Shown here: piece by piece, positions 1-64,000 of the stretch | Layout of the letters: the number at the start of each line of letters is the position of its first letter | Position numbering within the stretch: position 1 is the first letter of the stretch | Source of the DNA: Pseudomonas putida | Lineage (GTDB): Bacteria > Pseudomonadota > Gammaproteobacteria > Pseudomonadales > Pseudomonadaceae | Length of the DNA: 64,000 bases | Assembly: GCF_028682455.1 (NCBI RefSeq) | Contig: NZ_JANHLD010000003.1 | Coordinates: forward strand, 372,001 to 436,000 | Reading direction: 5' to 3' | The notes under the pieces: generated by a model | What the model was told of the DNA's origin: nothing | Seen by the model: only the letters and a program-made list of their open reading frames with translations | Database searches by the model: none | Program-made: the position numbers and the translations under genes

Positions 1-1582
1 GCGCGTTGCGCTGACGGTACTCGACCAGCCAACGGGTGTAGTCGTCCAGGTCGCCGTCGAACGTCTCGACCTTGCCGTCGGCCACCAGCAGGAAATCGTC
101 GGTGGTGCTCTTGAGCAGGTGACGGTCGTGAGAGACCACCAACACCGCGCCACTGAATTCTTGCAGGGCCATGGTCAGCGCCAGGCGCATTTCCAGGTCC
201 AGGTGGTTGGTCGGTTCGTCGAGCAGCAACAGGTTCGGCCGCTCCCAGGCGATCAGTGCCAGCGCCAGGCGCGCCTTTTCACCACCGGAGAAATTCAGCA
301 CCGGCTCGTCGATGCGTGCACCGCGAAAGTCGAAGCCACCGAGGAAATCGCGCAAGGTTTGCTCACGCTCGGTCGGGGCCAGGCGCTGCAGGTGCAGCAA
401 TGGGCTGGCCTTGTTGTCCAGCGAGTCGAGCTGGTGCTGGGCAAAGTAGCCAACCGACAGGTTCTCACCGCGCACCAGGCGCCCGCCTAGCGGTTCCAGT
501 TCGCCTGCCAGGTTCTTGATCAAGGTCGACTTGCCGGCACCGTTGGGGCCGAGCAGGCCAATGCGCGCACCTGGGGTGAGCTGCAGCTTGACCTTCTCCA
601 GAATCGTCTTGTCGCCATAGCCCAGGCGGCCTTCGGACAGATCGAGCAAGGGACTGGAGATTTTCTCCGATTCGCGGAATGTGAAGTCGAAGGGGGAATC
701 GACATGGGCCGCCGACAGCTCCTCCATGCGCTCCAGTGCCTTGATCCGGCTCTGGGCCTGGCGCGCCTTGGTGGCCTGGGCCTTGAACCGGGCGATGTAC
801 TTCTCCATGTGCGCGCGCTGGGCCTGCTGCTTCTCGTAGGCCTGCTGCTGCTGGGCCAGACGCTCGGCACGGGTGCGCTCGAATGCGGTGTAGCCGCCGC
901 GATAAAGCGTCAGCTTGCACTGCTCGACATGTGCTACATGGTCGACCACGGCATCGAGAAAATCGCGGTCGTGGGAGATCAGCAACAGCGTGCCCGGATA
1001 CCCTTTGAGCCAGTCTTCCAGCCAAAGGATTGCATCGAGGTCCAAGTGGTTGGTGGGCTCGTCGAGCAACAGCAGGTCGGAGGGGCACATCAGCGCCTGG
1101 GCCAGGTTGAGGCGCATCCGCCAGCCGCCCGAGAAATCCCCTACGCGGCGATCCATCTGCTCGTTGGTAAAACCAAGGCCAGCCAGCAATTTGCGCGCAC
1201 GCGCATCGGCGGTGTAGCCATCGGCGCTGTCGAGCTCGATATGCAGGCGAGCCAGGGCCGTGCCGTCGTGGGCCGCCTCGGCCGCTGCCAGATCGGCCTG
1301 GACCTTGCGCAGACGTGCGTCGCCATCGAGCACATAGTCGACGGCCAGTCGCTCGAGGGTATCGACCTCCTGGCGCATGTGCGCGATGCGCCAGTCGGCG
1401 GGCAGCTGGCAGTCGCCCGAGTCGGGCGTCAGCTCACCGCGCAGCAAGGCGAACAGGCTGGATTTACCGGCGCCGTTGGCACCGATCAAGCCGGCCTTCT
1501 GACCGGCGTGCAAGGTCATCTCGGCGCCTTCTAGCAGGCGCTGGGGACCACGCTGTAAAGTGAGGTTCGATAGTCTGATCAT
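1..1582 (-). CDS. ABC-F family ATP-binding protein (YheS/Uup-like), C-terminus cut by window edge
   Basis: This is a soluble twin-ATPase ABC-F protein. The family has no membrane domain and acts on ribosomes or in translation quality control. About 527 residues are visible and the frame is still open at base 1, so the C-terminus lies outside the window. Domain 1 has Walker A GANGAGKSS near residue 35, signature SGGWRMRL and Walker B LLLLDEPTNHLDL. A charged Gln/Lys/Arg-rich linker (about 240-300) follows. Domain 2 has GPNGAGKST, SGGEKARLAL and a second LLLLDEPTNHLDL. The start is ATG at 1580-1582 (MIRLSNLTLQRG), which begins directly at the first ABC domain as expected. The gene is divergent from the TIGR02444 gene, 50 bases away. 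The family is certain; the subgroup (YheS rather than Uup) is inferred from length and linker. Confidence 0.93.
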   Translation of the reverse strand, partial: MIRLSNLTLQRGPQRLLEGAEMTLHAGQKAGLIGANGAGKSSLFALLRGELTPDSGDCQLPADWRIAHMRQEVDTLERLAVDYVLDGDARLRKVQADLAAAEAAHDGTALARLHIELDSADGYTADARARKLLAGLGFTNEQMDRRVGDFSGGWRMRLNLAQALMCPSDLLLLDEPTNHLDLDAILWLEDWLKGYPGTLLLISHDRDFLDAVVDHVAHVEQCKLTLYRGGYTAFERTRAERLAQQQQAYEKQQAQRAHMEKYIARFKAQATKARQAQSRIKALERMEELSAAHVDSPFDFTFRESEKISSPLLDLSEGRLGYGDKTILEKVKLQLTPGARIGLLGPNGAGKSTLIKNLAGELEPLGGRLVRGENLSVGYFAQHQLDSLDNKASPLLHLQRLAPTEREQTLRDFLGGFDFRGARIDEPVLNFSGGEKARLALALIAWERPNLLLLDEPTNHLDLEMRLALTMALQEFSGAVLVVSHDRHLLKSTTDDFLLVADGKVETFDGDLDDYTRWLVEYRQRNA

Positions 1583-1632
1583 AATGGCCGCGGAGTCTAC
1601 CAGCTTCGTCGGCAACTGGCGCGAGTAGGACC

Positions 1633-2115
1633 ATGCACACCGACCTGTGGAATTTTGCCTTGAATCTGTACGCCCGCCCAGGCGTCGAAGCGGCTTGCCT
1701 GCAATGGCAGGACCAGGGTGGTGATGTCTGCTTGCTGCTGTGCGCCGCCTGGCTTCATGAACGCGGCGTGACACCGAACGAGCAGCAGGCCCGCGAGCTG
1801 TGCGAGTTGGCCAACGCCTGGCAGGTCGACGTGGTAACGCCTTTGCGAAAGCTGCGCCAGCAATGGCGAGCGGCATCGGGACAGGATGAAGAACTGGCGC
1901 ACTTGCGCAAGCAAGTGAAGGGGCTGGAGTTGGCGGCAGAGCGCGTGTTGCTGGAACGCCTGGAGGCTATCAGCGAAGCCTGGGAAAAGAGTGGTCCGCT
2001 GGACTCGCTCTGGATGCAATGGGCAGTCCCGTCAGGCTCCAGCGTGCATCACGACGCGCTGCAAAAGCTGCGCGCCGTGATGCTGACAACTCAGGACGCC
2101 GAAGACGGAGTCTGA
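1633..2115 (+). CDS. TIGR02444 / DUF2390 family protein
   Basis: This is a 160-residue conserved gammaproteobacterial protein of unknown function. The N-terminus (LWNFALNLYARPGVEAACL) and the segment with Cys-Leu-Leu-Leu-Cys-Ala-Ala-Trp-Leu are typical of the TIGR02444 family. I see no signal peptide or membrane segment. The protein looks largely helical, with a Glu/Arg-rich stretch around residues 90-130. The ATG is preceded by AGGACC, a usable ribosome site. The last 25 bases overlap the 3' end of algP on the opposite strand. The family assignment is by recognition of the N-terminal pattern, and the role is unknown. Confidence 0.85.
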   Translation: MHTDLWNFALNLYARPGVEAACLQWQDQGGDVCLLLCAAWLHERGVTPNEQQARELCELANAWQVDVVTPLRKLRQQWRAASGQDEELAHLRKQVKGLELAAERVLLERLEAISEAWEKSGPLDSLWMQWAVPSGSSVHHDALQKLRAVMLTTQDAEDGV

Positions 2116-3170
2116 GGGGTCGATACCGAAGCTGCAGGTGCAGTCGAAGGCGTAGTTGCCGGTGCGCTGGCAGTTGCCGGCGTGGCAGCTGGAGCTACTG
2201 GCGCTGGCGATGCAGTGGCGGGCCTGGCGGCTGCGGGCTGCGCTGCGGGCTTGGCGGCTGGCTTTGCTGGTGCTTTGGCAGCAGGTCGGGCTGCTGGCTT
2301 GGCCGCTGGTTTCGCAGCCGCTGGCTTGGCGGCTGGCTTGGCCGGCGCTTTTGCAGCTGCAGGTTTAGCAGCGGGCTTGGCAGCAGGTTTGGCGGCAGCG
2401 GTTCTGGCAGCTGGCTTGGCGGCGGGTTTTGCGGCAGCAGGTTTAGCAGCTGGCTTGGCAGCCGGTTTGGCTGCGGCAGTTTTGGCCGCTGGCTTGGTGG
2501 CAGGTTTTGCGGCAGCGGGTTTAGCAGCTGGCTTGGCAGCCGGTTTGGCTGCGGCAGTTTTGGCCGCTGCTGGCTTGGCTGCAGGTTTTGCTGCGGCAGT
2601 TCTGGCAGCTGGTTTGGCGGCCGGTTTTGCTGCAGCAGGTTTGGCAGCTGGCTTGGCTGCAGCCGTTTTGGCAGCGGGTTTAGCCGCGGTTTTGACTGCT
2701 GGTTTTGCAGCTGGCTTGGTCGCAGTTCTAGCGGCTGGCTTGGCAGCTGCTACAGGTGCAGGTTTTGCCGAACGCTGAGTCAGCGCCTTGGCAGCGGCTT
2801 CCCTGACCTTGCCAACACCCTGGGCCAGTTTCAGGCTTTCCTGGGCATCACGCTTAAGTTGCAGGATGTAGGTGCGAGTCTGCGACTGGCGCTCCTTGAG
2901 CGAGTCGAGCAGCGTCTCGAGTTCACCTACTGCCGACTTGGCCTTGGCTTGCGCCTTGGCTTTGCCGGACTTGGCTGCGTCCTGCAGTTTGAGGCGGGAT
3001 TTGTGCAGTTTCTCTTGAGCCTTGCCACGTTGTTTTTCCAACTTGGCGAGCAGTTTTTCAGCATCAGCCAGCGCTTGCGAGCAGGCATTTTCCAAATGAT
3101 CGAGCAGGCTGCCCGAGAGTTGCTGGAGCAGGTGCAACGGCGTACTTACTGGCTTCTTATTGGCCGACAT
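2091..3170 (-). CDS. algP: AlgP, histone-H1-like alginate regulatory protein
   Basis: AlgP (AlgR3) is a DNA-binding, histone-like protein linked to alginate gene regulation in P. aeruginosa. The 359 residues divide into a helical N-terminal part (1-130) rich in Lys/Ala/Leu/Gln that probably forms a coiled coil, a long basic region (135-320) built of KPAA and AAKPA repeats, and a Pro/Ala/Thr/Ser tail. The repeat resembles eukaryotic histone H1 tails. algQ is nearby, as in P. aeruginosa, with the FKBP gene between them. The start is ATG at 3168-3170 with an upstream GGAGGT (reverse strand). Repeat number is prone to change by slippage, so the exact length here may be strain-specific. Confidence 0.93.
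   Translation of the reverse strand: MSANKKPVSTPLHLLQQLSGSLLDHLENACSQALADAEKLLAKLEKQRGKAQEKLHKSRLKLQDAAKSGKAKAQAKAKSAVGELETLLDSLKERQSQTRTYILQLKRDAQESLKLAQGVGKVREAAAKALTQRSAKPAPVAAAKPAARTATKPAAKPAVKTAAKPAAKTAAAKPAAKPAAAKPAAKPAARTAAAKPAAKPAAAKTAAAKPAAKPAAKPAAAKPATKPAAKTAAAKPAAKPAAKPAAAKPAAKPAARTAAAKPAAKPAAKPAAAKAPAKPAAKPAAAKPAAKPAARPAAKAPAKPAAKPAAQPAAARPATASPAPVAPAATPATASAPATTPSTAPAASVSTPQTPSSAS
2211..2768. repeat. KPAA-coding tandem repeat inside algP
   Basis: About 560 bases of imperfect 12-15 base units encode Lys-Pro-Ala-Ala type repeats in AlgP on the minus strand. The opposite strand reads as long Gly/Leu/Ala open frames, which are a by-product of the repeat. Slippage between units would change AlgP length in frame. 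Confidence 0.85.
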
Positions 3171-3396
3171 GGTTTACCTCCTGGCTGACGAGAGTGCGGC
3201 TCATACTATGCTTCTGCTGCTACCGCCGCTAGGGCATGTTGACAGTATTAAAGGCGCCGCGTTGCATGCCTGGGCAAAGTTGTTATCGCTGCAGCTGGAA
3301 GCAAGTGTAGATGCTGCACAAAGTGTTGCTGATATTTACACGAAGTAGCGAGTGAAGACTGGCATACTTTATTTCCGCAGAAGCAGGAGTGAGCCA

Positions 3397-4062
3397 GTGT
3401 CGCGTTATCTAGTATTAGCTCTTTTTCTATTGCCGGCGTCGCTCATGGCTGCGCCTGCGGACACCCCCGAAAGTGATCACGACCTGGCCTACAGCTTGGG
3501 CGCAAGCCTGGGCGAACGGTTGCGCAGCGAAGTTCCCGACCTGCAATTGGATGCCTTGCTGGAAGGCTTGCGACAGGCATACCAGAACAAGCCGCTGGCC
3601 CTGAGTAAAGAGCGTATGACGGCGATACTCAGTGAACATGAAACCCAGGCCAACCAAGCCGCGTTACAGGCACACAGCGAACAGTTGCTGACCGCGGAAA
3701 AACGTTTCATGGCCACAGAACGAGCACGCGCAGGTGTGCGCGAATTAGCCGCAGGTATTCTGGTGACCGAGCAGGTCAAAGGGACGGGCGCCAAACCTTC
3801 AGCGCAGGGGAAAGTCCAGGTCCGCTACGTCGGCAAGTTGCCAGACGGAACAGTCTTCGATCAGAACCAGCAAGCGCAGTGGTTCAACCTGGACAGTGTG
3901 ATCGAGGGATGGCAACGAGCATTGCCAGAGATGGCGACTGGGTCGAAGTGGCGCCTGGTGATTCCTTCAGCCCTGGCCTATGGTGCCGAAGGCGCGGGCG
4001 ACCTGATTGCGCCCTATACGCCACTTGTGTTCGAGATCGAACTGCTGGGTGTCGCCGAATAA
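3397..4062 (+). CDS. FKBP-type peptidyl-prolyl cis-trans isomerase, exported
   Basis: This is a proline isomerase/chaperone of the FkpA/Mip type, 221 residues. I chose the GTG at 3397 rather than the upstream GTG at 3352 because AAGCAGGAG lies seven bases before it and it begins exactly with a signal peptide (Arg-Tyr, then Leu/Ala/Phe, then ASLMAAPA cleavage region). After cleavage come an N-terminal dimerisation domain (about 25-105: DLAYSLGASLGERLR) and an FKBP domain (about 115-221) with VRYVGKLPDGTVFDQ, VIEGWQRALPEM and the hydrophobic pocket IPSALAYG. It probably works in the periplasm. It sits between algP and algQ and converges with algQ, 16 bases apart. Confidence 0.92.
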   Translation: MSRYLVLALFLLPASLMAAPADTPESDHDLAYSLGASLGERLRSEVPDLQLDALLEGLRQAYQNKPLALSKERMTAILSEHETQANQAALQAHSEQLLTAEKRFMATERARAGVRELAAGILVTEQVKGTGAKPSAQGKVQVRYVGKLPDGTVFDQNQQAQWFNLDSVIEGWQRALPEMATGSKWRLVIPSALAYGAEGAGDLIAPYTPLVFEIELLGVAE

Positions 4063-4078
4063 ACCATCGGCTCACCGA

Positions 4079-4549
4079 TCACGCCTGTACGGCAGCTTCT
4101 TCGCTATGCGCGTTGTGCAGTACTTCGATCAGGCAATCTTCAAGCTCGAAGCGCTCATGCAGCAAGCTACCCAGTTCGTTGAGCTTCTTTGCGAAGCGCT
4201 CTGGGTCGTTGCAGTCGCCTTTATCGCAATGATCGTTGAAGGCGGAGGCAATTTCGGTGATCGCATCGATGCGCGGGCTGATCTGCGTAGCCAGCTCCAG
4301 GCCTCGCGTATCGCCAAACGCCTTGGCTTCGCTGACCAACTGCTCGCTGACTTCAAAATGCCAGGCCGATACGTAGTCGATCAACACGGCGCAAAAGTCA
4401 CGGCTCTTGTCCTTGTCGGCGAAGGCCGGCTTGGCATCGCGTAACTCACGAAAGGCTGTCACCAGCTCTGCACGCTCATCCAACCAGCGGTCAATGAGCT
4501 TATGAACCCCACCCCAGCGTTCCTGAGCATTCTGACAACTATCTAGCAT
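4079..4549 (-). CDS. algQ: AlgQ / Rsd, anti-sigma-70 regulator
   Basis: AlgQ (Rsd homologue) binds the housekeeping sigma factor and influences alginate and siderophore expression in Pseudomonas. The protein is 156 residues, the normal size. Visible family features are the N-terminal segment [20 protein letters not shown] and the helical core with [20 protein letters not shown], followed by an acidic C-terminus. The start is ATG at 4547-4549 (MLDSCQNAQ), preceded by GGGAAGAG. A longer in-frame extension upstream lacks family resemblance. The gene converges with the FKBP gene. Confidence 0.95.
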
Positions 4550-4774
4550 GGCGATCTCTTCCCTTCTGGGTAATGCCCCCGCTCCCCGCTCGCAAGTGTG
4601 CAAAGCAAAGGTGACGTCAGCAGGGCAGCATCGAGCAGCTGTATTTTCGGTATGCGTGCAGGGAGATTATTCCCGTGCGCCCTAGGCTTCAAGGTACGCA
4701 GGCGACAAAGTTCATACAAGTGTTTAATACCACCCTGACTAGCCGCCGGTCGTTTGTAGACGGAAATGACTGAC

Positions 4775-5296
4775 TCAGTTTTTCGCCGGATAATTGAACA
4801 ATGCATGGTTGCGCCCGAACAGGCGCAGTAAAGCCAACACTACCAGCAAGACAAACGCCAGCAGGCTCCACTCGGGAATCGTCAGGTCAAGAAAGCTCCA
4901 GTTCAACCGTACGCAGTCGGGACTACCGATCAACATCAGCTTGAACTGGTGAGACAGCGACAGGCTATCGACACCAAGAATTTCAGGTGGCGAGCAGTCG
5001 CTGGAAATAGGCAGCGGCACGCCCTGCAGCCACACGTGCCGGGCGGCGAGAATCGCACCGCACAAAGCGCAGAGCAGCGCCAACGCCGCATAGACACGCG
5101 CTCCCAGGCACCCCGGGCCATGGAGCACCGCACACAAGCACACCAGCGAGAATGCCCCCAGGAACAATCGTTGGCTATAGCACAAGGGGCAAGGCTCCAA
5201 CCCCACTTCCCATTCAAGGTAGAACGCAGCCGCCAGCATCAGCACCGAGACCACAAAGGCCAGGAGGAACATTGAGCGCAAGGAGGCCGACGGCAT
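4775..5296 (-). CDS. dsbB: DsbB, disulfide bond formation protein
   Basis: This inner-membrane quinone-linked oxidase reoxidises periplasmic DsbA. It has 173 residues and four predicted membrane helices (about 8-26, 43-60, 68-86, 140-160). Both redox pairs are present: C36-PL-C39 in the first periplasmic loop and C101/C128 in the second. Length and topology match DsbB. It is a single gene on the minus strand between algQ and the haem operon. Pseudomonas usually carries a second dsbB paralogue elsewhere, so the suffix (DsbB1/DsbB2/DsbH) cannot be decided from this window. Confidence 0.93.
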   Translation of the reverse strand: MPSASLRSMFLLAFVVSVLMLAAAFYLEWEVGLEPCPLCYSQRLFLGAFSLVCLCAVLHGPGCLGARVYAALALLCALCGAILAARHVWLQGVPLPISSDCSPPEILGVDSLSLSHQFKLMLIGSPDCVRLNWSFLDLTIPEWSLLAFVLLVVLALLRLFGRNHALFNYPAKN

Positions 5297-5476
5297 GGGA
5301 GATCCGGTGGGGTAGAAAGAGAGGCGTCAACGGTAGAGGAAGTACGAGGCTTGTTTCAAGCCACTAAAACTGAGACAAATCACTGATTAGTAAGGGAATA
5401 ATCCCATCATGGATATGCCTTTTCTTTGACCGCCCAAAGAAAAAGCCGATGCACGCGTAGGGAATTTCGACAAGGG

Positions 5477-5506
5477 CTTGGGCTCGCGGCTTGGCGCGAG
5501 CCCAAG
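5477..5506. terminator. strong hairpin just downstream of hemY
   Basis: A perfect 12-bp inverted repeat (CTTGGGCTCGCG, loop of 6) lies 7 bases beyond the hemY stop. It has no T-tract on the minus strand, so it may stabilise the mRNA 3' end or assist Rho rather than act as a classical intrinsic terminator. Confidence 0.6.
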
Positions 5507-5512
5507 GGTTAC

Positions 5513-6751
5513 TCAAGCACGTACGTTGTCTGGCAGTGGCAATGCCAGCAAGCGGTCATCCAGCAGGCCCAGGCCTTCCTGGAACAGTTGGTTGCTGCGA
5601 TCCGTATCGCCCAGCCCAGCCAACAAACGGGCGAGTTCAGCACACGCCTCGGGATTGCGCTGCAATCGCAAGCTGCTCTCCAGGTAGTCACGGGCCTTGC
5701 CCCACAAGCGGTTCTGCAGGCTCAAGCGGCCCAGGGTGAGCAGCAGGCCGGGATCATCGCCATGTTCCTTCAGCCATCCCTCGGCCGTTTGCAGCTGGCG
5801 CGCCAGGTCGGCACCGCGCACCAGGCCGTAGAGCCGGGCAAGGTGGCTTTCATACTGACGCTTGAGAGCCGTGCGTAGCGCCTCTTCAGCTTCGCTCCCG
5901 GCACCCAGCTGGCGCAGTTGCTCGGCATAGGCGAGCACCAGTTGCGGCTCCTGGCGCTGGGCGGCCGTCAATTGCTGCCAGGCGCGCTCCAGGGACTGAC
6001 GCGCACTTTGCTCCTCCCCTTCGCGGCTGGCGGCAAGGGAGAGGTTTTCTCCCCAGGAACGCCGCTCAAGCTCTTCCAGTTCGGAAGTCGGAAGTACTTT
6101 CCCCTTGCGCAACTCCGGCAACAGGCGGATGAGCGCCGACCAGTCACCCCGCTCGCGGTACAACCGTTGCAGCAGCCGCAGCACCTGGGCGTTATGCGGG
6201 TGGCGCTCCTGCATCGCCTGCAAGGTTTCCAGCGCTGCCTCGCTTTCACCGTTATCCATCTGCATCTGCGCATGGCTCAGTGCAATGGCCAGCTCCGCTT
6301 CTGGCTGGCGCTCCAGCGCGCGCTCAAGCAGCTTGTCGCGATCTTCGATTCGTCCCAGTTCATTGGCGGCCCGCGCCGCGCCAAGGTAATACAACAACGG
6401 TTGGCGCTCGGCTTCGGCAGCCCGGTGGAGGTGACGCTGGGCACTGGACCAGCGCCCCTCGGCAAGATCCAGCTGGCCCTGCTCTATGGCCAGCCGGGTG
6501 CGACGACTGCGATTGCGCCGGGACCACGGGTTGACCACACCGCTGGAGGTCAATACCAGGCCCACCAGGTAGCGCACCAGCACTACCAGCAACAGGATGG
6601 CGACTAGCGCCGCCAGCGCCGCCCACAACCCCGATTGATAGCGAAAGCTGCCATAGGAAATCAGCACGTAGCCGCTATGCTTGGCGATCGCGACCCCGAG
6701 CGCGGCAGCGACCGCGATGGCCACCACCATCAGCAGGTACACGCGCTTCAT
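5513..6751 (-). CDS. hemY: HemY, haem-biosynthesis operon membrane/TPR protein
   Basis: The 412-residue protein has two N-terminal membrane helices (about 4-24 and 40-62) followed by a TPR-like helical domain of Arg/Leu/Ala-rich pairs, as in enterobacterial HemY. This is not the protoporphyrinogen oxidase also called HemY in Gram-positives. Its role in tetrapyrrole synthesis is unclear, possibly scaffolding at the membrane. The ATG at 6749-6751 overlaps the hemX stop by 4 bases (ATGA), so it is translationally coupled as the last gene of hemC-hemD-hemX-hemY. Confidence 0.93.
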   Translation of the reverse strand: MKRVYLLMVVAIAVAAALGVAIAKHSGYVLISYGSFRYQSGLWAALAALVAILLLVVLVRYLVGLVLTSSGVVNPWSRRNRSRRTRLAIEQGQLDLAEGRWSSAQRHLHRAAEAERQPLLYYLGAARAANELGRIEDRDKLLERALERQPEAELAIALSHAQMQMDNGESEAALETLQAMQERHPHNAQVLRLLQRLYRERGDWSALIRLLPELRKGKVLPTSELEELERRSWGENLSLAASREGEEQSARQSLERAWQQLTAAQRQEPQLVLAYAEQLRQLGAGSEAEEALRTALKRQYESHLARLYGLVRGADLARQLQTAEGWLKEHGDDPGLLLTLGRLSLQNRLWGKARDYLESSLRLQRNPEACAELARLLAGLGDTDRSNQLFQEGLGLLDDRLLALPLPDNVRA

Positions 6752-7842
6752 GGCTTGGTCTCCTCGACCGGCAGGTGCCGACGCTCAAGGTAGGCCTGGA
6801 CCGCACTGAGGCTATCGGCCAGGTCAGGCACCACCACCGAGACCGGCTCGTCAGCCAGGGCATTGAGGCTGTCGAGCATCGCCTTGCTTTGCGGGTTGTC
6901 CGGATTGAAGTTGGCCAGCAAGACGCTGCGTGCATCGTCCAGGGCCTGGGTGTAGACCTTGGCCTCACCGTTGAGCGCGGCCCACTGGGCCTGCTCGATG
7001 GTCAGGCTCAGGGCCAGGCGCAGTTGGTTGAGCGATTGTCCGGCAAGCAGCGGACGGACGTTGTCGTCGGCATTGAAATCGATCTGGAAGTACTTCGAAA
7101 GCTCCGCCCACCATTGCGACCAGCGACTGGCGCCGTCGCCATCGGCCGTCAGGGCCCCCAGGGCATCGGCATCGCTGGTGAACTCAGGGGATTGAGCACT
7201 GAGCTGCTGTACCTGCTCGCGCTGGGCCGCCAGCTTCAGGAACAGGCCGGTGCGATCAGGTTGCTGGACGCTGTTGAGGGTAGCCAGGCTCTTGGCCAGT
7301 TGCTCACGGGCAGCGAACGCGCCCGGATCACTCTGCTCGCGCAAGATATCATCGGCGCCCTGGACCAGCGCACGGGCGCTGACGATGTCCTGCAAGGCAG
7401 ACAAGCGCAGGCTGGCCAGACGCAACAAGTGCTCGGCTTCAGCCAGGCGCCAATCCTTGCGGCTGGCACCCAGGATAGTCTCCAGGCGCTGGCTCAACCG
7501 CTGCTGGTCACCCTGCAATTGCGCCACCAGGCGGCGGCGGTCTTCAAGTTCGGTAGCAGGAGGCAGACTGGCCAGCTGCGCCGAGATCTGCTGCTCACGC
7601 AACTGCAGCGCCTGGGTCTTCTCGCTCAAGCCTTGCAGATACTGGACCTGACCCTGTTCGGTGCCCTGAAGCTGGCGCACCTGCCATACGCCCCAACCTC
7701 CTACGGCAACACCCGCTGCACCGAGCAGCAAGGCCAGGATCGCCAAGCCGTTACCCGAGCGCTTGCCCGGCGTGGCGGCGGTGGGTTCAGACGCCTCGGG
7801 CGTCGATTGCAGGTCATCGTTGGGCAAGACAGTTTCGCTCAC
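6748..7842 (-). CDS. hemX: HemX, membrane-anchored haem operon protein
   Basis: HemX is often named uroporphyrinogen-III C-methyltransferase, but this 364-residue protein shows no SAM-binding methyltransferase motifs. It has a short cytoplasmic Pro/Thr/Ala-rich N-terminus, one membrane helix (about 32-52, LAILALLLGAAGVAVGGWG) and a long coiled-coil/helical periplasmic domain. The start is GTG at 7840-7842 after AAAGGATGG. It lies 45 bases after hemD and overlaps hemY by 4. Function within the haem pathway is not established. Confidence 0.92.
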   Translation of the reverse strand: MSETVLPNDDLQSTPEASEPTAATPGKRSGNGLAILALLLGAAGVAVGGWGVWQVRQLQGTEQGQVQYLQGLSEKTQALQLREQQISAQLASLPPATELEDRRRLVAQLQGDQQRLSQRLETILGASRKDWRLAEAEHLLRLASLRLSALQDIVSARALVQGADDILREQSDPGAFAAREQLAKSLATLNSVQQPDRTGLFLKLAAQREQVQQLSAQSPEFTSDADALGALTADGDGASRWSQWWAELSKYFQIDFNADDNVRPLLAGQSLNQLRLALSLTIEQAQWAALNGEAKVYTQALDDARSVLLANFNPDNPQSKAMLDSLNALADEPVSVVVPDLADSLSAVQAYLERRHLPVEETKP

Positions 7843-7887
7843 GTATCCATCCTTTGCATTGGGCTCGTCGCCAATCAGCTTAGCGCC

Positions 7888-8655
7888 TCAGGGTGCAGGT
7901 GCAGGTGTTTGCTGCAGCGCTGCCAACAAAGCCGCGGCACTGGCACCGCGACAATCCACTACATTCTGTGCCCCGGCATCACGGGCCTGCGCGGCAACAC
8001 GAGGGCTGGGCACGAACAGCGGCAACTGCGCCAGCTGCGGCCAGTCGCCTGCAGCCAGCTGCTGCAAGTGTTCAAGACCCTGCCCACTGCTGACCACCAG
8101 GCCATTCAGGCGTTCCCCGCAAACGCGCGCAGACAGCGCACTGCTCGGGTAAACCGGCAGGCAGCGGCGATAGAGTTGCAGATAATCGACACTAGCACCT
8201 AGTTCAGCGAGACGCTCGGCGAGCAATTCACGCCCCCCTTCGCCCCGCATGATCAACACCCGCGGTGCCGGGTGGGCAATGGCCTGGTGCAGCGCCGGCA
8301 GTGCTAGCAGTGCCTCGCTGTCGTCACCCGCCTCGGGGTAACTGACCTGGCAGCCCTGGTCCTGCAGAATCTGTGCAGACGCCGCCCCCACCGTGAACCA
8401 CGCCCGGGACGGCAGTTGCGGCCAGAACGGCGAGAGTGCAGCCAGCCCCAGACGAGCTGCCGGCTTGCTGACCACGATGATTGCAGCGTAGCGATCGAAC
8501 CTGCGCAGTATGTCGAGCTGGGGCTCGTCCAGCGGCAGCGGCTCGATCTCGAGCAATGGCATGCAACTGCTGGCCACGCCGTGTTCAGCGAGTGTCTGTG
8601 CCAACGCAGTGCATTCTTCGGCCGGCCGGGTCAGGAGCAGGCGCCATGTGCTCAC
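7888..8655 (-). CDS. hemD: uroporphyrinogen-III synthase
   Basis: HemD closes and inverts ring D of hydroxymethylbilane to give uroporphyrinogen III, the last common precursor of haem, sirohaem and cobalamin. At 255 residues it is of normal size. Family signatures are the N-terminal LLLTRPAEE, the central [10 protein letters not shown] and the late [11 protein letters not shown]...FVPSPRVA segments of the two-domain fold. It starts with GTG at 8653-8655, which overlaps the hemC stop (GTGA), indicating translational coupling. Confidence 0.95.
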
Positions 8656-9593
8656 GGGTGACCGGCCTCGCCATACACCGCCTTGAGAATGTCTTCGGCA
8701 CCTTGCTTGAGCAGGTCTTCAGCGACCTGGATACCCAAGGCCTCGGCATCGGCGCGCGAAGCACGGGCCTGCGCCGTCAGCAGCTTGCCACCGCTGGGTT
8801 CGCCGACCAGGCCACGCAGCCACAACTGGTCGCCTTCGAGCACCGCATAACAGGCAATCGGTACCTGGCAACCGCCATTGAGGTGCTTGTTCAGCGCACG
8901 CTCGGCAACCACGCGGTCGGCGGTGTCCTGGTGGTGCAGTGGCGCCAGCAGCGCGTGGATCTCGCTGTCGGCGCTGCGGCATTCGATACCCACGGCACCC
9001 TGGCCACCGGCGGGCAGGCTGTCGTCGACGCTGATACCCGAGGTGATGCGGTCTTCGAAGCCCAGGCGAATAAGGCCTGCGGCGGCGAGGATGATCGCGT
9101 CATATTCTCCAGCGTCGAGCTTGGCCAGGCGGGTGTTGACGTTGCCACGCAGGAAGCGGATCTCGAGGTCTGGGCGACGAGTCAGCAACTGGGCCTGGCG
9201 GCGCAGGCTGGAGGTGCCTACCACGCTGCCGGCGGGCAGGTCGTCCAGGCTCTTGAAGGTATTGGAAACGAAGGCGTCACGCGGGTCTTCACGCTCGCAG
9301 ATGCAATACAGGCCCAGCCCTTCAGGGAAGTCCATCGGCACGTCTTTCATCGAATGCACGGCAATGTCGGCCTGGTTGTCCAGCAGCGCGGTTTCAAGCT
9401 CCTTGACGAACAAGCCCTTGCCGCCGATTTTCGACAGCGGCGAGTCCAGCAGCTTGTCGCCACGGCTGACCATCGGCACCAGGCTCACGACCAGACCGGG
9501 GTGCGCCTGCTCCAGGCGGGATTTGACATATTCGGCCTGCCACAGGGCCAAGGCACTTTTGCGGGTGGCAATGCGGATTTCGCGAGTGGACAT
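8652..9593 (-). CDS. hemC: hydroxymethylbilane synthase (porphobilinogen deaminase)
   Basis: HemC polymerises four porphobilinogens to hydroxymethylbilane in the cytoplasm. It has 313 residues from ATG at 9591-9593; a 15-residue upstream extension in frame is not family-like. Visible hallmarks are [40 protein letters not shown] and the dipyrromethane-cofactor cysteine C242 in NGGCQVPIA. It is the first gene of the hemCDXY operon, 110 bases after algR on the same strand. In P. aeruginosa the algR-hemC order is the same. Confidence 0.97.
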
Positions 9594-9702
9594 GGAACGA
9601 TCCGTACGAGATAGATTCGCCCGATGATAACAGTTCAACCCAACCCGCTTGCAGATCTAAATCACGAGAGCAGCCGGCCATCCCTGGCCGCGCGCAGCAA
9701 TG

Positions 9703-10449
9703 TCAAAGCTGCTGCATCATCTTGCGCACGCCGGCCACATGGCGGCGGCTGACAATCAGGGCGTCGCCATTGAGGCCCTTGAGAAACAATTGAAAATGCC
9801 CAAGGGGTGTCCGCTGCAGGCGCTCGATGCGACTGCGGGCAACCAGCGCATTGCGGTGAATACGCACGAATCGTTCGCCAAATTCGTCCTCCAGTGCCTT
9901 GAGCGGCTCATCCAGCAGGACTTCGCCACCTTCGTGCCGCAGGGTCACGTACTTGTGATCGGCGATGAAGTAGATCACCTGGTCCAGCGGGATCAGCTCG
10001 ATGCCCTTGCGGGTCCGGGCACTGATATGACTGCGCGGCCCGCTGCCGCTCTCGGCGGCAGGGCGAGTCAGCGCCGCCAGTTGTACCCGACTCGGGCGCT
10101 CGGCCTTTTTCAAGGCTTCGCGTAGGGTATCGGGCTGCACCGGCTTGAGCACGTAACCCAAGGTACTGTCCTTGAAGGACTGCACGGTGAATTCATCATC
10201 ACCGGTACAGAACACCACGGCAGGCGGGGCTTCGCGCTCGCACAGGCGAGCAGCGACCTGAAGGCCATCCAGGCCCGGCATGCGGATGTCCAGCAGGACC
10301 ACCTCGGGTTTGAGGCTGTCAATCAGGGCCAGGGCCTCTTCGCCATTGGTGGCGCTGGGCTCCAGCACGGTATAGCCCTCCAGTTCACCGAGCAGTCGGC
10401 TCAAGCGTTCCCGGGCTTGGGGTTCGTCATCAACGATCAGGACATTCAT
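9703..10449 (-). CDS. algR: AlgR, LytTR-family response regulator
   Basis: AlgR controls alginate, type IV pili, rhamnolipid and cyanide genes in P. aeruginosa. The 248 residues equal the P. aeruginosa length. The receiver domain (1-120) has acidic D8/D9, phosphoacceptor D54 in VVLLDIRMPG, and K108 in VLKPVQ. The LytTR DNA-binding domain (about 140-248) shows IYFIADHKYVTL and RIHRNALVARSRI. The start is ATG at 10447-10449, not the longer upstream frame. The usual partner sensor FimS/AlgZ is not encoded between algR and argH in this window, so the kinase, if any, lies elsewhere. A candidate AlgU promoter lies 80 bases upstream. Confidence 0.96.
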   Translation of the reverse strand: MNVLIVDDEPQARERLSRLLGELEGYTVLEPSATNGEEALALIDSLKPEVVLLDIRMPGLDGLQVAARLCEREAPPAVVFCTGDDEFTVQSFKDSTLGYVLKPVQPDTLREALKKAERPSRVQLAALTRPAAESGSGPRSHISARTRKGIELIPLDQVIYFIADHKYVTLRHEGGEVLLDEPLKALEDEFGERFVRIHRNALVARSRIERLQRTPLGHFQLFLKGLNGDALIVSRRHVAGVRKMMQQL

Positions 10450-10768
10450 ATTGCGCTGGATTCCTGCGTGAGTCTCGCACAAGGATAGCGTAGACAGGTG
10501 AGGTGACGACCGTCACGGCGATCCACGCTCAGACTCGCACGATGGCTAAAGATTCACTGGCGCGGCAGGAAACATGCCGGGCCTCTGTCCAACTGTAGAC
10601 GGTTGCCGGAACGCTGCCGTTCAATCGCTAAATATCCTGTTGCATGCCGCCTTTGCAGCCAAAACCCGCATTCACCCGCATTTGCCCCGACCGCCGCCCT
10701 GCGGCGCAGGTGTCAACCCTGCTATTATCGGCACCACTTTTCCGTTCACGCCTTCAACGAGTGAATCC
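10450..10768. other. algR-argH divergent intergenic region
   Basis: This 319-base gap separates algR (minus) from argH (plus). It holds a candidate AlgU-type promoter for algR at 10529-10555, and for argH a possible -10 (TATTAT near 10724) without a convincing -35. No conserved coding frame is seen, and in particular nothing resembling the fimS/algZ sensor kinase. Confidence 0.7.
10529..10555 (-). promoter_or_regulatory. candidate AlgU (sigma-22) promoter of algR
   Basis: On the minus strand the sequence reads GAATCT, 16 bases, TCTGA. The AlgU/sigma-E-type consensus is GAACTT-N16/17-TCTGA, so the -10 matches fully and the -35 in 4 of 6. It would give a leader of about 70 bases before algR. 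AlgU control of algR is known in P. aeruginosa; use of this site is inferred. Confidence 0.4.
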
Positions 10769-12163
10769 ATGAGCACCGACAAGACCAATCAGTCCTGGGG
10801 CGGCCGCTTCAGTGAGCCCGTCGACGCCTTCGTCGCCCGTTTCACCGCCTCCGTCAATTTCGACCAGCGCCTGTACCGCCACGACATCATGGGTTCGATC
10901 GCCCATGCCACCATGCTGGCGAAGGTCGGCGTGCTCACCGACGCCGAGCGCGACACCATCGTCGATGGCCTCAAGACCATCCAGGCCGAAATCGAGGCGG
11001 GCAACTTCGACTGGCGCGTCGACCTCGAAGACGTGCACATGAACATCGAAGCACGCCTGACCGACCGCATCGGTATCACCGGTAAAAAACTGCACACCGG
11101 GCGTAGCCGCAATGACCAGGTCGCCACCGACATCCGCCTGTGGCTGCGTGACGAGATCGACCTGATCCTGGCCGAGATCACTCGCCTGCAACAAGGCCTG
11201 CTGGAACAGGCCGAGCGTGAAGCCGAGACCATCATGCCCGGCTTCACCCACCTGCAGACGGCCCAGCCGGTAACCTTCGGCCACCACCTGCTGGCCTGGT
11301 TCGAAATGCTCAGCCGCGACTACGAGCGCCTGGTCGACTGCCGCAAGCGCACCAACCGCATGCCCCTGGGCAGCGCCGCACTGGCGGGCACCACCTACCC
11401 GATCGACCGTGAGCTGACCTGCCAGCTGCTGGGCTTCGAAGCAGTAGGCGGCAACTCGCTGGACGGCGTTTCCGACCGCGACTTCGCCATCGAATTCTGT
11501 GCGGCCGCAAGCGTGGCGATGATGCACCTGTCGCGCTTCTCCGAAGAGCTGGTGCTGTGGACCAGCGCCCAGTTCCAGTTCATCGACCTGCCTGATCGCT
11601 TCTGCACCGGCAGCTCGATCATGCCGCAGAAAAAGAACCCGGACGTTCCAGAGCTGGTACGTGGCAAGACCGGTCGCGTGTTCGGCGCCCTGACCGGCCT
11701 GCTGACCTTGATGAAAGGCCAGCCCCTGGCCTACAACAAGGACAACCAGGAAGATAAAGAGCCGCTGTTCGACGCCGCCGACACCCTGCGCGACTCGCTG
11801 CGTGCCTTTGCCGACATGATCCCGGCGATCAAGCCGCGTCACGCCATCATGCGCGAAGCCGCCCTGCGTGGCTTCTCCACCGCCACCGACCTTGCCGACT
11901 ACCTGGTGCGTCGTGGCCTGCCGTTCCGTGATTGCCACGAAATCGTCGGTCACGCGGTCAAGTACGGTGTCGATACCGGCAAGGACCTGGCCGAGATGAG
12001 CCTGGACGAACTGCGCCAGTTCAGCGACCAGATCGAGCAGGACGTGTTCGCCGTGCTGACCCTCGAAGGCTCGGTCAATGCGCGTAACCACATCGGCGGC
12101 ACCGCACCTGCCCAGGTGCGCGCAGCCGTGGCTCGCGGCCAGGCGCTGCTGGCCAGCCGCTAA
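10769..12163 (+). CDS. argH: argininosuccinate lyase
   Basis: ArgH cleaves argininosuccinate to arginine and fumarate, the last step of arginine synthesis. It has 464 residues, the standard length. Visible family motifs are [10 protein letters not shown] at the N-terminus, [29 protein letters not shown], and the superfamily signature [12 protein letters not shown] with the flexible catalytic loop. The start is ATG at 10769 ([10 protein letters not shown]); a 65-residue in-frame upstream extension has no family match. It is divergent from algR. Confidence 0.97.
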
Positions 12164-12172
12164 GCCCCACGC

Positions 12173-12204
12173 CCAGGCTCGTCGGCGCCCTGCCGCGAGC
12201 CTGG
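12173..12204. terminator. hairpin between convergent argH and GST genes
   Basis: The inverted repeat CCAGGCTCG / CGAGCCTGG with a 14-base loop lies 10 bases after the argH stop and 12 bases before the GST stop. There is no T-tract, so it is a weak candidate for a shared terminator. Confidence 0.45.
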
Positions 12205-12215
12205 AGCATCAGCCG

Positions 12216-12878
12216 TCAACGCTTGCCGCTACGCACCATCTCAAGGAATGCAGGCATCTGCGCTTCCTTGTCTGCCGTGATTTTCTCCACGTTCGGGTTT
12301 TGCCTGAGCTGCTTGAGCAACCCCTTGGCTTCTGGGAAGTCCGCCAGCAGGTCCATATCGAATACATCCCTGCCTACCGCACTGGCCAGATCAAGGCTGA
12401 AGCAGAACTTCATGTCGGCAATCGTCAGCTCGTTGCCGGCAACGTAGGGCGAGAACTTGCCGTTGCGCTTGAGGGTTTCCACACCGGCCACCAGCTCTGC
12501 CTTGGCCTTGTCCTTGATGGCCGGGTCGACCTTGGCGCCAAAGAACGCCTCGGGATAGCAGGCGCGCGCCGGTAGTTCGATGTACAACTCGATCTCCTTG
12601 GCGAGCTCACGCACCTTGGCCCGGGCAAAGGGCTCGGCCGGCAGCAGGGGTTTGCCTGGCTGGGTCTGCTCGATGTACTCGAGGATCAGGCTGGTTTCGC
12701 TGAGGAAGCCGTGCTCGGTCTCAAGCACCGGCACCTTGCCCCGCGGACTGACTTTCAGCGCTTGTGGGCTCTGACCACCAAAAAACAGCACCTCTTCGAA
12801 CGGAATGCCCTTTTCCAGCAGCGCCAGTTTGACCATGTTGTAGTAGTTGCTGACTGCGAATCCATGAAGCTTGAGCAT
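12216..12878 (-). CDS. glutathione S-transferase family protein
   Basis: This 220-residue cytosolic GST-like protein has a thioredoxin-fold N-terminal domain (1-78), with the segment KVSPRGKVPVLETEHGFLSETSLI holding the cis-Pro and the glutathione-binding Glu-Ser-type pair (here ETS). An all-helical C-terminal domain (about 88-215) includes the N-capping region NELTIADMKF. Substrate is unknown. It converges with argH and its promoter region faces the small gene at 13025. Family is clear, class is not. Confidence 0.9.
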   Translation of the reverse strand: MLKLHGFAVSNYYNMVKLALLEKGIPFEEVLFFGGQSPQALKVSPRGKVPVLETEHGFLSETSLILEYIEQTQPGKPLLPAEPFARAKVRELAKEIELYIELPARACYPEAFFGAKVDPAIKDKAKAELVAGVETLKRNGKFSPYVAGNELTIADMKFCFSLDLASAVGRDVFDMDLLADFPEAKGLLKQLRQNPNVEKITADKEAQMPAFLEMVRSGKR

Positions 12879-13024
12879 GAAAACAGCCTCCAGGCCGTAA
12901 AGGGGTTGGCGGGGCAGTTATAGACCCACCCGGGGATACTGACCAGCATCATGGCGATCGTCGATAGCCAGGCATTACCGATAATGCCGTGGCAAACTGA
13001 GCATCCATCCAGAGGAGTCCGCCG

Positions 13025-13309
13025 ATGAGCGAGCACAACGAAATCGACAACGATGAAGAAGAATTCGCCGAGTCGACCCTGATCCAGGCGATCGAAAACC
13101 AGATCGAAAGCGACAACCCACCAGCGGCCAAGGCCATCTTCAACAAGCTGACCCTGGTCGGTTACGAACGTGACGACATTCTCAATCTCATGGCCCATGT
13201 ACTGGCGATCGAGATCGACGCCATGCTTGATGAAGACCGTGCGTTCAATACCGAATGGTACGAAACCGCCCTGCGCGCCCTGCCCGAGCTTCCTCCAGAA
13301 AAGGACTGA
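13025..13309 (+). CDS. small acidic conserved protein of unknown function
   Basis: This 94-residue protein begins with a strongly acidic tail (SEHNEIDNDEEEFAEST), followed by helical segments (IQAIENQIESDNPPAAKAIF, then YERDDILNLMAHVLAIEIDAML) and an ALPELPPEKD end. The start ATG is preceded by AGAGGAG, an excellent ribosome site, so it is very likely translated. No signal peptide, membrane segment or cysteines are present. I do not recognise a named family. The helical pattern with an acidic N-terminus would fit an adaptor or protein-binding role, but that is only a guess. It lies between the GST and TIGR02647 genes. Confidence 0.8.
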   Translation: MSEHNEIDNDEEEFAESTLIQAIENQIESDNPPAAKAIFNKLTLVGYERDDILNLMAHVLAIEIDAMLDEDRAFNTEWYETALRALPELPPEKD

Positions 13310-13393
13310 AGCAAAAGCGGATTTACCTGACTACACTGCAAAGCCAGGCACCGGCGACGGTGCTGCCCTCCTTGTCTGGAAGTCGGAGTCTCT

Positions 13394-13639
13394 ATGTCGT
13401 TTACCCCCGATCTGATTGCCGAGCTTGAAGTCCTTGCCCTGTTCAACCTGGATAGCAGCCAGGAAGGGATCAAGGTCCATAACACTGCCTCCAAAGAGCT
13501 CATCGCTGCAGCCAAGCGCCTGTACGACAAACAACTGACCGACCAGCCCGATGGCGGCTACCTGACCAGCCTGGGGCACGATGCTGCCGAGCACGCGCAG
13601 CAACTGCTGACCATTCTGAGAGTCGCCCAGCCTGCCTGA
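13394..13639 (+). CDS. TIGR02647 family protein
   Basis: This 81-residue protein with MSFTPDLIAELEVLALFNLDSSQEG and HNTASKELIAAAKRLYDKQLTDQPDGGYLT matches the TIGR02647 family known from Pseudomonas and relatives, sometimes described as DNA-binding. It is entirely cytoplasmic and helical. GGAG lies 6 bases before the ATG. It is followed by a REP-type palindrome and then cyaA. Function is not established. Confidence 0.85.
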   Translation: MSFTPDLIAELEVLALFNLDSSQEGIKVHNTASKELIAAAKRLYDKQLTDQPDGGYLTSLGHDAAEHAQQLLTILRVAQPA

Positions 13640-13650
13640 CACCTGAAAAT

Positions 13651-13710
13651 CGCGGGGCAAGCCCGCTGCCACAGGCCAAATCCAACCTGTGGCAGCGGTC
13701 TTGCCCCGCG
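13651..13710. repeat. REP-type palindrome pair
   Basis: CGCGGGGCAAGCCCGCTGCC on one side and its near-reverse-complement on the other face each other around a 10-base centre (REPIN layout), between the TIGR02647 gene and cyaA. The core CGGGGCAAGCCCGCT recurs at 25821. Confidence 0.8.
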
Positions 13711-13800
13711 ACGCATTGAAGCGCTAGTAAAATGGCGTCAAAAACCCCGCCACAAAGGCTACACTCGCCGGTGCTCCCCTGACGGCCAGTTTTAGCGCGC

Positions 13801-16650
13801 ATGAACCACCCCCATGAAATCCGCCCCGACCTCGACGAGGGCATCGACCGCAAGGTGCTCAGCCAACTGCGCACACGCTTCCTCACGCTCAATCGAGGGC
13901 GCCTGGAGCGGGCCAGAGAGGGGTTGTCCAACCGCCAGCAACTGGTCCTGACGCTGCTGCCGCTGTTCCTCCACGTCAATCACCCGCTGCTGCCAGGCTA
14001 TGTTTCCGGCACGACCCCGGCGGGCGTCTCAGGTTTTGAGCCTGACGCACAGGTACTTGCCGAGGCCCAGCGCCTGACCCGCTCCTTTTCTTACAAGGCG
14101 CGGCGTGGCAATCCGCCCCAGCCGATCCTCGGCCTGTTCCTGATGGGCAGCCTGGGCACCCTGGCCCAGGCAGAGCAGAGCGACATGGACGTGTGGGTCT
14201 GCCATGACGCCGCGCTGAGTGAAAACGAGCTGGTCGAACTGCGCAAAAAGTGCCAGCTGCTGGAAGCCTGGGCAGCCAGCCAGGGCGCCGAAGCCCACCT
14301 GTTTTTGATCGAACCCCAAAGCTTCGTGCAAGGTGAGCGCGACAGCCAGCTCAGTTCCGACGACTGTGGCACCACCCAACATTATTTGCTGCTCGATGAG
14401 TTCTACCGCACCGCCATCTGGCTGGCCGGGCGCACCCCGCTGTGGTGGCTGGTCCCGGTCTATGAAGAGCCACGCTACCGGGACTACATCGAAACCCTGC
14501 TTTCAAAGCGCTTCGTGCGCGCCGAAGACAACCTGGACCTGGGCCATCTGGCGCACATCCCGCCTGGCGAGTTCGTCGGTGCCGGGCTGTGGCAGCTGTA
14601 CAAGGGAATCGAGTCGCCCTACAAATCGGTCCTCAAGCTGCTGCTGACCGAGGTCTATGCCAGCGAGTATCCCCATGGGCAGTGCCTTAGCCTGCAATTC
14701 AAGCAGGCCGTGTTCGCCAACCGCCTGGACCTCGATGAGCTCGACCCCTACATAATGGTGTACCGGCGCATCGAGCAATACCTGCTCGGGCGCGGCGAAA
14801 AAGAGCGTCTGGAGCTGGTAAGGCGCAGTCTGTACCTGAAGGTCAACAAGAGGCTCAGTGGCCTCGCGCCACAGCGCACCCACAGCTGGCAGCGCAACCT
14901 GCTGCAGCGCCTGAGCCAGGAATGGGGATGGGACGAGCGCCAACTGGCCCTGCTCGACAGCCGCAGCCAGTGGAAGGTGCGCCAGGTCGCCGTCGAGCGC
15001 CGGGCACTGGTCGCCGAACTGAACTACAGCTACCGCTTTCTCTGCCAGTTCGCCCGTACTCGCCATGCCACCCACCGCATCGACCAGCGCGACCTGAGCG
15101 TACTCGGCCGACGCTTGTATGCAGCCTTCGAGCGTCGTGCCGGCAAGATCGAGTTCATCAACCCCGGGGTGGCCCCGGACCTGGCCGAAGACACCCTGAC
15201 CCTGGTCCAGTCGCCCAACCGCAAGGAGCCCGGGCAGCATCACTGGGGGTTGTACAACGGCAACCTGGGCGTCCATGAGTGGGAACACTTCGCGCCGATC
15301 AAGCGCTGCCACCAGTTGCTTGAGCTGCTGGCCTGGGCCCACCGCAATGGTGTCATCGACAGCAGCACCCGCCTGGCCCTGCACCCAGGTGTCAGTGACT
15401 TGAGTGAGTACGAGCTGTTCAACCTGCTCGGCAGCCTGCAACAGAGCGTGGCCCTGCCGCTGCCCCCGGTCAGCGATCAGCGCCTGCTGCAACCCAGCGT
15501 GGTCGATGAAATGCTGGTACTGGTCAATGTCGGGATCGACCCGCTGCAGCAGCACCGTGACCTGAACATCCTGATGACCACCGAGCGTACCGACTCGCTC
15601 AGTTATGCCGGGGTACGCGAGAACCTGGTGCTGACACTGGACCAGGTCACGCTCAACAGCTGGAATGAAGTACAGGTTCAGCGCTACGACGGCGAGCATG
15701 CGCTGATGCGCTGCCTGCGCGACTACCTCAACAGCCTGGGCAACGCCGGGCATCGGCCGCTATTGCGGGTGCGCTGCTTTTGCCATAACCGGGCACAGGC
15801 CATCGCCCAGCGGGTCGAGGAAGTGTTCACCACCGCCCAGGCGCTGCTCGCCCAGGGCCAGAACCACCGCTACCTGTTGCAGGTCCAGCAACACACCCAT
15901 GTGCTGGAACTGCAAGCCGGTGCAGTCGAGTTGGTCACCCTGGACGATCACAAGGCGCTGCTGGGCTACCTGTGCGAAGAACGTGTCGACTACAGCCCCG
16001 TGTACCTGGACGCCAACGCCCTGCAGGCGCTGGAGCTGGCGCAGGTCTTGCCTTTGGGCTTGCCCCATTGCATCCAGGTGTTCTACCGGGTCCAGGATGC
16101 CTGGGCAGATCTCTATGTGCTGGATGAGCACAATGCCCTGTGGCAACAGCGCCTGCCGTTTCATCACGAAAGCGCCCTGCTGCTGCCGCTGCAGCGCTTC
16201 TTGCAGTCGATCATTTTTCGTCGTGACGCTCGCCAGCCACTGGACAACCTGCACGGGCAGGGCTCACTGGAGGTGCTCTACTACCAGCTGGCACCCCCGG
16301 GCCCGGGCAAAGCCCGCTCGGCCGAACCACGTCCGGCGCCGAGCCTGAGCATCGATGCGCCCTACTACGAAGTGCAGGCCATCGTGCAACCCGGCATCGA
16401 CGACGATGTCCAGGTCACGCTCTACTGCAATCAGCGGGAATTTTCAGAGCTCGAACATGGCGACCAGCTCTATGTCATGGTCGCCCGGGAAATCATCGAG
16501 CAGCGTCGGGAAACCGAGCGCTATCGTTGCTACATCACCGACCTGGACCTGTCCGGCCTGCTGGCCGACGGGCAAGGTTCGAGCATGCTCTACCTGCGCT
16601 ACAAGGGTGAACTGGAGCGTTCGCTCAACGAAGCCCTGGCGCAGGTCTGA
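13801..16650 (+). CDS. cyaA: class I adenylate cyclase
   Basis: CyaA makes cAMP from ATP. The 949-residue protein has the class I layout: an N-terminal catalytic nucleotidyltransferase domain (about 1-540) and a large C-terminal regulatory part. The active-site signature is MGSLGT-x6-SDMDVWV, with G116-S117 and acidic D128/D130. Further family blocks are DEFYRTAIWLAGRTPLWW and EYPHGQCLSLQFKQAVF. cAMP made here would feed Vfr and possibly the cyclic-nucleotide-binding channel at 28640-30070. The start ATG at 13801 is the only plausible one. The gene is monocistronic and converges with rnk 3 bases later. Confidence 0.97.
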   Translation: MNHPHEIRPDLDEGIDRKVLSQLRTRFLTLNRGRLERAREGLSNRQQLVLTLLPLFLHVNHPLLPGYVSGTTPAGVSGFEPDAQVLAEAQRLTRSFSYKARRGNPPQPILGLFLMGSLGTLAQAEQSDMDVWVCHDAALSENELVELRKKCQLLEAWAASQGAEAHLFLIEPQSFVQGERDSQLSSDDCGTTQHYLLLDEFYRTAIWLAGRTPLWWLVPVYEEPRYRDYIETLLSKRFVRAEDNLDLGHLAHIPPGEFVGAGLWQLYKGIESPYKSVLKLLLTEVYASEYPHGQCLSLQFKQAVFANRLDLDELDPYIMVYRRIEQYLLGRGEKERLELVRRSLYLKVNKRLSGLAPQRTHSWQRNLLQRLSQEWGWDERQLALLDSRSQWKVRQVAVERRALVAELNYSYRFLCQFARTRHATHRIDQRDLSVLGRRLYAAFERRAGKIEFINPGVAPDLAEDTLTLVQSPNRKEPGQHHWGLYNGNLGVHEWEHFAPIKRCHQLLELLAWAHRNGVIDSSTRLALHPGVSDLSEYELFNLLGSLQQSVALPLPPVSDQRLLQPSVVDEMLVLVNVGIDPLQQHRDLNILMTTERTDSLSYAGVRENLVLTLDQVTLNSWNEVQVQRYDGEHALMRCLRDYLNSLGNAGHRPLLRVRCFCHNRAQAIAQRVEEVFTTAQALLAQGQNHRYLLQVQQHTHVLELQAGAVELVTLDDHKALLGYLCEERVDYSPVYLDANALQALELAQVLPLGLPHCIQVFYRVQDAWADLYVLDEHNALWQQRLPFHHESALLLPLQRFLQSIIFRRDARQPLDNLHGQGSLEVLYYQLAPPGPGKARSAEPRPAPSLSIDAPYYEVQAIVQPGIDDDVQVTLYCNQREFSELEHGDQLYVMVAREIIEQRRETERYRCYITDLDLSGLLADGQGSSMLYLRYKGELERSLNEALAQV

Positions 16651-16653
16651 GGC

Positions 16654-17073
16654 TCAGAGGTCGTAGTTGCCCGCGGCTTCTGGCTGGTACTCGACTTCCA
16701 GCAGCTTGAGCTTGAGGGTCTTGCCGCCCGGGGCCGGCCAATCGATCTGCTCGCCTACCGACAAGCCCAGCAGTGCACTGCCGATCGGTGCGAGGATCGA
16801 GATCTTGCCTTCGTCGGCATTGGCGTCCTTGGGGTACACGAGCGTGAGGTGATAGTCCTTGCCGCTGGCTTCTTCGCGGCAATGAACCCGGGAGTTCATG
16901 GTCACGACACCGGCCGGAACTTCCTCGTGACCGACCTGATCGGCGCGGTCCAGCTCGTCCTGCAAGGCGAGCACACCCGGCGACTCCTGCATCTTTTCAT
17001 CGAGGCTGTCGATCAGACGCTCGAGACGCTGTACGTCCAATCGGGTGACGATAATGGAAGGCTTGGTGCTCAT
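16654..17073 (-). CDS. rnk: Rnk, nucleoside diphosphate kinase regulator (GreA/B-like)
   Basis: Rnk binds RNA polymerase through a GreA-like C-terminal domain and affects nucleoside diphosphate kinase levels and alginate in Pseudomonas. It has 139 residues. The N-terminal short coiled coil (IIVTRLDVQRLERLIDSL) is followed by the GreA/B C-terminal fold with YHLTLVYPKDAN, ISILAPIGSALLGLSVGE and IDWPAPGGK. The start is ATG at 17071-17073 with AAGGAG 12 bases upstream. It converges with cyaA. A terminator for the upstream genes stands just before its promoter. Confidence 0.94.
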   Translation of the reverse strand: MSTKPSIIVTRLDVQRLERLIDSLDEKMQESPGVLALQDELDRADQVGHEEVPAGVVTMNSRVHCREEASGKDYHLTLVYPKDANADEGKISILAPIGSALLGLSVGEQIDWPAPGGKTLKLKLLEVEYQPEAAGNYDL

Positions 17074-17111
17074 GATCCAGTCAGACTCCTTTTTTTGAGC
17101 GATATAAAGCA

Positions 17112-17135
17112 AAACCCCGCCCAAGGGCGGGGTTT
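17112..17135 (-). terminator. intrinsic terminator after cyaY-DUF1289
   Basis: An 8-bp CCCCGCCC/GGGCGGGG stem with a 2-base loop, extended by 3 A-T pairs, is followed on the minus strand by TTTTGCTTT. It would end the cyaY-DUF1289 transcript before rnk begins. Confidence 0.8.
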
Positions 17136-17206
17136 GCAGGAATTCGGCACTGCCGAAGCAAGTTCGACACTACCACAGCCAATTAAATACACAATAGCTG
17201 AAGGGT

Positions 17207-17428
17207 CTACGCCAATCCGGCCAATTGTCGGCGGGCCTGGGCCTCCTGGCAGATCTGCCGGCGGCGCTGGTCATCGGCCGAACGCCACAGGCGAATGTCC
17301 TCGACATGGCGGTAGCAGCCAATGCAGACCTTGTGCTCATCCAGCCGGCAGGTGCTGATGCAAGGCGATGGCACGGCCGGACTGACATTACTGTAGAGCG
17401 GCTTGGCCGGCTTCGGCGGAGTGCTCAT
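17207..17428 (-). CDS. DUF1289 domain protein
   Basis: This 73-residue cysteine-containing protein shows the DUF1289 pattern SPCISTCRLDEHKVCIGCYR followed by a D-x-R-L-W-R-S-A-D-D-Q-R-R-R-Q element. Four cysteines (C-x3-C-x7-C-x2-C) suggest metal or iron-sulfur binding. It begins 1 base after the cyaY stop, so it is co-transcribed with cyaY, which hints at an iron-related role; this is inference. The start ATG is at 17426-17428. Confidence 0.9.
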   Translation of the reverse strand: MSTPPKPAKPLYSNVSPAVPSPCISTCRLDEHKVCIGCYRHVEDIRLWRSADDQRRRQICQEAQARRQLAGLA

Positions 17429-17429
17429 A

Positions 17430-17762
17430 TCAGATATCTTCGAAATCGAGCTTCTCGCCCACGCGCTCCCAGACGATCCGCTCGAGCATCTCGCCCAGCA
17501 GCTCTTCGGTCTTCTCGCAGGTCCACTTGCCGCTCTGTTCGTCGTAGTCGAAGTGGAAGCCGCCGGACTTGTCGGCCAGCCACAGCTGGCGCAGCGGCTC
17601 CTGGCGACTGAAGATCAGTTGGCTGCCGTTGTCGAACTTGATGGTCAGGACCCCAGCGGAGTTCTCCATGTCCAGATCCAGGTCAGTGTCATCGAACAGG
17701 TCTTCCAGTGCCTGTTGGGTCGCATCGACCAGGTCGTGAAAACGCGCTTCGGTCAAACTCAT
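17430..17762 (-). CDS. cyaY: CyaY, bacterial frataxin
   Basis: Frataxin binds iron and tunes IscS-dependent iron-sulfur cluster assembly. At 110 residues it is of usual length. The acidic first helix (ARFHDLVDATQQALEDLFDDTDLDLD) and the sheet with GVLTIKFDNGSQLIFSRQEPLRQLWLA and GGFHFDY are diagnostic. The start is ATG at 17760-17762 with GAGGT upstream; the longer in-frame extension is not frataxin-like. It is divergent from lptM. Confidence 0.96.
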   Translation of the reverse strand: MSLTEARFHDLVDATQQALEDLFDDTDLDLDMENSAGVLTIKFDNGSQLIFSRQEPLRQLWLADKSGGFHFDYDEQSGKWTCEKTEELLGEMLERIVWERVGEKLDFEDI

Positions 17763-17892
17763 TGCAAGAACCTCAAAAATGTCTGCACACACGCAAGCCG
17801 GGCAAGATACGAGTGCCGCGCACCGAATGCAAAGGATAACGCCCCGTCCATACCCCCGCAGCCACCCCCCGCCCGACGGCGGGGCGCCTGCA

Positions 17893-17921
17893 TAGGCAAG
17901 GCGGCAGGTGCTCGGTATACT
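17893..17921 (+). promoter_or_regulatory. sigma-70 type promoter of lptM-lysA operon
   Basis: TAGGCA (-35, 4 of 6) is separated by 17 bases from TATACT (-10, 5 of 6). Transcription would begin near 17928, about 30 bases before the lptM start. Confidence 0.55.
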
Positions 17922-17956
17922 CGGGCGCAATACTGCTTATTTCAAAGGATTACGCC

Positions 17957-18094
17957 ATGAAGCGCCTGATCTCCACCCTCGCGGCGCTCGTCGCGGTTGC
18001 CTGCCTTGTTTCCGCCTGTGGCCAGAAGGGCCCGCTGTACCTGCCAGACGACGGCAAAGACGGCAAGAAATCGCAATCGCACCAGCATCAGTAA
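17957..18094 (+). CDS. lptM: LptM (YifL/LppL) small lipoprotein
   Basis: This 45-residue lipoprotein has signal peptide residues 1-20, lipobox LVSAC with Cys21 as the acylated residue, and the conserved CGQKGPLYLP motif after it. LptM assists maturation of the LptDE lipopolysaccharide translocon at the outer membrane by promoting LptD disulfide formation. AAAGGAT lies before the ATG. It is the first gene of the lptM-lysA-dapF-DUF484-xerC-HAD operon, 9 bases before lysA, the conserved Pseudomonas order (lppL-lysA). Confidence 0.93.
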   Translation: MKRLISTLAALVAVACLVSACGQKGPLYLPDDGKDGKKSQSHQHQ

Positions 18095-18103
18095 GGGTAA
18101 ACC

Positions 18104-19351
18104 ATGGACGCTTTCAACTACCGCGACGGTGATCTGTTCGCGGAAGGTGTGGCCTTGTCGGCCATCGCCGAACGTTTCGGCACACCGACCTACGTTTACT
18201 CGCGCGCCCACATCGAGGCCCAGTACCGTAGCTACACCGACGCCCTGCAGGGTGTTTCGCACCTGGTGTGCTTCGCCGTCAAGGCCAACTCCAACCTCGG
18301 CGTGCTGAACCTGCTGGCCCGCCTGGGCGCAGGTTTCGACATCGTTTCCGGCGGCGAGCTGGAGCGTGTCCTGGCCGCTGGCGGACGCGCCGATCGCGTG
18401 GTGTTCTCCGGCGTCGGCAAGACCCGCGAAGACATGCGCCGCGCACTGGAAGTCGGCGTGCACTGCTTCAACGTCGAGTCCACCGACGAACTGGAGCGCC
18501 TGCAAGTGGTTGCTGCCGAGATGGGCGTACGTGCGCCGATTTCACTGCGGGTCAACCCGGACGTCGATGCCGGCACCCACCCGTACATCTCCACCGGCCT
18601 TAAAGAGAACAAGTTCGGCATCGCCATTGCCGATGCCGAAGAAGTCTACATCCGTGCGGCCCAGCTGCCGAACCTGGAAGTGGTCGGCGTCGACTGCCAC
18701 ATCGGCTCGCAACTGACCACCCTGGAACCCTTCCTCGACGCCCTCGACCGCCTGCTGGCGCTGATCGACCGCCTCGGCGACTGTGGCATCCACCTGCGCC
18801 ACCTGGACCTGGGCGGCGGAGTCGGTGTGCGCTACCGCGACGAAGAACCGCCACTGGCCGGTGAATACATCAAGGCCATTCGCGAGCGTGTCGACGGCCG
18901 CGACCTGGCCCTGGTATTCGAACCGGGTCGCTACATCGTGGCTAACGCCGGCGTGCTGCTGACCCGTGTCGAATACCTCAAGCACACCGAGCACAAAGAC
19001 TTCGCCATCGTCGATGCGGCCATGAACGACCTGATCCGCCCAGCCCTGTACCAGGCCTGGATGGACGTCACCGCCGTGCAGCCGCGCGAAGGTGAAGGCC
19101 GCGCCTACGACGTGGTCGGACCGATCTGCGAAACCGGCGATTTCCTGGCCAAGGAGCGCACGCTCAACCTGGCCGAAGGCGACCTGCTGGCTGTTCACTC
19201 GGCGGGTGCCTATGGTTTTGTCATGAGCTCGAACTACAACACCCGTGGCCGCTGCGCCGAAATCCTGGTCGATGGTGACCAGGCCTTCGAAGTGCGCCGT
19301 CGGGAAACCGTGGCCGAGTTGTTCGCCGGCGAAAGCCTGTTGCCGGAGTAA
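18104..19351 (+). CDS. lysA: diaminopimelate decarboxylase
   Basis: LysA decarboxylates meso-diaminopimelate to lysine with PLP. It has 415 residues. The PLP lysine is K60 in CFAVKANSN. Other family motifs are [22 protein letters not shown], the [11 protein letters not shown] phosphate-binding stretch, and the C-terminal CETGDFLA with [16 protein letters not shown]. It lies in the lptM operon with dapF 4 bases after it, so two lysine/DAP enzymes are coupled. Confidence 0.97.
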
Positions 19352-19355
19352 ACCC

Positions 19356-20186
19356 ATGCTGCTGCGTTTTACCAAGATGCATGGGCTGGGCAATGACTTC
19401 ATGGTCCTGGACCTGGTCAGCCAGCATGCGCACATTCTGCCCAAGCACGCCAAGCAATGGGGCGACCGGCACACCGGCATCGGCTTCGACCAACTGCTGA
19501 TTGTCGAGGCGCCGAGCAATCCGGAAGTGGATTTCCGCTACCGGATCTTCAACGCCGACGGTTCCGAGGTCGAGCAGTGCGGCAACGGCGCCCGCTGCTT
19601 TGCCCGCTTCGTTTTGGACAAGCGCCTGACCGCGAAAAAACGCATCCGCGTCGAGACCAAGGGCGGCATCATTGAACTGGACGTGCGCAACGACGGGCAG
19701 ATCTGCGTCGACATGGGCCCGCCGCGGCTGGTGCCGGCCGAGATTCCGTTCGACGCTCCGGCCCAGGCGCTGAGCTACCCACTGGACGTGGCCGGGCAGC
19801 AGGTCGAACTGGCCGCGGTGTCGATGGGTAACCCTCACGCCGTGCTGCGCGTCAACGACATCAACAATGCTCCGGTCCACGAACTGGGGCCAAAGATCGA
19901 ACATCACCCGCGCTTCCCGCAACGGGTCAACGTCGGCTTCATCCAGGTCATCGATCGCCACCGCGCCCAGTTGCGCGTCTGGGAGCGCGGCGCCGGGGAA
20001 ACCCAGGCCTGCGGTACCGGCGCCTGCGCAGCGGCCGTCGCGGCGATCAGCCAGGGCTGGATGGATTCGCCACTGCTGATCGACCTGCCCGGTGGACGCC
20101 TGTCCATCGAGTGGGGCGGCCCCGGCAAGCCGGTGCTGATGACCGGCCCTGCCGTACGCGTGTTTGAAGGACAGGTTCGTCTATGA
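19356..20186 (+). CDS. dapF: diaminopimelate epimerase
   Basis: DapF interconverts LL- and meso-diaminopimelate, supplying peptidoglycan and LysA. It has 276 residues. The two catalytic cysteines are visible: C75 in [16 protein letters not shown] and C219 in [12 protein letters not shown]. The N-terminal MHGLGNDF motif is present. The start is ATG at 19356, 4 bases after lysA. Confidence 0.97.
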
Positions 20187-20199
20187 GTGAGTATCGACC

Positions 20200-20937
20200 A
20201 TGACCGATCAGCCCCAGGCTCCCGCCGAACAGCCCACCGACCTTAGCGCCGAGGGCTCGACGCCCGCCCTCGGGGCTGAGGCCGTGGTTGCCTACCTGCG
20301 CAGCAATCCGACGTTCTTCGCCGAGCACGATGAATTACTCAGCGAACTGCACATCCCCCACCAGCGCGGCGACACCGTCTCGCTGGTGGAGCGCCAGCTC
20401 AAGCTGCTGCGCGACCGCAACATCGAAATGCGCCACCGCCTGTCGCAGCTGATGGATGTGGCCCGCGACAACGACCGCCTGTTCGACAAGACCCGCCGCC
20501 TGATCCTCGACTTGCTGGATGCCGACAGCCTGGAAACCGTGGTCATGGCCGTCGAAGACAGCCTGCGCCAGGAGTTCAAGGTGCCCTTCGTCAGCCTCAT
20601 CCTGTTCGGTGAAAGTGCCGCCCCGGTCGGCCGCTGGGTCAACAGCGCCGACGCCCAGCAAGCCATTGGCGGTCTGCTGTGCAGCGGCAAGACAGTCAGC
20701 GGCAACTTGCGCGAGCATGAGCTGGACTTCCTGTTTGGTGAAGAGCAACGCAAAGAAGTCGGCTCCACCGCTGTCGCCACCCTCAACCATCAGGGCCTGC
20801 ACGGCGTGCTGGCGATCGGCAGCCGCGACCCACAGCACTACAAGAGCACGGTCGGCACCCTGTTCCTGGGCTATATCGCCGAAGTGCTGGGCCGCGTCGT
20901 ACCGCGCTTCACCCAGACCCTGCGCCCGGTGCGCTGA
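20200..20937 (+). CDS. DUF484 family protein (GAF-like)
   Basis: This 245-residue cytoplasmic protein is conserved between dapF and xerC in gammaproteobacteria. The N-terminus is a low-complexity Pro/Ala/Glu leader, then [23 protein letters not shown], a heptad-rich helix ([21 protein letters not shown]) and a GAF-like alpha/beta domain (about 105-240). Function is unknown; the position suggests a link to XerC. The stop overlaps the xerC start by one base (TGATG), implying coupled translation. Confidence 0.92.
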
Positions 20938-21836
20938 TGGAACGCCAGCTACAGGCCTTCAGTGCGCACCTTCGCAATGAACGCCAGGTGTCCGAGCACA
21001 CCCAGCTGGCCTATCGCCGCGACCTGGAAAACGTCCTGGCGTTCTGCAGCAAGAACGCCATCGGCAGCTGGAATGACCTGCAGATCCAGCACCTACGCCA
21101 GTTCATCGCCCGCCAGCATCACCAGGGCCAGTCTTCACGCAGCCTGGCGCGTTTGCTTTCGGCGGTACGTGGCTTCTACCGTTACCTCAATCGCGAAGGC
21201 CTGTGCAGCCACGACCCGGCCAACGGTTTGTCGGCCCCCAAGGGCGAACGACGCCTGCCCAAGACCCTCGACACCGACCGCGCCCAGCAACTGCTCGAGG
21301 GTGCTGTAGAAGATGAGTTTCTCGCCCGCCGCGACCAGGCCATGCTCGAGTTGTTCTACTCCTCCGGCCTGCGCCTGTCGGAGCTGACCAGCCTGAACAT
21401 CGACCAACTGGACCTGCCCGCCGGCCTGATCCAGGTACACGGCAAAGGCAGCAAGACCCGCGTACTGCCGGTAGGTCGCAAGGCCCGCGACGCCCTCGAG
21501 CAATGGCTGCCCCTGCGCGCCGGCAGCGGCCCGCAGGACGGTGCGGTGTTCGTCAGCCAGCAAGGACGACGCCTGGGCCCCCGCGCCATCCAGGTGCGGG
21601 TACAGGCCGCCGGCATACGGGAGCTGGGCCAGAACCTGCACCCGCACATGTTGCGTCACTCCTTTGCCAGCCACTTGCTGGAGTCGTCCCAGGACCTGCG
21701 CGGGGTGCAAGAGATGCTCGGCCATGCCGACATCGCCACCACGCAGATCTACACTCACCTTGATTTCCAGCACCTGGCCGCCGTCTATGACAGCGCCCAC
21801 CCCCGGGCCAAACGCAGTAAGGGCAGCGATTCATGA
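20937..21836 (+). CDS. xerC: tyrosine recombinase XerC
   Basis: XerC with XerD resolves chromosome dimers at dif. It has 299 residues: an N-terminal SAM-like core-binding domain (about 1-95) and a catalytic domain (about 105-295). All catalytic residues are present: R146 (GLRLSEL), K170 (VHGKGSK), H237 and R240 (HMLRH), H263 (LGHADI) and nucleophile Y272 (IYTHLD). Located in the dapF-DUF484-xerC-HAD run as in other pseudomonads (sss locus), which supports XerC over XerD or an integrase. Confidence 0.96.
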
Positions 21837-22528
21837 GTATCAAGCTGATCACATTCGACCTCGACGACACCCTGTGGGACACCGCACCGGTGATTGTCAG
21901 CGCCGAAGCCGTCCTGCGCGACTGGCTGGCCGCCAATGCACCAGACCTTGGCGCAGTTCCCGTGGAGCACCTGTACGCGATACGCGAGCGACTGGTGCAA
22001 GCCGAGCCCGGGCTCAAGCACCGCATCAGCGCCTTGCGCCGGCGCGTGCTGTTCCACGCCCTGGAAGACGTCGGCTACAGCGAGAACAAGGCCCGGGAGC
22101 TTGCCAACGAAGGGTTCGAGGTGTTCCTGCACGCCCGTCACCAGATCGATATCTTCCCTGAAGTTCAGCCGGTGCTGGAGATCCTGCGCCACCACTACAC
22201 CCTGGGCGTGGTCACCAACGGCAATGCCGACGTACGCCGCCTGGGCCTGGCCGACTACTTCAAGTTCGCCCTCTGCGCCGAAGACCTGGGGGTTGGCAAG
22301 CCCGACCCGCAACCCTTCCTTGAAGCCTTGCGCCACGGCCAGGTCGACGCTCACGCCGCCGTGCATATCGGCGACCACCCGGGCGATGACATCGCCGGGG
22401 CACAGCGAGCTGGCCTGCGGGCCATCTGGTTCAACCCCCAGGGCAAGGCCTGGGAAGCCGACAACCCTCCAGACGCCGAGATCCAGCGCCTGTCGCAGTT
22501 GCCCGAACTCCTCAACAGCTGGCGCTGA
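21833..22528 (+). CDS. HAD-superfamily phosphatase (subfamily IA)
   Basis: This 231-residue haloacid-dehalogenase-type hydrolase has motif [10 protein letters not shown] near residue 9, motif [10 protein letters not shown], motif III lysine in GVGKPDP, and motif [15 protein letters not shown]. An alpha-helical C1 cap lies between motifs I and II. Substrate is unknown, and related proteins act on FMN or nucleotides. It overlaps xerC by 4 bases (ATGA) and ends the operon at the terminator at 22589-22613. Confidence 0.92.
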
Positions 22529-22588
22529 CACCCCTGATGTGTGGGGGCTTGCCCCTCGACAAGCCCAGCCAAAAACACGAGGCACAAA

Positions 22589-22613
22589 AAAGCCCGCAGC
22601 GACGGCGGGCTTT
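22589..22613. terminator. bidirectional intrinsic terminator
   Basis: The AAAGCCCGC/GCGGGCTTT stem has an A-run before it and TTTCTTG after it, between the convergent HAD and sutA genes. It can serve both strands. Confidence 0.8.
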
Positions 22614-22630
22614 CTTGTTGACGCAACCAC

Positions 22631-22954
22631 TCAGATAGGGCGGCTGCCGTACTTGTTGTCTGGCTTCTTGGGCGGATCGGCGACCACGTTGGCCTCCACT
22701 TCCTGCACCTTGCCGCCACGGGAGAGGAACTCTTCCATGGCCTTGGCCAGCGCATCACGCTCTTTCTGCTTGGCTTCCATGCTCGGCATCTCGTCTACCG
22801 AGACGGCGGCCTTGGACTTGCCTTTGGCTACGGGAGCCGGGCTGTCGTCGCCGCTATCGTCGGATACGTCATCAGCTGCCGCTTCGAGGCCTTCATCGCC
22901 TTCGTCTTCATCGCCTACTTCGAGGTCGTCATTTTCCAGATCGTCGTCGCTCAT
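22631..22954 (-). CDS. sutA: SutA, RNA-polymerase-binding slow-growth transcription factor
   Basis: SutA of P. aeruginosa binds RNA polymerase and reshapes transcription during slow growth. This 107-residue protein has the same architecture: an acidic disordered N-terminus (1-50, Asp/Glu-rich), a central helix ERDALAKAMEEFLSRGGKVQEV, and the conserved C-terminal tail VADPPKKP...KYGSRPI. It sits beside amtB-glnK, the syntenic place. The start ATG at 22952-22954 has GAGGTAG upstream. It is preceded by an unusually long gene-free region with a hairpin. Confidence 0.9.
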   Translation of the reverse strand: MSDDDLENDDLEVGDEDEGDEGLEAAADDVSDDSGDDSPAPVAKGKSKAAVSVDEMPSMEAKQKERDALAKAMEEFLSRGGKVQEVEANVVADPPKKPDNKYGSRPI

Positions 22955-23060
22955 GTTCTACCTCATGACTTGCGAAAAGCAGATTAGTTATAGACCAGCA
23001 GCGCCGGGAATCGACAGCTACCGGAAAAAATTCAAGGGCCGCGGGTTTGCCGCCACCTCA

Positions 23061-23089
23061 GGCGTGCGCCATGGCACATGGCGAACGCC
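23061..23089. repeat. strong inverted repeat in sutA upstream region
   Basis: GGCGTGCGCCAT and ATGGCGAACGCC pair in 11 of 12 positions around a 5-base loop (GGCAC), 107 bases before the sutA start. There is no T-tract on either side, so it is not a standard terminator. Confidence 0.7.
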
Positions 23090-23241
23090 GTGCAGGCCCC
23101 GCTCTTGGCAGGACCTGACAAAATAAAAGAGCTGCCGACATTACGTCGTCGACCTACCCTGGCGTGATCAGCCTGCTCATTGGCAAGCCTAGCAAAGGGT
23201 AGCGAAGTTTGCGGACAGCTTGTCTGCACCCTTCGGCGCGC

Positions 23242-23269
23242 ATTCTAGCGTGCTCAGAGAAAAAGCAAA
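23242..23269 (-). promoter_or_regulatory. candidate sigma-70 promoter towards sutA
   Basis: On the minus strand TTTGCT (or TTGCTT), then 16 (or 15) bases, then TAGAAT. The -10 matches 5 of 6; the -35 is moderate. It is distant from the sutA start. Confidence 0.35.
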
Positions 23270-23394
23270 GTGCCTAAATATCACTCCGGCCTGTAAGTTT
23301 TCGACCTTGCGCAAGACAGCTAGAAAAGCAGCGGCAAAAGCACCGGGAGAAACCGTTTGCGCAGTAGGAAATCGACAAACTGCAGACAAAAAAA

Positions 23395-23420
23395 TGCCCG
23401 GCAAGCCGGGCAAGTTTTTT
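23395..23420 (-). terminator. intrinsic terminator of glnK-amtB
   Basis: TGCCCGGC/GCCGGGCA stem with a 2-base loop, followed on the minus strand by a run of seven T. It lies 10 bases after the amtB stop. Confidence 0.9.
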
Positions 23421-23429
23421 CCGCGGGCG

Positions 23430-24761
23430 TTACAGGTTGTAGCCGCGCTCGTTGTGTTGCGCCAGGTCGAGACCGACCGACTCTTCTTCTTCGTTGACCC
23501 GCAGACCCATGACCAGATCCAGCACCTTGAGAATCACGTAGGTGACAATCGCGGTGTAGATCACGGTGAAGCCGACGCCCTTGGCTTGAATCCACACTTG
23601 GGCGCCGATGTCTTCCACGGTGCCGAAGCCTCCCAGTGCCGGGGCTGCAAACACGCCGGTCAGGATGGCGCCGACGATACCGCCGATACCGTGTACGCCG
23701 AAGGCGTCGAGCGAGTCGTCGTAGCCGAGTTTGCGCTTGAGGCTGGTGGCGCAGAAGTAGCAGATCACACCCGCCACCAGACCAATCACCAGGGCACCCA
23801 TCGGGCCTACTGTACCGGCTGCCGGAGTAATCGCGACCAGGCCTGCCACCACACCCGAGGCGATGCCCAGGGCACTTGGCTTACCGTGGGTCAGCCATTC
23901 GGCGAACATCCAGCCCAAGGCTGCTGCTGCGGTAGCGATCTGGGTAACCAGCATGGCCATGCCGGCAGTGCCGTTGGCGGCAGCGGCGGAACCTGCGTTG
24001 AAGCCGAACCAGCCGATCCACAGCATGGCGGCGCCCATCAGGGTGTAGCCCAGATTGTGGGGAGCCATTGGCGTGGTCGGGAAGCCTTTGCGCTTGCCCA
24101 GCACCAGGCAGGCTACAAGGCCCGCGATACCGGCGTTGATGTGCACCACGGTGCCGCCGGCGAAGTCGAGTACGCCCCAGTCCCACATCAGGCCACCGTT
24201 GCCGCTCCAGACCATATGGGCAATCGGTGCGTAGACCAGGGTGAACCAGATGGCCATGAAGATCAGCATCGCCGAGAACTTCATGCGCTCGGCAAAGGCA
24301 CCGACGATCAGAGCCGGGGTGATGATCGCGAAGGTCATCTGGAAGGTAATGAACACGGCCTCAGGGAACAACGCCGCGGAAGACGTCAGGCTCGCAGGCG
24401 TCACGCCAGCCAGGAAGGCTTTGGACAAGCCACCGACGAAGGAATTGAAGTTGACTACGCCTTGCTCCATACCCGTGGTATCGAACGCCATGCTATAGCC
24501 GTAGACCACCCACAGGACACTGATCAGGCCTGTGATCGCAAAGCACTGCATCATCACCGAAAGCACGTTCTTGGAACGCACCATACCGCCGTAGAACAGG
24601 GCCAGACCAGGGATGGTCATGAACAGTACCAGGGCTGTGGCGGTCAACATCCAGGCGGTGTCGCCGGAGTTGAGGACGGGGGCTGCCTCCTCTGCCAGGG
24701 CCAGGCCGGGCATTACGAGGGACAAAAGGGCTCCTAGCCCTGCGAATTGACGCAGAGTCAT
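23430..24761 (-). CDS. amtB: ammonium transporter AmtB
   Basis: AmtB conducts ammonia/ammonium across the inner membrane and is blocked by GlnK. The 443 residues start with a cleavable signal peptide (to about ALAEEA), followed by 11 membrane helices. Signatures are GLALFYGGMVRSKN, FAGGTVVHINAG with the first pore histidine, LWIGWFGFNAGS, and GVHGIGGIVGAI with the second pore histidine. The cytoplasmic tail ends in HNERGYNL. AGGAG stands before the ATG at 24759-24761. It is the second gene after glnK (41-base gap) and is expected to share its sigma-54 promoter. Confidence 0.97.
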   Translation of the reverse strand: MTLRQFAGLGALLSLVMPGLALAEEAAPVLNSGDTAWMLTATALVLFMTIPGLALFYGGMVRSKNVLSVMMQCFAITGLISVLWVVYGYSMAFDTTGMEQGVVNFNSFVGGLSKAFLAGVTPASLTSSAALFPEAVFITFQMTFAIITPALIVGAFAERMKFSAMLIFMAIWFTLVYAPIAHMVWSGNGGLMWDWGVLDFAGGTVVHINAGIAGLVACLVLGKRKGFPTTPMAPHNLGYTLMGAAMLWIGWFGFNAGSAAAANGTAGMAMLVTQIATAAAALGWMFAEWLTHGKPSALGIASGVVAGLVAITPAAGTVGPMGALVIGLVAGVICYFCATSLKRKLGYDDSLDAFGVHGIGGIVGAILTGVFAAPALGGFGTVEDIGAQVWIQAKGVGFTVIYTAIVTYVILKVLDLVMGLRVNEEEESVGLDLAQHNERGYNL

Positions 24762-24802
24762 GTTGTTATCTCCTGGGGCGTTGGGGTTTGGTGAGGCTTT
24801 TT

Positions 24803-25234
<432 letters not shown>

Positions 25235-25344
25235 TCATATCCCCGGCCAACACCAGAAACCGCACATGACGAAACAGCGTGATACTCCGCCTGCACCCTG
25301 GCTCGTCACGGTGACTGCATCAGTGCATGGGTCATGAAGGTCTT

Positions 25345-25360
25345 AGCAGAAACCTTGCCA
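25345..25360 (-). promoter_or_regulatory. sigma-54 (-24/-12) promoter of glnK-amtB
   Basis: On the minus strand the sequence is TGGCAAGGTTTCTGCT, with GG and GC exactly 10 bases apart, against the consensus TGGCACG-N4-TTGCA. Transcription should begin near 25333, leaving a leader of about 190 bases before glnK. Confidence 0.8.
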
Positions 25361-25433
25361 GATCCGATAAGTCACCCAATTACAGGGACTTACGTTTACT
25401 TGCCGACCTTGGCCAGTCGCCAGCACCGTTTCG

Positions 25434-25452
25434 GCGCACAACAACGGTGCGC
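25434..25452. promoter_or_regulatory. NtrC-type enhancer palindrome
   Basis: GCGCAC, 7 bases, GTGCGC. The NtrC consensus is TGCAC-N7-GTGCA, so half-sites and spacing agree except at the outer base. It lies about 75 bases upstream of the -24 element, a normal enhancer distance. A weaker overlapping copy (GCAC-N7-GCGC) starts at 25423. Confidence 0.6.
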
Positions 25453-25548
25453 GACATTTCACCGCGATGCGCGAAAACCGTGCAGGGCAAGGCCCGCAAA
25501 GCTGCGTGCTACACTGGCGCCCCTTCTGGATACTGCGGATAGCCCAAC

Positions 25549-25812
25549 ATGCTCGCGCCCAAAGCTTTTCTCGATGCCCTGAGCGACCAGGCCTCGCGCC
25601 TGTTCAGCGGCGACACCTCGCAGCCACGCGCCGAACTCGAAAGCCAGTTCAAGGCCCTGCTGCAAAGCGGTTTCAGCAAACTGGAACTGGTCAGCCGGGA
25701 AGAATTCGACAGCCAGATGGTAGTCCTGGCCCGCACCCGCGCTCGCCTTGAAGCACTGGAAGCCAAGGTTGCCGAAATGGAAGCCCGCCTTAACCCGCCA
25801 GCGGCCGAGTAA
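25549..25812 (+). CDS. ubiK: UbiK (YqiC) ubiquinone biosynthesis accessory factor
   Basis: UbiK is a small coiled-coil trimer that interacts with UbiJ to support aerobic ubiquinone synthesis. It has 87 residues. Features are the N-terminal amphipathic part PKAFLDALSDQASRL, then SQFKALLQSGFSKLELVSREEFD, and a C-terminal heptad helix RTRARLEALEAKVAEMEARL. It is divergent from glnK and followed by a REP palindrome. Confidence 0.92.
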   Translation: MLAPKAFLDALSDQASRLFSGDTSQPRAELESQFKALLQSGFSKLELVSREEFDSQMVVLARTRARLEALEAKVAEMEARLNPPAAE

Positions 25813-25820
25813 ATCCATTT

Positions 25821-25862
25821 CGCGGGGCAAGCCCGCTCTGCTGGGAGCGGGCTTGCCCCGCG
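25821..25862. repeat. REP-type palindrome
   Basis: CGCGGGGCAAGCCCGCTC and its inverted partner flank a short centre, 9 bases after ubiK. The core is identical to the element at 13651. It may also act as the ubiK mRNA end. Confidence 0.8.
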
Positions 25863-26019
25863 ACTGCAATGTCGCTTACCCACTGCAATCACTGGGGTTT
25901 GCCCACTCCTCCCATTGCACCGAAAAAAGCTGATTCACTCTTCCCCGCGCCCACCCTCGCCACCCCACTATGCTTGCAACGCCGCAGGACGCGGCCTTTG
26001 CAATGATCATGGAGTGCTC

Positions 26020-27510
26020 ATGTCTCTCGCCCTTGTCCACAGCCGCGCCCAGGTGGGCGTATCGGCCCCGGCGGTCAGTGTCGAAGCTCACCTGGCCAAC
26101 GGCCTGCCCGCCCTGACCCTGGTGGGTCTACCCGAGGCCACCGTCAAGGAAAGCAAAGACCGGGTACGCAGCGCGATCCTCAATTCGGGCCTGGAGTTTC
26201 CCGCCCGACGCATCACCCTCAACCTCGCCCCGGCAGACCTGCCCAAGGACGGCGGCCGCTTCGACCTGGCCATTGCACTGGGGATCCTGGCCGCCAACGG
26301 ACAGTTTCCGATCAAGGCCCTGGACGATGTCGAATGCCTGGGCGAACTGGCGTTGTCGGGCGCCGTTCGGCCGGTGCAAGGGGTACTACCCGCGGCATTG
26401 GCGGCACGAGAATCCGGCCGGGCACTGGTGGTGCCACGCGAGAATGCCGAAGAGGCCTGCCTGGCCGGTGGCCTGGTAGTTTACGCCGTCGAACACCTGC
26501 TGGAACTGATAGGACATTTCAACGGCCTGGCACCGCTGAACCCCTATTCCGCCAATGGCTTGCTGCTGCAGATACAACCCTATCCCGACCTGAATGAAGT
26601 GCAGGGCCAGCAAGCCGCCAAACGCGCCCTGCTGGTGGCCGCCGCCGGAGCACACAACCTGCTTTTCAGTGGCCCTCCCGGCACTGGCAAGACCCTGCTC
26701 GCCAGCCGCCTGCCCGGCCTGTTGCCACCACTGGATGAGCGCGAAGCGCTTGAGGTGGCGGCGATCCAGTCAGTGGCCAGCCATGTGCCGCTGAGCAGCT
26801 GGCCGCAGCGCCCTTTCCGTCATCCTCATCACTCTGCATCGGGCGCCGCACTGGTCGGTGGCGGGAGCCGCCCGCAACCGGGAGAAATAACGCTGGCCCA
26901 CCATGGCGTGCTGTTCCTGGACGAGCTGCCTGAATTCGAGCGCCGGGTACTGGAGGTACTGCGCGAACCGCTGGAATCGGGCGAGATCGTCATTGCCCGG
27001 GCCAAGGACAAGATCCGCTTCCCCGCCCGCTTCCAGCTCGTCGCCGCCATGAACCCCTGCCCCTGTGGCTATCTGGGCGATCCCACCGGCCGCTGTCGCT
27101 GCGGCACCGACCAGATCCAACGCTACCGCAACAAGCTCTCAGGCCCCTTGCTCGACCGCATCGACCTGCACCTGACCGTCGCCCGCGAGGCCACCGCCTT
27201 GTCGGCCACCTGCAACAACGGTGAGAGCAGTGCGAGCATTGCCGCGCTGGTTGCCCAGGCCAGGGAGGTCCAGCAACAACGCCAGGGGTGCGCCAACGCC
27301 TTCCTCGATCTGCCGGGCTTGCGCCAGCACTGCGCGTTAGCCACAGCCGACCAACAGTGGCTGGAAAGCGCCTGCGAACGCCTGACACTCTCACTGCGCG
27401 CCGCCCACCGGCTGCTCAAGGTCGCCCGCACGCTGGCAGACCTGGTCCAGGCCCCAGACATCAGCCGCGAGCATCTGGCCGAGGCACTGCACTATCGACC
27501 CGGCAACTAA
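26020..27510 (+). CDS. comM: YifB/ComM family Mg-chelatase-like AAA ATPase
   Basis: ComM is a hexameric helicase that aids branch migration during natural transformation in Vibrio and Acinetobacter; its role in Pseudomonas is not settled. It has 496 residues: an N-terminal Lon-protease-like ChlI domain (about 1-170, SLALVHSRAQVGV), Walker A GPPGTGKTLL near residue 225, Walker B GVLFLDELPEF, and a C-terminal Mg-chelatase domain with PCPCGYLGDP and a cysteine cluster CRCGTDQI. The start is ATG at 26020 with GGAG five bases upstream, preferred over an in-frame ATG at 25915. Confidence 0.93.
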   Translation: MSLALVHSRAQVGVSAPAVSVEAHLANGLPALTLVGLPEATVKESKDRVRSAILNSGLEFPARRITLNLAPADLPKDGGRFDLAIALGILAANGQFPIKALDDVECLGELALSGAVRPVQGVLPAALAARESGRALVVPRENAEEACLAGGLVVYAVEHLLELIGHFNGLAPLNPYSANGLLLQIQPYPDLNEVQGQQAAKRALLVAAAGAHNLLFSGPPGTGKTLLASRLPGLLPPLDEREALEVAAIQSVASHVPLSSWPQRPFRHPHHSASGAALVGGGSRPQPGEITLAHHGVLFLDELPEFERRVLEVLREPLESGEIVIARAKDKIRFPARFQLVAAMNPCPCGYLGDPTGRCRCGTDQIQRYRNKLSGPLLDRIDLHLTVAREATALSATCNNGESSASIAALVAQAREVQQQRQGCANAFLDLPGLRQHCALATADQQWLESACERLTLSLRAAHRLLKVARTLADLVQAPDISREHLAEALHYRPGN

Positions 27511-27615
27511 TAATTAGATGCCATTGAAGTGCCATTATTCGTATGATGAAATAACGAACGTTATAAATCGACAGAAACCGCGCAACTAACTCCCCTCGCA
27601 TAAGTATTCAAAACC

Positions 27616-28515
27616 ATGATTAGCTTCAAACAGCTTACGCTCGCCACAAGTATCGGTGCCCTGTCCCTGGCGCTGGCCGCCTGCTCGGACAGCGAGACGC
27701 CAGCCTCGGCAACTACCCCTGCCAGTGCACCCGCAGCCGTCAAAGAAGCCGAACCAGCCGTAAACCCCGATGCCGCCGTAGTCACCAGCCTGCCAGCCCG
27801 CCCACTGCAAGATGATCGCTCCGTGTACTGGGAGATCAACTCGGGCACCCAGGCAGCCTTCATCTACAACGGCAAAACGCCTGCGCCAGACGGTACCGTG
27901 GCCGTTATCAAGACCTTGGACACTGGCCGCTACTTCCGGGGCACCGATGAGCTTTCCGAGCTGCTGGACACCTACTCGAAGACCCGCGACGAGTTCGTCA
28001 AAAAAGACCTCGAGAAAACCATTACACCGCTGCTCCAAGAGCAAATCACAAAGTTCGGCACTCACGATTTCTATAAGAAGACGCTGAGCGCCCATACCAT
28101 CGACATGAAGCCTTACGACTTCGAGAAAGAAGAATTCCCGCTGACCAGCACGCTGTTCAGCTCGATGGACGAGAAGCTGCTCTCGGCAAGAACCCCGAAT
28201 AAATACAAAGTCTCCAATAGTGGCCACCACTATTTGAACTTCTATGATGCCCGTGATTTTCGCTTCGGCTTTTCCAACGGTGAGCAGTTGAAGTCCATCA
28301 AGGTCAAGGGCGATGAAGCGCGCGCCATCGAAGCGGTACGTATCGCCGGCGGCGGTGACCATCTTGAAATGCACGTTTACGGCTACTTTGACAAAACCAT
28401 CAAGGGTGATGTCCGGGCCACTGACCCGATCCGTGCCGTCCTCCTGTCGGCGCAGTACATCGAGCTGGTCGACAAGACCAAGCCAAACGTTGTGCTGTAC
28501 CGCCAGACGCTGTAG
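27616..28515 (+). CDS. lipoprotein of unknown function (possibly DUF4852)
   Basis: This 299-residue protein has a signal peptide and lipobox (LALAAC, Cys about residue 23), then a disordered Ala/Pro/Thr/Glu linker (25-55), and a globular Lys/Asp/Phe-rich domain. That domain includes RYFRGTDELSELLDTYSKTRDEFVKKDLEK, FYDARDFRFGFSNG and the end VLLSAQYIELVDKTKPNV. The resemblance to DUF4852 is tentative. The upstream region is AT-rich (27511-27600) and codon use is less GC-biased than in neighbours, which may point to later acquisition. It is followed by a hairpin terminator, so it stands alone. Confidence 0.8.
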   Translation: MISFKQLTLATSIGALSLALAACSDSETPASATTPASAPAAVKEAEPAVNPDAAVVTSLPARPLQDDRSVYWEINSGTQAAFIYNGKTPAPDGTVAVIKTLDTGRYFRGTDELSELLDTYSKTRDEFVKKDLEKTITPLLQEQITKFGTHDFYKKTLSAHTIDMKPYDFEKEEFPLTSTLFSSMDEKLLSARTPNKYKVSNSGHHYLNFYDARDFRFGFSNGEQLKSIKVKGDEARAIEAVRIAGGGDHLEMHVYGYFDKTIKGDVRATDPIRAVLLSAQYIELVDKTKPNVVLYRQTL

Positions 28516-28545
28516 TCGAGCAACAGCCTGACAGCGTTGTCCTCC

Positions 28546-28580
28546 AATGGCTTGCCGCTGACCGGCAGGCCATTTCTTTA
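28546..28580 (+). terminator. terminator after the lipoprotein gene
   Basis: AATGGC-TTGCCG pairs with CGGCAGGCCATT around a short loop, followed by TTCTTTATT, 31 bases after the stop. Confidence 0.65.
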
Positions 28581-28639
28581 TTGCCGGCCGCTGCGACCTA
28601 CTCTTTACTAGAGCACACCCCCTTCGCACCGAGACCACC

Positions 28640-30070
28640 ATGCTGGCGTTCATCCAGGCCTCCCCCCTGCTGCTTGGCATCTTCCTGCTGCTGCTCGACC
28701 TGTTGCTCTGGCAAGTCATCCCGATTGAACGCCGCTCACTGCGCATCGGTCTGCGCCTGGCCATGTTCCTGCTGTTTACCTGGGTGCTGATCGGCGCTGG
28801 CGTAAGCCCCTTGCAGCCTGCCCCCTGGGTCGACGACGTACCCCGCAACCTGCTGGCGACAGTGCTGGCCATTGCCTGGTGGTTGTTCGCTGCACGCACC
28901 GTCACCGTGATATTCGGCCTGCTGATCATCTCCCGCAGTGGCCATGCCGGGCGCTTGCTGCAGGATGTGGCCGGGGCGCTGATCTTTCTTGCCGCCATCG
29001 TCGCAGCGGCCGCCTATGTGATGCAGCTGCCGGTCAAAGGCCTGCTGGCGACGTCCGGGGTCATGGCCATTGTCATCGGTCTGGCGCTGCAGAGCACGCT
29101 GAGCGATGTGTTCTCCGGCATCGTGCTCAACACCACCCGTCCCTATCAGATCGATGACTGGATCAGCATCGACGGCACCGAAGGCAAGGTGATCGACATC
29201 GACTGGCGCGCCACTCGCCTGCTCACCAGCAACGGCAGCATGGCGGTGATTCCCAACTCGGTGGCAGCCAAGGCCAAGCTGCTCAATTTCAGCCGGCCCA
29301 GCGATGTCCACGGTGTTTCCATCACCGTGGTGGTGCCGGCGCAGGTACGCCCCAAACGGGTGATCGACGCGCTGGAAAAAACCCTGCAGGGCAGTCGCAT
29401 ACTGCTCGCCACGCCAAGCCCCAAAGTGACAATAAAGAGTTCGACCCTCGAATACGTCGAATACGAGGCCAGTGGCTTCATTCGTTCAATGGGCCAGAAA
29501 ACCGAAGTGCGTAACCAGATGTTCGACCTCGCCCACCGCCACCTGGAGGCCACCGGCGTCGTCTGGAATGCCGACTCGCCGTCTTCCCTGGCCTGGAGCC
29601 GACAACGCGCCCTGCTCGAAGATGTGCGGATCTTCCGCTCGTTGAGCAACGACGAGAAAGACAGCCTGAGCCAGCGCATGACTTCGGTGGAGTACCTGGC
29701 CGACCAGGTCATTCTGGGTGTTGGCGACAGCTCGGATTATCTGCTGGTGATTGGCACCGGCGTGGTGTCGGCATCCATTCGCGATGGCGACCAGTTGATC
29801 GAAGCTGGGCGCATGGGCCCCGGTGAAGTACTGGGTGCCGAAGGCCTGCTGGACGAAGACCAGTCCATTGCCGAGTTCCGCAGCCTGACCAGCTGCCTGC
29901 TGTACCGCATCGACAAGGACAACGTGCGCAGTTGCCTGGAGGAGCGCCAGGAGGTCAAGACAGCGCTGACCAAACTGCAGCGCATCCGCCAGCAAACCAA
30001 CCAGTCACTGCTGGAGCAAAAACCGGCAGCCATCAAGAAAGGCGGCTTTCTCAGCTGGCTGCACAAGTAG
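28640..30070 (+). CDS. MscS-type mechanosensitive channel with C-terminal cyclic-nucleotide-binding domain
   Basis: This 476-residue inner-membrane protein has about four N-terminal hydrophobic helices (1-160). The MscS pore/beta domain (about 135-235) shows GVMAIVIGLALQSTLSDVFSGI and IDDWISIDGTEGKVIDIDWRATRL. A cytoplasmic vestibule region follows to about 320. A CAP_ED/cNMP-binding domain (about 335-440) carries LGVGDSSDYLLVIGTG and GPGEVLGAEGLL. It belongs to the bCNG class of cyclic-nucleotide-linked small mechanosensitive channels. Gating by cAMP or c-di-GMP-related ligands is inferred. CyaA is encoded about 12 kb away. It converges with amaA, 2 bases apart. Confidence 0.92.
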   Translation: MLAFIQASPLLLGIFLLLLDLLLWQVIPIERRSLRIGLRLAMFLLFTWVLIGAGVSPLQPAPWVDDVPRNLLATVLAIAWWLFAARTVTVIFGLLIISRSGHAGRLLQDVAGALIFLAAIVAAAAYVMQLPVKGLLATSGVMAIVIGLALQSTLSDVFSGIVLNTTRPYQIDDWISIDGTEGKVIDIDWRATRLLTSNGSMAVIPNSVAAKAKLLNFSRPSDVHGVSITVVVPAQVRPKRVIDALEKTLQGSRILLATPSPKVTIKSSTLEYVEYEASGFIRSMGQKTEVRNQMFDLAHRHLEATGVVWNADSPSSLAWSRQRALLEDVRIFRSLSNDEKDSLSQRMTSVEYLADQVILGVGDSSDYLLVIGTGVVSASIRDGDQLIEAGRMGPGEVLGAEGLLDEDQSIAEFRSLTSCLLYRIDKDNVRSCLEERQEVKTALTKLQRIRQQTNQSLLEQKPAAIKKGGFLSWLHK

Positions 30071-30072
30071 GC

Positions 30073-31359
30073 CTAAAGCACCACGCGCAGGCACTGGCCG
30101 GCGTGATACAGCGAGAACCCGGTTTCGTAGAAGCCGGTGCGCAGCGCCGGGGCCGAAACCGGCTTCATCGCCGAGAACGGAATCGGCAATGCATCCGGGT
30201 TGTCCTGCAGCAGGAACTGCGCAAAGGCCTTGCCAATCACTGTACCTGTGGTGTTGCCACGACCGTTGTAGCCGGTCACGGCAACCAGGCCCGGGGCCGG
30301 CTCGAACAGGCGCATCAGGTGGTCAGGGGTGAAATCGATGCAACCGGTCCAGTGCATCTCCCACTCGACCTTGCCCAGCTGCGGGAAATAGTGGTTCTGG
30401 ATGCGGTCGGCCCAGCTGCGGATAAACCAGTTGGGCTTGTTGTCGACCCGGCCCAGGCTGCCGAGCAGCAGGCGGCCTTCGTCATCGCGGCGGATGCTGC
30501 TGAGCACCGTGCGCGTGTCCCAGGAGCCCTGGCCGTGCCTGAGCACGTTGTCGGCAGCCTCGCCTTGCAACGGCACCGAAGCCACCTGGTAGTAGTAGCC
30601 GCGGAAAAAATGCTTCTGCAGGGTGGTCCAGTCGCCCTCGGTGTAGGCCCCGGTGGAGATCACCACCTTGTCGGCGCTGACCGAGCCCTTGGCGCTCTTG
30701 ACGCGCCAGCCGCGACCTTCACGCTCCAGGCCCTCGACAGCCGATTGCTGGAAAATCTGCCCGCCCAGGCGCGTGACCGCCGCAGCCAGGCCCTGGGTGT
30801 AGGCCATGGGATTGATGGTGCCGGCGCGGCGGTCGAGCAGCGCGGCGGAAATCTTGTCGGTACCGCAGTATTCCTCGCAGCGCGCACCGGTGAGCAGCTC
30901 GACATCGGCGCCGCGCCGGGTCCATTGTTCATGGCGGGCTTCAAGGTCGGCCACACCCGTGGCGTTGTGGGCCATGTGCAGGGTGCCGGTGTTGTGTGCC
31001 TGGCAGTCGATGCCCAGGCGCTCGATGGTGGCGAAGACTTCGGCGGGCGCCTCACCCAACACCTTGTTCAGGCGGCTGCCCTGCTTCTGGCCGAGGGTGG
31101 CTTCGACGTCGTCGGGGCGAATCCAGGTGCCGGCATTGACCAGGCCGACGTTGCGACCGGAACCGCCATGGCCGATGGTCCAGGCCTCCAGCAGGATGAC
31201 CGACTTGCCTGCTTCGAGCAGGTGAATCGCGGCGCTCAGGCCGGTGATGCCGCCGCCGATAATGCAGACGTCGGCCTTGAGTTCGGTGGCCAGCTTATCG
31301 ACCGGCGCAGCGAGCCTGGTTACGTGTTCCCACAAACATTGTTGACGCAGCTCTGGCAT
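30073..31359 (-). CDS. amaA: L-pipecolate oxidase AmaA (FAD-dependent)
   Basis: AmaA oxidises L-pipecolate to piperideine-6-carboxylate in D-lysine catabolism of P. putida. This 428-residue DAO-family flavoprotein has the dinucleotide motif VCIIGGGITGLSAAIHL (about 30-47) and the C-terminal FAD contact TGYNGRGNTTG. The identification rests on fold plus the amaB neighbour, which uses its product. Alone, the sequence could be another glycine/D-amino-acid-type oxidase. It lies 122 bases downstream of amaB on the same strand with a REP palindrome between. Confidence 0.88.
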   Translation of the reverse strand: MPELRQQCLWEHVTRLAAPVDKLATELKADVCIIGGGITGLSAAIHLLEAGKSVILLEAWTIGHGGSGRNVGLVNAGTWIRPDDVEATLGQKQGSRLNKVLGEAPAEVFATIERLGIDCQAHNTGTLHMAHNATGVADLEARHEQWTRRGADVELLTGARCEEYCGTDKISAALLDRRAGTINPMAYTQGLAAAVTRLGGQIFQQSAVEGLEREGRGWRVKSAKGSVSADKVVISTGAYTEGDWTTLQKHFFRGYYYQVASVPLQGEAADNVLRHGQGSWDTRTVLSSIRRDDEGRLLLGSLGRVDNKPNWFIRSWADRIQNHYFPQLGKVEWEMHWTGCIDFTPDHLMRLFEPAPGLVAVTGYNGRGNTTGTVIGKAFAQFLLQDNPDALPIPFSAMKPVSAPALRTGFYETGFSLYHAGQCLRVVL

Positions 31360-31399
31360 GGCCGGCCTCCTTCATTGTTCTTGTTCGGTGGTGCCCCAG

Positions 31400-31465
31400 T
31401 CGCTGGCACGCCAGCTCCCACAGATAGGCATCCACCCTACCCTATGGGAGCTGGCTCGCCAGCGA
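31400..31465. repeat. REP-like inverted repeat between amaB and amaA
   Basis: TCGCTGGCACGCCAGCTCCCA and the opposed TGGGAGCTGGCTCGCCAGCGA flank a 24-base centre. This is a different core (GCTGG-CGCCAGCTCCCA) from the elements at 13651 and 25821. Confidence 0.75.
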
Positions 31466-31481
31466 CGAAGCCGACGCGTGA

Positions 31482-32972
31482 TCAGTCGAACACGATCCCC
31501 TGCGCCAACGGCAGCTCACGGGAGTAGTTCACCGTGTTGGTCTGCCGACGCATGTAGGCCTTCCAGGAATCGGAGCCCGACTCACGACCGCCGCCGGTTT
31601 CTTTCTCGCCGCCAAAGGCGCCGCCGATCTCTGCACCGCTGGTGCCGATGTTGACGTTGGCGATACCACAGTCGCTGCCCGAGGCACTCTGGAAACGCTC
31701 GGCTTCACGCAGGTCAGTGGTGAAGATGCACGACGACAGGCCTTGTGGCACTTCGTTGTTCAGGCGCAGGGCCTCTTCGAAGTCGTCATAGGCCAGCACG
31801 TAGAGGATCGGGGCGAAGGTTTCGTGACGTACCACCGCGCTCTGCGCCGGCATCTGGGCAATGGCCGGAGACACGTAGTAGGCGCTCGGGTACTGTTCCT
31901 GCAGTTGGCGTTCGCCACCGAATACCTGGCCGCCTTCGTCGCGGGCACGCGCCAGGGCATCCTGCATGGCATTGAACGACAGCTTGTCGATCAGCGGGCC
32001 GACCAGGTTGTCCTTGCGAGGATCACCGATACGCACTTTGGCGTAAGCGGATTTGACCCGCGCCACAACTTCGTCCTTGATCGAGCGGTGCACGATCAGG
32101 CGGCGCAGGGTGGTGCAACGCTGGCCGGCGGTGCCGACGGCGCTGAACAGGATACCGCGCACGGCCAGGTCAAGGTCGGCGCTCGGGGCCAGGATCATGG
32201 CATTGTTGCCACCCAGCTCGAGGATGCTGCGACCGAAGCGTGCGGCCACACGCGGGCCGACTTCACGTCCCATGCGGGTGCTGCCGGTGGCGCTCACCAG
32301 CGGTACGCGCGGATCATCGACCAGGGCTTCGCCGGCGTCACGGTCACCGATGACCAGTTGGCTCAGGCCTTGCGGCGCATCGCCAAAGGCTTTCAGGGCT
32401 TTTTCGAACAGCGCCTGGCAAGCCAGGGCGGTCAGCGGCGTCTTCTCCGAGGGCTTCCACACCACGGCGTTGCCGCACACCAGGGCCAGGGTGGTGTTCC
32501 AGGCCCAGACCGCGACCGGGAAGTTGAAGGCACTGATGACACCGACCACGCCCAGCGGATGCCAGGTTTCACGCATGTGGTGGCCCGGGCGCTCGGAGGC
32601 GATGGTCAAACCGTACAGCTGGCGCGAAAGGCCGACCGCGAAGTCGCAGATGTCGATCATTTCCTGCACCTCACCCAGGCCTTCCTGGGTGATCTTGCCG
32701 GCTTCGATGGACACCAGCTCACCCAGGTCGGCCTTGTACTGGCGCAGTACTTCGCCGAACAGGCGGATCAACTCACCGCGACGCGGCGCTGGAACATTAC
32801 GCCAGGCCTGGAATGCCTGTTCGGCCTGGTCGATCTTGGCCACGACCTGGGCTTTGCTTTCCAGGTGCACCGAGGCAATCGCGCTGCCATCGATAGGGGT
32901 GTGAACGGGATGGTTGCCGTGGGTGTAGGCACTGGCCGGGACACCGAGGCGGTCTAGCAGTCCATCAACCAT
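31482..32972 (-). CDS. amaB: L-piperidine-6-carboxylate (2-aminoadipate semialdehyde) dehydrogenase AmaB
   Basis: AmaB oxidises 2-aminoadipate semialdehyde, in equilibrium with piperideine-6-carboxylate, to L-2-aminoadipate using NAD(P). It has 496 residues, an antiquitin (ALDH7)-type dehydrogenase. Catalytic E252 (LELGGNNA) and C286 (TAGQRCTTLRR) are present, with coenzyme motif SAFNFPVAVW and SATGSTRMG. The start is ATG at 32970-32972 with CAGGAG upstream; longer in-frame ATGs lack homology. It is divergent from the LysR gene, with a palindrome between them. Confidence 0.93.
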   Translation of the reverse strand: MVDGLLDRLGVPASAYTHGNHPVHTPIDGSAIASVHLESKAQVVAKIDQAEQAFQAWRNVPAPRRGELIRLFGEVLRQYKADLGELVSIEAGKITQEGLGEVQEMIDICDFAVGLSRQLYGLTIASERPGHHMRETWHPLGVVGVISAFNFPVAVWAWNTTLALVCGNAVVWKPSEKTPLTALACQALFEKALKAFGDAPQGLSQLVIGDRDAGEALVDDPRVPLVSATGSTRMGREVGPRVAARFGRSILELGGNNAMILAPSADLDLAVRGILFSAVGTAGQRCTTLRRLIVHRSIKDEVVARVKSAYAKVRIGDPRKDNLVGPLIDKLSFNAMQDALARARDEGGQVFGGERQLQEQYPSAYYVSPAIAQMPAQSAVVRHETFAPILYVLAYDDFEEALRLNNEVPQGLSSCIFTTDLREAERFQSASGSDCGIANVNIGTSGAEIGGAFGGEKETGGGRESGSDSWKAYMRRQTNTVNYSRELPLAQGIVFD

Positions 32973-33005
32973 TTTCTTCTCCTGCATGCGATGAGTGGTT
33001 GAATT

Positions 33006-33036
33006 AGTGATCCGGATCAGTATTAATCCGATCACT
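33006..33036. promoter_or_regulatory. candidate LysR operator between amaB and lysR
   Basis: AGTGATCCGGAT and ATCCGATCACT form an inverted repeat (one inserted base) around an AT-rich centre. It lies 34 bases before the amaB start and 72 before lysR, the expected place for a shared LysR-type binding site. Confidence 0.55.
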
Positions 33037-33107
33037 CTGGCGCAACAAACGACCTTTATTCTGCATATCATTCCGCCAGGTAATGATCTACCTGCTTAGA
33101 GACCGCT

Positions 33108-34019
33108 ATGTCCAAACGTCTGGTGCCATCGATGGCCGCCCTGCAGTGTTTCGAGGCCGCCGCCCGGCACCTGAGCTTCACCCGCGCCGCCGAAGAACTG
33201 CACCTGACCCAGAGCGCGGTAAGCAAACAGGTGGCGCAACTTGAAGAGATGCTGCGCCATCACCTGTTCCTGCGGATACGCCGTCGGCTGCAACTGACTC
33301 CAGCAGGCGCGCTGTACCTGGCCGAGGTCAACAAGATTCTCACCCAGGTCGACATGTCCAGCCGCTACATCCTCTCCTACGGCCAGCAGACCGAAGTGCT
33401 CAAGGTGGCCACCCAGCCGAGCTTCGGCGTGCGCTGGCTGATTCCGCACCTCAAGGGCTTCGGCAAACATCACCCGAACATCCACCTGGATATCCGCAAC
33501 GAGATGGAGCCCTTTGCCCTGCTCCAGGGCAAGGCCGACGTGGTGTTCTTCTACGGCCAGGGCACGTGGCCGGGGGCCACCTGCGTGGAGTTGTTCGGCG
33601 AAGAGGTGCTGCCGGTCTGCGCGCCGGAGCTGTTGCAGGGCCGTAGCCTGAAGGACGCCAGTGAACTGTCCGAGCTGGTGCTGCTGCAAAGCACCTCGCG
33701 CCCCGAGGCCTGGCATGAATGGTTTCTCGAACAAGGGCTGCATTCGGCCCACAGCTATCACGGCCCGCGCTTCGATACGTTCTATATGAGCCTGAGTGCC
33801 GCCCAGGCCGGCTGTGGGGTGGCCCTGGTGCCGCGCTACCTGGTGGCCCAGGAGCTGGCCGAGGGCAAGCTGGTGGTGCCCTGGCAGCACAGCATGCGCA
33901 GCAGCGGCGCGCATTTTCTGGCCTTTGCCGAGCACGCCGCCGAAGTGCCCAAGGTGCGTGCGCTGGTCGACTGGATCGGCGCAGAACTCGCGCCCCAGGA
34001 TCACGAAATAACGGAATGA
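33108..34019 (+). CDS. LysR-type regulator of the lysine/2-oxoadipate cluster
   Basis: This 303-residue LTTR of the GcvA-like group has an N-terminal winged HTH (about 6-66: SMAALQCFEAAARHLSFTRAAEELHLTQSAVSKQVAQLEE) and an effector domain (about 92-295) with PSFGVRWLIPHL and AGCGVALVPRYL. It is divergent from amaB and upstream of hglS on the same strand (80-base gap). It probably controls amaB-amaA and hglS in response to a pathway intermediate. Control is inferred from position. Confidence 0.9.
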   Translation: MSKRLVPSMAALQCFEAAARHLSFTRAAEELHLTQSAVSKQVAQLEEMLRHHLFLRIRRRLQLTPAGALYLAEVNKILTQVDMSSRYILSYGQQTEVLKVATQPSFGVRWLIPHLKGFGKHHPNIHLDIRNEMEPFALLQGKADVVFFYGQGTWPGATCVELFGEEVLPVCAPELLQGRSLKDASELSELVLLQSTSRPEAWHEWFLEQGLHSAHSYHGPRFDTFYMSLSAAQAGCGVALVPRYLVAQELAEGKLVVPWQHSMRSSGAHFLAFAEHAAEVPKVRALVDWIGAELAPQDHEITE

Positions 34020-34099
34020 CTGATCGACTTTTTTTCGCTTGCGGGAGCAGTGCATTCCTCGCTTTCATGTAGCGGTGCCCACTCACCAGGAAGCTTTCG

Positions 34100-35497
34100 A
34101 TGCCCGCTCAAGATTTCGTCAGCCCGGACAGCATTCGCGCGCAGTTCTCGGCCGCCATGTCGCTCATGTACAAGCAAGAGGTGCCGCTGTACGGCACGCT
34201 GCTGGCGCTGGTGAGCGAGATCAACCAGCAGGTGATGAGCCAGCAACCGGCGGTTGCCCAGGCCCTGCGCTGGACCGGCGAGATCGAGCGCCTCGATCAG
34301 GAACGCCACGGCGCCATCCGCGTCGGCACCGCCGAAGAGCTGGCCACCATCGCCCGCCTGTTCGCGGTCATGGGCATGCAGCCAGTGGGTTACTACGACC
34401 TGAGCTCGGCCGGCGTGCCGGTGCACTCCACCGCGTTTCGCGCCGTGCACGAACAGTCGCTGCACATCAGCCCGTTCCGGGTGTTCACTTCGCTGCTGCG
34501 CCTGGAGCTGATCGACAACCCGGCGTTGCGAGAGCTGTCCCGCGAAATCCTCGCCAAGCGGCAGATCTTCACCCCGCGCGCACTGCAGCTGATCCAACAG
34601 TTCGAACGTGATGGCGGCCTGAACGCCGATGATGCCCGTACCTTCGTCGACGAAGCCCTGCATACCTTCCGCTGGCACCACGACGCTACCGTGACCGCCG
34701 AGCAGTACCAGCAACTGCACGACCAGCACCGTCTGATTGCCGATGTGGTGGCTTTCAAGGGCCCGCACATCAACCACCTGACACCCCGTACCCTGGACAT
34801 CGACGCCATCCAGCAGGGCATGCCGGCCAAGGGTATCCCGCCCAAGGCGGTGATCGAAGGCCCGCCACCGCGCCGCTGCCCGATCCTGCTGCGCCAGACC
34901 AGCTTCAAGGCCCTGCAGGAAAAGGTCGCGTTCAGCGATCAGCACGGTGAAGCCGGCGGCAGCCATACCGCGCGCTTCGGCGAAATCGAACAGCGCGGCG
35001 CGGCGCTCACCCCCAAGGGTCGCCAGCTGTACGACCAATTGCTCGACGCCGCTCGCGATGCGCTGGGCGGTGTTCCGGCCGAGGCCAACGCCGAACGCTA
35101 CATGAGCCTGCTCAAGGAGAGCTTCCAGGCCTTCCCGGATGACCTGGCGCTCATGCGCGAGCAAGGGCTGGCGTACTTCCGCTACTTTGCCACCGAGCGC
35201 GGCATGGCGGCGCGCTGCGACGCCAGCCGGCCGACCTCGCTGCAGGGCCTGATCGACGCTGGGCACGTGCATTTCGAAGCACTGGTGTACGAAGACTTCC
35301 TGCCGGTCAGTGCGGCGGGGATCTTCCAGTCCAACCTGGGTGACGACGCCCAGAGCGAATACGGCAGCAACGCCAACCGGGACGCCTTTGAGCTCGCGCT
35401 GGGCAAGGCGGTGCAGGACGAGCTGGCGTTGTATGCGCAGAGCGAGCAGCGCTCGTTGCAGGCCTGTGCGCAGGCGCTGGGGTTGCCTGGTTTTTGA
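34100..35497 (+). CDS. hglS: 2-oxoadipate dioxygenase/decarboxylase HglS (DUF1338)
   Basis: HglS is an Fe(II)-dependent enzyme that converts 2-oxoadipate to D-2-hydroxyglutarate, linking lysine catabolism to 2-oxoglutarate. It has 465 residues, DUF1338/YdcJ family. Residues matching the described metal site are H70 (RHGAIRVG), H226 (GPHINHLTPR) and Glu near 295 (ARFGEIEQRG); R74, linked to substrate binding, is present. The context with amaA and amaB fits the P. putida pathway. An AGGAAG site lies before the ATG. Confidence 0.93.
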   Translation: MPAQDFVSPDSIRAQFSAAMSLMYKQEVPLYGTLLALVSEINQQVMSQQPAVAQALRWTGEIERLDQERHGAIRVGTAEELATIARLFAVMGMQPVGYYDLSSAGVPVHSTAFRAVHEQSLHISPFRVFTSLLRLELIDNPALRELSREILAKRQIFTPRALQLIQQFERDGGLNADDARTFVDEALHTFRWHHDATVTAEQYQQLHDQHRLIADVVAFKGPHINHLTPRTLDIDAIQQGMPAKGIPPKAVIEGPPPRRCPILLRQTSFKALQEKVAFSDQHGEAGGSHTARFGEIEQRGAALTPKGRQLYDQLLDAARDALGGVPAEANAERYMSLLKESFQAFPDDLALMREQGLAYFRYFATERGMAARCDASRPTSLQGLIDAGHVHFEALVYEDFLPVSAAGIFQSNLGDDAQSEYGSNANRDAFELALGKAVQDELALYAQSEQRSLQACAQALGLPGF

Positions 35498-35506
35498 GCG
35501 TGATCG

Positions 35507-35547
35507 CAGGGCCAGCCCGCTCCTTCGATAGGAGCGGGCTGGCCCTG
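35507..35547. repeat. REP-type palindrome after hglS
   Basis: CAGGGCCAGCCCGCTCCT with a 5-base loop and a perfect inverted partner, between convergent hglS and lysR. It may also end both transcripts. Confidence 0.8.
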
Positions 35548-35551
35548 TGAG

Positions 35552-36469
35552 TCAAAGCACCGCCACCTTCGGCAGGTCCATGGCATCCGCCTCACCCTGC
35601 AAAAAATCGCTCAAGCGCCGCAAGCGCTCCCCACCCGGCCGGGTTTTCGGCCACACCAGGTAATAGTCCAGGCCGCTGGCCACCGCCGTCGGCCAGGGCA
35701 GGCTCAAGCGTCCCTGGGCCACGTCCTCGGCCACCATCAGCAGATCGCCCATCGACACCCCATAGCCCCGGGCAGCGGCGATCATCCCCAACTCCAGCGT
35801 ATCGAACACCTGCCCGCCCTTGAGCGACACCTTGTCGGTCAGCCCCATGCGCGCCAGCCAGGCACGCCAGTCGCGTTTGTCGGGGGTCGGGTGCAGCAGC
35901 TCGACCCCGGCCAGGCGCCGGACATCCCACGGGCCTTCATCCAGCAGTTCAGGCGCGCCCACCGGTATCAGCAGCTCGGAGAACAACCGGGCCACTTCCC
36001 AGTCCGGTGGAAAGTGCCCATCGCCCAGCAATACGGCGCAGTCGAAGGGTTCGTGGTTGAAGTCCACATGGTCCACGTCCATCCAGGCGCTGGTCAGCTG
36101 CACCTCGTTGCCCGGCTGCAGGTGACGAAAGCGACTGAGCCGGGCCAACAGCCAGCGCATGGTCAGGGTAGAGGGGGCTTTCATGCGCAGGATGTCGTCT
36201 TCGCTGCGCAGGGTATTGCAGGCCCGCTCCAGCGCGGCGAACCCCTCGCGAACACCCGGCAGCAACAACCGGGCGGCCTCGCTCAACTGCAGGCTACGGC
36301 CATTGCGCACAAACAGGCGGCAGGCGAAGTGCTCTTCGAGGGTGCGGATGTGCCGGCTCACCGCACTTTGGGTAATCGATAACTCATCCCCGGCGCGGGT
36401 GAACGAGCTGTGCCGGGCAGCGGCTTCAAATGCCCGCAAGGCGTACAGGGGCGGTAAACGACGAGACAT
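35552..36469 (-). CDS. LysR-type regulator (GcvA-like)
   Basis: This 305-residue LTTR has the HTH LYALRAFEAAARHSSFTRAGDELSITQSAVSRHIRTLEE in its first 60 residues and an effector domain with TLTMRWLLARLSRF and ARGYGVSMGDLLM. ATG at 36467-36469 is chosen because family members begin with SRRLPPLYALRAFE. It is divergent from the MATE gene and convergent with hglS. The target could be the MATE exporter or the lysine cluster; the sequence does not decide. Confidence 0.9.
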   Translation of the reverse strand: MSRRLPPLYALRAFEAAARHSSFTRAGDELSITQSAVSRHIRTLEEHFACRLFVRNGRSLQLSEAARLLLPGVREGFAALERACNTLRSEDDILRMKAPSTLTMRWLLARLSRFRHLQPGNEVQLTSAWMDVDHVDFNHEPFDCAVLLGDGHFPPDWEVARLFSELLIPVGAPELLDEGPWDVRRLAGVELLHPTPDKRDWRAWLARMGLTDKVSLKGGQVFDTLELGMIAAARGYGVSMGDLLMVAEDVAQGRLSLPWPTAVASGLDYYLVWPKTRPGGERLRRLSDFLQGEADAMDLPKVAVL

Positions 36470-36508
36470 GGGAAAGCGTCCAGGCAAACCGGGAGTGGGT
36501 CCAGAGGA

Positions 36509-36522
36509 TCATACTCGTATGA
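36509..36522. promoter_or_regulatory. palindrome between lysR and MATE genes
   Basis: TCATAC-TC-GTATGA, a perfect 6-bp-arm palindrome, 40 bases before the LysR start and about 100 before the MATE start. It is a candidate LTTR recognition core. Confidence 0.4.
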
Positions 36523-36624
36523 GTTTTAATCATGCCAATGATCGTTTTTATCCTTTTGTGGATCTGCGGATAAAAGCCCAGACTCCGAGACTTTCCCTCA
36601 CCTCGCGTCAGAAAGGACGAAACA

Positions 36625-38007
36625 ATGCAGGCTGCACCGACACATGAACTCAAGGCACTGCTGCGCCTGGCCGGTCCGTTGATCGCCTCGCAGCTGGCCC
36701 ACATGCTGATGGTGCTGACCGACACCCTGATGATGGCCCGTATCAGCCCCCAGGCCCTGGCCGGCGGCGGCCTGGGCGCGGCCAGCTATTCGTTCGTGTC
36801 TATTTTCTGCCTGGGTGTGATCGCCGCTGTCGGTACGCTGGTGGCGATTCGCAAAGGGGCCGGTGATATCGCCGGCGCCACCCGCCTGACCCAGGCCGGG
36901 CTCTGGCTAGCCTGGGCCATGGCGCTGGTGGCGGCACTGGCGCTGTGGAACCTGGAACCGGTGCTGTTGCTGCTCGGCCAGAGCCCGAACAACGTCGAGT
37001 CGGCCGCCCAGTTCCTGCTCCTGCTGCCGTTGGCCCTGCCCGGCTACTTGAGCTTCATGGCCTTGCGCGGCTTTACCAGCGCCATCGGCCGCTCGACGCC
37101 GGTGATGGTCATCAGCCTGATCGGTACGGTAGCCAACTTCCTGCTCAACTATGCGCTGATCGAAGGCATGTTCGGTTTGCCCAAGCTGGGCCTGGTCGGT
37201 ATCGGCCTGGTCACCGCAGTGGTCGCCAACTGCATGGCGGTGGCCATGGCGCTGTACATCCGCTGGCACCCGGCTTATGAGCCCTACCCGATCCGCCAGG
37301 GCCTGAGCCGCCCCTCGTGGCCGGCCCTGCGTGAACTGTGGCGCCTTGGCCTGCCCATTGGCGGCACCTACACCGTGGAAGTCGGCCTGTTCGCCTTTGC
37401 CGCACTGTGCATGGGCGTGCTGGGCAGCACTGAGCTGGCCGCTCACCAGATCGCCCTGCAGATTGTCTCCACGGCGTTCATGATTCCGGCGGGGTTGTCT
37501 TATGCGGTGACCATGCGGGTGGGGCTCTACTACGGCGCCAACAACCTGCCTGGTGCCCGCCATGCCGGCCGCGTGGGAATCGGCTTCGGGGCGGCGATGA
37601 TGCTGGGGTTCGCCATCTTGTTCTGGCTGTTGCCGGACCCGCTGGTGGGCCTGTTCCTCGACCATGGCGACCCGGCCTTTGCCGACATTATCCAGCTGGC
37701 CGTGAGCCTGTTGATGGTCGCCGCCTGGTTCGAGCTGTTCGACGGCGTGCAGACCATCGCCATGGGCTCGATTCGCGGCCTCAAGGACGCCAAGACCACC
37801 TTCCTGGTCGGGCTGTTCTGTTATTGGGTGATTGGTGCACCCGCGGCCTGGTTGCTGGCGTTCACCCTGGGCATGGGCGCGGTGGGTGTCTGGTGGGGCC
37901 TGGCCCTGGGCCTGGCGTGCGCGGCGATCAGTTTGACGCTGGCATTCGAGTGGCGGATGAAGCGGTTGCTGGGGAAGTCCGCGGCGGTGAGGGCTTCGGT
38001 GGCTTGA
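36625..38007 (+). CDS. MATE-family multidrug/Na+ efflux protein (NorM type)
   Basis: This 460-residue inner-membrane antiporter has 12 predicted helices in two MATE repeats. Motifs are the N-terminal LKALLRLAGPLIASQLAHML with TDTLMMARISPQALAGGGLG, then ALRGFTSAIGRSTPVM, and the second-half LGLPIGGTYTVEVGLF with LGSTELAAHQIALQI. Substrates are typically cationic drugs or dyes. GAAAGGA lies upstream of the ATG. The neighbouring divergent LysR gene may regulate it. Confidence 0.93.
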   Translation: MQAAPTHELKALLRLAGPLIASQLAHMLMVLTDTLMMARISPQALAGGGLGAASYSFVSIFCLGVIAAVGTLVAIRKGAGDIAGATRLTQAGLWLAWAMALVAALALWNLEPVLLLLGQSPNNVESAAQFLLLLPLALPGYLSFMALRGFTSAIGRSTPVMVISLIGTVANFLLNYALIEGMFGLPKLGLVGIGLVTAVVANCMAVAMALYIRWHPAYEPYPIRQGLSRPSWPALRELWRLGLPIGGTYTVEVGLFAFAALCMGVLGSTELAAHQIALQIVSTAFMIPAGLSYAVTMRVGLYYGANNLPGARHAGRVGIGFGAAMMLGFAILFWLLPDPLVGLFLDHGDPAFADIIQLAVSLLMVAAWFELFDGVQTIAMGSIRGLKDAKTTFLVGLFCYWVIGAPAAWLLAFTLGMGAVGVWWGLALGLACAAISLTLAFEWRMKRLLGKSAAVRASVA

Positions 38008-38013
38008 GTCATT

Positions 38014-38059
38014 TATCGCGGTGCAAGCCCACTCCTACAAGCGGGCTTGCACCGCGATA
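38014..38059. repeat. REP-type palindrome after MATE gene
   Basis: TATCGCGGTGCAAGCCC is mirrored by GGGCTTGCACCGCGATA around 12 bases, between the convergent MATE and GGDEF-EAL genes. Confidence 0.8.
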
Positions 38060-38064
38060 TTTGT

Positions 38065-39729
38065 CTACAGGGCAACCGACTGCTGCCCCGCCCCGCTCAG
38101 TAAAAAACCCATCAACTCATCGATCGGCAACGGCCGACTGATCAAAAAGCCCTGCACCTGGTCGCAGTCATAGCTGCGCAGCAACGCCATCTGCTCCGCT
38201 GTTTCCACGCCCTCGGCCACCACTTCCAGGTTGAGGTTGTGCGCCAGGTTGATCATGGCGTGCACCAGCTTGCGGTTCTCCTCGCGCAGCTCCATGCCGC
38301 CGACAAAACTGCGATCGACCTTGAGCAAGGTGATCGGCAGGCTATTGAGGTGCACGAACGATGAAAAACCGGTGCCGAAGTCGTCGAGGGAGAAGCGCAC
38401 CCCCAGGCGCCCGAGGGCGTCCATGGTTTGCTTGACCAGGTCATTGCGGCGCATCACCGCGGTTTCGGTCAGCTCGAACTCCAGCCAGCGCGCGTCGACG
38501 CCATGTTCGATGATCAGCCGGCTCAGGGTCGCCAGCAACTGGCTGTCCTGGAATTGGCGAAACGACAGGTTCACCGCCATGTGCAACGGCGCCAGGCCTT
38601 GTTCGCGCAGCGCCTGCATGTCGCGCAGGGCCCGGGAAATCACCCAATAGCCCAAGGGCACGATCAGCCCGCTCTGCTCGGCCAGGGGCACGAACTCGCT
38701 AGGTGGCAGCAAGCCACGTTCGGCATGGCGCCAGCGCACCAATGCCTCCAGGCCGACGATGCGACCGTCGGCCAGGTCCAGGCGTGGCTGGTAATGCAGC
38801 TCCAGTTCGTCCCGGCGCAGGGCGCGGCGCAGCTCGCTCTCCAGGTCGGCAAGGCTGCGGGCATTGCGGTTGATCCGCTCGTTGAAGATATGGAACGTGC
38901 AGCCCTGGGTGCCCTTGGCCTGCTGCATGGCAATGTGCGCATGCCACATCAAGGGGTCGGCACCGCCCTGGGCGCGGGCATGGGCCACGCCCAGGCTGCA
39001 GCCGATCAACAGGCTCTCGCCGTCGACCCAGTAGGGTTCGGCCAGGGCTTCGGTAATGCGTTCGGCCATCCACTCGGCGCGCTGGGGTTCGCGGCGGGTA
39101 TCGATCAACAGGGCAAATTCATCACTGCCCAGGCGTGCAACCTGGTCCCCTGCTTCGAGCTGGCTCTTGAGCCGCCCCACCACCTGCAGGATCAACCGGT
39201 CCCCGGCCTGGTGGCCGAGGGCGTCGTTGGCATGGCGAAAGTTGTCCAGGTCCAGGTGGCCGAGGGCCACGCCTCGTCCTTCGTTGTCGGCCAGCCGCGC
39301 GGCCAGCAAGGTCTGGAAACCCTGGCGGTTGGCGATGCCGGTCAGGGGGTCCTGTTCGGCCAGACGCTGCAAGGTTGCTTCCAGTACACCACGCTCGCGC
39401 ACGTGGCGCAGGCAGCGGCGCAGGGCATCGGCATTCAAGTGATCGAGCACCAGCCAGTCGCTGACGCCAGGCGGCGGCACCTGCGGCTCATGCTCGAGCA
39501 GCAGGACCATCGGCAAGATACAACGCCCTGGGGCCGGCTGCAGCGCCGGGGTGGCCAGCACCACGGCATTGCGATCATTGGCAAACAGGCTGTCGACAGC
39601 GTCCCAGTTTGGTGCGGTCAATATCACCGCACTGCCTGCCAGCGGTACCAGGCAATCGCGCAAGGCCGCGGCCCACTCGGGCTCGTCGGCCAGCAGGAGC
39701 AAACGCAAGGGTTCGACAGGCGTGGACAA
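38065..39729 (-). CDS. GGDEF-EAL c-di-GMP phosphodiesterase (ProE-like)
   Basis: The 554-residue protein is probably cytoplasmic. Residues 1-110 form a receiver-like or divergent sensory region without a clear phosphoacceptor. The GGDEF domain (about 120-285) has GSDEF (201-205) in place of GGDEF, so cyclase activity is doubtful. The EAL domain (about 295-545) keeps EALVRW (328), NLSFRQF, ELTETAVM, LDDFGTGFSSF, LKVDRSFV and EGVET, so it should hydrolyse c-di-GMP. The gene is next to rep, where P. aeruginosa has proE (PA5295). The start is TTG at 39727-39729 with AAGGAG six bases upstream. A Fur box lies 71 bases before the start. Confidence 0.9.
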   Translation of the reverse strand: MSTPVEPLRLLLLADEPEWAAALRDCLVPLAGSAVILTAPNWDAVDSLFANDRNAVVLATPALQPAPGRCILPMVLLLEHEPQVPPPGVSDWLVLDHLNADALRRCLRHVRERGVLEATLQRLAEQDPLTGIANRQGFQTLLAARLADNEGRGVALGHLDLDNFRHANDALGHQAGDRLILQVVGRLKSQLEAGDQVARLGSDEFALLIDTRREPQRAEWMAERITEALAEPYWVDGESLLIGCSLGVAHARAQGGADPLMWHAHIAMQQAKGTQGCTFHIFNERINRNARSLADLESELRRALRRDELELHYQPRLDLADGRIVGLEALVRWRHAERGLLPPSEFVPLAEQSGLIVPLGYWVISRALRDMQALREQGLAPLHMAVNLSFRQFQDSQLLATLSRLIIEHGVDARWLEFELTETAVMRRNDLVKQTMDALGRLGVRFSLDDFGTGFSSFVHLNSLPITLLKVDRSFVGGMELREENRKLVHAMINLAHNLNLEVVAEGVETAEQMALLRSYDCDQVQGFLISRPLPIDELMGFLLSGAGQQSVAL

Positions 39730-39799
39730 GCTGGCTCCTTAGGACGTAGGCACAGTCAAATGACAATGGGCAGCGAGGATGGTCATCCTAAACCATTAG

Positions 39800-39814
39800 T
39801 GAAAATGATTTTCA
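39800..39814. promoter_or_regulatory. Fur box upstream of the c-di-GMP phosphodiesterase gene
   Basis: TGAAAATGATTTTCA matches the 7-1-7 Fur motif TGATAAT-N-ATTATCA at 12 of 14 specified positions and is perfectly symmetrical, extending to a 19-base palindrome (39798-39816). It is 71 bases before the TTG start on the minus strand and about 180 before rep on the plus strand. Confidence 0.7.
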
Positions 39815-39844
39815 CTTGAAGTCATGCCATTCCATTGCCGACAT

Positions 39845-39873
39845 CCCGCAGGTTTCGCCACGCATCCTGCGGG
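39845..39873. repeat. hairpin in the proE-like/rep intergenic region
   Basis: CCCGCAGG/CCTGCGGG with a 13-base loop. There is no T-tract. It lies between the Fur box and the rep promoter region and could insulate the two or be part of an untranslated RNA. Confidence 0.5.
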
Positions 39874-39994
39874 AAAGTATCAAAAGCGGCAAATTTAGAT
39901 CGAGTGGTACGTCACACTGTCAGACGGTCGCGGCAGAATCTTTCTACCCCTGCTAAAATGCGCGGCTATTTTTCTAGCGACCCCGGTTTCTGTC

Positions 39995-42004
39995 ATGTCC
40001 CGACTCAACCCCCGGCAACAAGAAGCCGTGAACTACGTCGGCGGCCCACTATTGGTGCTCGCCGGTGCTGGCTCCGGCAAAACCAGCGTGATTACGCGCA
40101 AGATCGCGCATCTGGTGCAGAACTGCGGCATTCGTGCACAGTACATCGTGGCCATGACCTTCACCAACAAGGCCGCGCGGGAGATGAAAGAGCGGGTCGG
40201 CACCCTGTTGCGCAAGGGCGAAGGGCGCGGCCTGACCGTGTCGACCTTCCACAACCTGGGCCTGAACATTATCCGCAAGGAGCATGAACGGCTGGGCTAC
40301 AAGCCGGGGTTCTCGATCTTCGACGAGACCGACGTCAAGGCCCTGATGACCGACATCATGCAGAAGGAATACTCGGGCGACGACGGCGTCGACGAGATCA
40401 AGAACATGATCGGCGCCTGGAAAAACGACCTGATCCTGCCACCCGAGGCGCTGGAAAAAGCCCGCAATCCCAAGGAACAGACCGCCGCCATTGTCTACGC
40501 CCACTACCAGCGCACGCTCAAGGCGTTCAACGCGGTGGACTTCGACGACCTGATCCTGCTACCGGTAAAGCTGTTCGAAGAGCACACCGACATCCTCGAA
40601 AAGTGGCAGAACAAGGTGCGTTACTTGCTGGTAGACGAATACCAGGACACCAACGCCAGCCAGTACCTGCTGGTGAAGATGCTGATCGGCACGCGCAACC
40701 AGTTCACCGTGGTAGGTGACGACGACCAGTCGATCTACGCCTGGCGCGGTGCGCGCCCCGAAAACCTGATGCTGCTCAAGGACGACTACCCCTCTCTGAA
40801 GGTGGTGATGCTCGAGCAGAACTACCGCTCCACCAGCCGTATCCTGCGCTGCGCCAACGTGCTGATCTCGAACAACCCCCATGCTTTCGAGAAGCAACTG
40901 TGGAGTGAGATGGGCCACGGTGACGAAATCCGTGTGATCCGCTGCAAGAACGAGGAAGCCGAGGCCGAACGCGTGGCCATGGAGATCCTCAGCCTGCACC
41001 TGCGCACCGACCGGCCGTACAGCGACTTCGCCATCCTCTACCGGGGCAACTACCAGGCCAAGCTGATCGAACTGAAGCTGCAGCACCACCAGGTGCCGTA
41101 TCGCCTGTCAGGCGGCAACAGCTTCTTCGGCCGCCAGGAAGTGAAAGACCTGATGGCCTACTTCCGCCTGCTGGTGAACCCGGACGACGACAACGCCTAC
41201 CTGCGGGTGATCAACGTTCCGCGCCGTGAAATCGGCTCGACCACCCTGGAAAAACTCGGCAACTACGCCACCGAACGCAAGATCTCGATGTATGCCGCCA
41301 GCGAAGAGCTGGGCCTGGGCGAGCATCTGGACAGCCGCTACACCGACCGCCTGCAGCGCTTCAAGCGCTGGATGGACGGGGTGCGCGAACAAGTCGCGCT
41401 GGAAGACCCCATTGCCGCCCTGCGCAGCATGGTCATGGATATCGACTACGAGAACTGGATTCGCACCAACAGCTCCAGCGACAAGGCCGCGGACTTTCGC
41501 ATGGGCAACGTCTGGTTCCTGATCGAGGCGTTGAAAAACACCCTGGAGAAGGACGAAGACGGTGGCATGACCATCGAGGAAGCCATCGGCAAGCTGGTGC
41601 TGCGCGACATGCTCGAACGCCAGCAGGAAGAGGAAGACGGTGCCGAGGGTGTGCAGATGATGACCCTGCACGCCTCCAAGGGCCTGGAGTTCCCCTACGT
41701 GTTCATCATGGGCATGGAAGAAGAGATTCTGCCGCACCGTTCCAGTATCGAAGCCGACACCATCGAGGAAGAACGACGCCTGGCCTACGTGGGCATTACC
41801 CGCGCACGCCAGACCCTGGCGTTTACCTATGCCGCCAAGCGCAAGCAGTACGGCGAGATCATCGACTGTGCGCCGAGCCGTTTTCTCGACGAGCTGCCCG
41901 ATGACGACCTGGCCTGGGAAGGCCTGGATGATGCACCGACGGAAGTGAAAGCCGCTCGCGGCAATAATGCACTGGCCGATATCCGCGCCATGCTCAAACG
42001 TTAG
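39995..42004 (+). CDS. rep: ATP-dependent DNA helicase Rep
   Basis: Rep is a 3'-5' superfamily 1A helicase that helps replication forks past protein blocks. It has 669 residues. Motifs are Q-motif LNPRQQEAV, I LAGAGSGKTSV, Ia TFTNKAAREM, II VDEYQDTN, III GDDDQSIYAWRGA, IV LEQNYRS, V MTLHASKGLEFPYV, and VI YVGITRARQTL. Gene order rep then xpt matches other pseudomonads and supports Rep over UvrD. A TAAAAT -10-like box lies at 39954-39959. Confidence 0.96.
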   Translation: MSRLNPRQQEAVNYVGGPLLVLAGAGSGKTSVITRKIAHLVQNCGIRAQYIVAMTFTNKAAREMKERVGTLLRKGEGRGLTVSTFHNLGLNIIRKEHERLGYKPGFSIFDETDVKALMTDIMQKEYSGDDGVDEIKNMIGAWKNDLILPPEALEKARNPKEQTAAIVYAHYQRTLKAFNAVDFDDLILLPVKLFEEHTDILEKWQNKVRYLLVDEYQDTNASQYLLVKMLIGTRNQFTVVGDDDQSIYAWRGARPENLMLLKDDYPSLKVVMLEQNYRSTSRILRCANVLISNNPHAFEKQLWSEMGHGDEIRVIRCKNEEAEAERVAMEILSLHLRTDRPYSDFAILYRGNYQAKLIELKLQHHQVPYRLSGGNSFFGRQEVKDLMAYFRLLVNPDDDNAYLRVINVPRREIGSTTLEKLGNYATERKISMYAASEELGLGEHLDSRYTDRLQRFKRWMDGVREQVALEDPIAALRSMVMDIDYENWIRTNSSSDKAADFRMGNVWFLIEALKNTLEKDEDGGMTIEEAIGKLVLRDMLERQQEEEDGAEGVQMMTLHASKGLEFPYVFIMGMEEEILPHRSSIEADTIEEERRLAYVGITRARQTLAFTYAAKRKQYGEIIDCAPSRFLDELPDDDLAWEGLDDAPTEVKAARGNNALADIRAMLKR

Positions 42005-42640
<636 letters not shown>

Positions 42641-42650
42641 TCGCAGGGCT

Positions 42651-42695
42651 CGCGGGGTCAGCCCGCTCCTACCGTAGGAGCAGGCTGGCCCCGCG
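42651..42695. repeat. REP-type palindrome after xpt
   Basis: CGCGGGGTCAGCCCGCTCCTA and a near-perfect inverted partner, between convergent xpt and the acetyl-CoA hydrolase gene. Confidence 0.8.
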
Positions 42696-42704
42696 AAAAC
42701 CCCC

Positions 42705-44612
42705 TCAAGCCGTCGCCTGCAACCCCGCCAGCAACAAGCGCTGATACAACTCCTCCTTCAGCCCCTGCGGCTGTGCCAGGCCCATCCGCGCCAATTGCGC
42801 CGGATACGCCTCAGGCGCCGGTGCATCCAGAGCCGCCTTGCCCAGTTCCAGTACCTCGCTCAGCTTGAACTTGCTCTTGAGCCAGTTCAGAGCGCGCAAC
42901 AGGTCGCGCTCCTCGGCGGTAAAGTCACTGCCCAGCGGATATTCCGGAAACAACCGCGCATGCCGTTCGCGTATCTGCTGCAAACGCTGCGGGGTGTTTT
43001 CGGTATAGCGCGGATCAAGCCGAAAATCCTTGGCCAGCTTGCCGGCCTTCTGCGCCTGCTCGATCAGCTCCGGTTGAAAACGTGAGTCGGTGATATTCAG
43101 AAGCCTTGTGATCACCTGGACATCGGTTTGCCCGCGCAGGTCGGCGATACCGTATTCGGTGACAACGATGTCGCGCAGGTGCCTGGGGATGGTGCAATGG
43201 CCGTAGCTCCAGACCAGGTTGGAGCTGACCACCCCGCCCGCTTCGCGCCAGCTGCGCAGCAGCAGGATCGAGCGCGCGCCCTCCAGGGCATGGCCCTGGG
43301 CAACGAAGTTGTATTGCCCCCCCACGCCACTGAGCACCCGTCCGTCTTCCAACTGGTCGGCCACTCCGGCGCCCATCAGGGTCATGGTGAATACCGTGTT
43401 GATAAAGCGCGCATCGCGGCGCTGCAAACGCTTGAGTGACTCGTGGCCATAGAGTTCGTTGATGTAGCTGATCGCGCTCATGGAAATGCGTTTTCGCGTC
43501 GCCAGTGGCATTTCCCGCAAACGCTCATAGAAGGCCCGCGGACCAAGGAAGAAGCCGCCATGCACCAGGACGCCCTGATCGTCCCGCTGGCCGTCGTTGG
43601 CCGCCTGCTGACGCTGCTCGTCGGCGTACACCGGGCGCTGGATGATGCCTGCGTCGAGCAGTGCGAGCAGGCCGTTGACGAACATCTCACTGCAGCCATA
43701 GAGGCCCTGGGCGAACGGTTCGATACCGCCTTCGCGCTCAATCAGCGCGTGCCACGGTTGCAGGTCGATGTCCGCCAGCAGTGCCTGGTAGCGCTCGCAG
43801 TCGGCCTGGCGTGCCAGCACAGCGGCAGTCAGAGCGTCGCCCATGGCGCCAATCCCGATCTGCAGGGTGCCGCCATCACGCACCAGGGCGCTGGCGTGCA
43901 ATCCGATGAAGTGATCCTGGGTGGTCACCGGCATGTTCGGTGTCGAGAACAGGCGCCTGTGCTCGACGGCGTCGATCAACAGGTCGAAATTCTGCCGGGG
44001 CAGCTCGCTGGTGCCCGGCATGTAGGGCAGTTCGGCGTGCACTTGCCCCAACAGCAGGATGGTTTCCCCGGCGGCGCGGCGGCGGGCGATCATGGGCAGC
44101 AAGTCGAGGGTGATGTCCGGGTTGCAGCTCAGGCTCAGATGATCCGGGTGCTGCGGGCTTTGCGCCACCAGCTGGGCCACCAGGTTCAGGCCCTTGGCAT
44201 TGATGTCTCGGGCGGCATGGCTGTAGTTGCTGCTGACGTAATCCTGCTGGGCAGTGGCGCTGTGCAGCAGGCTACCTGGCTGCATGAAGAACTGCTCGAC
44301 ACGGATGTTGGCCGGCAGCCGATCCTTGCGCAGGTCGTCCAGGTAGGCGAGCTCTTCATAGTCGGCAAACACCCGCTCGATGAAGGGCTCGAGAAAACGC
44401 CGCTGCAAGCCATCGCCCAAGTCAGGGCGTCCGAGGCTCAGGGCGGTGTAGATCGTCAATTGTCGCTCGGGTAGCTGCCGGACCCGTGCATACAGCGCGT
44501 TGACGAATGCATTGGGCTTGCCCAATCCCAGGGGCAGGCCCATGTGGATATGTGCTGGCAATCGTGCCAGCACCTCGTCCACGGCCTTTTCAATCGAGCA
44601 ATCGAGCGTCAT
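42705..44612 (-). CDS. acetyl-CoA hydrolase/transferase family protein
   Basis: This 635-residue CoA-transferase family I protein is longer than the usual 430-500 residues of 4-hydroxybutyrate CoA-transferases. The N-terminal half has HIHMGLPLGLGKPNAF, and the C-terminal catalytic half has GVGGQYNFVAQ and VVTEYGIADLRGQT, which is conserved near the end of these enzymes. The C-terminal extension (about 520-635) contains TAEERDLLRALNWLKSKF. The substrate is unknown, perhaps acetyl-CoA/short acyl-CoA and acetate or succinate. The gene is alone, converging with xpt. Confidence 0.87.
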   Translation of the reverse strand: MTLDCSIEKAVDEVLARLPAHIHMGLPLGLGKPNAFVNALYARVRQLPERQLTIYTALSLGRPDLGDGLQRRFLEPFIERVFADYEELAYLDDLRKDRLPANIRVEQFFMQPGSLLHSATAQQDYVSSNYSHAARDINAKGLNLVAQLVAQSPQHPDHLSLSCNPDITLDLLPMIARRRAAGETILLLGQVHAELPYMPGTSELPRQNFDLLIDAVEHRRLFSTPNMPVTTQDHFIGLHASALVRDGGTLQIGIGAMGDALTAAVLARQADCERYQALLADIDLQPWHALIEREGGIEPFAQGLYGCSEMFVNGLLALLDAGIIQRPVYADEQRQQAANDGQRDDQGVLVHGGFFLGPRAFYERLREMPLATRKRISMSAISYINELYGHESLKRLQRRDARFINTVFTMTLMGAGVADQLEDGRVLSGVGGQYNFVAQGHALEGARSILLLRSWREAGGVVSSNLVWSYGHCTIPRHLRDIVVTEYGIADLRGQTDVQVITRLLNITDSRFQPELIEQAQKAGKLAKDFRLDPRYTENTPQRLQQIRERHARLFPEYPLGSDFTAEERDLLRALNWLKSKFKLSEVLELGKAALDAPAPEAYPAQLARMGLAQPQGLKEELYQRLLLAGLQATA

Positions 44613-44707
44613 CTACGCCTCCCGGTCATCCTTGCAGGTTCGACCGAGCATGCCCCGTGTTTGCTTCACAGGCCAGCGTTTAAATCGCAGTGGGGATGCG
44701 AATACAA

Positions 44708-44732
44708 CAAAGCCCGCACAAGGCGGGCTTTG
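44708..44732 (-). terminator. terminator of the cytochrome c5 gene
   Basis: CAAAGCCCGC/GCGGGCTTTG with a 5-base loop, then TTGT on the minus strand, 18 bases after the stop. Confidence 0.75.
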
Positions 44733-44750
44733 TTCGAAAAGCGCGAAGGC

Positions 44751-45173
44751 TTACAGGCCGGACATCTTCTTGATAGCGCCCATCAGGTCGTCATCCGAGC
44801 AATCGGCGCAGGTGCCTTTTGGCGGCATGGCGTTCAGGCCGGTGATGGCCTTGGCCAGGATACCGTCCAGGCCACCCTGGTGGTCGGCACGCTCTTTCCA
44901 GGCGGCAGTGTCGCCGATCTTCGGCGCGCCCAGCAGGCCGCTGCCGTGGCAGGCGTTACAGTGTTTGGCGATGATTTCGTCCGGGGTCTTGGCACCGCCA
45001 CCACCTGCGGAGGCAGCCACTTCCATTCCCTTGCATTCCTGACCTTGTACACACACCTGGCCAACCGGTTCCAGCCGTTTGGCGATGTCGTCGTTGGTCG
45101 CAGCTTGTGCGCTGACTGCCCAAAGGGCCAATACGGCAGCTGGTACGGCCAGCATTTTCTTGATTAGATTCAC
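44751..45173 (-). CDS. cytochrome c5
   Basis: This 140-residue periplasmic c-type cytochrome has a signal peptide (to about SAQAA) and a haem motif CNACH in IAKHCNACHGSGLLG, with the distal Met in LNAMPPKG. Extra cysteines C-x-D-C (GTCADCSDDDLMGAI) near the C-terminus are the c5 hallmark disulfide. The start is set at GTG 45171-45173, with GAGGG upstream; the in-frame ATG at 45155 is an alternative. In P. aeruginosa the same neighbour order (cycB beside pauR) is found. Confidence 0.92.
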   Translation of the reverse strand: MNLIKKMLAVPAAVLALWAVSAQAATNDDIAKRLEPVGQVCVQGQECKGMEVAASAGGGGAKTPDEIIAKHCNACHGSGLLGAPKIGDTAAWKERADHQGGLDGILAKAITGLNAMPPKGTCADCSDDDLMGAIKKMSGL

Positions 45174-45312
45174 ACGTACACCCTCATGGTGGCTAGTCAC
45201 GCCCGCGGCCACGGATTCGCAGGCGGCGCAAGTATAACGGGAACCCTGCCTCACTGAAACAACCCTAGAGTCCAAAGGGTCTTAGCCGCGACAATCCGCC
45301 GCGTGCTGCACC

Positions 45313-45861
45313 TTAGAAGTTGGCCGGCGTCGCTGCGCTGATCAGCCGGGCCGGCTCGTCGTACGGATTGCGAAAACGGTGCGGCTTGGTACTTTCAAAA
45401 TAGTAGCTGTCGCCCGCTTCGAGGATAAAAGTTTCAAGGCCCACCACCAGTTCCAGGCGACCTTCAAGAAGGATGCCGGTCTCTTCACCGTCGTGGGTGA
45501 GCATCTCTTCGCCCGTGTCGGCGCCCGGTGGATAGACTTCGTTGAGAAAGGCGATGGCCCGACTCGGGTGCGCCTTGCCGACCAGTTTCATGGTCACCGC
45601 ACCGTCGGAGATATCGATCAGTTCGTGGGCCTTGTACACGATCTGCGTGGGGTTTTCCGGTTGCAGCTCTTCGGAAAAGAACTCGACCATCGACATCGGA
45701 ATACCGCCCAGCACCTTGCGCAGCGAGCTGATCGAAGGGCTGACGCTGTTTTTTTCGATCATCGAGATCGTGCTGTTGGTAACGCCCGCCCGTTTGGCGA
45801 GTTCACGCTGAGACAGGCCCTTGAGCTTGCGAATGGCTTGCAGTCGTTCACCGACGTCCAA
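45313..45861 (-). CDS. pauR: PauR-like HTH-cupin regulator of polyamine catabolism
   Basis: This 182-residue XRE-cupin repressor has an HTH at about 4-60 (RLQAIRKLKGLSQRELAKRAGVTNSTISMIEKN) and a C-terminal cupin (about 105-175) with PPGADTGEEMLTHDGEETG and GDSYYFEST. I chose the TTG at 45859-45861 because AGGAGG sits nine bases upstream and PauR/PuuR proteins start there; an ATG at 45912 adds 17 unrelated residues. PauR represses pau genes for putrescine/cadaverine use in P. aeruginosa and has the same place beside dadX. Targets in this window would be the PauB-like and PauC-like genes. Confidence 0.88.
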   Translation of the reverse strand: MDVGERLQAIRKLKGLSQRELAKRAGVTNSTISMIEKNSVSPSISSLRKVLGGIPMSMVEFFSEELQPENPTQIVYKAHELIDISDGAVTMKLVGKAHPSRAIAFLNEVYPPGADTGEEMLTHDGEETGILLEGRLELVVGLETFILEAGDSYYFESTKPHRFRNPYDEPARLISAATPANF

Positions 45862-45969
45862 TGCTGGAGCCCTCCTAAACGAACGAGTGGGGTCGAAATT
45901 GAACGTTATCATCGCAACAGCGTTCAGTATTTACAACACTTCGACCCGCAGCCCGTCCGCTTTGGCGCT

Positions 45970-47043
45970 TCAGTCGCCGATATAGTCCAACGGCACGCGC
46001 TTGAGGTTGCAGAAGATCTGATAAGGGATCATGCCGGCCTGCATGGCCACGTCGCTGGCCAGTACATTCTTGCCCCACAACTCCACAGGGCTGCCGACGC
46101 CCGCTTCCGGTACATCGGTCAGGTCAATGCAGAGCATGTCCATCGATACCCGGCCAATCAGCTGGCTGCGCTTGCCGGCTACCAGCACCGGTGTACCAGT
46201 CGGCGCCTGGCGCGGATAACCGTCGGCATAGCCCATCGCTACCACCCCGACCCGGGTCGGGCGCGGGCTGATGAATTTGGCGCCATAGCCCACCGGCTCA
46301 CCGGCCGGCAGCTCGCGCACGCTGATGACTCGCGATTGCAGGGTCATCACCGGCTGCAAACGCGCCGCTTCAGCCTGCGGGACTTCGAACGGGGTTGCGC
46401 CGTAGAGCATGATGCCCGGTCGTACCCAGTCACTTGGAATGGCCGGCCAGCCGAGTACGGCCGGCGAGTTGCGCAGGCTGACTTCGGCACTGAGGCCCTG
46501 GCGAGCGGCCTGGAACACCGCGACCTGGTCGTTGCTGGCACTGCTGTCGAGTTCATCGGCGCGGGCAAAGTGGCTCATCAGAACGATGCGAGTCACTTTG
46601 CCGCTAGCCAGCAGGCGCTGGTAGGCGGACTGGTAATCCTTCGGGTGCAGGCCCACCCGGTGCATGCCGGTGTCCATCTTCAGCCACACGGTGATGGGCT
46701 TGTTGATCCGCGCTTGTTCGATAGCCTCCAGCTGCCACAGCGAATGCACCACGCACCACAAGTCATGCTGGGCGATCAGCTCCAGTTCGCCGGCCTCGAA
46801 AAAGCCCTCGAGCAGCAGTACCGGCGCCTTGATCCCGGCAGCCCGCAGCTCCAGCGCTTCCTCGATGCAGGCCACGGCGAAACCATCGGCCTGTTGCTCG
46901 AGCGCCAGGGCGCAGCGCACGGCACCGTGGCCATAGGCATCGGCCTTGATCACGGCCAGGGCTTTGGCGCCGGATAGTTCGCGGGCCAGTTGATAGTTGT
47001 GACGCAGGGCTTGGAGGTCGATCAGGGCACGGGCAGGACGCAT
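45970..47043 (-). CDS. dadX: catabolic alanine racemase DadX
   Basis: DadX converts L-alanine to D-alanine for DadA. It has 357 residues. PLP lysine K33 ([10 protein letters not shown]) and the opposing catalytic Y253 (VGYGAKF) are visible, with MDTGMHRVG and VSMDMLCID. The start is ATG at 47041-47043. It lies downstream of dadA-ridA, separated by a terminator-like hairpin at 47083-47125, so partial read-through or a separate promoter is likely. Confidence 0.95.
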
Positions 47044-47082
47044 GACGGCAGCCTTCTGGGCAGTCTGGTTGGAAGTAAAAAA

Positions 47083-47125
47083 CCCGGTGCCCAACTGCAG
47101 CTTGTGGGCCGCCAGCGGCACCGGG
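47083..47125 (-). terminator. attenuating terminator between ridA and dadX
   Basis: CCCGGTGCC/GGCACCGGG with a 25-base loop, then a run of six T on the minus strand, immediately after ridA and before dadX. Confidence 0.7.
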
Positions 47126-47139
47126 TGAGGGATTGCGGG

Positions 47140-47493
47140 TTAAGGCAGCGCGGCGACTACCGACAGTTCAACGAGGATTTCCGGTTCGCACAGCTTGGCC
47201 TCGACCGTGGCGCGAGCGGGCGCGACGCCTTTTGGCAGCCACGTGTCCCACACCGCGTTCATACCCTGGAAATCGGCGTCGATGTCCTTGAGGTAGATGG
47301 TCACCGAGAGCAGACGGCTTTTATCGGTGCCCGCCAGGTCCAGCAGGCGCTCGATGTTGGCCAGGGTTTCACGGGTCTGCTGTTCGATGCCGGCGTTCAT
47401 GTCGTCACCCACCTGGCCCGCCAGGTAGACGGTGCCATTGTGGGTAACGATCTGGCTCATGCGCTCATTGGTGAGCTGGCGCTGGACTGACAT
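47140..47493 (-). CDS. RidA family enamine/imine deaminase
   Basis: This 117-residue YjgF/YER057c/UK114-family protein probably forms a trimer that hydrolyses reactive 2-imino acids. Signatures are [10 protein letters not shown], the helix [16 protein letters not shown], and the final [22 protein letters not shown] carrying the conserved Arg and Glu. The start is ATG at 47491-47493, inside the dadA 3' end (29-base overlap). DadA makes iminopyruvate, a natural RidA substrate, which explains the coupling. Confidence 0.92.
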
Positions 47494-48766
47494 GCTTTGC
47501 AGACTCCTGGTGTTTTCCATAACGCGAAATATCGAGGCCTTCGGCGCTGATTTGCGGCTTTTTGCGCGCCATCAGGTCAGCCAGCAGGCGGCCGGAACCG
47601 CAGGCCATGGTCCAGCCCAGTGTACCGTGGCCGGTATTGAGGAACAGGTTGCGAAACGGCGTGGCACCCACGATCGGCGTACCGTCCGGGGTGGTCGGAC
47701 GCAAGCCGGTCCAGAAGCTAGCCTGGCTCAGGTCGCCGCCGCGAGGATAAAGGTCGTTGACGATCATCTCCAGGGTTTCACGTCGACGCGGATTCAGCGA
47801 CAGGTCAAAACCGGCGATCTCGGCCATGCCGCCCACCCGGATGCGATTGTCGAAACGGGTGATCGCAACCTTGTAGGTTTCATCGAGAATGGTCGAAGTC
47901 GGTGCCATGGCCGGATCGGTGATCGGCACGGTCAGCGAGTAGCCCTTGAGCGGGTAGACCGGTGCGCGGATGCCCAGGGGCTTGAGCATCTGCGGCGAGT
48001 AGCTGCCCAGCGCCAGCACGTAGCGGTCGGCGGTTTCCAGCTTGCCGTCGATCCATACTCCGTTGATGCGATCGCCGGCGAAGTCCAGGCGCTGGATGTC
48101 CTGGCCGAAGCGGAATTCGACGCCCAGCTTGATCGCCATTTCCGCCAGGCGGGTGGTGAACAGCTGGCAGTCGCCGGTCTGGTCGTTGGGCAAACGCAGG
48201 GCGCCGGCCAGAATGTCGGTGACGTTGGCCAGGGCGGGTTCGACGCGGGCAATGCCTTCGCGGTCGAGCAACTCGTAAGGCACGCCGGACTGCTCGAGGA
48301 CGGCGATGTCCTTAGCCGCGTTGTCCAGTTGCGCCTGGGTACGGAACAGCTGGGTGGTACCCAGGGTGCGGCCTTCGTAGGCGATGCCGGTTTCGGCACG
48401 CAGCTCGTCGAGGCAGTCGCGGCTGTACTCGGACAGACGGACCATGCGCTCCTTGTTCACGGCATAGCGGCTGGCGGTGCAGTTGCGCAGCATTTGCGCC
48501 ATCCACAGGTATTGATCAACATCGGCGGTAGCCTTGATGGCCAGGGGCGCATGACGCTCAAGCAGCCACTTGATGGCCTTGAGCGGCACGCCTGGTGCAG
48601 CCCAGGGCGAGGCGTAGCCTGGCGAGACCTGGCCTGCGTTGGCAAAGCTGGTTTCCATGGCGACTGCCGGTTGACGGTCGACCACGACCACCTCGTACCC
48701 CTGCCGTGCCAAATAGTAGGCACTGGCGGTTCCGATCACACCGCTACCAAGTACCAGAACTCGCAT
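47465..48766 (-). CDS. dadA: D-amino acid dehydrogenase small subunit DadA
   Basis: DadA is a membrane-associated flavoprotein that oxidises D-alanine and other D-amino acids to 2-oxo acids, passing electrons to the respiratory chain. It has 433 residues. The FAD motif [18 protein letters not shown] opens the protein and the C-terminal [14 protein letters not shown] contacts FAD. It is the first gene of dadA-ridA-dadX and divergent from lrp, which activates it in Pseudomonas. Confidence 0.96.
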
Positions 48767-48922
48767 GTTGATTACCCTCGACGCAGCGTACCGCTGACAT
48801 TTGTTGTTAATGGCGTAGATGGGCGCAGTATAGGAAGGTATGGCCAGTGCTTTTCACTATATAAAAGCCTATATTTGGCGAGAATTCTCGGCAAGGTTGG
48901 CTTTTACGGAGGGGCATCCACT

Positions 48923-49411
48923 ATGAGAACCCAGCACCAAAGCAAGCGTGAACTGGACAAGATCGACCGCAACATCCTGCGTATCCTGCAGGCAGATGGG
49001 CGTATTTCATTCACTGAACTGGGCGAGAAAGTCGGCCTGTCGACCACGCCCTGCACCGAGCGGGTCCGGCGCCTGGAGCGCGAAGGGATCATCATGGGCT
49101 ACAACGCCCGGCTCAATCCCCAGCACCTCAAAGGCAGCCTGCTGGTGTTCGTCGAGATCAGCCTGGACTACAAGTCGGGCGATACGTTCGAGGAGTTCCG
49201 CCGCGCCGTCCTCAAGCTTCCCCATGTGCTGGAGTGCCATCTTGTGTCGGGCGACTTCGACTACTTGGTCAAGGCGCGAATCTCGGAAATGGCTTCCTAC
49301 CGCAAGCTGCTGGGCGACATCCTGCTCAAGCTGCCCCACGTGCGCGAGTCCAAGAGCTATATCGTGATGGAAGAGGTAAAAGAGAGCCTCAACCTGCCGA
49401 TTCCGGACTGA
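48923..49411 (+). CDS. lrp: Lrp/AsnC-family regulator (DadR/Lrp)
   Basis: This 162-residue leucine-responsive protein type regulator has an HTH at about 10-65 (LDKIDRNILRILQADGRISFTELGEKVGLSTTPC) and a RAM effector domain at about 75-155. ATG at 48923 has GGAGGGG nine bases upstream; an upstream extension of nearly 500 codons in frame is antisense to dadA and is not real. Divergent from dadA across a 156-base AT-rich gap, where Lrp sites are expected. It probably activates dadAX in response to alanine. Confidence 0.95.
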   Translation: MRTQHQSKRELDKIDRNILRILQADGRISFTELGEKVGLSTTPCTERVRRLEREGIIMGYNARLNPQHLKGSLLVFVEISLDYKSGDTFEEFRRAVLKLPHVLECHLVSGDFDYLVKARISEMASYRKLLGDILLKLPHVRESKSYIVMEEVKESLNLPIPD

Positions 49412-49414
49412 GCC

Positions 49415-49768
49415 TCAGACCAGCACCTGACGGGTGCTGGCGATGTACTGGTGCACCAGTTTCTCGGCCTGGGGATCGATCATTTGTGCAGGTCCCCGAC
49501 CGTTAGGGCACGGCAGGCGCGGGGTAGTACCGAACAGCCGGCAGATCAGCGGCCGCTCTTCATACACCGTGCAGCCCTCGGGCCCCAGGTGCACACAGTT
49601 CAGTTCGTTGAGGGCGGCTTCCTGCTCGGCAGCGCTCTTGCGCGGCAGGCGAGCCATTTCCTCGGATGACGTGGTCACCGGCCCACAGCAGTCATGACAG
49701 CCCGGGACGCACTCGAACGACGGGATCTGATCGCGCAGGAAGCGGATCTTGTGGCTGTTGCAACTCAT
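49415..49768 (-). CDS. YkgJ-family cysteine cluster protein
   Basis: This 117-residue protein has a CxxxCxxCC-type cluster (FECVPGCHDCCGPV) and later cysteines in NCVHLGPEGCTVYEERPLICRLF, consistent with metal or Fe-S binding (zinc/iron-chelating YkgJ family). Function is unknown. The start is taken at ATG 49766-49768; an in-frame ATG at 49813 would add 15 residues (GQNSDIPSSSPQVA) and neither has a strong ribosome site. It converges with lrp, 3 bases apart. Confidence 0.88.
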   Translation of the reverse strand: MSCNSHKIRFLRDQIPSFECVPGCHDCCGPVTTSSEEMARLPRKSAAEQEAALNELNCVHLGPEGCTVYEERPLICRLFGTTPRLPCPNGRGPAQMIDPQAEKLVHQYIASTRQVLV

Positions 49769-49883
49769 GGCGACCTGCGGCGAAGAAGAAGGAATGTCGC
49801 TATTTTGCCCCATGGTTGCCCGGTGCCGAAAGCGCAGCTTATCCTGCGTCAATTTTTCTAAACATATCAATCAGGACTCATCC

Positions 49884-51188
49884 ATGAGCGCCTCTGTTCA
49901 ACAACCCGCCTCCCACACTGCTTCCTATTACACCGCCAGCAGCCTGCCGCAGCCGGAATATCCGCCGCTGGCCGGCGAGTCGAGCTGTGATGTGTGCGTG
50001 GTGGGCGGTGGCTTTTCCGGGTTGAACACGGCGATCGAGCTGGCTGAGCGCGGCCTGAGCGTAATTGTGCTGGAAGCTCGCAAGATCGGCTGGGGTGCCA
50101 GCGGGCGCAACGGTGGGCAGCTCATTCGTGGCGTGGGCCATGGGCTGGAGCAATTCGCACCGATACTGGGCAACGACGGCGTTCGCCAACTGAAGCTGAT
50201 GGGGCTGGAGGCCGTAGACATTGTCCGCGAACGCATCGAGCGTCATGCCATCGCCTGCGACCTGACCTGGGGCTACTGCGACCTGGCCAACAAACCGCGC
50301 GACCTGGAAGGATTTGCCGAGGATGCCGAAGAATTGCGCAGCCTGGGCTACCGCCATGACCTGCGCCTGGTGCAGCCTGAGCAGATGCATACGGTGGTGG
50401 GCTCCGACCAGTATGTCGGCGGCCTGATCGACATGGGCTCCGGGCACCTGCATCCGCTGAACCTGGCCCTGGGTGAAGCGGCCGTCGCCAGCCAGTTGGG
50501 CGTCAAGCTGTTCGAGCAATCGGCGGTGACCCGCATCGACTACGGCCCGCAGGTACGTGTTCACACCGCCAGCGGTTCAGTGCGGGCCAACACCCTGGTG
50601 CTGGGCTGCAATGCCTACCTCAATGACCTCAACCCCACACTTGGCGGCAAGGTGCTGCCTGCCGGCAGCTATATCATTGCTACCGAGCCCCTCAGCGAAG
50701 CCAGGGCGCGGACACTACTGCCGCAGAACATGGCCGTGTGCGACCAGCGAGTGGCCCTCGACTATTACCGCCTGTCGGCTGACCGGCGCCTGTTGTTCGG
50801 GGGCGCCTGCCACTACTCCGGCCGCGACCCGCAGGACATCGCCGCCTACATGCGGCCGAAGATGCTCAAGGTGTTCCCGCAACTGGCCGACGTGCGCATC
50901 GACTACCAGTGGGGCGGCATGATCGGCATCGGTGCCAATCGCCTGCCGCAGATTGGCCGCCTGCCCGACCAGCCGAATGTGTATTTCGCCCAGGCCTACT
51001 CCGGTCACGGGCTCAACGCCACTCACCTGGCCGGCAAGCTGCTCGGCGAGGCCATCAGCGGCCAGCAGAGCGGGCGCTTCGACCTGTTCGCCCAGGTGCC
51101 GCACATCACTTTCCCGGGCGGCAAGCACCTGCGCTCGCCGCTGCTGGCCCTGGGTATGCTCTGGCACCGCCTCAAAGAGCTGGTCTAA
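49884..51188 (+). CDS. FAD-dependent gamma-glutamylpolyamine oxidase (PauB/PuuB-like)
   Basis: PauB enzymes oxidise gamma-glutamylputrescine or -cadaverine to the aldehyde. This 434-residue protein starts with TASYYTASSLPQPEYPPLAG, the characteristic PuuB N-terminus, followed by the FAD motif CVVGGGFSGLNTAIELAERG. Further blocks are GWGASGRNGGQLIRG and the C-terminal AYSGHGLNATHLAGKLLGEA. Position beside lrp matches pauB4 in P. aeruginosa. The start ATG is at 49884. It overlaps the DUF1127 gene by 4 bases, convergently. Confidence 0.88.
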   Translation: MSASVQQPASHTASYYTASSLPQPEYPPLAGESSCDVCVVGGGFSGLNTAIELAERGLSVIVLEARKIGWGASGRNGGQLIRGVGHGLEQFAPILGNDGVRQLKLMGLEAVDIVRERIERHAIACDLTWGYCDLANKPRDLEGFAEDAEELRSLGYRHDLRLVQPEQMHTVVGSDQYVGGLIDMGSGHLHPLNLALGEAAVASQLGVKLFEQSAVTRIDYGPQVRVHTASGSVRANTLVLGCNAYLNDLNPTLGGKVLPAGSYIIATEPLSEARARTLLPQNMAVCDQRVALDYYRLSADRRLLFGGACHYSGRDPQDIAAYMRPKMLKVFPQLADVRIDYQWGGMIGIGANRLPQIGRLPDQPNVYFAQAYSGHGLNATHLAGKLLGEAISGQQSGRFDLFAQVPHITFPGGKHLRSPLLALGMLWHRLKELV

Positions 51189-51415
51189 CCGCGCCAGAAG
51201 GGTTTTAGCCCCTCTGCGCGGGCCTGCGCCGCACTCAGGCCAATATCGCGCAACTGGTCGGGTGTCAGTTGCAGCAGCGCACGACGACTGTGCCAACGGT
51301 GCGCCATCAGCCCCCAGCGGCCGAGTCCGGCTGGCACACTGACCAGTTGCACCGGTTGTTCAGGGCTCAGTTCTTCGGCGTGCAAACTCAGGCGCACATC
51401 GCTCATACCGCTCAT
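51185..51415 (-). CDS. DUF1127 small protein
   Basis: This 76-residue protein has the DUF1127 C-terminal motif WHSRRALLQLTPDQLRDIGL followed by SAAQARAEGLKPFWRG. Arginine-rich DUF1127 proteins in other bacteria affect RNA turnover, phosphate or stress responses, but this one is uncharacterised. GGAGG lies nine bases before the ATG at 51413-51415. It is convergent with the PauB-like gene and divergent from the MocR gene. Confidence 0.9.
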   Translation of the reverse strand: MSGMSDVRLSLHAEELSPEQPVQLVSVPAGLGRWGLMAHRWHSRRALLQLTPDQLRDIGLSAAQARAEGLKPFWRG

Positions 51416-51505
51416 TGCTTGATTCCTCCGGGGTGGGATAACCGTAGGAAAAGCATGCGCGCTCGCTCAAAAGCATTACAGATTCAACGTACCGCTATTA
51501 TTCCC

Positions 51506-51558
51506 ATACAGAATTGGCAAGTTTCCCACTGAATGCTGTATTTTTTCCGCATCTGTAT
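51506..51558. promoter_or_regulatory. repeated CTGTAT half-sites upstream of MocR gene
   Basis: ATACAG at 51506, CTGTAT at 51536 and CTGTAT at 51553 form one inverted and one direct pair in the 100 bases before the MocR-type gene. MocR regulators usually bind such mixed repeats and autoregulate. Function is inferred. Confidence 0.45.
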
Positions 51559-51593
51559 CGGTCACCCGCCAAAGCCTGCTTCGGGAGTATGCA

Positions 51594-53024
51594 ATGACCC
51601 TCTACGTCAACCTTGCCGAGCTGCTCAGTGCCCGCATCGAGCAAGGCCTGTACCGCCCCGGTGACCGCTTGCCCTCGGTACGCGCCCTGAGCGTGGAACA
51701 CGGGGTCAGCCTGAGCACGGTGCAACAGGCCTATCGCCTGCTGGAAGACAACGGCCTGGCGGCACCACGGCCGAAATCGGGTTATTTCGTGCCCACCGAC
51801 CGCAGCCTGCCGGCCCTGCCCGACGTCAGCCGCCCGGCACAGCGACCGGTGGAAATTTCCCAGTGGGAGCAGGTCATCGAACTGGTACGCAGCGTGCCGA
51901 GCAAGGATGTGGTGCAACTGGGGCGCGGCATGCCGGATATCGACAGCCCGACGCTCAAGCCCTTGCTGCGCAGCCTCGCCCAGCTCAGTCGGCGCCAGGA
52001 CATGCCCGGCTTGTACTACGACACCATCTCTGGCACCCAGGCCCTGCGCCAGCAGATCGCCCGGCTGATGCTCGATTCCGGCTGTACGGTCAGCCCCGAC
52101 GACCTGGTTGTGACCACCGGCTGCCACGAAGCCCTGTCGGCCAGTATCCGCGCGGTGTGCCAGCCCGGCGATATTGTTGCCGTGGACTCGCCCAGCTTCC
52201 ACGGCGCCATGCAGACCCTCAAGGGCCTGGGCATGAAGGCCCTGGAGATTCCCACCGACCCGATCACCGGCATTAGCCTCGAAGCCCTGGAACTGGCCCT
52301 GGAACAGTGGCCTATCAAACTCATCCAGATTACCCCCAGCTGCAACAACCCGATGGGCTACATCATGCCCGAGGCCCGCAAGAAAGCCTTGCTGACCCTG
52401 GCCCAGCGCTTCGATGTGGCGATCCTGGAAGACGATGTGTATGGCGACCTGGCCTACACCTACCCTCGCCCGCGCACGATCAAGTCGTTCGACGAAGACG
52501 GCCGGGTGCTGCTGTGCAGTTCGTTCTCCAAGACCCTGGCCCCGGGCCTGCGCATCGGCTGGGTCGCGCCCGGACGTTATCTGGAACGGGTGCTGCACAT
52601 GAAGTACATCAGCACCGGCTGCACGGCGACCCAGCCGCAACTGGCGATCGCCGACTTCATCGAAGGCGGGCACTACCAGCCCCACCTGCGGCGCATGCGC
52701 AGCCAGTACCAACGCGGTCGCGACCAGATGAGCGACTGGGTCACTCGCTACTTTCCGCCCGGCACCCGCGCCAGCCGGCCGCAAGGTGGCTTCATGCTGT
52801 GGGTGGAGTTGCCGGAAAGTTTCGATACGCTGCGCCTTAACCGGGCTTTACTTGGGCAAGGTGTACAGATCGCCGTGGGCAGCATTTTTTCTGCCTCGGG
52901 CAAGTACCGTAACTGCCTGCGGATGAACTTCGCCGCACGCCCAACCAGCGAGATCGAAGCAGCCGTGCGCAAGGTTGGCGAGACCGCCATTCGTCTACTG
53001 GTTGAAGACGGCAACGGCGGGTAA
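51594..53024 (+). CDS. MocR-type GntR regulator with aminotransferase domain
   Basis: The 476-residue protein fuses a GntR winged helix (1-70: LYRPGDRLPSVRALSVEHGVSLSTVQQAYRLLE) with a fold-type I PLP aminotransferase-like domain (about 105-470). That domain has VTTGCHEALSASIRAV, PSCNNPMGY, EDDVYGDLAY and the PLP lysine in SSFSKTLAPGLRIGW. Such proteins are transcription regulators sensing PLP or amino compounds, rarely enzymes. The target is unknown; the downstream phospholipase-D gene (59 bases later) and the divergent DUF1127 are candidates. Confidence 0.92.
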   Translation: MTLYVNLAELLSARIEQGLYRPGDRLPSVRALSVEHGVSLSTVQQAYRLLEDNGLAAPRPKSGYFVPTDRSLPALPDVSRPAQRPVEISQWEQVIELVRSVPSKDVVQLGRGMPDIDSPTLKPLLRSLAQLSRRQDMPGLYYDTISGTQALRQQIARLMLDSGCTVSPDDLVVTTGCHEALSASIRAVCQPGDIVAVDSPSFHGAMQTLKGLGMKALEIPTDPITGISLEALELALEQWPIKLIQITPSCNNPMGYIMPEARKKALLTLAQRFDVAILEDDVYGDLAYTYPRPRTIKSFDEDGRVLLCSSFSKTLAPGLRIGWVAPGRYLERVLHMKYISTGCTATQPQLAIADFIEGGHYQPHLRRMRSQYQRGRDQMSDWVTRYFPPGTRASRPQGGFMLWVELPESFDTLRLNRALLGQGVQIAVGSIFSASGKYRNCLRMNFAARPTSEIEAAVRKVGETAIRLLVEDGNGG

Positions 53025-53083
53025 CTTTCCGCCGCCGCTCGCGGTCCAACCCCATAAGCCTTTGTCGTTAAGGACTCATCGCC

Positions 53084-54640
53084 TTGAGAAACCCGCGCGC
53101 GCTGCCCTTGATGCTGTCGCTGATGTTCGGCCTGGGTGGCTGTGCCGCTGTCAGTCAGCCGCGGGAAGTGACGCAGGCGCTGCCCGCCGGCGACTCGGCG
53201 TTCGGACGCTCGGTGCAGCGCCAGGCTTCGGCCTACGAAGGGCGCTCGGGCTTTCGCCTGCTGCCCAACAGCAATGAGGCCTTCCGGGCCCGCGCCGAGC
53301 TGATCCGCAATGCCCAATCGAGCATTGACCTTCAGTACTACATCGTCCATGACGGCCTGAGCACCCGCGCCCTGGTGCATGAGCTGCTGCAGGCGGCCGA
53401 TCGCGGCGTGCGTGTACGCATCCTGCTCGACGACACCACCAGCGATGGCCTCGATGTGCAGATGGCCACCCTCGCCGCCCACCCCAACATCCACATCCGC
53501 GTGTTCAACCCGTTGCGCCTTGGACGCAGCACCGGCGCGACCCGGGCCGTGGGCCGCCTGTTCAATCTCAACCTGCAGCACCGGCGCATGCACAACAAGC
53601 TGTGGCTGGTGGACAACAGCATGGCCATTGTCGGTGGCCGCAACCTGGGCGATGAGTACTTCGATGCCGAGCCCAACCTGAACTTCACCGACATCGACCT
53701 GCTCGGCGTCGGACCTGTGGCCGAGCAACTGGGCCACAGCTTCGACCAGTACTGGAACAGCGCACTGAGCAAACCGATCGGCGACTTTCTCCTGAGCCAA
53801 CCCGATGCCAGCGACCTGCGTGACAGCCGCCAGCGCCTGGAAGCCTACCTTGCCGATGCCAGGATCGAGCGCAAGGCCCTCTACGACCGCTTGATGGCCT
53901 ACCAGACCAACCCGCGCCTGGACGTCTGGCGCAACGAGTTGATCTGGGCCCATAACCAGGCACTCTGGGATGCGCCGAGCAAGGTACTGGCCAGTGACGA
54001 GCCCGACCCGCAGCTGCTGATGACGCAGCAGCTGGCCCCCGAAATGAACGACGTGCAGCATGAGCTGATCTTGATCTCGGCCTACTTCGTTCCCGGCGAG
54101 CCCGGCCTGCTGTACCTGACCAGCCGCGCCGATGCCGGTGTGTCGGTCAAGCTGTTGACCAACTCCCTGGAAGCCACTGATGTGCCGGCGGTTCATGGCG
54201 GCTACGCGCCCTACCGCCGGGCATTGCTGGAGCACGGCGTGCATTTGTACGAGCTGCGCCGCCAACCGGGCGACCCCAGCGCCAACCGGGGTTTGCGCCT
54301 GTATGGCAGCTCCGACTCGAGCTTGCACAGCAAGGCGATCATCTTTGATCGGCGCAAGACCTTCATCGGCTCGTTCAACTTCGACCCACGCTCCGTGCTG
54401 TGGAACACCGAGGTGGGCATTCTGGTCGACAGCCAGGAACTGGCCGAGTACGCCCGCGAGCTGGCGGTGCAAGGTATGGCCCCGGCATTGAGCTACCAGC
54501 CGCAACTGGTGAACGATCAGATCGTGTGGGTCACCGAAGACAACCACCACCTGCACACTCTCACCACCGAGCCCGGTGGGCTGTGGCGGCGCTTCAATGC
54601 CTGGATCAGCAAGGCGGTGGGCCTTGAGCGCATGCTCTAG
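53084..54640 (+). CDS. phospholipase D family lipoprotein (cardiolipin-synthase-like)
   Basis: The 518 residues start with a lipoprotein signal (LSLMFGLGGCAAV, lipobox GLGGC). Two PLD motifs follow: HNKLWLVDNSMAIVGGRN near residue 170 and HSKAIIFDRRKTFIGSFN near residue 410, each H-x-K-x4-D. Layout resembles ClsC/YmdC-type enzymes, which swap phosphatidyl groups, but the lipid anchor suggests a periplasmic or outer-membrane place. The start is TTG at 53084 (TAAGGAC upstream); an in-frame ATG at 53111 is possible. It overlaps the MFS stop by 4 bases. Confidence 0.88.
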   Translation: MRNPRALPLMLSLMFGLGGCAAVSQPREVTQALPAGDSAFGRSVQRQASAYEGRSGFRLLPNSNEAFRARAELIRNAQSSIDLQYYIVHDGLSTRALVHELLQAADRGVRVRILLDDTTSDGLDVQMATLAAHPNIHIRVFNPLRLGRSTGATRAVGRLFNLNLQHRRMHNKLWLVDNSMAIVGGRNLGDEYFDAEPNLNFTDIDLLGVGPVAEQLGHSFDQYWNSALSKPIGDFLLSQPDASDLRDSRQRLEAYLADARIERKALYDRLMAYQTNPRLDVWRNELIWAHNQALWDAPSKVLASDEPDPQLLMTQQLAPEMNDVQHELILISAYFVPGEPGLLYLTSRADAGVSVKLLTNSLEATDVPAVHGGYAPYRRALLEHGVHLYELRRQPGDPSANRGLRLYGSSDSSLHSKAIIFDRRKTFIGSFNFDPRSVLWNTEVGILVDSQELAEYARELAVQGMAPALSYQPQLVNDQIVWVTEDNHHLHTLTTEPGGLWRRFNAWISKAVGLERML

Positions 54641-55776
54641 ACCGGCGCCGGCTCGAACGCGTTCGGTCGCCGCGCCAGCAACACCAGGCCGGCAGCGCCC
54701 ACCGCCATCAGCAATGGCAAGGCATGCCCGCTGATCCACTGGCTGCCCGCACCGGCGGCCAGTGGTCCAATCAGGCAACCAATGCCCCACAATTGCGCCA
54801 CATGCGCATTGGCGCGCACCAGCGCATCATCTCGGTAGCGCTCACCGATCAGCACCAGCGACAAGGTAAACAGGCCGCCAGCACTGGCGCCGAACAATAC
54901 CCACAGCGGCCATATCATCCAGGTATGCATGAACAGCGGAATGGCCAGGCTCGATAGCAACAGGGTCAATGCGCAGCCGCTGAACAAGGTGCGCCGCGAC
55001 ATACGATCGGCCAAGGCCCCGATGGGCAACTGCAGCAACGCGTCGCCCACCACCACCGTGCTGACCATGAACAAGGCAAGCTCCGTGCTGAAGCCTTGTT
55101 GCAGGCAATAGACTGGCAGCAGGGTCAGGATCATCGCCTCGAACGCGGCAAACAGGGCAATGGCCCAGGCAATCACCGGCATGCGCCGGCAAAAGCCAAG
55201 CAGGTCGTTGAAGGTAACGCTGCAGGATTCCGAAACAGGCGCCCCGCTGCGCCCCAGCAGCGCCAGCGGTGCCACCACCAACAGACCGGCCCCCACCCAG
55301 AAGCCGAGATCATCCTCCGACCCCACCACCCCAAGCAGCAGCGGGCCGGCCAACTGGCTCAAGGCATAAGTGCTGCCGTACAGCGCCACCAGCCGCCCGC
55401 GCCATTGCTCGACCACCAATTGATTGATCCAGCTTTCCCCCAGGATGAAGACAATGGTCAGGATCACGCCGATCAGCAGCCGCAATACCAGCCACACCGG
55501 GTAGCTGGGCAACAGCGCCAGCAAACCGATGGACAACGCACCAGCCCAGAGGCACAGGCGCATCAGCCCGGGAGTGCCGAAGCGGGCAGCCAGACGGCTG
55601 GACACCTTGGCGCCGACCAGCACGCCGATTGCAGGCATTGCCGCCATCACGCCAATGGCGAAACTGCCGTAACCCCAGCCTTCCAGGCGCAGGGACACCA
55701 GCGGCATGCTGACCCCCAACGCAAGACCGACACTGAGCACCGCCGAGAGCACGGCGAAATAGGTACCCCAACGCAT
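54637..55776 (-). CDS. MFS transporter (YcaD-like)
   Basis: This 379-residue major facilitator has 12 predicted helices. Recognisable parts are LPSYPVWLVLRLLIGVILTIVF after helix 3, ESWINQLVVEQWRGRLVALYG in the loop, and the repeated-motif segment PIGALADRMSRRTLF between helices 8 and 9. Similar to YcaD/YfkF-type sugar/multidrug porters; the substrate is unknown. It converges with the PLD gene and lies downstream of the ALDH terminator. Confidence 0.88.
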   Translation of the reverse strand: MRWGTYFAVLSAVLSVGLALGVSMPLVSLRLEGWGYGSFAIGVMAAMPAIGVLVGAKVSSRLAARFGTPGLMRLCLWAGALSIGLLALLPSYPVWLVLRLLIGVILTIVFILGESWINQLVVEQWRGRLVALYGSTYALSQLAGPLLLGVVGSEDDLGFWVGAGLLVVAPLALLGRSGAPVSESCSVTFNDLLGFCRRMPVIAWAIALFAAFEAMILTLLPVYCLQQGFSTELALFMVSTVVVGDALLQLPIGALADRMSRRTLFSGCALTLLLSSLAIPLFMHTWMIWPLWVLFGASAGGLFTLSLVLIGERYRDDALVRANAHVAQLWGIGCLIGPLAAGAGSQWISGHALPLLMAVGAAGLVLLARRPNAFEPAPV

Positions 55777-55813
55777 TGCAGCCTCCCAGGCTGTTGTGAC
55801 TGAGCAGAAACAA

Positions 55814-55849
55814 CACAGCCGGACCTGCGTCGAGCAAGGTCCGGCTGTG
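55814..55849 (-). terminator. terminator of the aldehyde dehydrogenase gene
   Basis: A perfect 12-bp stem CACAGCCGGACC/GGTCCGGCTGTG with a 12-base loop, followed on the minus strand by TTGTTTCTG, 21 bases after the stop. Confidence 0.7.
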
Positions 55850-55870
55850 AACGGGGTCGAACGGCTGTGG

Positions 55871-57364
55871 TTACAGCTTGATCCAGGTCGCCTTCAGCTC
55901 GGTGTACTTGTCCAGTGCGTGCAGCGACTTGTCACGGCCGTTGCCCGACTGCTTGAAGCCGCCGAACGGTGCGGTCATGTCACCACCGTCGTACTGGTTG
56001 ACCCAGACGCTACCGGCACGCAGGGCCTTGGCGGTCAGGTGAGCCTTGGAGATATCGGCGGTCCACACACCGGCGGCCAGGCCGTACGGGGTGTCGTTGG
56101 CGATGTTGATCGCTTCTTCGACGGTGTCGAAGGTGATCACCGACAGCACCGGGCCGAAGATTTCTTCCTGGGCGATCTTCATGGCGTTGGTCACGCCGTC
56201 GAAGATGGTTGGCTCGACGTAAGTGCCGCCGGTCTCTTCGAGAATACGCTTGCCACCGACCAGCAGCTTGGCGCCGTCGCTGTGTCCGGCATCGATGTAC
56301 GACAGGACGGTATTCATCTGCTGGGTATCGACCAGCGCACCCACGGTGGTAGCCGGGTCCAGCGGGTTGCCAGGCTTCCAGGCCTTGAGGGCTTCGAGGA
56401 CCAGGGGCAGGAACTTGTCCTTGATCGAACGCTCCACCAGCAGGCGCGAGCCTGCGGTGCACACTTCGCCCTGGTTGAAGGCGATGGCGCTGGCGGCTGC
56501 TTCAGCGGCGGCGTTCAGGTCCGGTGCGTCGGCGAAGACGATGTTCGGGCTCTTGCCGCCGGCTTCCAGCCAGACGCGCTTCATGTTCGACTCGCCGGCA
56601 TAGATCATCAGTTGCTTGGCGATCTTGGTCGAACCGGTGAACACCAGGGTATCCACGTCCATGTGCAGGGCCAGGGCCTTGCCGACGGTGTGGCCGTAGC
56701 CTGGCAGCACGTTGAGCACGCCTGCAGGGATACCGGCTTCAATGGCGAGCTGGGCAATACGGATGGCGGTCAGCGGCGACTTTTCCGAAGGTTTGAGCAC
56801 CACCGAGTTACCGGTGGCCAGGGCCGGGCCGAGTTTCCAGCAAGCCATCAGCAGCGGGAAGTTCCACGGCACGATGGCGGCAACCACGCCTACCGGCTCA
56901 CGGGTCACCAGACCCAGCTGATCGTGCGGGGTGGCGGCGACTTCGTCGTAGATCTTGTCGATGGCTTCGCCGTTCCAGCTCAGCGCCTGGGCTGCGCCCG
57001 GGACGTCGATGTTCAGCGAGTCGTTGATCGGTTTGCCCATGTCCAGGGTTTCGAGCAGCGCCAGCTCCTCGACGTTTGCATTGAGCAGGGCGGCAAAGCG
57101 GATCATGGTGGCTTTGCGCTTGGCCGGGGCCAGGCGCGACCAGACGCCGGAGGCGAAGGTGGCGCGGGCGTTCTCGACGGCACGCTGGGCGTCGGCATCG
57201 TCACAGCTGGCAACCTGAGCCAGCAGGCGGCCATCGACCGGGCTGAGGCATTCGAAGGTCGCGCCGGAAACGGCGGCGGTGTATTCACCGTTGATGAAGG
57301 CGCGGCCTTCGATCTTCAGTTGCTGGGCACGCTGTTCCCAATCCGCACGAGTCAGGGTGGTCAT
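55871..57364 (-). CDS. pauC: gamma-glutamyl-gamma-aminobutyraldehyde dehydrogenase (PauC/KauB)
   Basis: This 497-residue ALDH superfamily enzyme oxidises gamma-glutamylated or free aminoaldehydes from putrescine/cadaverine and agmatine catabolism to the acids. Catalytic E267 (LEAGGKSPN) and C302 (FNQGEVCTAGSR) are present, with cofactor motifs VPWNFPLLMACWK and VFTGSTKIAK. The start is ATG at 57362-57364 with GAGGAG upstream. Its location near pauR and the PauB-like gene matches PA5312 (pauC/kauB); the symbol rests on that synteny. Confidence 0.9.
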   Translation of the reverse strand: MTTLTRADWEQRAQQLKIEGRAFINGEYTAAVSGATFECLSPVDGRLLAQVASCDDADAQRAVENARATFASGVWSRLAPAKRKATMIRFAALLNANVEELALLETLDMGKPINDSLNIDVPGAAQALSWNGEAIDKIYDEVAATPHDQLGLVTREPVGVVAAIVPWNFPLLMACWKLGPALATGNSVVLKPSEKSPLTAIRIAQLAIEAGIPAGVLNVLPGYGHTVGKALALHMDVDTLVFTGSTKIAKQLMIYAGESNMKRVWLEAGGKSPNIVFADAPDLNAAAEAAASAIAFNQGEVCTAGSRLLVERSIKDKFLPLVLEALKAWKPGNPLDPATTVGALVDTQQMNTVLSYIDAGHSDGAKLLVGGKRILEETGGTYVEPTIFDGVTNAMKIAQEEIFGPVLSVITFDTVEEAINIANDTPYGLAAGVWTADISKAHLTAKALRAGSVWVNQYDGGDMTAPFGGFKQSGNGRDKSLHALDKYTELKATWIKL

Positions 57365-57562
57365 ACGAAACTCCTCCTCTTGTATTAAGGTGCAGTGCCG
57401 CATGAGGGCTCAGGGGCACTGTCAAAAATTCTGGCCGGGCGAGCTACGCGCACAGGCACCTGCCACCCTAAACCACTGGCGACCCAATTATCAATATATT
57501 TGACATAATCAGCCCAAACACCTACTGATGTTCATTTTATTAAACAAACAAGAGAGCTAGCC

Positions 57563-57922
57563 ATGCGCATCGACCAGATCATCGACTTCGCCCAGGTCCT
57601 CACCGAAGCCGAACGCTACCGCCCAGCCGCGGAGAAAGTGCTCAAGGGCGACCCTGAGCAGGCCGTCTACAACCACTATTCCAGCCCATGCGGCCAATTT
57701 GCGGCGGGTGTCTGGGAAGGTGAAGTCGGCCAGTGGACCGTCAATTACACCGAACACGAATACTGCGAAATCGTGCAGGGCGTTTCGGTGCTGCGCGATG
57801 AAAACGGCGGGGCGAAGACCTTGCGTGCCGGCGATCGCTTTGTCATCCCGGCGGGCTTCAAGGGCACCTGGGAAGTGCTCGAGCCGTGCCGCAAGATCTA
57901 TGTGATGTTCGAACAGAAATAA
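57563..57922 (+). CDS. cupin domain protein
   Basis: This 119-residue single-domain RmlC-like cupin has motif 1 in NYTEHEYCEIVQG and motif 2 in LRAGDRFVIPAGFKGTWEV. The acidic VWEGEVGQWTV stretch is typical of DUF861-like (EutQ/ureidoglycolate-type) cupins. Function is unknown; it is divergent from the aldehyde dehydrogenase (198-base AT-rich gap) and may share regulation with it. Confidence 0.88.
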   Translation: MRIDQIIDFAQVLTEAERYRPAAEKVLKGDPEQAVYNHYSSPCGQFAAGVWEGEVGQWTVNYTEHEYCEIVQGVSVLRDENGGAKTLRAGDRFVIPAGFKGTWEVLEPCRKIYVMFEQK

Positions 57923-57997
57923 CGAGCAAGGGCGGGATTGCTCCGCGATAGCTTGCTTCGCCGGGCAATCCCGCTTCTGCCGAACCGCCAAAAAAAA

Positions 57998-58023
57998 GGG
58001 CCCGTATCCAGAGATACGGGCCC
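57998..58023. terminator. bidirectional terminator between cupin and rpmG
   Basis: A perfect 11-bp stem GGGCCCGTATC/GATACGGGCCC with a 4-base loop, preceded by eight A and followed by six T. It ends rpmBG on the minus strand and the cupin gene on the plus strand. Confidence 0.95.
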
Positions 58024-58044
58024 TTTTTTCGTCAGCCGGATCAA

Positions 58045-58200
58045 TTACTTGATCTTGGCTTCCTTGTAGATCACGTGCTTGCGAACAACCGGATCGAATT
58101 TTTTGATTTCGATTTTGTCCGGAGTGGTGCGCTTGTTCTTGTCGGTGGTGTAGAAGTGGCCGGTATTAGCGGTCGACACCAGACGGATCAATTCACGCAT
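58045..58200 (-). CDS. rpmG: 50S ribosomal protein L33
   Basis: The 51-residue L33 begins [19 protein letters not shown] and ends [12 protein letters not shown]. The cysteine pairs of zinc-binding L33 are absent, so this is the C-minus form. The gene is 11 bases after rpmB on the same strand, the conserved rpmB-rpmG order. Confidence 0.97.
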
Positions 58201-58211
58201 GATTCTCTCCC

Positions 58212-58448
58212 TTAGACCTTGGCGCCGTTACGGCGAATGTCGACCAGAACGGCATCAATGCCGCGCTTGTCGATGATGCGCATGCCTTTGGCAGATACGC
58301 GCAGACGCACGAAACGCTTCTCGGACTCGACCCAGAAGCGATGATGCTGCAGGTTCGGCAGGAAACGACGACGGGTTTTGTTGTTTGCGTGGGAAATGTT
58401 ATTCCCGGTTACCGGACCCTTACCGGTAACTTGACAGACTCTCGACAT
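58212..58448 (-). CDS. rpmB: 50S ribosomal protein L28
   Basis: The 78-residue L28 begins [28 protein letters not shown] and ends [16 protein letters not shown], both family-defining. The start is ATG at 58446-58448 with GAGGGCTGAGGC upstream. Expression is probably from the promoter at 58597-58625, leaving a 140-base leader with a hairpin. Confidence 0.97.
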
Positions 58449-58473
58449 GCCTCAGCCCTCTAAAACCACATGC

Positions 58474-58492
58474 CCAACCCGGCATGGGTTGG
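58474..58492. promoter_or_regulatory. hairpin in the rpmB leader
   Basis: CCAACCC-GGCAT-GGGTTGG, a perfect 7-bp stem, 26 bases before the rpmB start codon and close to its ribosome site. A role in translational feedback by a ribosomal protein is a guess. Confidence 0.5.
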
Positions 58493-58596
58493 CCGCTTAA
58501 TCTCTCAGTCTTTGGCGCCAGGCGCCGTGTTTCTTCAGGGTCTTATCGACTCAATCAGCAGATGCGACAAGCCGAGCCCCTAGAAAAGAGCGCTGC

Positions 58597-58625
58597 TTTA
58601 TACCAGAAAGACCAGAGCACAACAA
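58597..58625 (-). promoter_or_regulatory. sigma-70 promoter of rpmBG
   Basis: On the minus strand TTGTTG, 17 bases, TATAAA. The -10 matches 5 of 6 and spacing is ideal. Confidence 0.6.
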
Positions 58626-58811
58626 CAGAAGATGTGCTTTGGCTTGATGATGAAGACGCCGGAGCAGCATAACGACTGGCCCGGCAAGGTGTCGACCACT
58701 CGTCGCACGATTGGCAAAAAAGGATATGGTCATTTGTGAGCCAGCGCACTAGGGTAAGACGTTTCCAGACTGCACTGGCAGATGGGCCAACGATCAGCCA
58801 AGGAATTCCCC

Positions 58812-60401
58812 ATGCGTGCTGCTGCTCTACCCCTGTTGTTCGCCACCCTGCTCGGCCCGGCACTCGCCCAGGCCGCCGCGCTGAGTGTGTGCACCGAGGC
58901 AAGCCCGGAAGGCTTCGATGTGGTCCAGTACAACTCGCTGACCACCACCAATGCCTCCGCCGACGTCCTGATGAACCGCCTGGTCGAGTTCGATGCTGCC
59001 CAGGGCAAGGTCGTACCGAGCCTGGCCGAGAGCTGGACAGTCTCGCCCGACGGCCTGGTCTACACGTTCAAGTTGCGCCCCGAGGTCAAGTTCCACAGCA
59101 CCGGCTACTTCAAGCCCAGCCGCAGCCTGGACGCCGACGATGTGCTGTTCAGCTTCCAGCGCATGCTCTACCCGGCCCACTCCTGGCACAAGATCGCCCA
59201 GAGCGGCTATCCCCATGCCCAGTCGTTGCAGCTGCCCAGCCTGATCAAGCAGATCGAGGCTCCGGAGCCACTGACCGTGCGCTTTACCCTCAATCATGCC
59301 GATGCGACCTTCCTGCCGACCCTGAGCATGGGTTTCGCCTCGATCTATTCGGCCGAATATGCCGACCAGTTGCTCAAGGCCGGCACGCCGGAAAAACTCA
59401 ACAGCCAACCGATCGGCACCGGTCCGTTCGTGTTCAACCGTTTCCAGAAGGACGCGGTGATTCGCTACCGGGCCAACCCAGACTACTTTGCCGGCAAGCC
59501 GTCGGTCGACCCGCTGATCTATGCCATCACCCCGGATGCCAACGTGCGCCTGCAGAAGCTCAAGCGCAACGAGTGCCAGATCGCCCTGTCGCCCAAGCCG
59601 CTGGACATCGCCGCCGCCAATGAAGATGCAGCCTTGAAGGTCGAAAAGACCGAAGCCTTCATGACCGCGTTCCTGGCCATCAACAGTCAGCATGCGCCGC
59701 TGGACAAAGTGGAAGTCCGGCAAGCCATCAACCTGGCCTTCGACAAGGCCAGCTACCTCAAGGCAGTGTTCGAAGACACCGCCGTCGCCGCCAACGGCCC
59801 CTACCCGCCCAATACCTGGAGCTACGCCAAGGACCTGCCCGGCTACCCCACCAACCTCGACAAGGCACGTGCCCTGCTGGAAAAAGCCGGCCTGAAGGAC
59901 GGCTTCAGCACCACGATCTGGACCCGCCCACAAGGCAGCCTGCTCAATCCCAACCCAAGCCTGGGCGCGCAGTTGCTGCAGGCAGACCTGGCCAAGATCG
60001 GTATCAAGGCCGAGATTCGCGTCATTGAGTGGGGCGAACTGATTCGCCGGGCCAAGGCGGGCGAACATGACTTGCTGTTCATGGGCTGGGCCGGTGACAA
60101 CGGCGATCCGGACAACTTCCTCAGCCCGCAGTTCGCCTGCGCGGCGGTCAAGTCCGGAACCAATTTCGCCCGCTACTGCGACCCGCGCCTGGACCAGTTG
60201 ATCAGTGCCGGCAAGACCACCACCGACCAAAGCGTGCGCAGTCGCCTGTACCAGCAAGCCCAGGCCCTGATCCAGCAGCAGGCACTGTGGCTGCCGCTGG
60301 CGCACCCAACGGCTGCAGCGTTGATGCGCCAGGGAGTGGAGGGCTACACCGTCAGCCCGTTCGGCCGCCAGGACTTTGCCAAGGTCAGTACGACGCGCTG
60401 A
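58812..60401 (+). CDS. ABC transporter substrate-binding protein, peptide/dipeptide type
   Basis: This 529-residue periplasmic SBP_bac_5 family protein has a signal peptide (to about ALAQAA) and N-terminal family start [19 protein letters not shown]. Further blocks are [34 protein letters not shown] and IGTGPFVF. The ligand is probably a dipeptide or haem (DppA-like). No permease or ATPase genes are adjacent, so it must use a transporter encoded elsewhere. The start is ATG at 58812 with AAGGAA upstream. Its last 17 bases overlap radC convergently. Confidence 0.92.
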
Positions 60402-61071
60402 ACCAGCCCTGCTCGACCATAGAAAGCGGCTCACCATCGCCCACGATAAAATGGTCGAGCAGCCGCACCTCGATAAACTCCAGCGCCGTCTTGAGGCGCT
60501 GCGTGAGGCGCAGGTCAGCCTGGCTTGGCTCTGGAATTCCCGACGGGTGGTTGTGGCAGAGAATCAGCGCGGCGGCATTGTGCGCCAGCGCGCGCTTGAC
60601 CACCTGCCGGGGATAGACGCTGGCACTGTCGATAGAGCCGTGAAACAGCGCCTCGAATCCCAGCAGGCGGTGCTTGGTATCGAGGAACAGGCAGGCGAAG
60701 ACCTCATGGGGCTCGTGGCGCAACTGAGCCTTGAGGTAGTCCTTGACCGCCGTCGGGCTTTCCAGCGCCGAGCTGCGCCGTAGCCGGTCGGCCAGGTGGC
60801 GCCGGGACATTTCCATCACCGCCTGCAATTGCGCGAACTTGGCTGGACCCAGGCCAAACTCCTTGTTGAAACGTACGCCATCGGCCTCGAGCAATTCGCG
60901 CAGGCCGCCGAATTGCCCGAGCAGATGCCGGGCCAGATCGACAGCGCTGAGACCGCGCACACCGGTGCGCAGGAATATCGCCAGCAACTCCGCATCCGAA
61001 AGGCTGACTGCTCCTTGTTCCAGCAGTTTTTCCCGCGGTCTCTCCGCCGCAGGCCAGTCCCTGATACTCAT
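60385..61071 (-). CDS. radC: RadC family JAMM/MPN+ protein
   Basis: This 228-residue protein has a helix-hairpin-helix N-terminus (about 1-95, [17 protein letters not shown]) and a JAB/JAMM domain (about 103-225) with the metal motif [16 protein letters not shown]. Despite the name, a direct role in DNA repair is unproven. It is divergent from coaBC, the usual bacterial pairing. Confidence 0.95.
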
Positions 61072-61204
61072 GCCCCACCTCCGTGTCTATCGGTTACTGC
61101 TCCTGTGTGACAGCCCGTGCTACATTAGCCCCTCTTTTTTCCGCGACGATTCGGCCTGGGGAGGCGTCGTCGCCGCGTGCAATCACTGAGCAAAAGGCAA
61201 GCCT

Positions 61205-62413
61205 ATGCAGCGGCTGTATCGTAAGCGCATCGTTCTCGGCGTCGGCGGCGGCATCGCCGCCTACAAGAGTGCCGAACTGGTTCGCCGACTCCTGGAACAC
61301 GGCGCGCAGGTGCGTGTCGTCATGACCCGCGGCGGCGCTGAGTTCATCACCCCGCTGACCCTGCAAGCACTGTCCGGCCACCCGGTGCACATGGACCTAT
61401 TGGACCCTGCTGCCGAAGCGGCGATGGGCCATATCGAACTGGCCAAATGGGCCGACCTGGTGCTGATCGCCCCTGCCACTGCAGACCTGCTGGCCCGCCT
61501 GGCCCAAGGCGTGGCCGACGACCTGCTGACCACCCTGGTGCTGGCCACCGACGCCACCGTGGCGGTCGCACCAGCGATGAACCAGGCCATGTGGCGCGAC
61601 CCGGCCACCCAGGCCAATCTCGACCTGCTGCAAAGCCGTGATATCAAGGTATTCGGGCCGGCTTCCGGCAGCCAGGCCTGCGGCGATGTCGGCCTTGGCC
61701 GCATGCTCGAGGCCAACGACCTGGCCTGGTGCGCCGCCGAGAGCTTCCAGCGCCAGTCGCTGACCGGCAAGCACATCGTGATCACCGCCGGCCCGACCCA
61801 GGAAAACATCGACCCGGTGCGCTATATCACCAACCATAGCTCCGGCAAAATGGGCTTTGCCCTGGCCGAAGCCGCCGTCGAGGCGGGTGCCAAGGTGACG
61901 TTGATCAGCGGTCCGGTTCACCTGCCAACGCCTGACCGGGCGTCCCGCATCGACGTCGTCAGCGCCCGCGACATGCTGGCGGCCTGTGAAGCGGCCATGC
62001 CCTGCGATATTTTCATCGCGTCGGCCGCGGTCGCAGACTACCGCCCCGAAGTGGTCGCCCCACAAAAACTCAAGAAAGACCCTACGACAGGTGACGGCCT
62101 GCTGCTGCAGATGGTCCGCAACCCGGACATTCTCGCCACCATCGCCACCCGTCCCGATCGCCCGTTCAGCGTCGGCTTCGCCGCCGAAACCGAACACCTG
62201 CTCGATTACGCAGCGCGCAAGCTCAAGGACAAGAACCTCGACCTGATTGTCGCCAACGATGTGGCCAACCCCAGCATTGGCTTCAACAGCGAGGAAAACG
62301 CCTGCAGCGTGATCGATCGCCAGCTCCACGAAACACTCTTCGCCCAGACCAGCAAGGGCAAGATTGCCCGCCAGCTGGTTGCTTTCATTGCCGAACGTCT
62401 CAACCAGGTTTAA
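61205..62413 (+). CDS. coaBC: bifunctional phosphopantothenoylcysteine decarboxylase/synthetase CoaBC
   Basis: CoaBC (Dfp) joins cysteine to phosphopantothenate and decarboxylates the product in coenzyme A synthesis. It has 402 residues. The N-terminal FMN-dependent CoaC domain (about 1-185) has GVGGGIAAYKSAEL, WADLVLIAPATAD and APAMNQAMW. The C-terminal CoaB domain (about 190-400) has ITAGPTQENIDPVRYITNHSSGKMG. It is followed by dut 6 bases later, the conserved coaBC-dut-algC order. Confidence 0.97.
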   Translation: MQRLYRKRIVLGVGGGIAAYKSAELVRRLLEHGAQVRVVMTRGGAEFITPLTLQALSGHPVHMDLLDPAAEAAMGHIELAKWADLVLIAPATADLLARLAQGVADDLLTTLVLATDATVAVAPAMNQAMWRDPATQANLDLLQSRDIKVFGPASGSQACGDVGLGRMLEANDLAWCAAESFQRQSLTGKHIVITAGPTQENIDPVRYITNHSSGKMGFALAEAAVEAGAKVTLISGPVHLPTPDRASRIDVVSARDMLAACEAAMPCDIFIASAAVADYRPEVVAPQKLKKDPTTGDGLLLQMVRNPDILATIATRPDRPFSVGFAAETEHLLDYAARKLKDKNLDLIVANDVANPSIGFNSEENACSVIDRQLHETLFAQTSKGKIARQLVAFIAERLNQV

Positions 62414-62419
62414 CTCTGC

Positions 62420-62875
62420 ATGCACGCTCTACAAGCCAAGATTCTCGATCCACGCATCGGCAACGAATTCCCGTTGCCGCAGTACGCCACACCAGGTTCG
62501 GCTGGCCTCGACCTGCGCGCCATGCTCAAGGAAGACACCGTCCTCGAGCCGGGCCAGACTCTGCTGATCCCTACCGGCCTGTCGATCTACATCGGCGATC
62601 CGGGCCTTGCCGCCATGATCCTGCCCCGCTCGGGCCTGGGCCACAAACACGGCATCGTGCTGGGCAACCTGGTCGGCCTGATCGACTCCGACTACCAGGG
62701 CGAGCTGATGGTGTCGTGCTGGAACCGTGGCCAGACGCCGTTCACCATCGCCATTGGCGAGCGCATTGCGCAGCTGGTACTGGTGCCTGTGGTACAGGCG
62801 CATTTCGATATCGTCGAAGCCTTCGACGAGAGCCAGCGCGGCGCTGGCGGCTTCGGTCATTCCGGCAGCCACTGA
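62420..62875 (+). CDS. dut: dUTP diphosphatase
   Basis: Dut hydrolyses dUTP to dUMP, keeping uracil out of DNA and supplying thymidylate synthesis. It has 151 residues with all five trimeric dUTPase motifs: [40 protein letters not shown] and [10 protein letters not shown]. No clear ribosome site precedes the ATG; translation is probably coupled to coaBC, 6 bases upstream. Confidence 0.97.
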
Positions 62876-62985
62876 CCCCTAGACTCACTACCTCGCGCCA
62901 AGGACGGCGAACTCTCCGGCGAAATCATCGTCAAAGCGTTCAGTTTGAGCCTGCCCTGCGCCCTCGATATTGGAGCTTCCCAGAG

Positions 62986-64000
62986 ATGAACGACATGGCA
63001 CACCTGGTCCCTGTACTTCCAGAGAGCATCTTCCGCGCCTACGACATTCGTGGCGTGGTCGGTGACACCCTGACCGCCGAAACCGCCTACTGGATTGGCC
63101 GCGCCATCGGCGCCCAGACCCTCGCCCAGGGCGAACCCGACATTGCTGTCGGCCGCGACGGTCGCCTGTCCGGCCCGATGCTGGTCGAGCAACTGATCAA
63201 AGGCCTGGTCGAAGCCGGTTGCCAGGTCAGCGACGTCGGCCTGGTGCCGACCCCTGCCCTGTACTACGCCGCCAATGTGCTGGCCGGCAAGTCCGGTGTG
63301 ATGCTTACCGGTAGCCACAACCCGCCGAACTACAACGGTTTCAAGATCGTCATCGCTGGCGACACCCTGGCCAACGAACAGATCCAGGCCCTGCTGACCC
63401 GCCTGAAAACCAACGACCTGAGCCGTGGCGAAGGCCGCGTGGAGAAGGTCGAGATTCTCGAGCGCTATTTCCAGCAGATCACCAGCGACATCAAGCTGGC
63501 GAAGAAACTCAAGGTGGTTGTCGACTGTGGCAACGGTGCTGCAGGCGTGATTGCCCCGCAACTGATCGAAGCCCTGGGCTGCGAAATGATCCCGTTGTTC
63601 TGCGAAGTCGACGGCAACTTCCCTAATCATCACCCGGACCCGGGCAAGCCAGAGAACCTGGTGGACCTGATCGCCAAGGTCAAGGAAACCGGCGCCGACC
63701 TGGGCCTGGCCTTCGACGGCGATGGTGACCGCGTCGGCGTGGTGACCAACACCGGCAGCATTGTCTACCCGGACCGCCTGCTGATGCTGTTCGCCCAGGA
63801 TGTGCTCGAGCGCAACCCGGGTGCCGAGATCATCTTCGACGTCAAATGCACCCGCCGCCTGACCCCGCTGATCGAGCAATACGGCGGTCGCGCGCTAATG
63901 TGGAAGACCGGTCACTCGTTGATCAAGAAGAAGATGAAGCAAACCGGCGCCTTGCTGGCCGGCGAGATGAGCGGACACATCTTCATCAAAGAGCGCTGGT
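62986..64000 (+). CDS. algC: phosphomannomutase/phosphoglucomutase AlgC, 3' end outside window
   Basis: AlgC interconverts mannose/glucose 6- and 1-phosphates for alginate, LPS and rhamnolipid precursors. The first 338 residues (of about 463) are visible. The phosphoserine is S110 in TGSHNPPNYNG, the metal loop is DGDGDR near residue 245, and the sugar-binding stretch GEMSGHIF is near the edge. The start is ATG at 62986 (GGAG 10 bases upstream); an in-frame ATG at 62995 gives a three-residue-shorter protein and is equally possible. Only 110 bases separate it from dut, so there is no long N-terminal extension here. Confidence 0.95.
   Translation, partial: MNDMAHLVPVLPESIFRAYDIRGVVGDTLTAETAYWIGRAIGAQTLAQGEPDIAVGRDGRLSGPMLVEQLIKGLVEAGCQVSDVGLVPTPALYYAANVLAGKSGVMLTGSHNPPNYNGFKIVIAGDTLANEQIQALLTRLKTNDLSRGEGRVEKVEILERYFQQITSDIKLAKKLKVVVDCGNGAAGVIAPQLIEALGCEMIPLFCEVDGNFPNHHPDPGKPENLVDLIAKVKETGADLGLAFDGDGDRVGVVTNTGSIVYPDRLLMLFAQDVLERNPGAEIIFDVKCTRRLTPLIEQYGGRALMWKTGHSLIKKKMKQTGALLAGEMSGHIFIKERW

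Follow-up and report, generated by a model that had tools for sequence, protein, structure and literature searches.

The predicted leader of a ProE-type c-di-GMP phosphodiesterase gene in the window (the whole 64,000-nucleotide stretch of Pseudomonas putida DNA that was analysed) contains a 21-base near-palindrome that has the sequence character of a Fur box and is kept at the same place above the gene in P. putida-type relatives. That this is a Fur box belonging to the phosphodiesterase gene is well supported, because the site has a high matrix score and a fixed position and because, of the 21 EAL genes scanned, this is the only one with such a site. Taking the sequence evidence together, we consider it probable that the palindrome is a genuine Fur site repressing a proximal promoter of the phosphodiesterase gene, such that iron starvation would raise the enzyme and lower c-di-GMP. 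The initial annotation had proposed Fur control of this gene; the assignment of the box to the gene stands on matrix, position and the 21-gene scan. Two corrections apply: Fur cannot be assumed to cover a sole promoter, and the box is confined to certain lineages and not general among ProE-type genes. The box and its surroundings are as follows.

39797..39817, no strand: predicted Fur box, 21-base near-palindrome TAGTGAAAATGATTTTCACTT, with a 7-1-7 core at 39800-39814
38065..39729, minus strand: predicted ProE-type GGDEF-EAL c-di-GMP phosphodiesterase gene, 554 aa, TTG start; Pfam EAL 1.3e-76, GGDEF 1.4e-31
39735..39742, minus strand: ribosome-binding site CTAAGGAG of the phosphodiesterase gene, read from the sequence and present in most of the leaders printed
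39995..42004, plus strand: rep-type UvrD/REP helicase gene, the divergent neighbour; Pfam UvrD-helicase 7.9e-90, UvrD_C 1.2e-72

The core, TGAAAATGATTTTCA at 39800-39814, agrees with the 7-1-7 pattern of Fur, TGATAATNATTATCA, except at 2 of the 14 specified bases. It forms the middle of a perfect 9-1-9 palindrome spanning 39798-39816, and the 64 kb window contains one more palindrome of this kind; the symmetrical, near-consensus motif with 12 of 14 bases that had been read here is thus confirmed. It lies in an intergenic gap of 265 bases (39730-39994) between the divergent phosphodiesterase and rep-type helicase genes. Spacing from the box to the TTG start of the former (39729, minus strand), which is preceded by an AAGGAG ribosome-binding site, is 70 bases, and the rep-type gene starts with ATG at 39995.

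Judged by its sequence, the product is a ProE-type c-di-GMP phosphodiesterase. As in ProE (PA5295) of P. aeruginosa, a GGDEF domain is followed by an EAL domain and the GGDEF signature is degenerate, reading GSDEF at 201-205 (S202). When we checked 15 positions taken from the accessible text of the ProE paper (PMC7290235), 14 were identical under the same numbering; the exception is position 276, where ProE has R and the protein here has G. The EAL residues E328, R332, N387, E419, D449, D450, K470 and E506 and the loop DDFGTGFSS are all identical to ProE, as are P315, L330 and G527, and the earlier statement that the EAL residues are intact therefore holds at identical residue numbers. On the side of the phosphodiesterase gene away from rep lies a MatE gene; in P. 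aeruginosa PA5295 is flanked by PA5294 and PA5296, which we take to be the MatE and rep genes. The closest named relative, among the best 80 of 538 relatives, is P. vranovensis, whose phosphodiesterase shows 97% protein identity.

To obtain a Fur matrix from the same genome, we searched de novo for a palindromic motif in the sequences preceding all 41 TonB-plug matches; the motif recovered, aAATGatAATnATTatCATTt, is the Fur box consensus. With this genome-derived matrix the site at 39797-39817 scores 21.1 bits and is the best of the window, the next independent site reaching 10.9, and 59.4 Mb of sequence simulated from the dinucleotides of the window contained no site of at least 20 bits, a result that upholds the first reading of the site as Fur-type. 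For a simulated gap-like sequence of 265 bases the probability of reaching at least 21 bits is 0.0003. The site is outside the training set, yet it would rank 7th against the best sites of the 41 training regions, 6 of which hold a higher best site (up to 25.4 bits). The genome encodes a Fur protein (PF01475, E 7.7e-44) and a second, weaker member of the family. When the upstream regions of 21 EAL genes of the genome were scanned (there are 22 EAL matches, a 126-aa fragment being excluded), the phosphodiesterase gene reached 21.1 bits and the 20 others at most 9.3; start codons for this survey were called by a simple rule, and that of one gene, L304, looks doubtful. The box thus has the consensus of Pseudomonas Fur boxes, and its strength is comparable to that of the better boxes at TonB-receptor and ECF sigma genes in the same genome. 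Unlike typical Pseudomonas Fur boxes, whose usual target is iron uptake, it stands before a c-di-GMP phosphodiesterase gene, and it is located downstream of a widespread promoter-like element.

Comparison of the same gap across Pseudomonas drew on three sets of loci. The genus search covered 298 genomes, 296 of them with a match, from which 30 loci and 20 hand-picked ones were read; in the second, 538 relatives were reduced to the best 80, which tilts the gap sample to close relatives; and the third came from 80 hand-chosen weak-match genomes, of which 30 loci and 40 of the other 50 were used. The resulting 200 loci gave 188 gaps in which the phosphodiesterase gene adjoins rep, 4 being cut at a contig end and 8 dropped with a sequence piece too short to find rep. 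Collapsing identical gaps and removing those of 150 nt or less left 173 distinct ones, whose best Fur score is at least 10 bits in 118, at least 14 in 92, at least 16 in 73 and at least 20 in 57. Every site of at least 14 bits lies 45-95 nt above the gene, as do 116 of the 118 sites of at least 10 bits; reversed gaps, used as a control, gave 16 with at least 14 bits and none with at least 18. The cross-genus comparison thus places the box at a constant distance from the phosphodiesterase gene.

The gaps were also aligned by clade. An alignment of 53 distinct putida-type gaps, which include a few fluorescens-like loci such as L020 and L034, places the box among the best conserved stretches, with a mean identity of about 0.93 against 0.69 for the whole gap. 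Since gaps were assigned to the two alignments according to how their best site looked, the conservation is partly selected. In the fluorescens-type counterpart, made from 65 distinct gaps, the box falls outside the 12 best conserved stretches; the core on that side has drifted (AATGAcA..ggTTATCAaA) and the outer bases are kept. The matrix of the sites resembles the Fur matrix with r 0.83 (8 of 5000 column shuffles were as high), and that of the fluorescens type with 0.74 (0 of 5000), a partly circular test, given that this same matrix had served to select the sites. A midpoint-rooted rep tree was built from 124 loci for which 450 bases or more of rep were available, the most divergent 40 contributing none, and it separates two sides at a fork with support 86/96. 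On the putida side (n=48) the box is strong in 42 rows, weak in 4 and missing in 2, and the palindrome is thus present in close relatives, whereas the other side (n=76) has 14 strong, 34 weak and 28 missing boxes. Among the most divergent readable gaps (L222-L261, n=32), 5 score at least 14 bits and 27 score below. The box is therefore limited to certain lineages and decays on the fluorescens side; it is neither genus-wide nor general to ProE-type genes. On the same tree, four loci with titles from other genera, L083, L085 (JAIRVG01, titled Paucimonas), L097 and L109 (titled Pantoea), have a Pseudomonas-type locus and fall among Pseudomonas; these titles look mislabelled, and the Paucimonas bin JAIRVG01 contains two different Pseudomonas loci.

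Conservation around the box points to further elements in the gap.

39864..39892, minus strand: putative distal promoter P1, with -35 TTGCCG at 39892-39887, a 17-nt spacer and -10 CAGGAT at 39869-39864
39785..39790, minus strand: putative -10 TAGGAT of a proximal promoter P2, whose -35 region would lie within the Fur box
39919..39932, no strand: conserved island GTCAGACGGTCGCG, among the best conserved 15-base stretches of the putida-type alignment
39951..39959, plus strand: putative extended -10 (TGC-TAAAAT) of a rep promoter, in or beside the best conserved stretches of both alignments

With one mismatch allowed per hexamer, the pair TTGYCG-17-CAGGAT occurs in 149 of the 173 distinct gaps and is missing in 24, a count that, like those for P2 below, is post hoc because the hexamers were read off the alignments before counting. 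The spacing is 17 in 147 occurrences, and the controls gave the pair in 4.5% of shuffled gaps and in 4 of 173 gaps on the other strand. Its hexamers hold 1.85 and 1.94 bits per position against 1.15 in the spacer, values inflated because the rows were chosen by these hexamers. P1 is thus perhaps a widespread promoter, conceivably the one for housekeeping expression of the phosphodiesterase gene, with a start predicted near 39857. In the two short gaps without a box (L077 and L096), which are probably deletions, the upstream P1-like element is retained. For P2, 52 distinct putida-type leaders were compared: TAGGAT with at most one mismatch lies 8-10 nt past the box in 41 and within the first 22 nt in 42 (6.7% of shuffles match in the same stretch), and fluorescens-type leaders have CATAAT in 60 of 65, against 1.4% in shuffles. 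A TTGGTC-like hexamer is found 17 nt upstream, abutting the box, in 44 of the CATAAT leaders. Although the sequence of this -10 and its distance differ between the two clades, P2 is in both a putative proximal promoter whose -35 region Fur would cover. Since a consensus sigma-70 promoter scan finds nothing at P1 or P2, its one minus-strand match lying at 39996-39968 beside the rep start, both promoters are drawn from conservation.

The presence of a P1-like element upstream of the box places the box inside the predicted leader, and Fur therefore cannot be assumed to cover a sole promoter. This raises an alternative in which Fur binds but serves as a roadblock in the leader, at about +44 to +58 relative to the start predicted for P1, with no separate P2. 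The median position of the box core in 72 gaps, +45 to +59 from the predicted start, agrees with such a role. However, the conserved -10-like hexamers just past the box in both clades suggest that a promoter exists there, and P1 itself is a prediction that the consensus scan misses; we regard a roadblock of this kind as unlikely, and repression of P2 as the better reading of the leader. Three other readings of this stretch were discarded: an 8-bp GC-rich stem at 39845-39873 is not a plausible terminator, its pairing being lost by eye outside close relatives and no T run following it; a sigma-54 reading of the same stretch has, again by eye, the wrong spacing; and the recognition core of RsmA is ANGGA, which the conserved TAGGAT does not fit. 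The island at 39919-39932 precedes the putative rep -10 and may belong to the rep promoter region, or it is a candidate regulator site for rep.

A different outcome is conceivable at the same site: Fur might be an activator or a partner of FleQ, iron in that case raising the phosphodiesterase, or the site might serve another regulator with a similar palindrome. PP_5263 of P. putida KT2440 is, judging by annotation and gene order, presumably the ortholog of the phosphodiesterase gene here. The phosphodiesterase gene would then be a reported FleQ target, for in its accessible text a ChIP-seq study (PMC6120874) reports FleQ peaks for PP_5263/PSF113_5738, a GGDEF/EAL gene under c-di-GMP, as a target common to KT2440 and P. 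fluorescens F113. The main motif under FleQ peaks is there a Fur box, with 44 F113 peaks, a statement made for the peak sets and not for the PP_5263 peak itself; FleQ, not Fur, was precipitated, and we found no iron response of PP_5263/PSF113_5738 in the accessible text (PMC6120874). A second paper, on the c-di-GMP/FleQ transcriptome of P. putida, does not name PP_5263 in its accessible text (PMC8125075). A link between the phosphodiesterase gene and FleQ is possible, and the listing of PP_5263/PSF113_5738 in peak sets whose main motif is the Fur box also counts in favour of Fur control of the gene. On the other hand, nothing in the gap matches the FleQ consensus GTCANTAAATTGAC (after PMC6120874) even when 3 mismatches are allowed, and overlap of the box with promoter-like hexamers would fit repression better than activation. 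As to another regulator, the core of the fluorescens-type palindrome has drifted from the Fur consensus, but the motif fits the genome's own Fur matrix. Activation, joint action with FleQ or a foreign regulator is accordingly improbable in our view.

The initial annotation had also offered an unannotated Fur-controlled transcript in the gap as an alternative, and in a wider form the box would control a plus-strand small RNA or short ORF, or rep, and not the phosphodiesterase. The two divergent genes share the gap, and a Fur-type site also marks a PrrF start in the same genome. We nevertheless find no support for this alternative and hold it to be very improbable: the gap contains no Rfam family (at a lax threshold the only match was to mir-7616, below the cut-off and outside the gap), PrrF in the gap can be set aside with both copies on contigs 1 and 2 and the window on contig 3, and the alignments show by eye no conserved plus-strand -10-like motif beside the box. 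For rep, the putative -10 is about 140 bp from the box, and it is the distance from the box to the phosphodiesterase gene that is kept. A chance or non-functional palindrome is scarcely credible, for although the 15-base pattern with up to 3 mismatches, found once in the window against 0.22 expected, appears at least once in 21 of 100 window shuffles and its count by itself is weak evidence against chance, the matrix score against simulated background and the conservation at a fixed place speak against it.

Repression of a proximal promoter by Fur would work as follows. The phosphodiesterase gene would have a widespread distal promoter, P1; between it and the start codon, the putida and fluorescens lineages would carry a module, made up of the Fur box and P2, that responds to iron. 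When iron is present, Fe-Fur would bind and occlude P2, and it may also hinder polymerase arriving from P1; upon iron starvation Fur would leave the site, the phosphodiesterase would rise and c-di-GMP would fall, with less exopolysaccharide or attachment as the predicted result. With P1 upstream of the box, iron could control the gene fully only if Fur acted as a roadblock or P2 were dominant. ProE is a very active phosphodiesterase in PAO1 and, according to the accessible text of the same paper, affects exopolysaccharide production only; that text also cites work on PA14 in which exopolysaccharide went up and motility went down (PMC7290235). In a PAO1 mutant library, loss of proE caused no major change in biofilm profiles, as far as the accessible text reports (PMC9355167). 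The behavioural effect of the proposed control may thus be small or modest.

Taken further, the conservation pattern would describe a lineage-specific iron switch in the leader of an otherwise constitutive and widespread phosphodiesterase gene, a direct link from Fur to c-di-GMP in the putida and fluorescens groups that other lineages would lack; we see the chances of this broader reading as evenly balanced. If it is true, iron starvation raises ProE, lowers c-di-GMP and favours leaving surfaces in soil and plant pseudomonads, and it would do so in plant-associated pseudomonads where iron competition meets root colonisation. A conserved box before one defined phosphodiesterase offers a simple, testable transcriptional link in these bacteria, and species in which the box has eroded or gone, together with the two box-less short gaps, provide ready strains for comparison. 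Pseudomonas sp. SDI and P. fluorescens HK44 are two strains with no box in the gap.

Fur control of c-di-GMP genes is already known, by the title of a study in Vibrio cholerae (PMC7641913), in which Fur directly regulates the c-di-GMP metabolism genes vieSAB and cdgD; the phosphodiesterase gene here would be a further, well-supported predicted Fur target. The Vibrio case concerns other genes in another genus, and the net effect given in its title is that Fur represses biofilm formation (PMC7641913). In P. aeruginosa iron controls c-di-GMP through IsmP-ImcA, where more iron means more c-di-GMP, the same direction as proposed here (PMC10904736, accessible text); a lowering of c-di-GMP by iron starvation would fit that direction by analogy. 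The means differ, as in IsmP-ImcA the iron-binding protein regulates a cyclase through contact, whereas the proposal here is for transcription of a phosphodiesterase via Fur, and the word Fur is absent from the accessible text of that paper (PMC10904736). A 2026 review links iron regulation to c-di-GMP in a Pseudomonas species, in the portion accessible (PMC13277308). In the open-licence literature, and within the text accessible, we found no tie of PA5295 or PP_5263 to Fur or iron and no Fur-binding or expression evidence for the phosphodiesterase gene. Specifically, GGDEF, EAL, c-di-GMP and diguanylate are absent from the accessible main text of an RNA-seq study of a P. pseudoalcaligenes fur mutant (PMC6922518), 'iron' is absent from that of the ProE paper (PMC7290235), and in the accessible text of PMC11852716 Fur is absent and iron appears in the references only.

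The Fur pattern with at most 2 mismatches occurs at 17 places in the whole genome, against 1 for a backward control. Nine of the 17 score at least 15 bits on the matrix, the remaining eight at most 14.6, and the nine stand at the phosphodiesterase gene, at a PrrF start, and ahead of nuoA, a 134-aa protein (two sites), three ECF sigma genes and one TonB receptor that had contributed to the training set. The nuoA site is a Fur-type box of 25.7 bits (L066:1498-1518; contig 5, core 53592-53606) located 255 nt upstream of the nuoA-type gene (Oxidored_q4). No Rfam family was found at this locus, and the box would point to an unannotated transcript under Fur control, or else Fur would act directly on the nuo operon. 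The two sites before the 134-aa protein are neighbouring Fur boxes of 21.9 and 20.8 bits (L053 and L063; contig 4, 221171-221202). The protein is without a Pfam match, and its gene is likely an iron-starvation gene.
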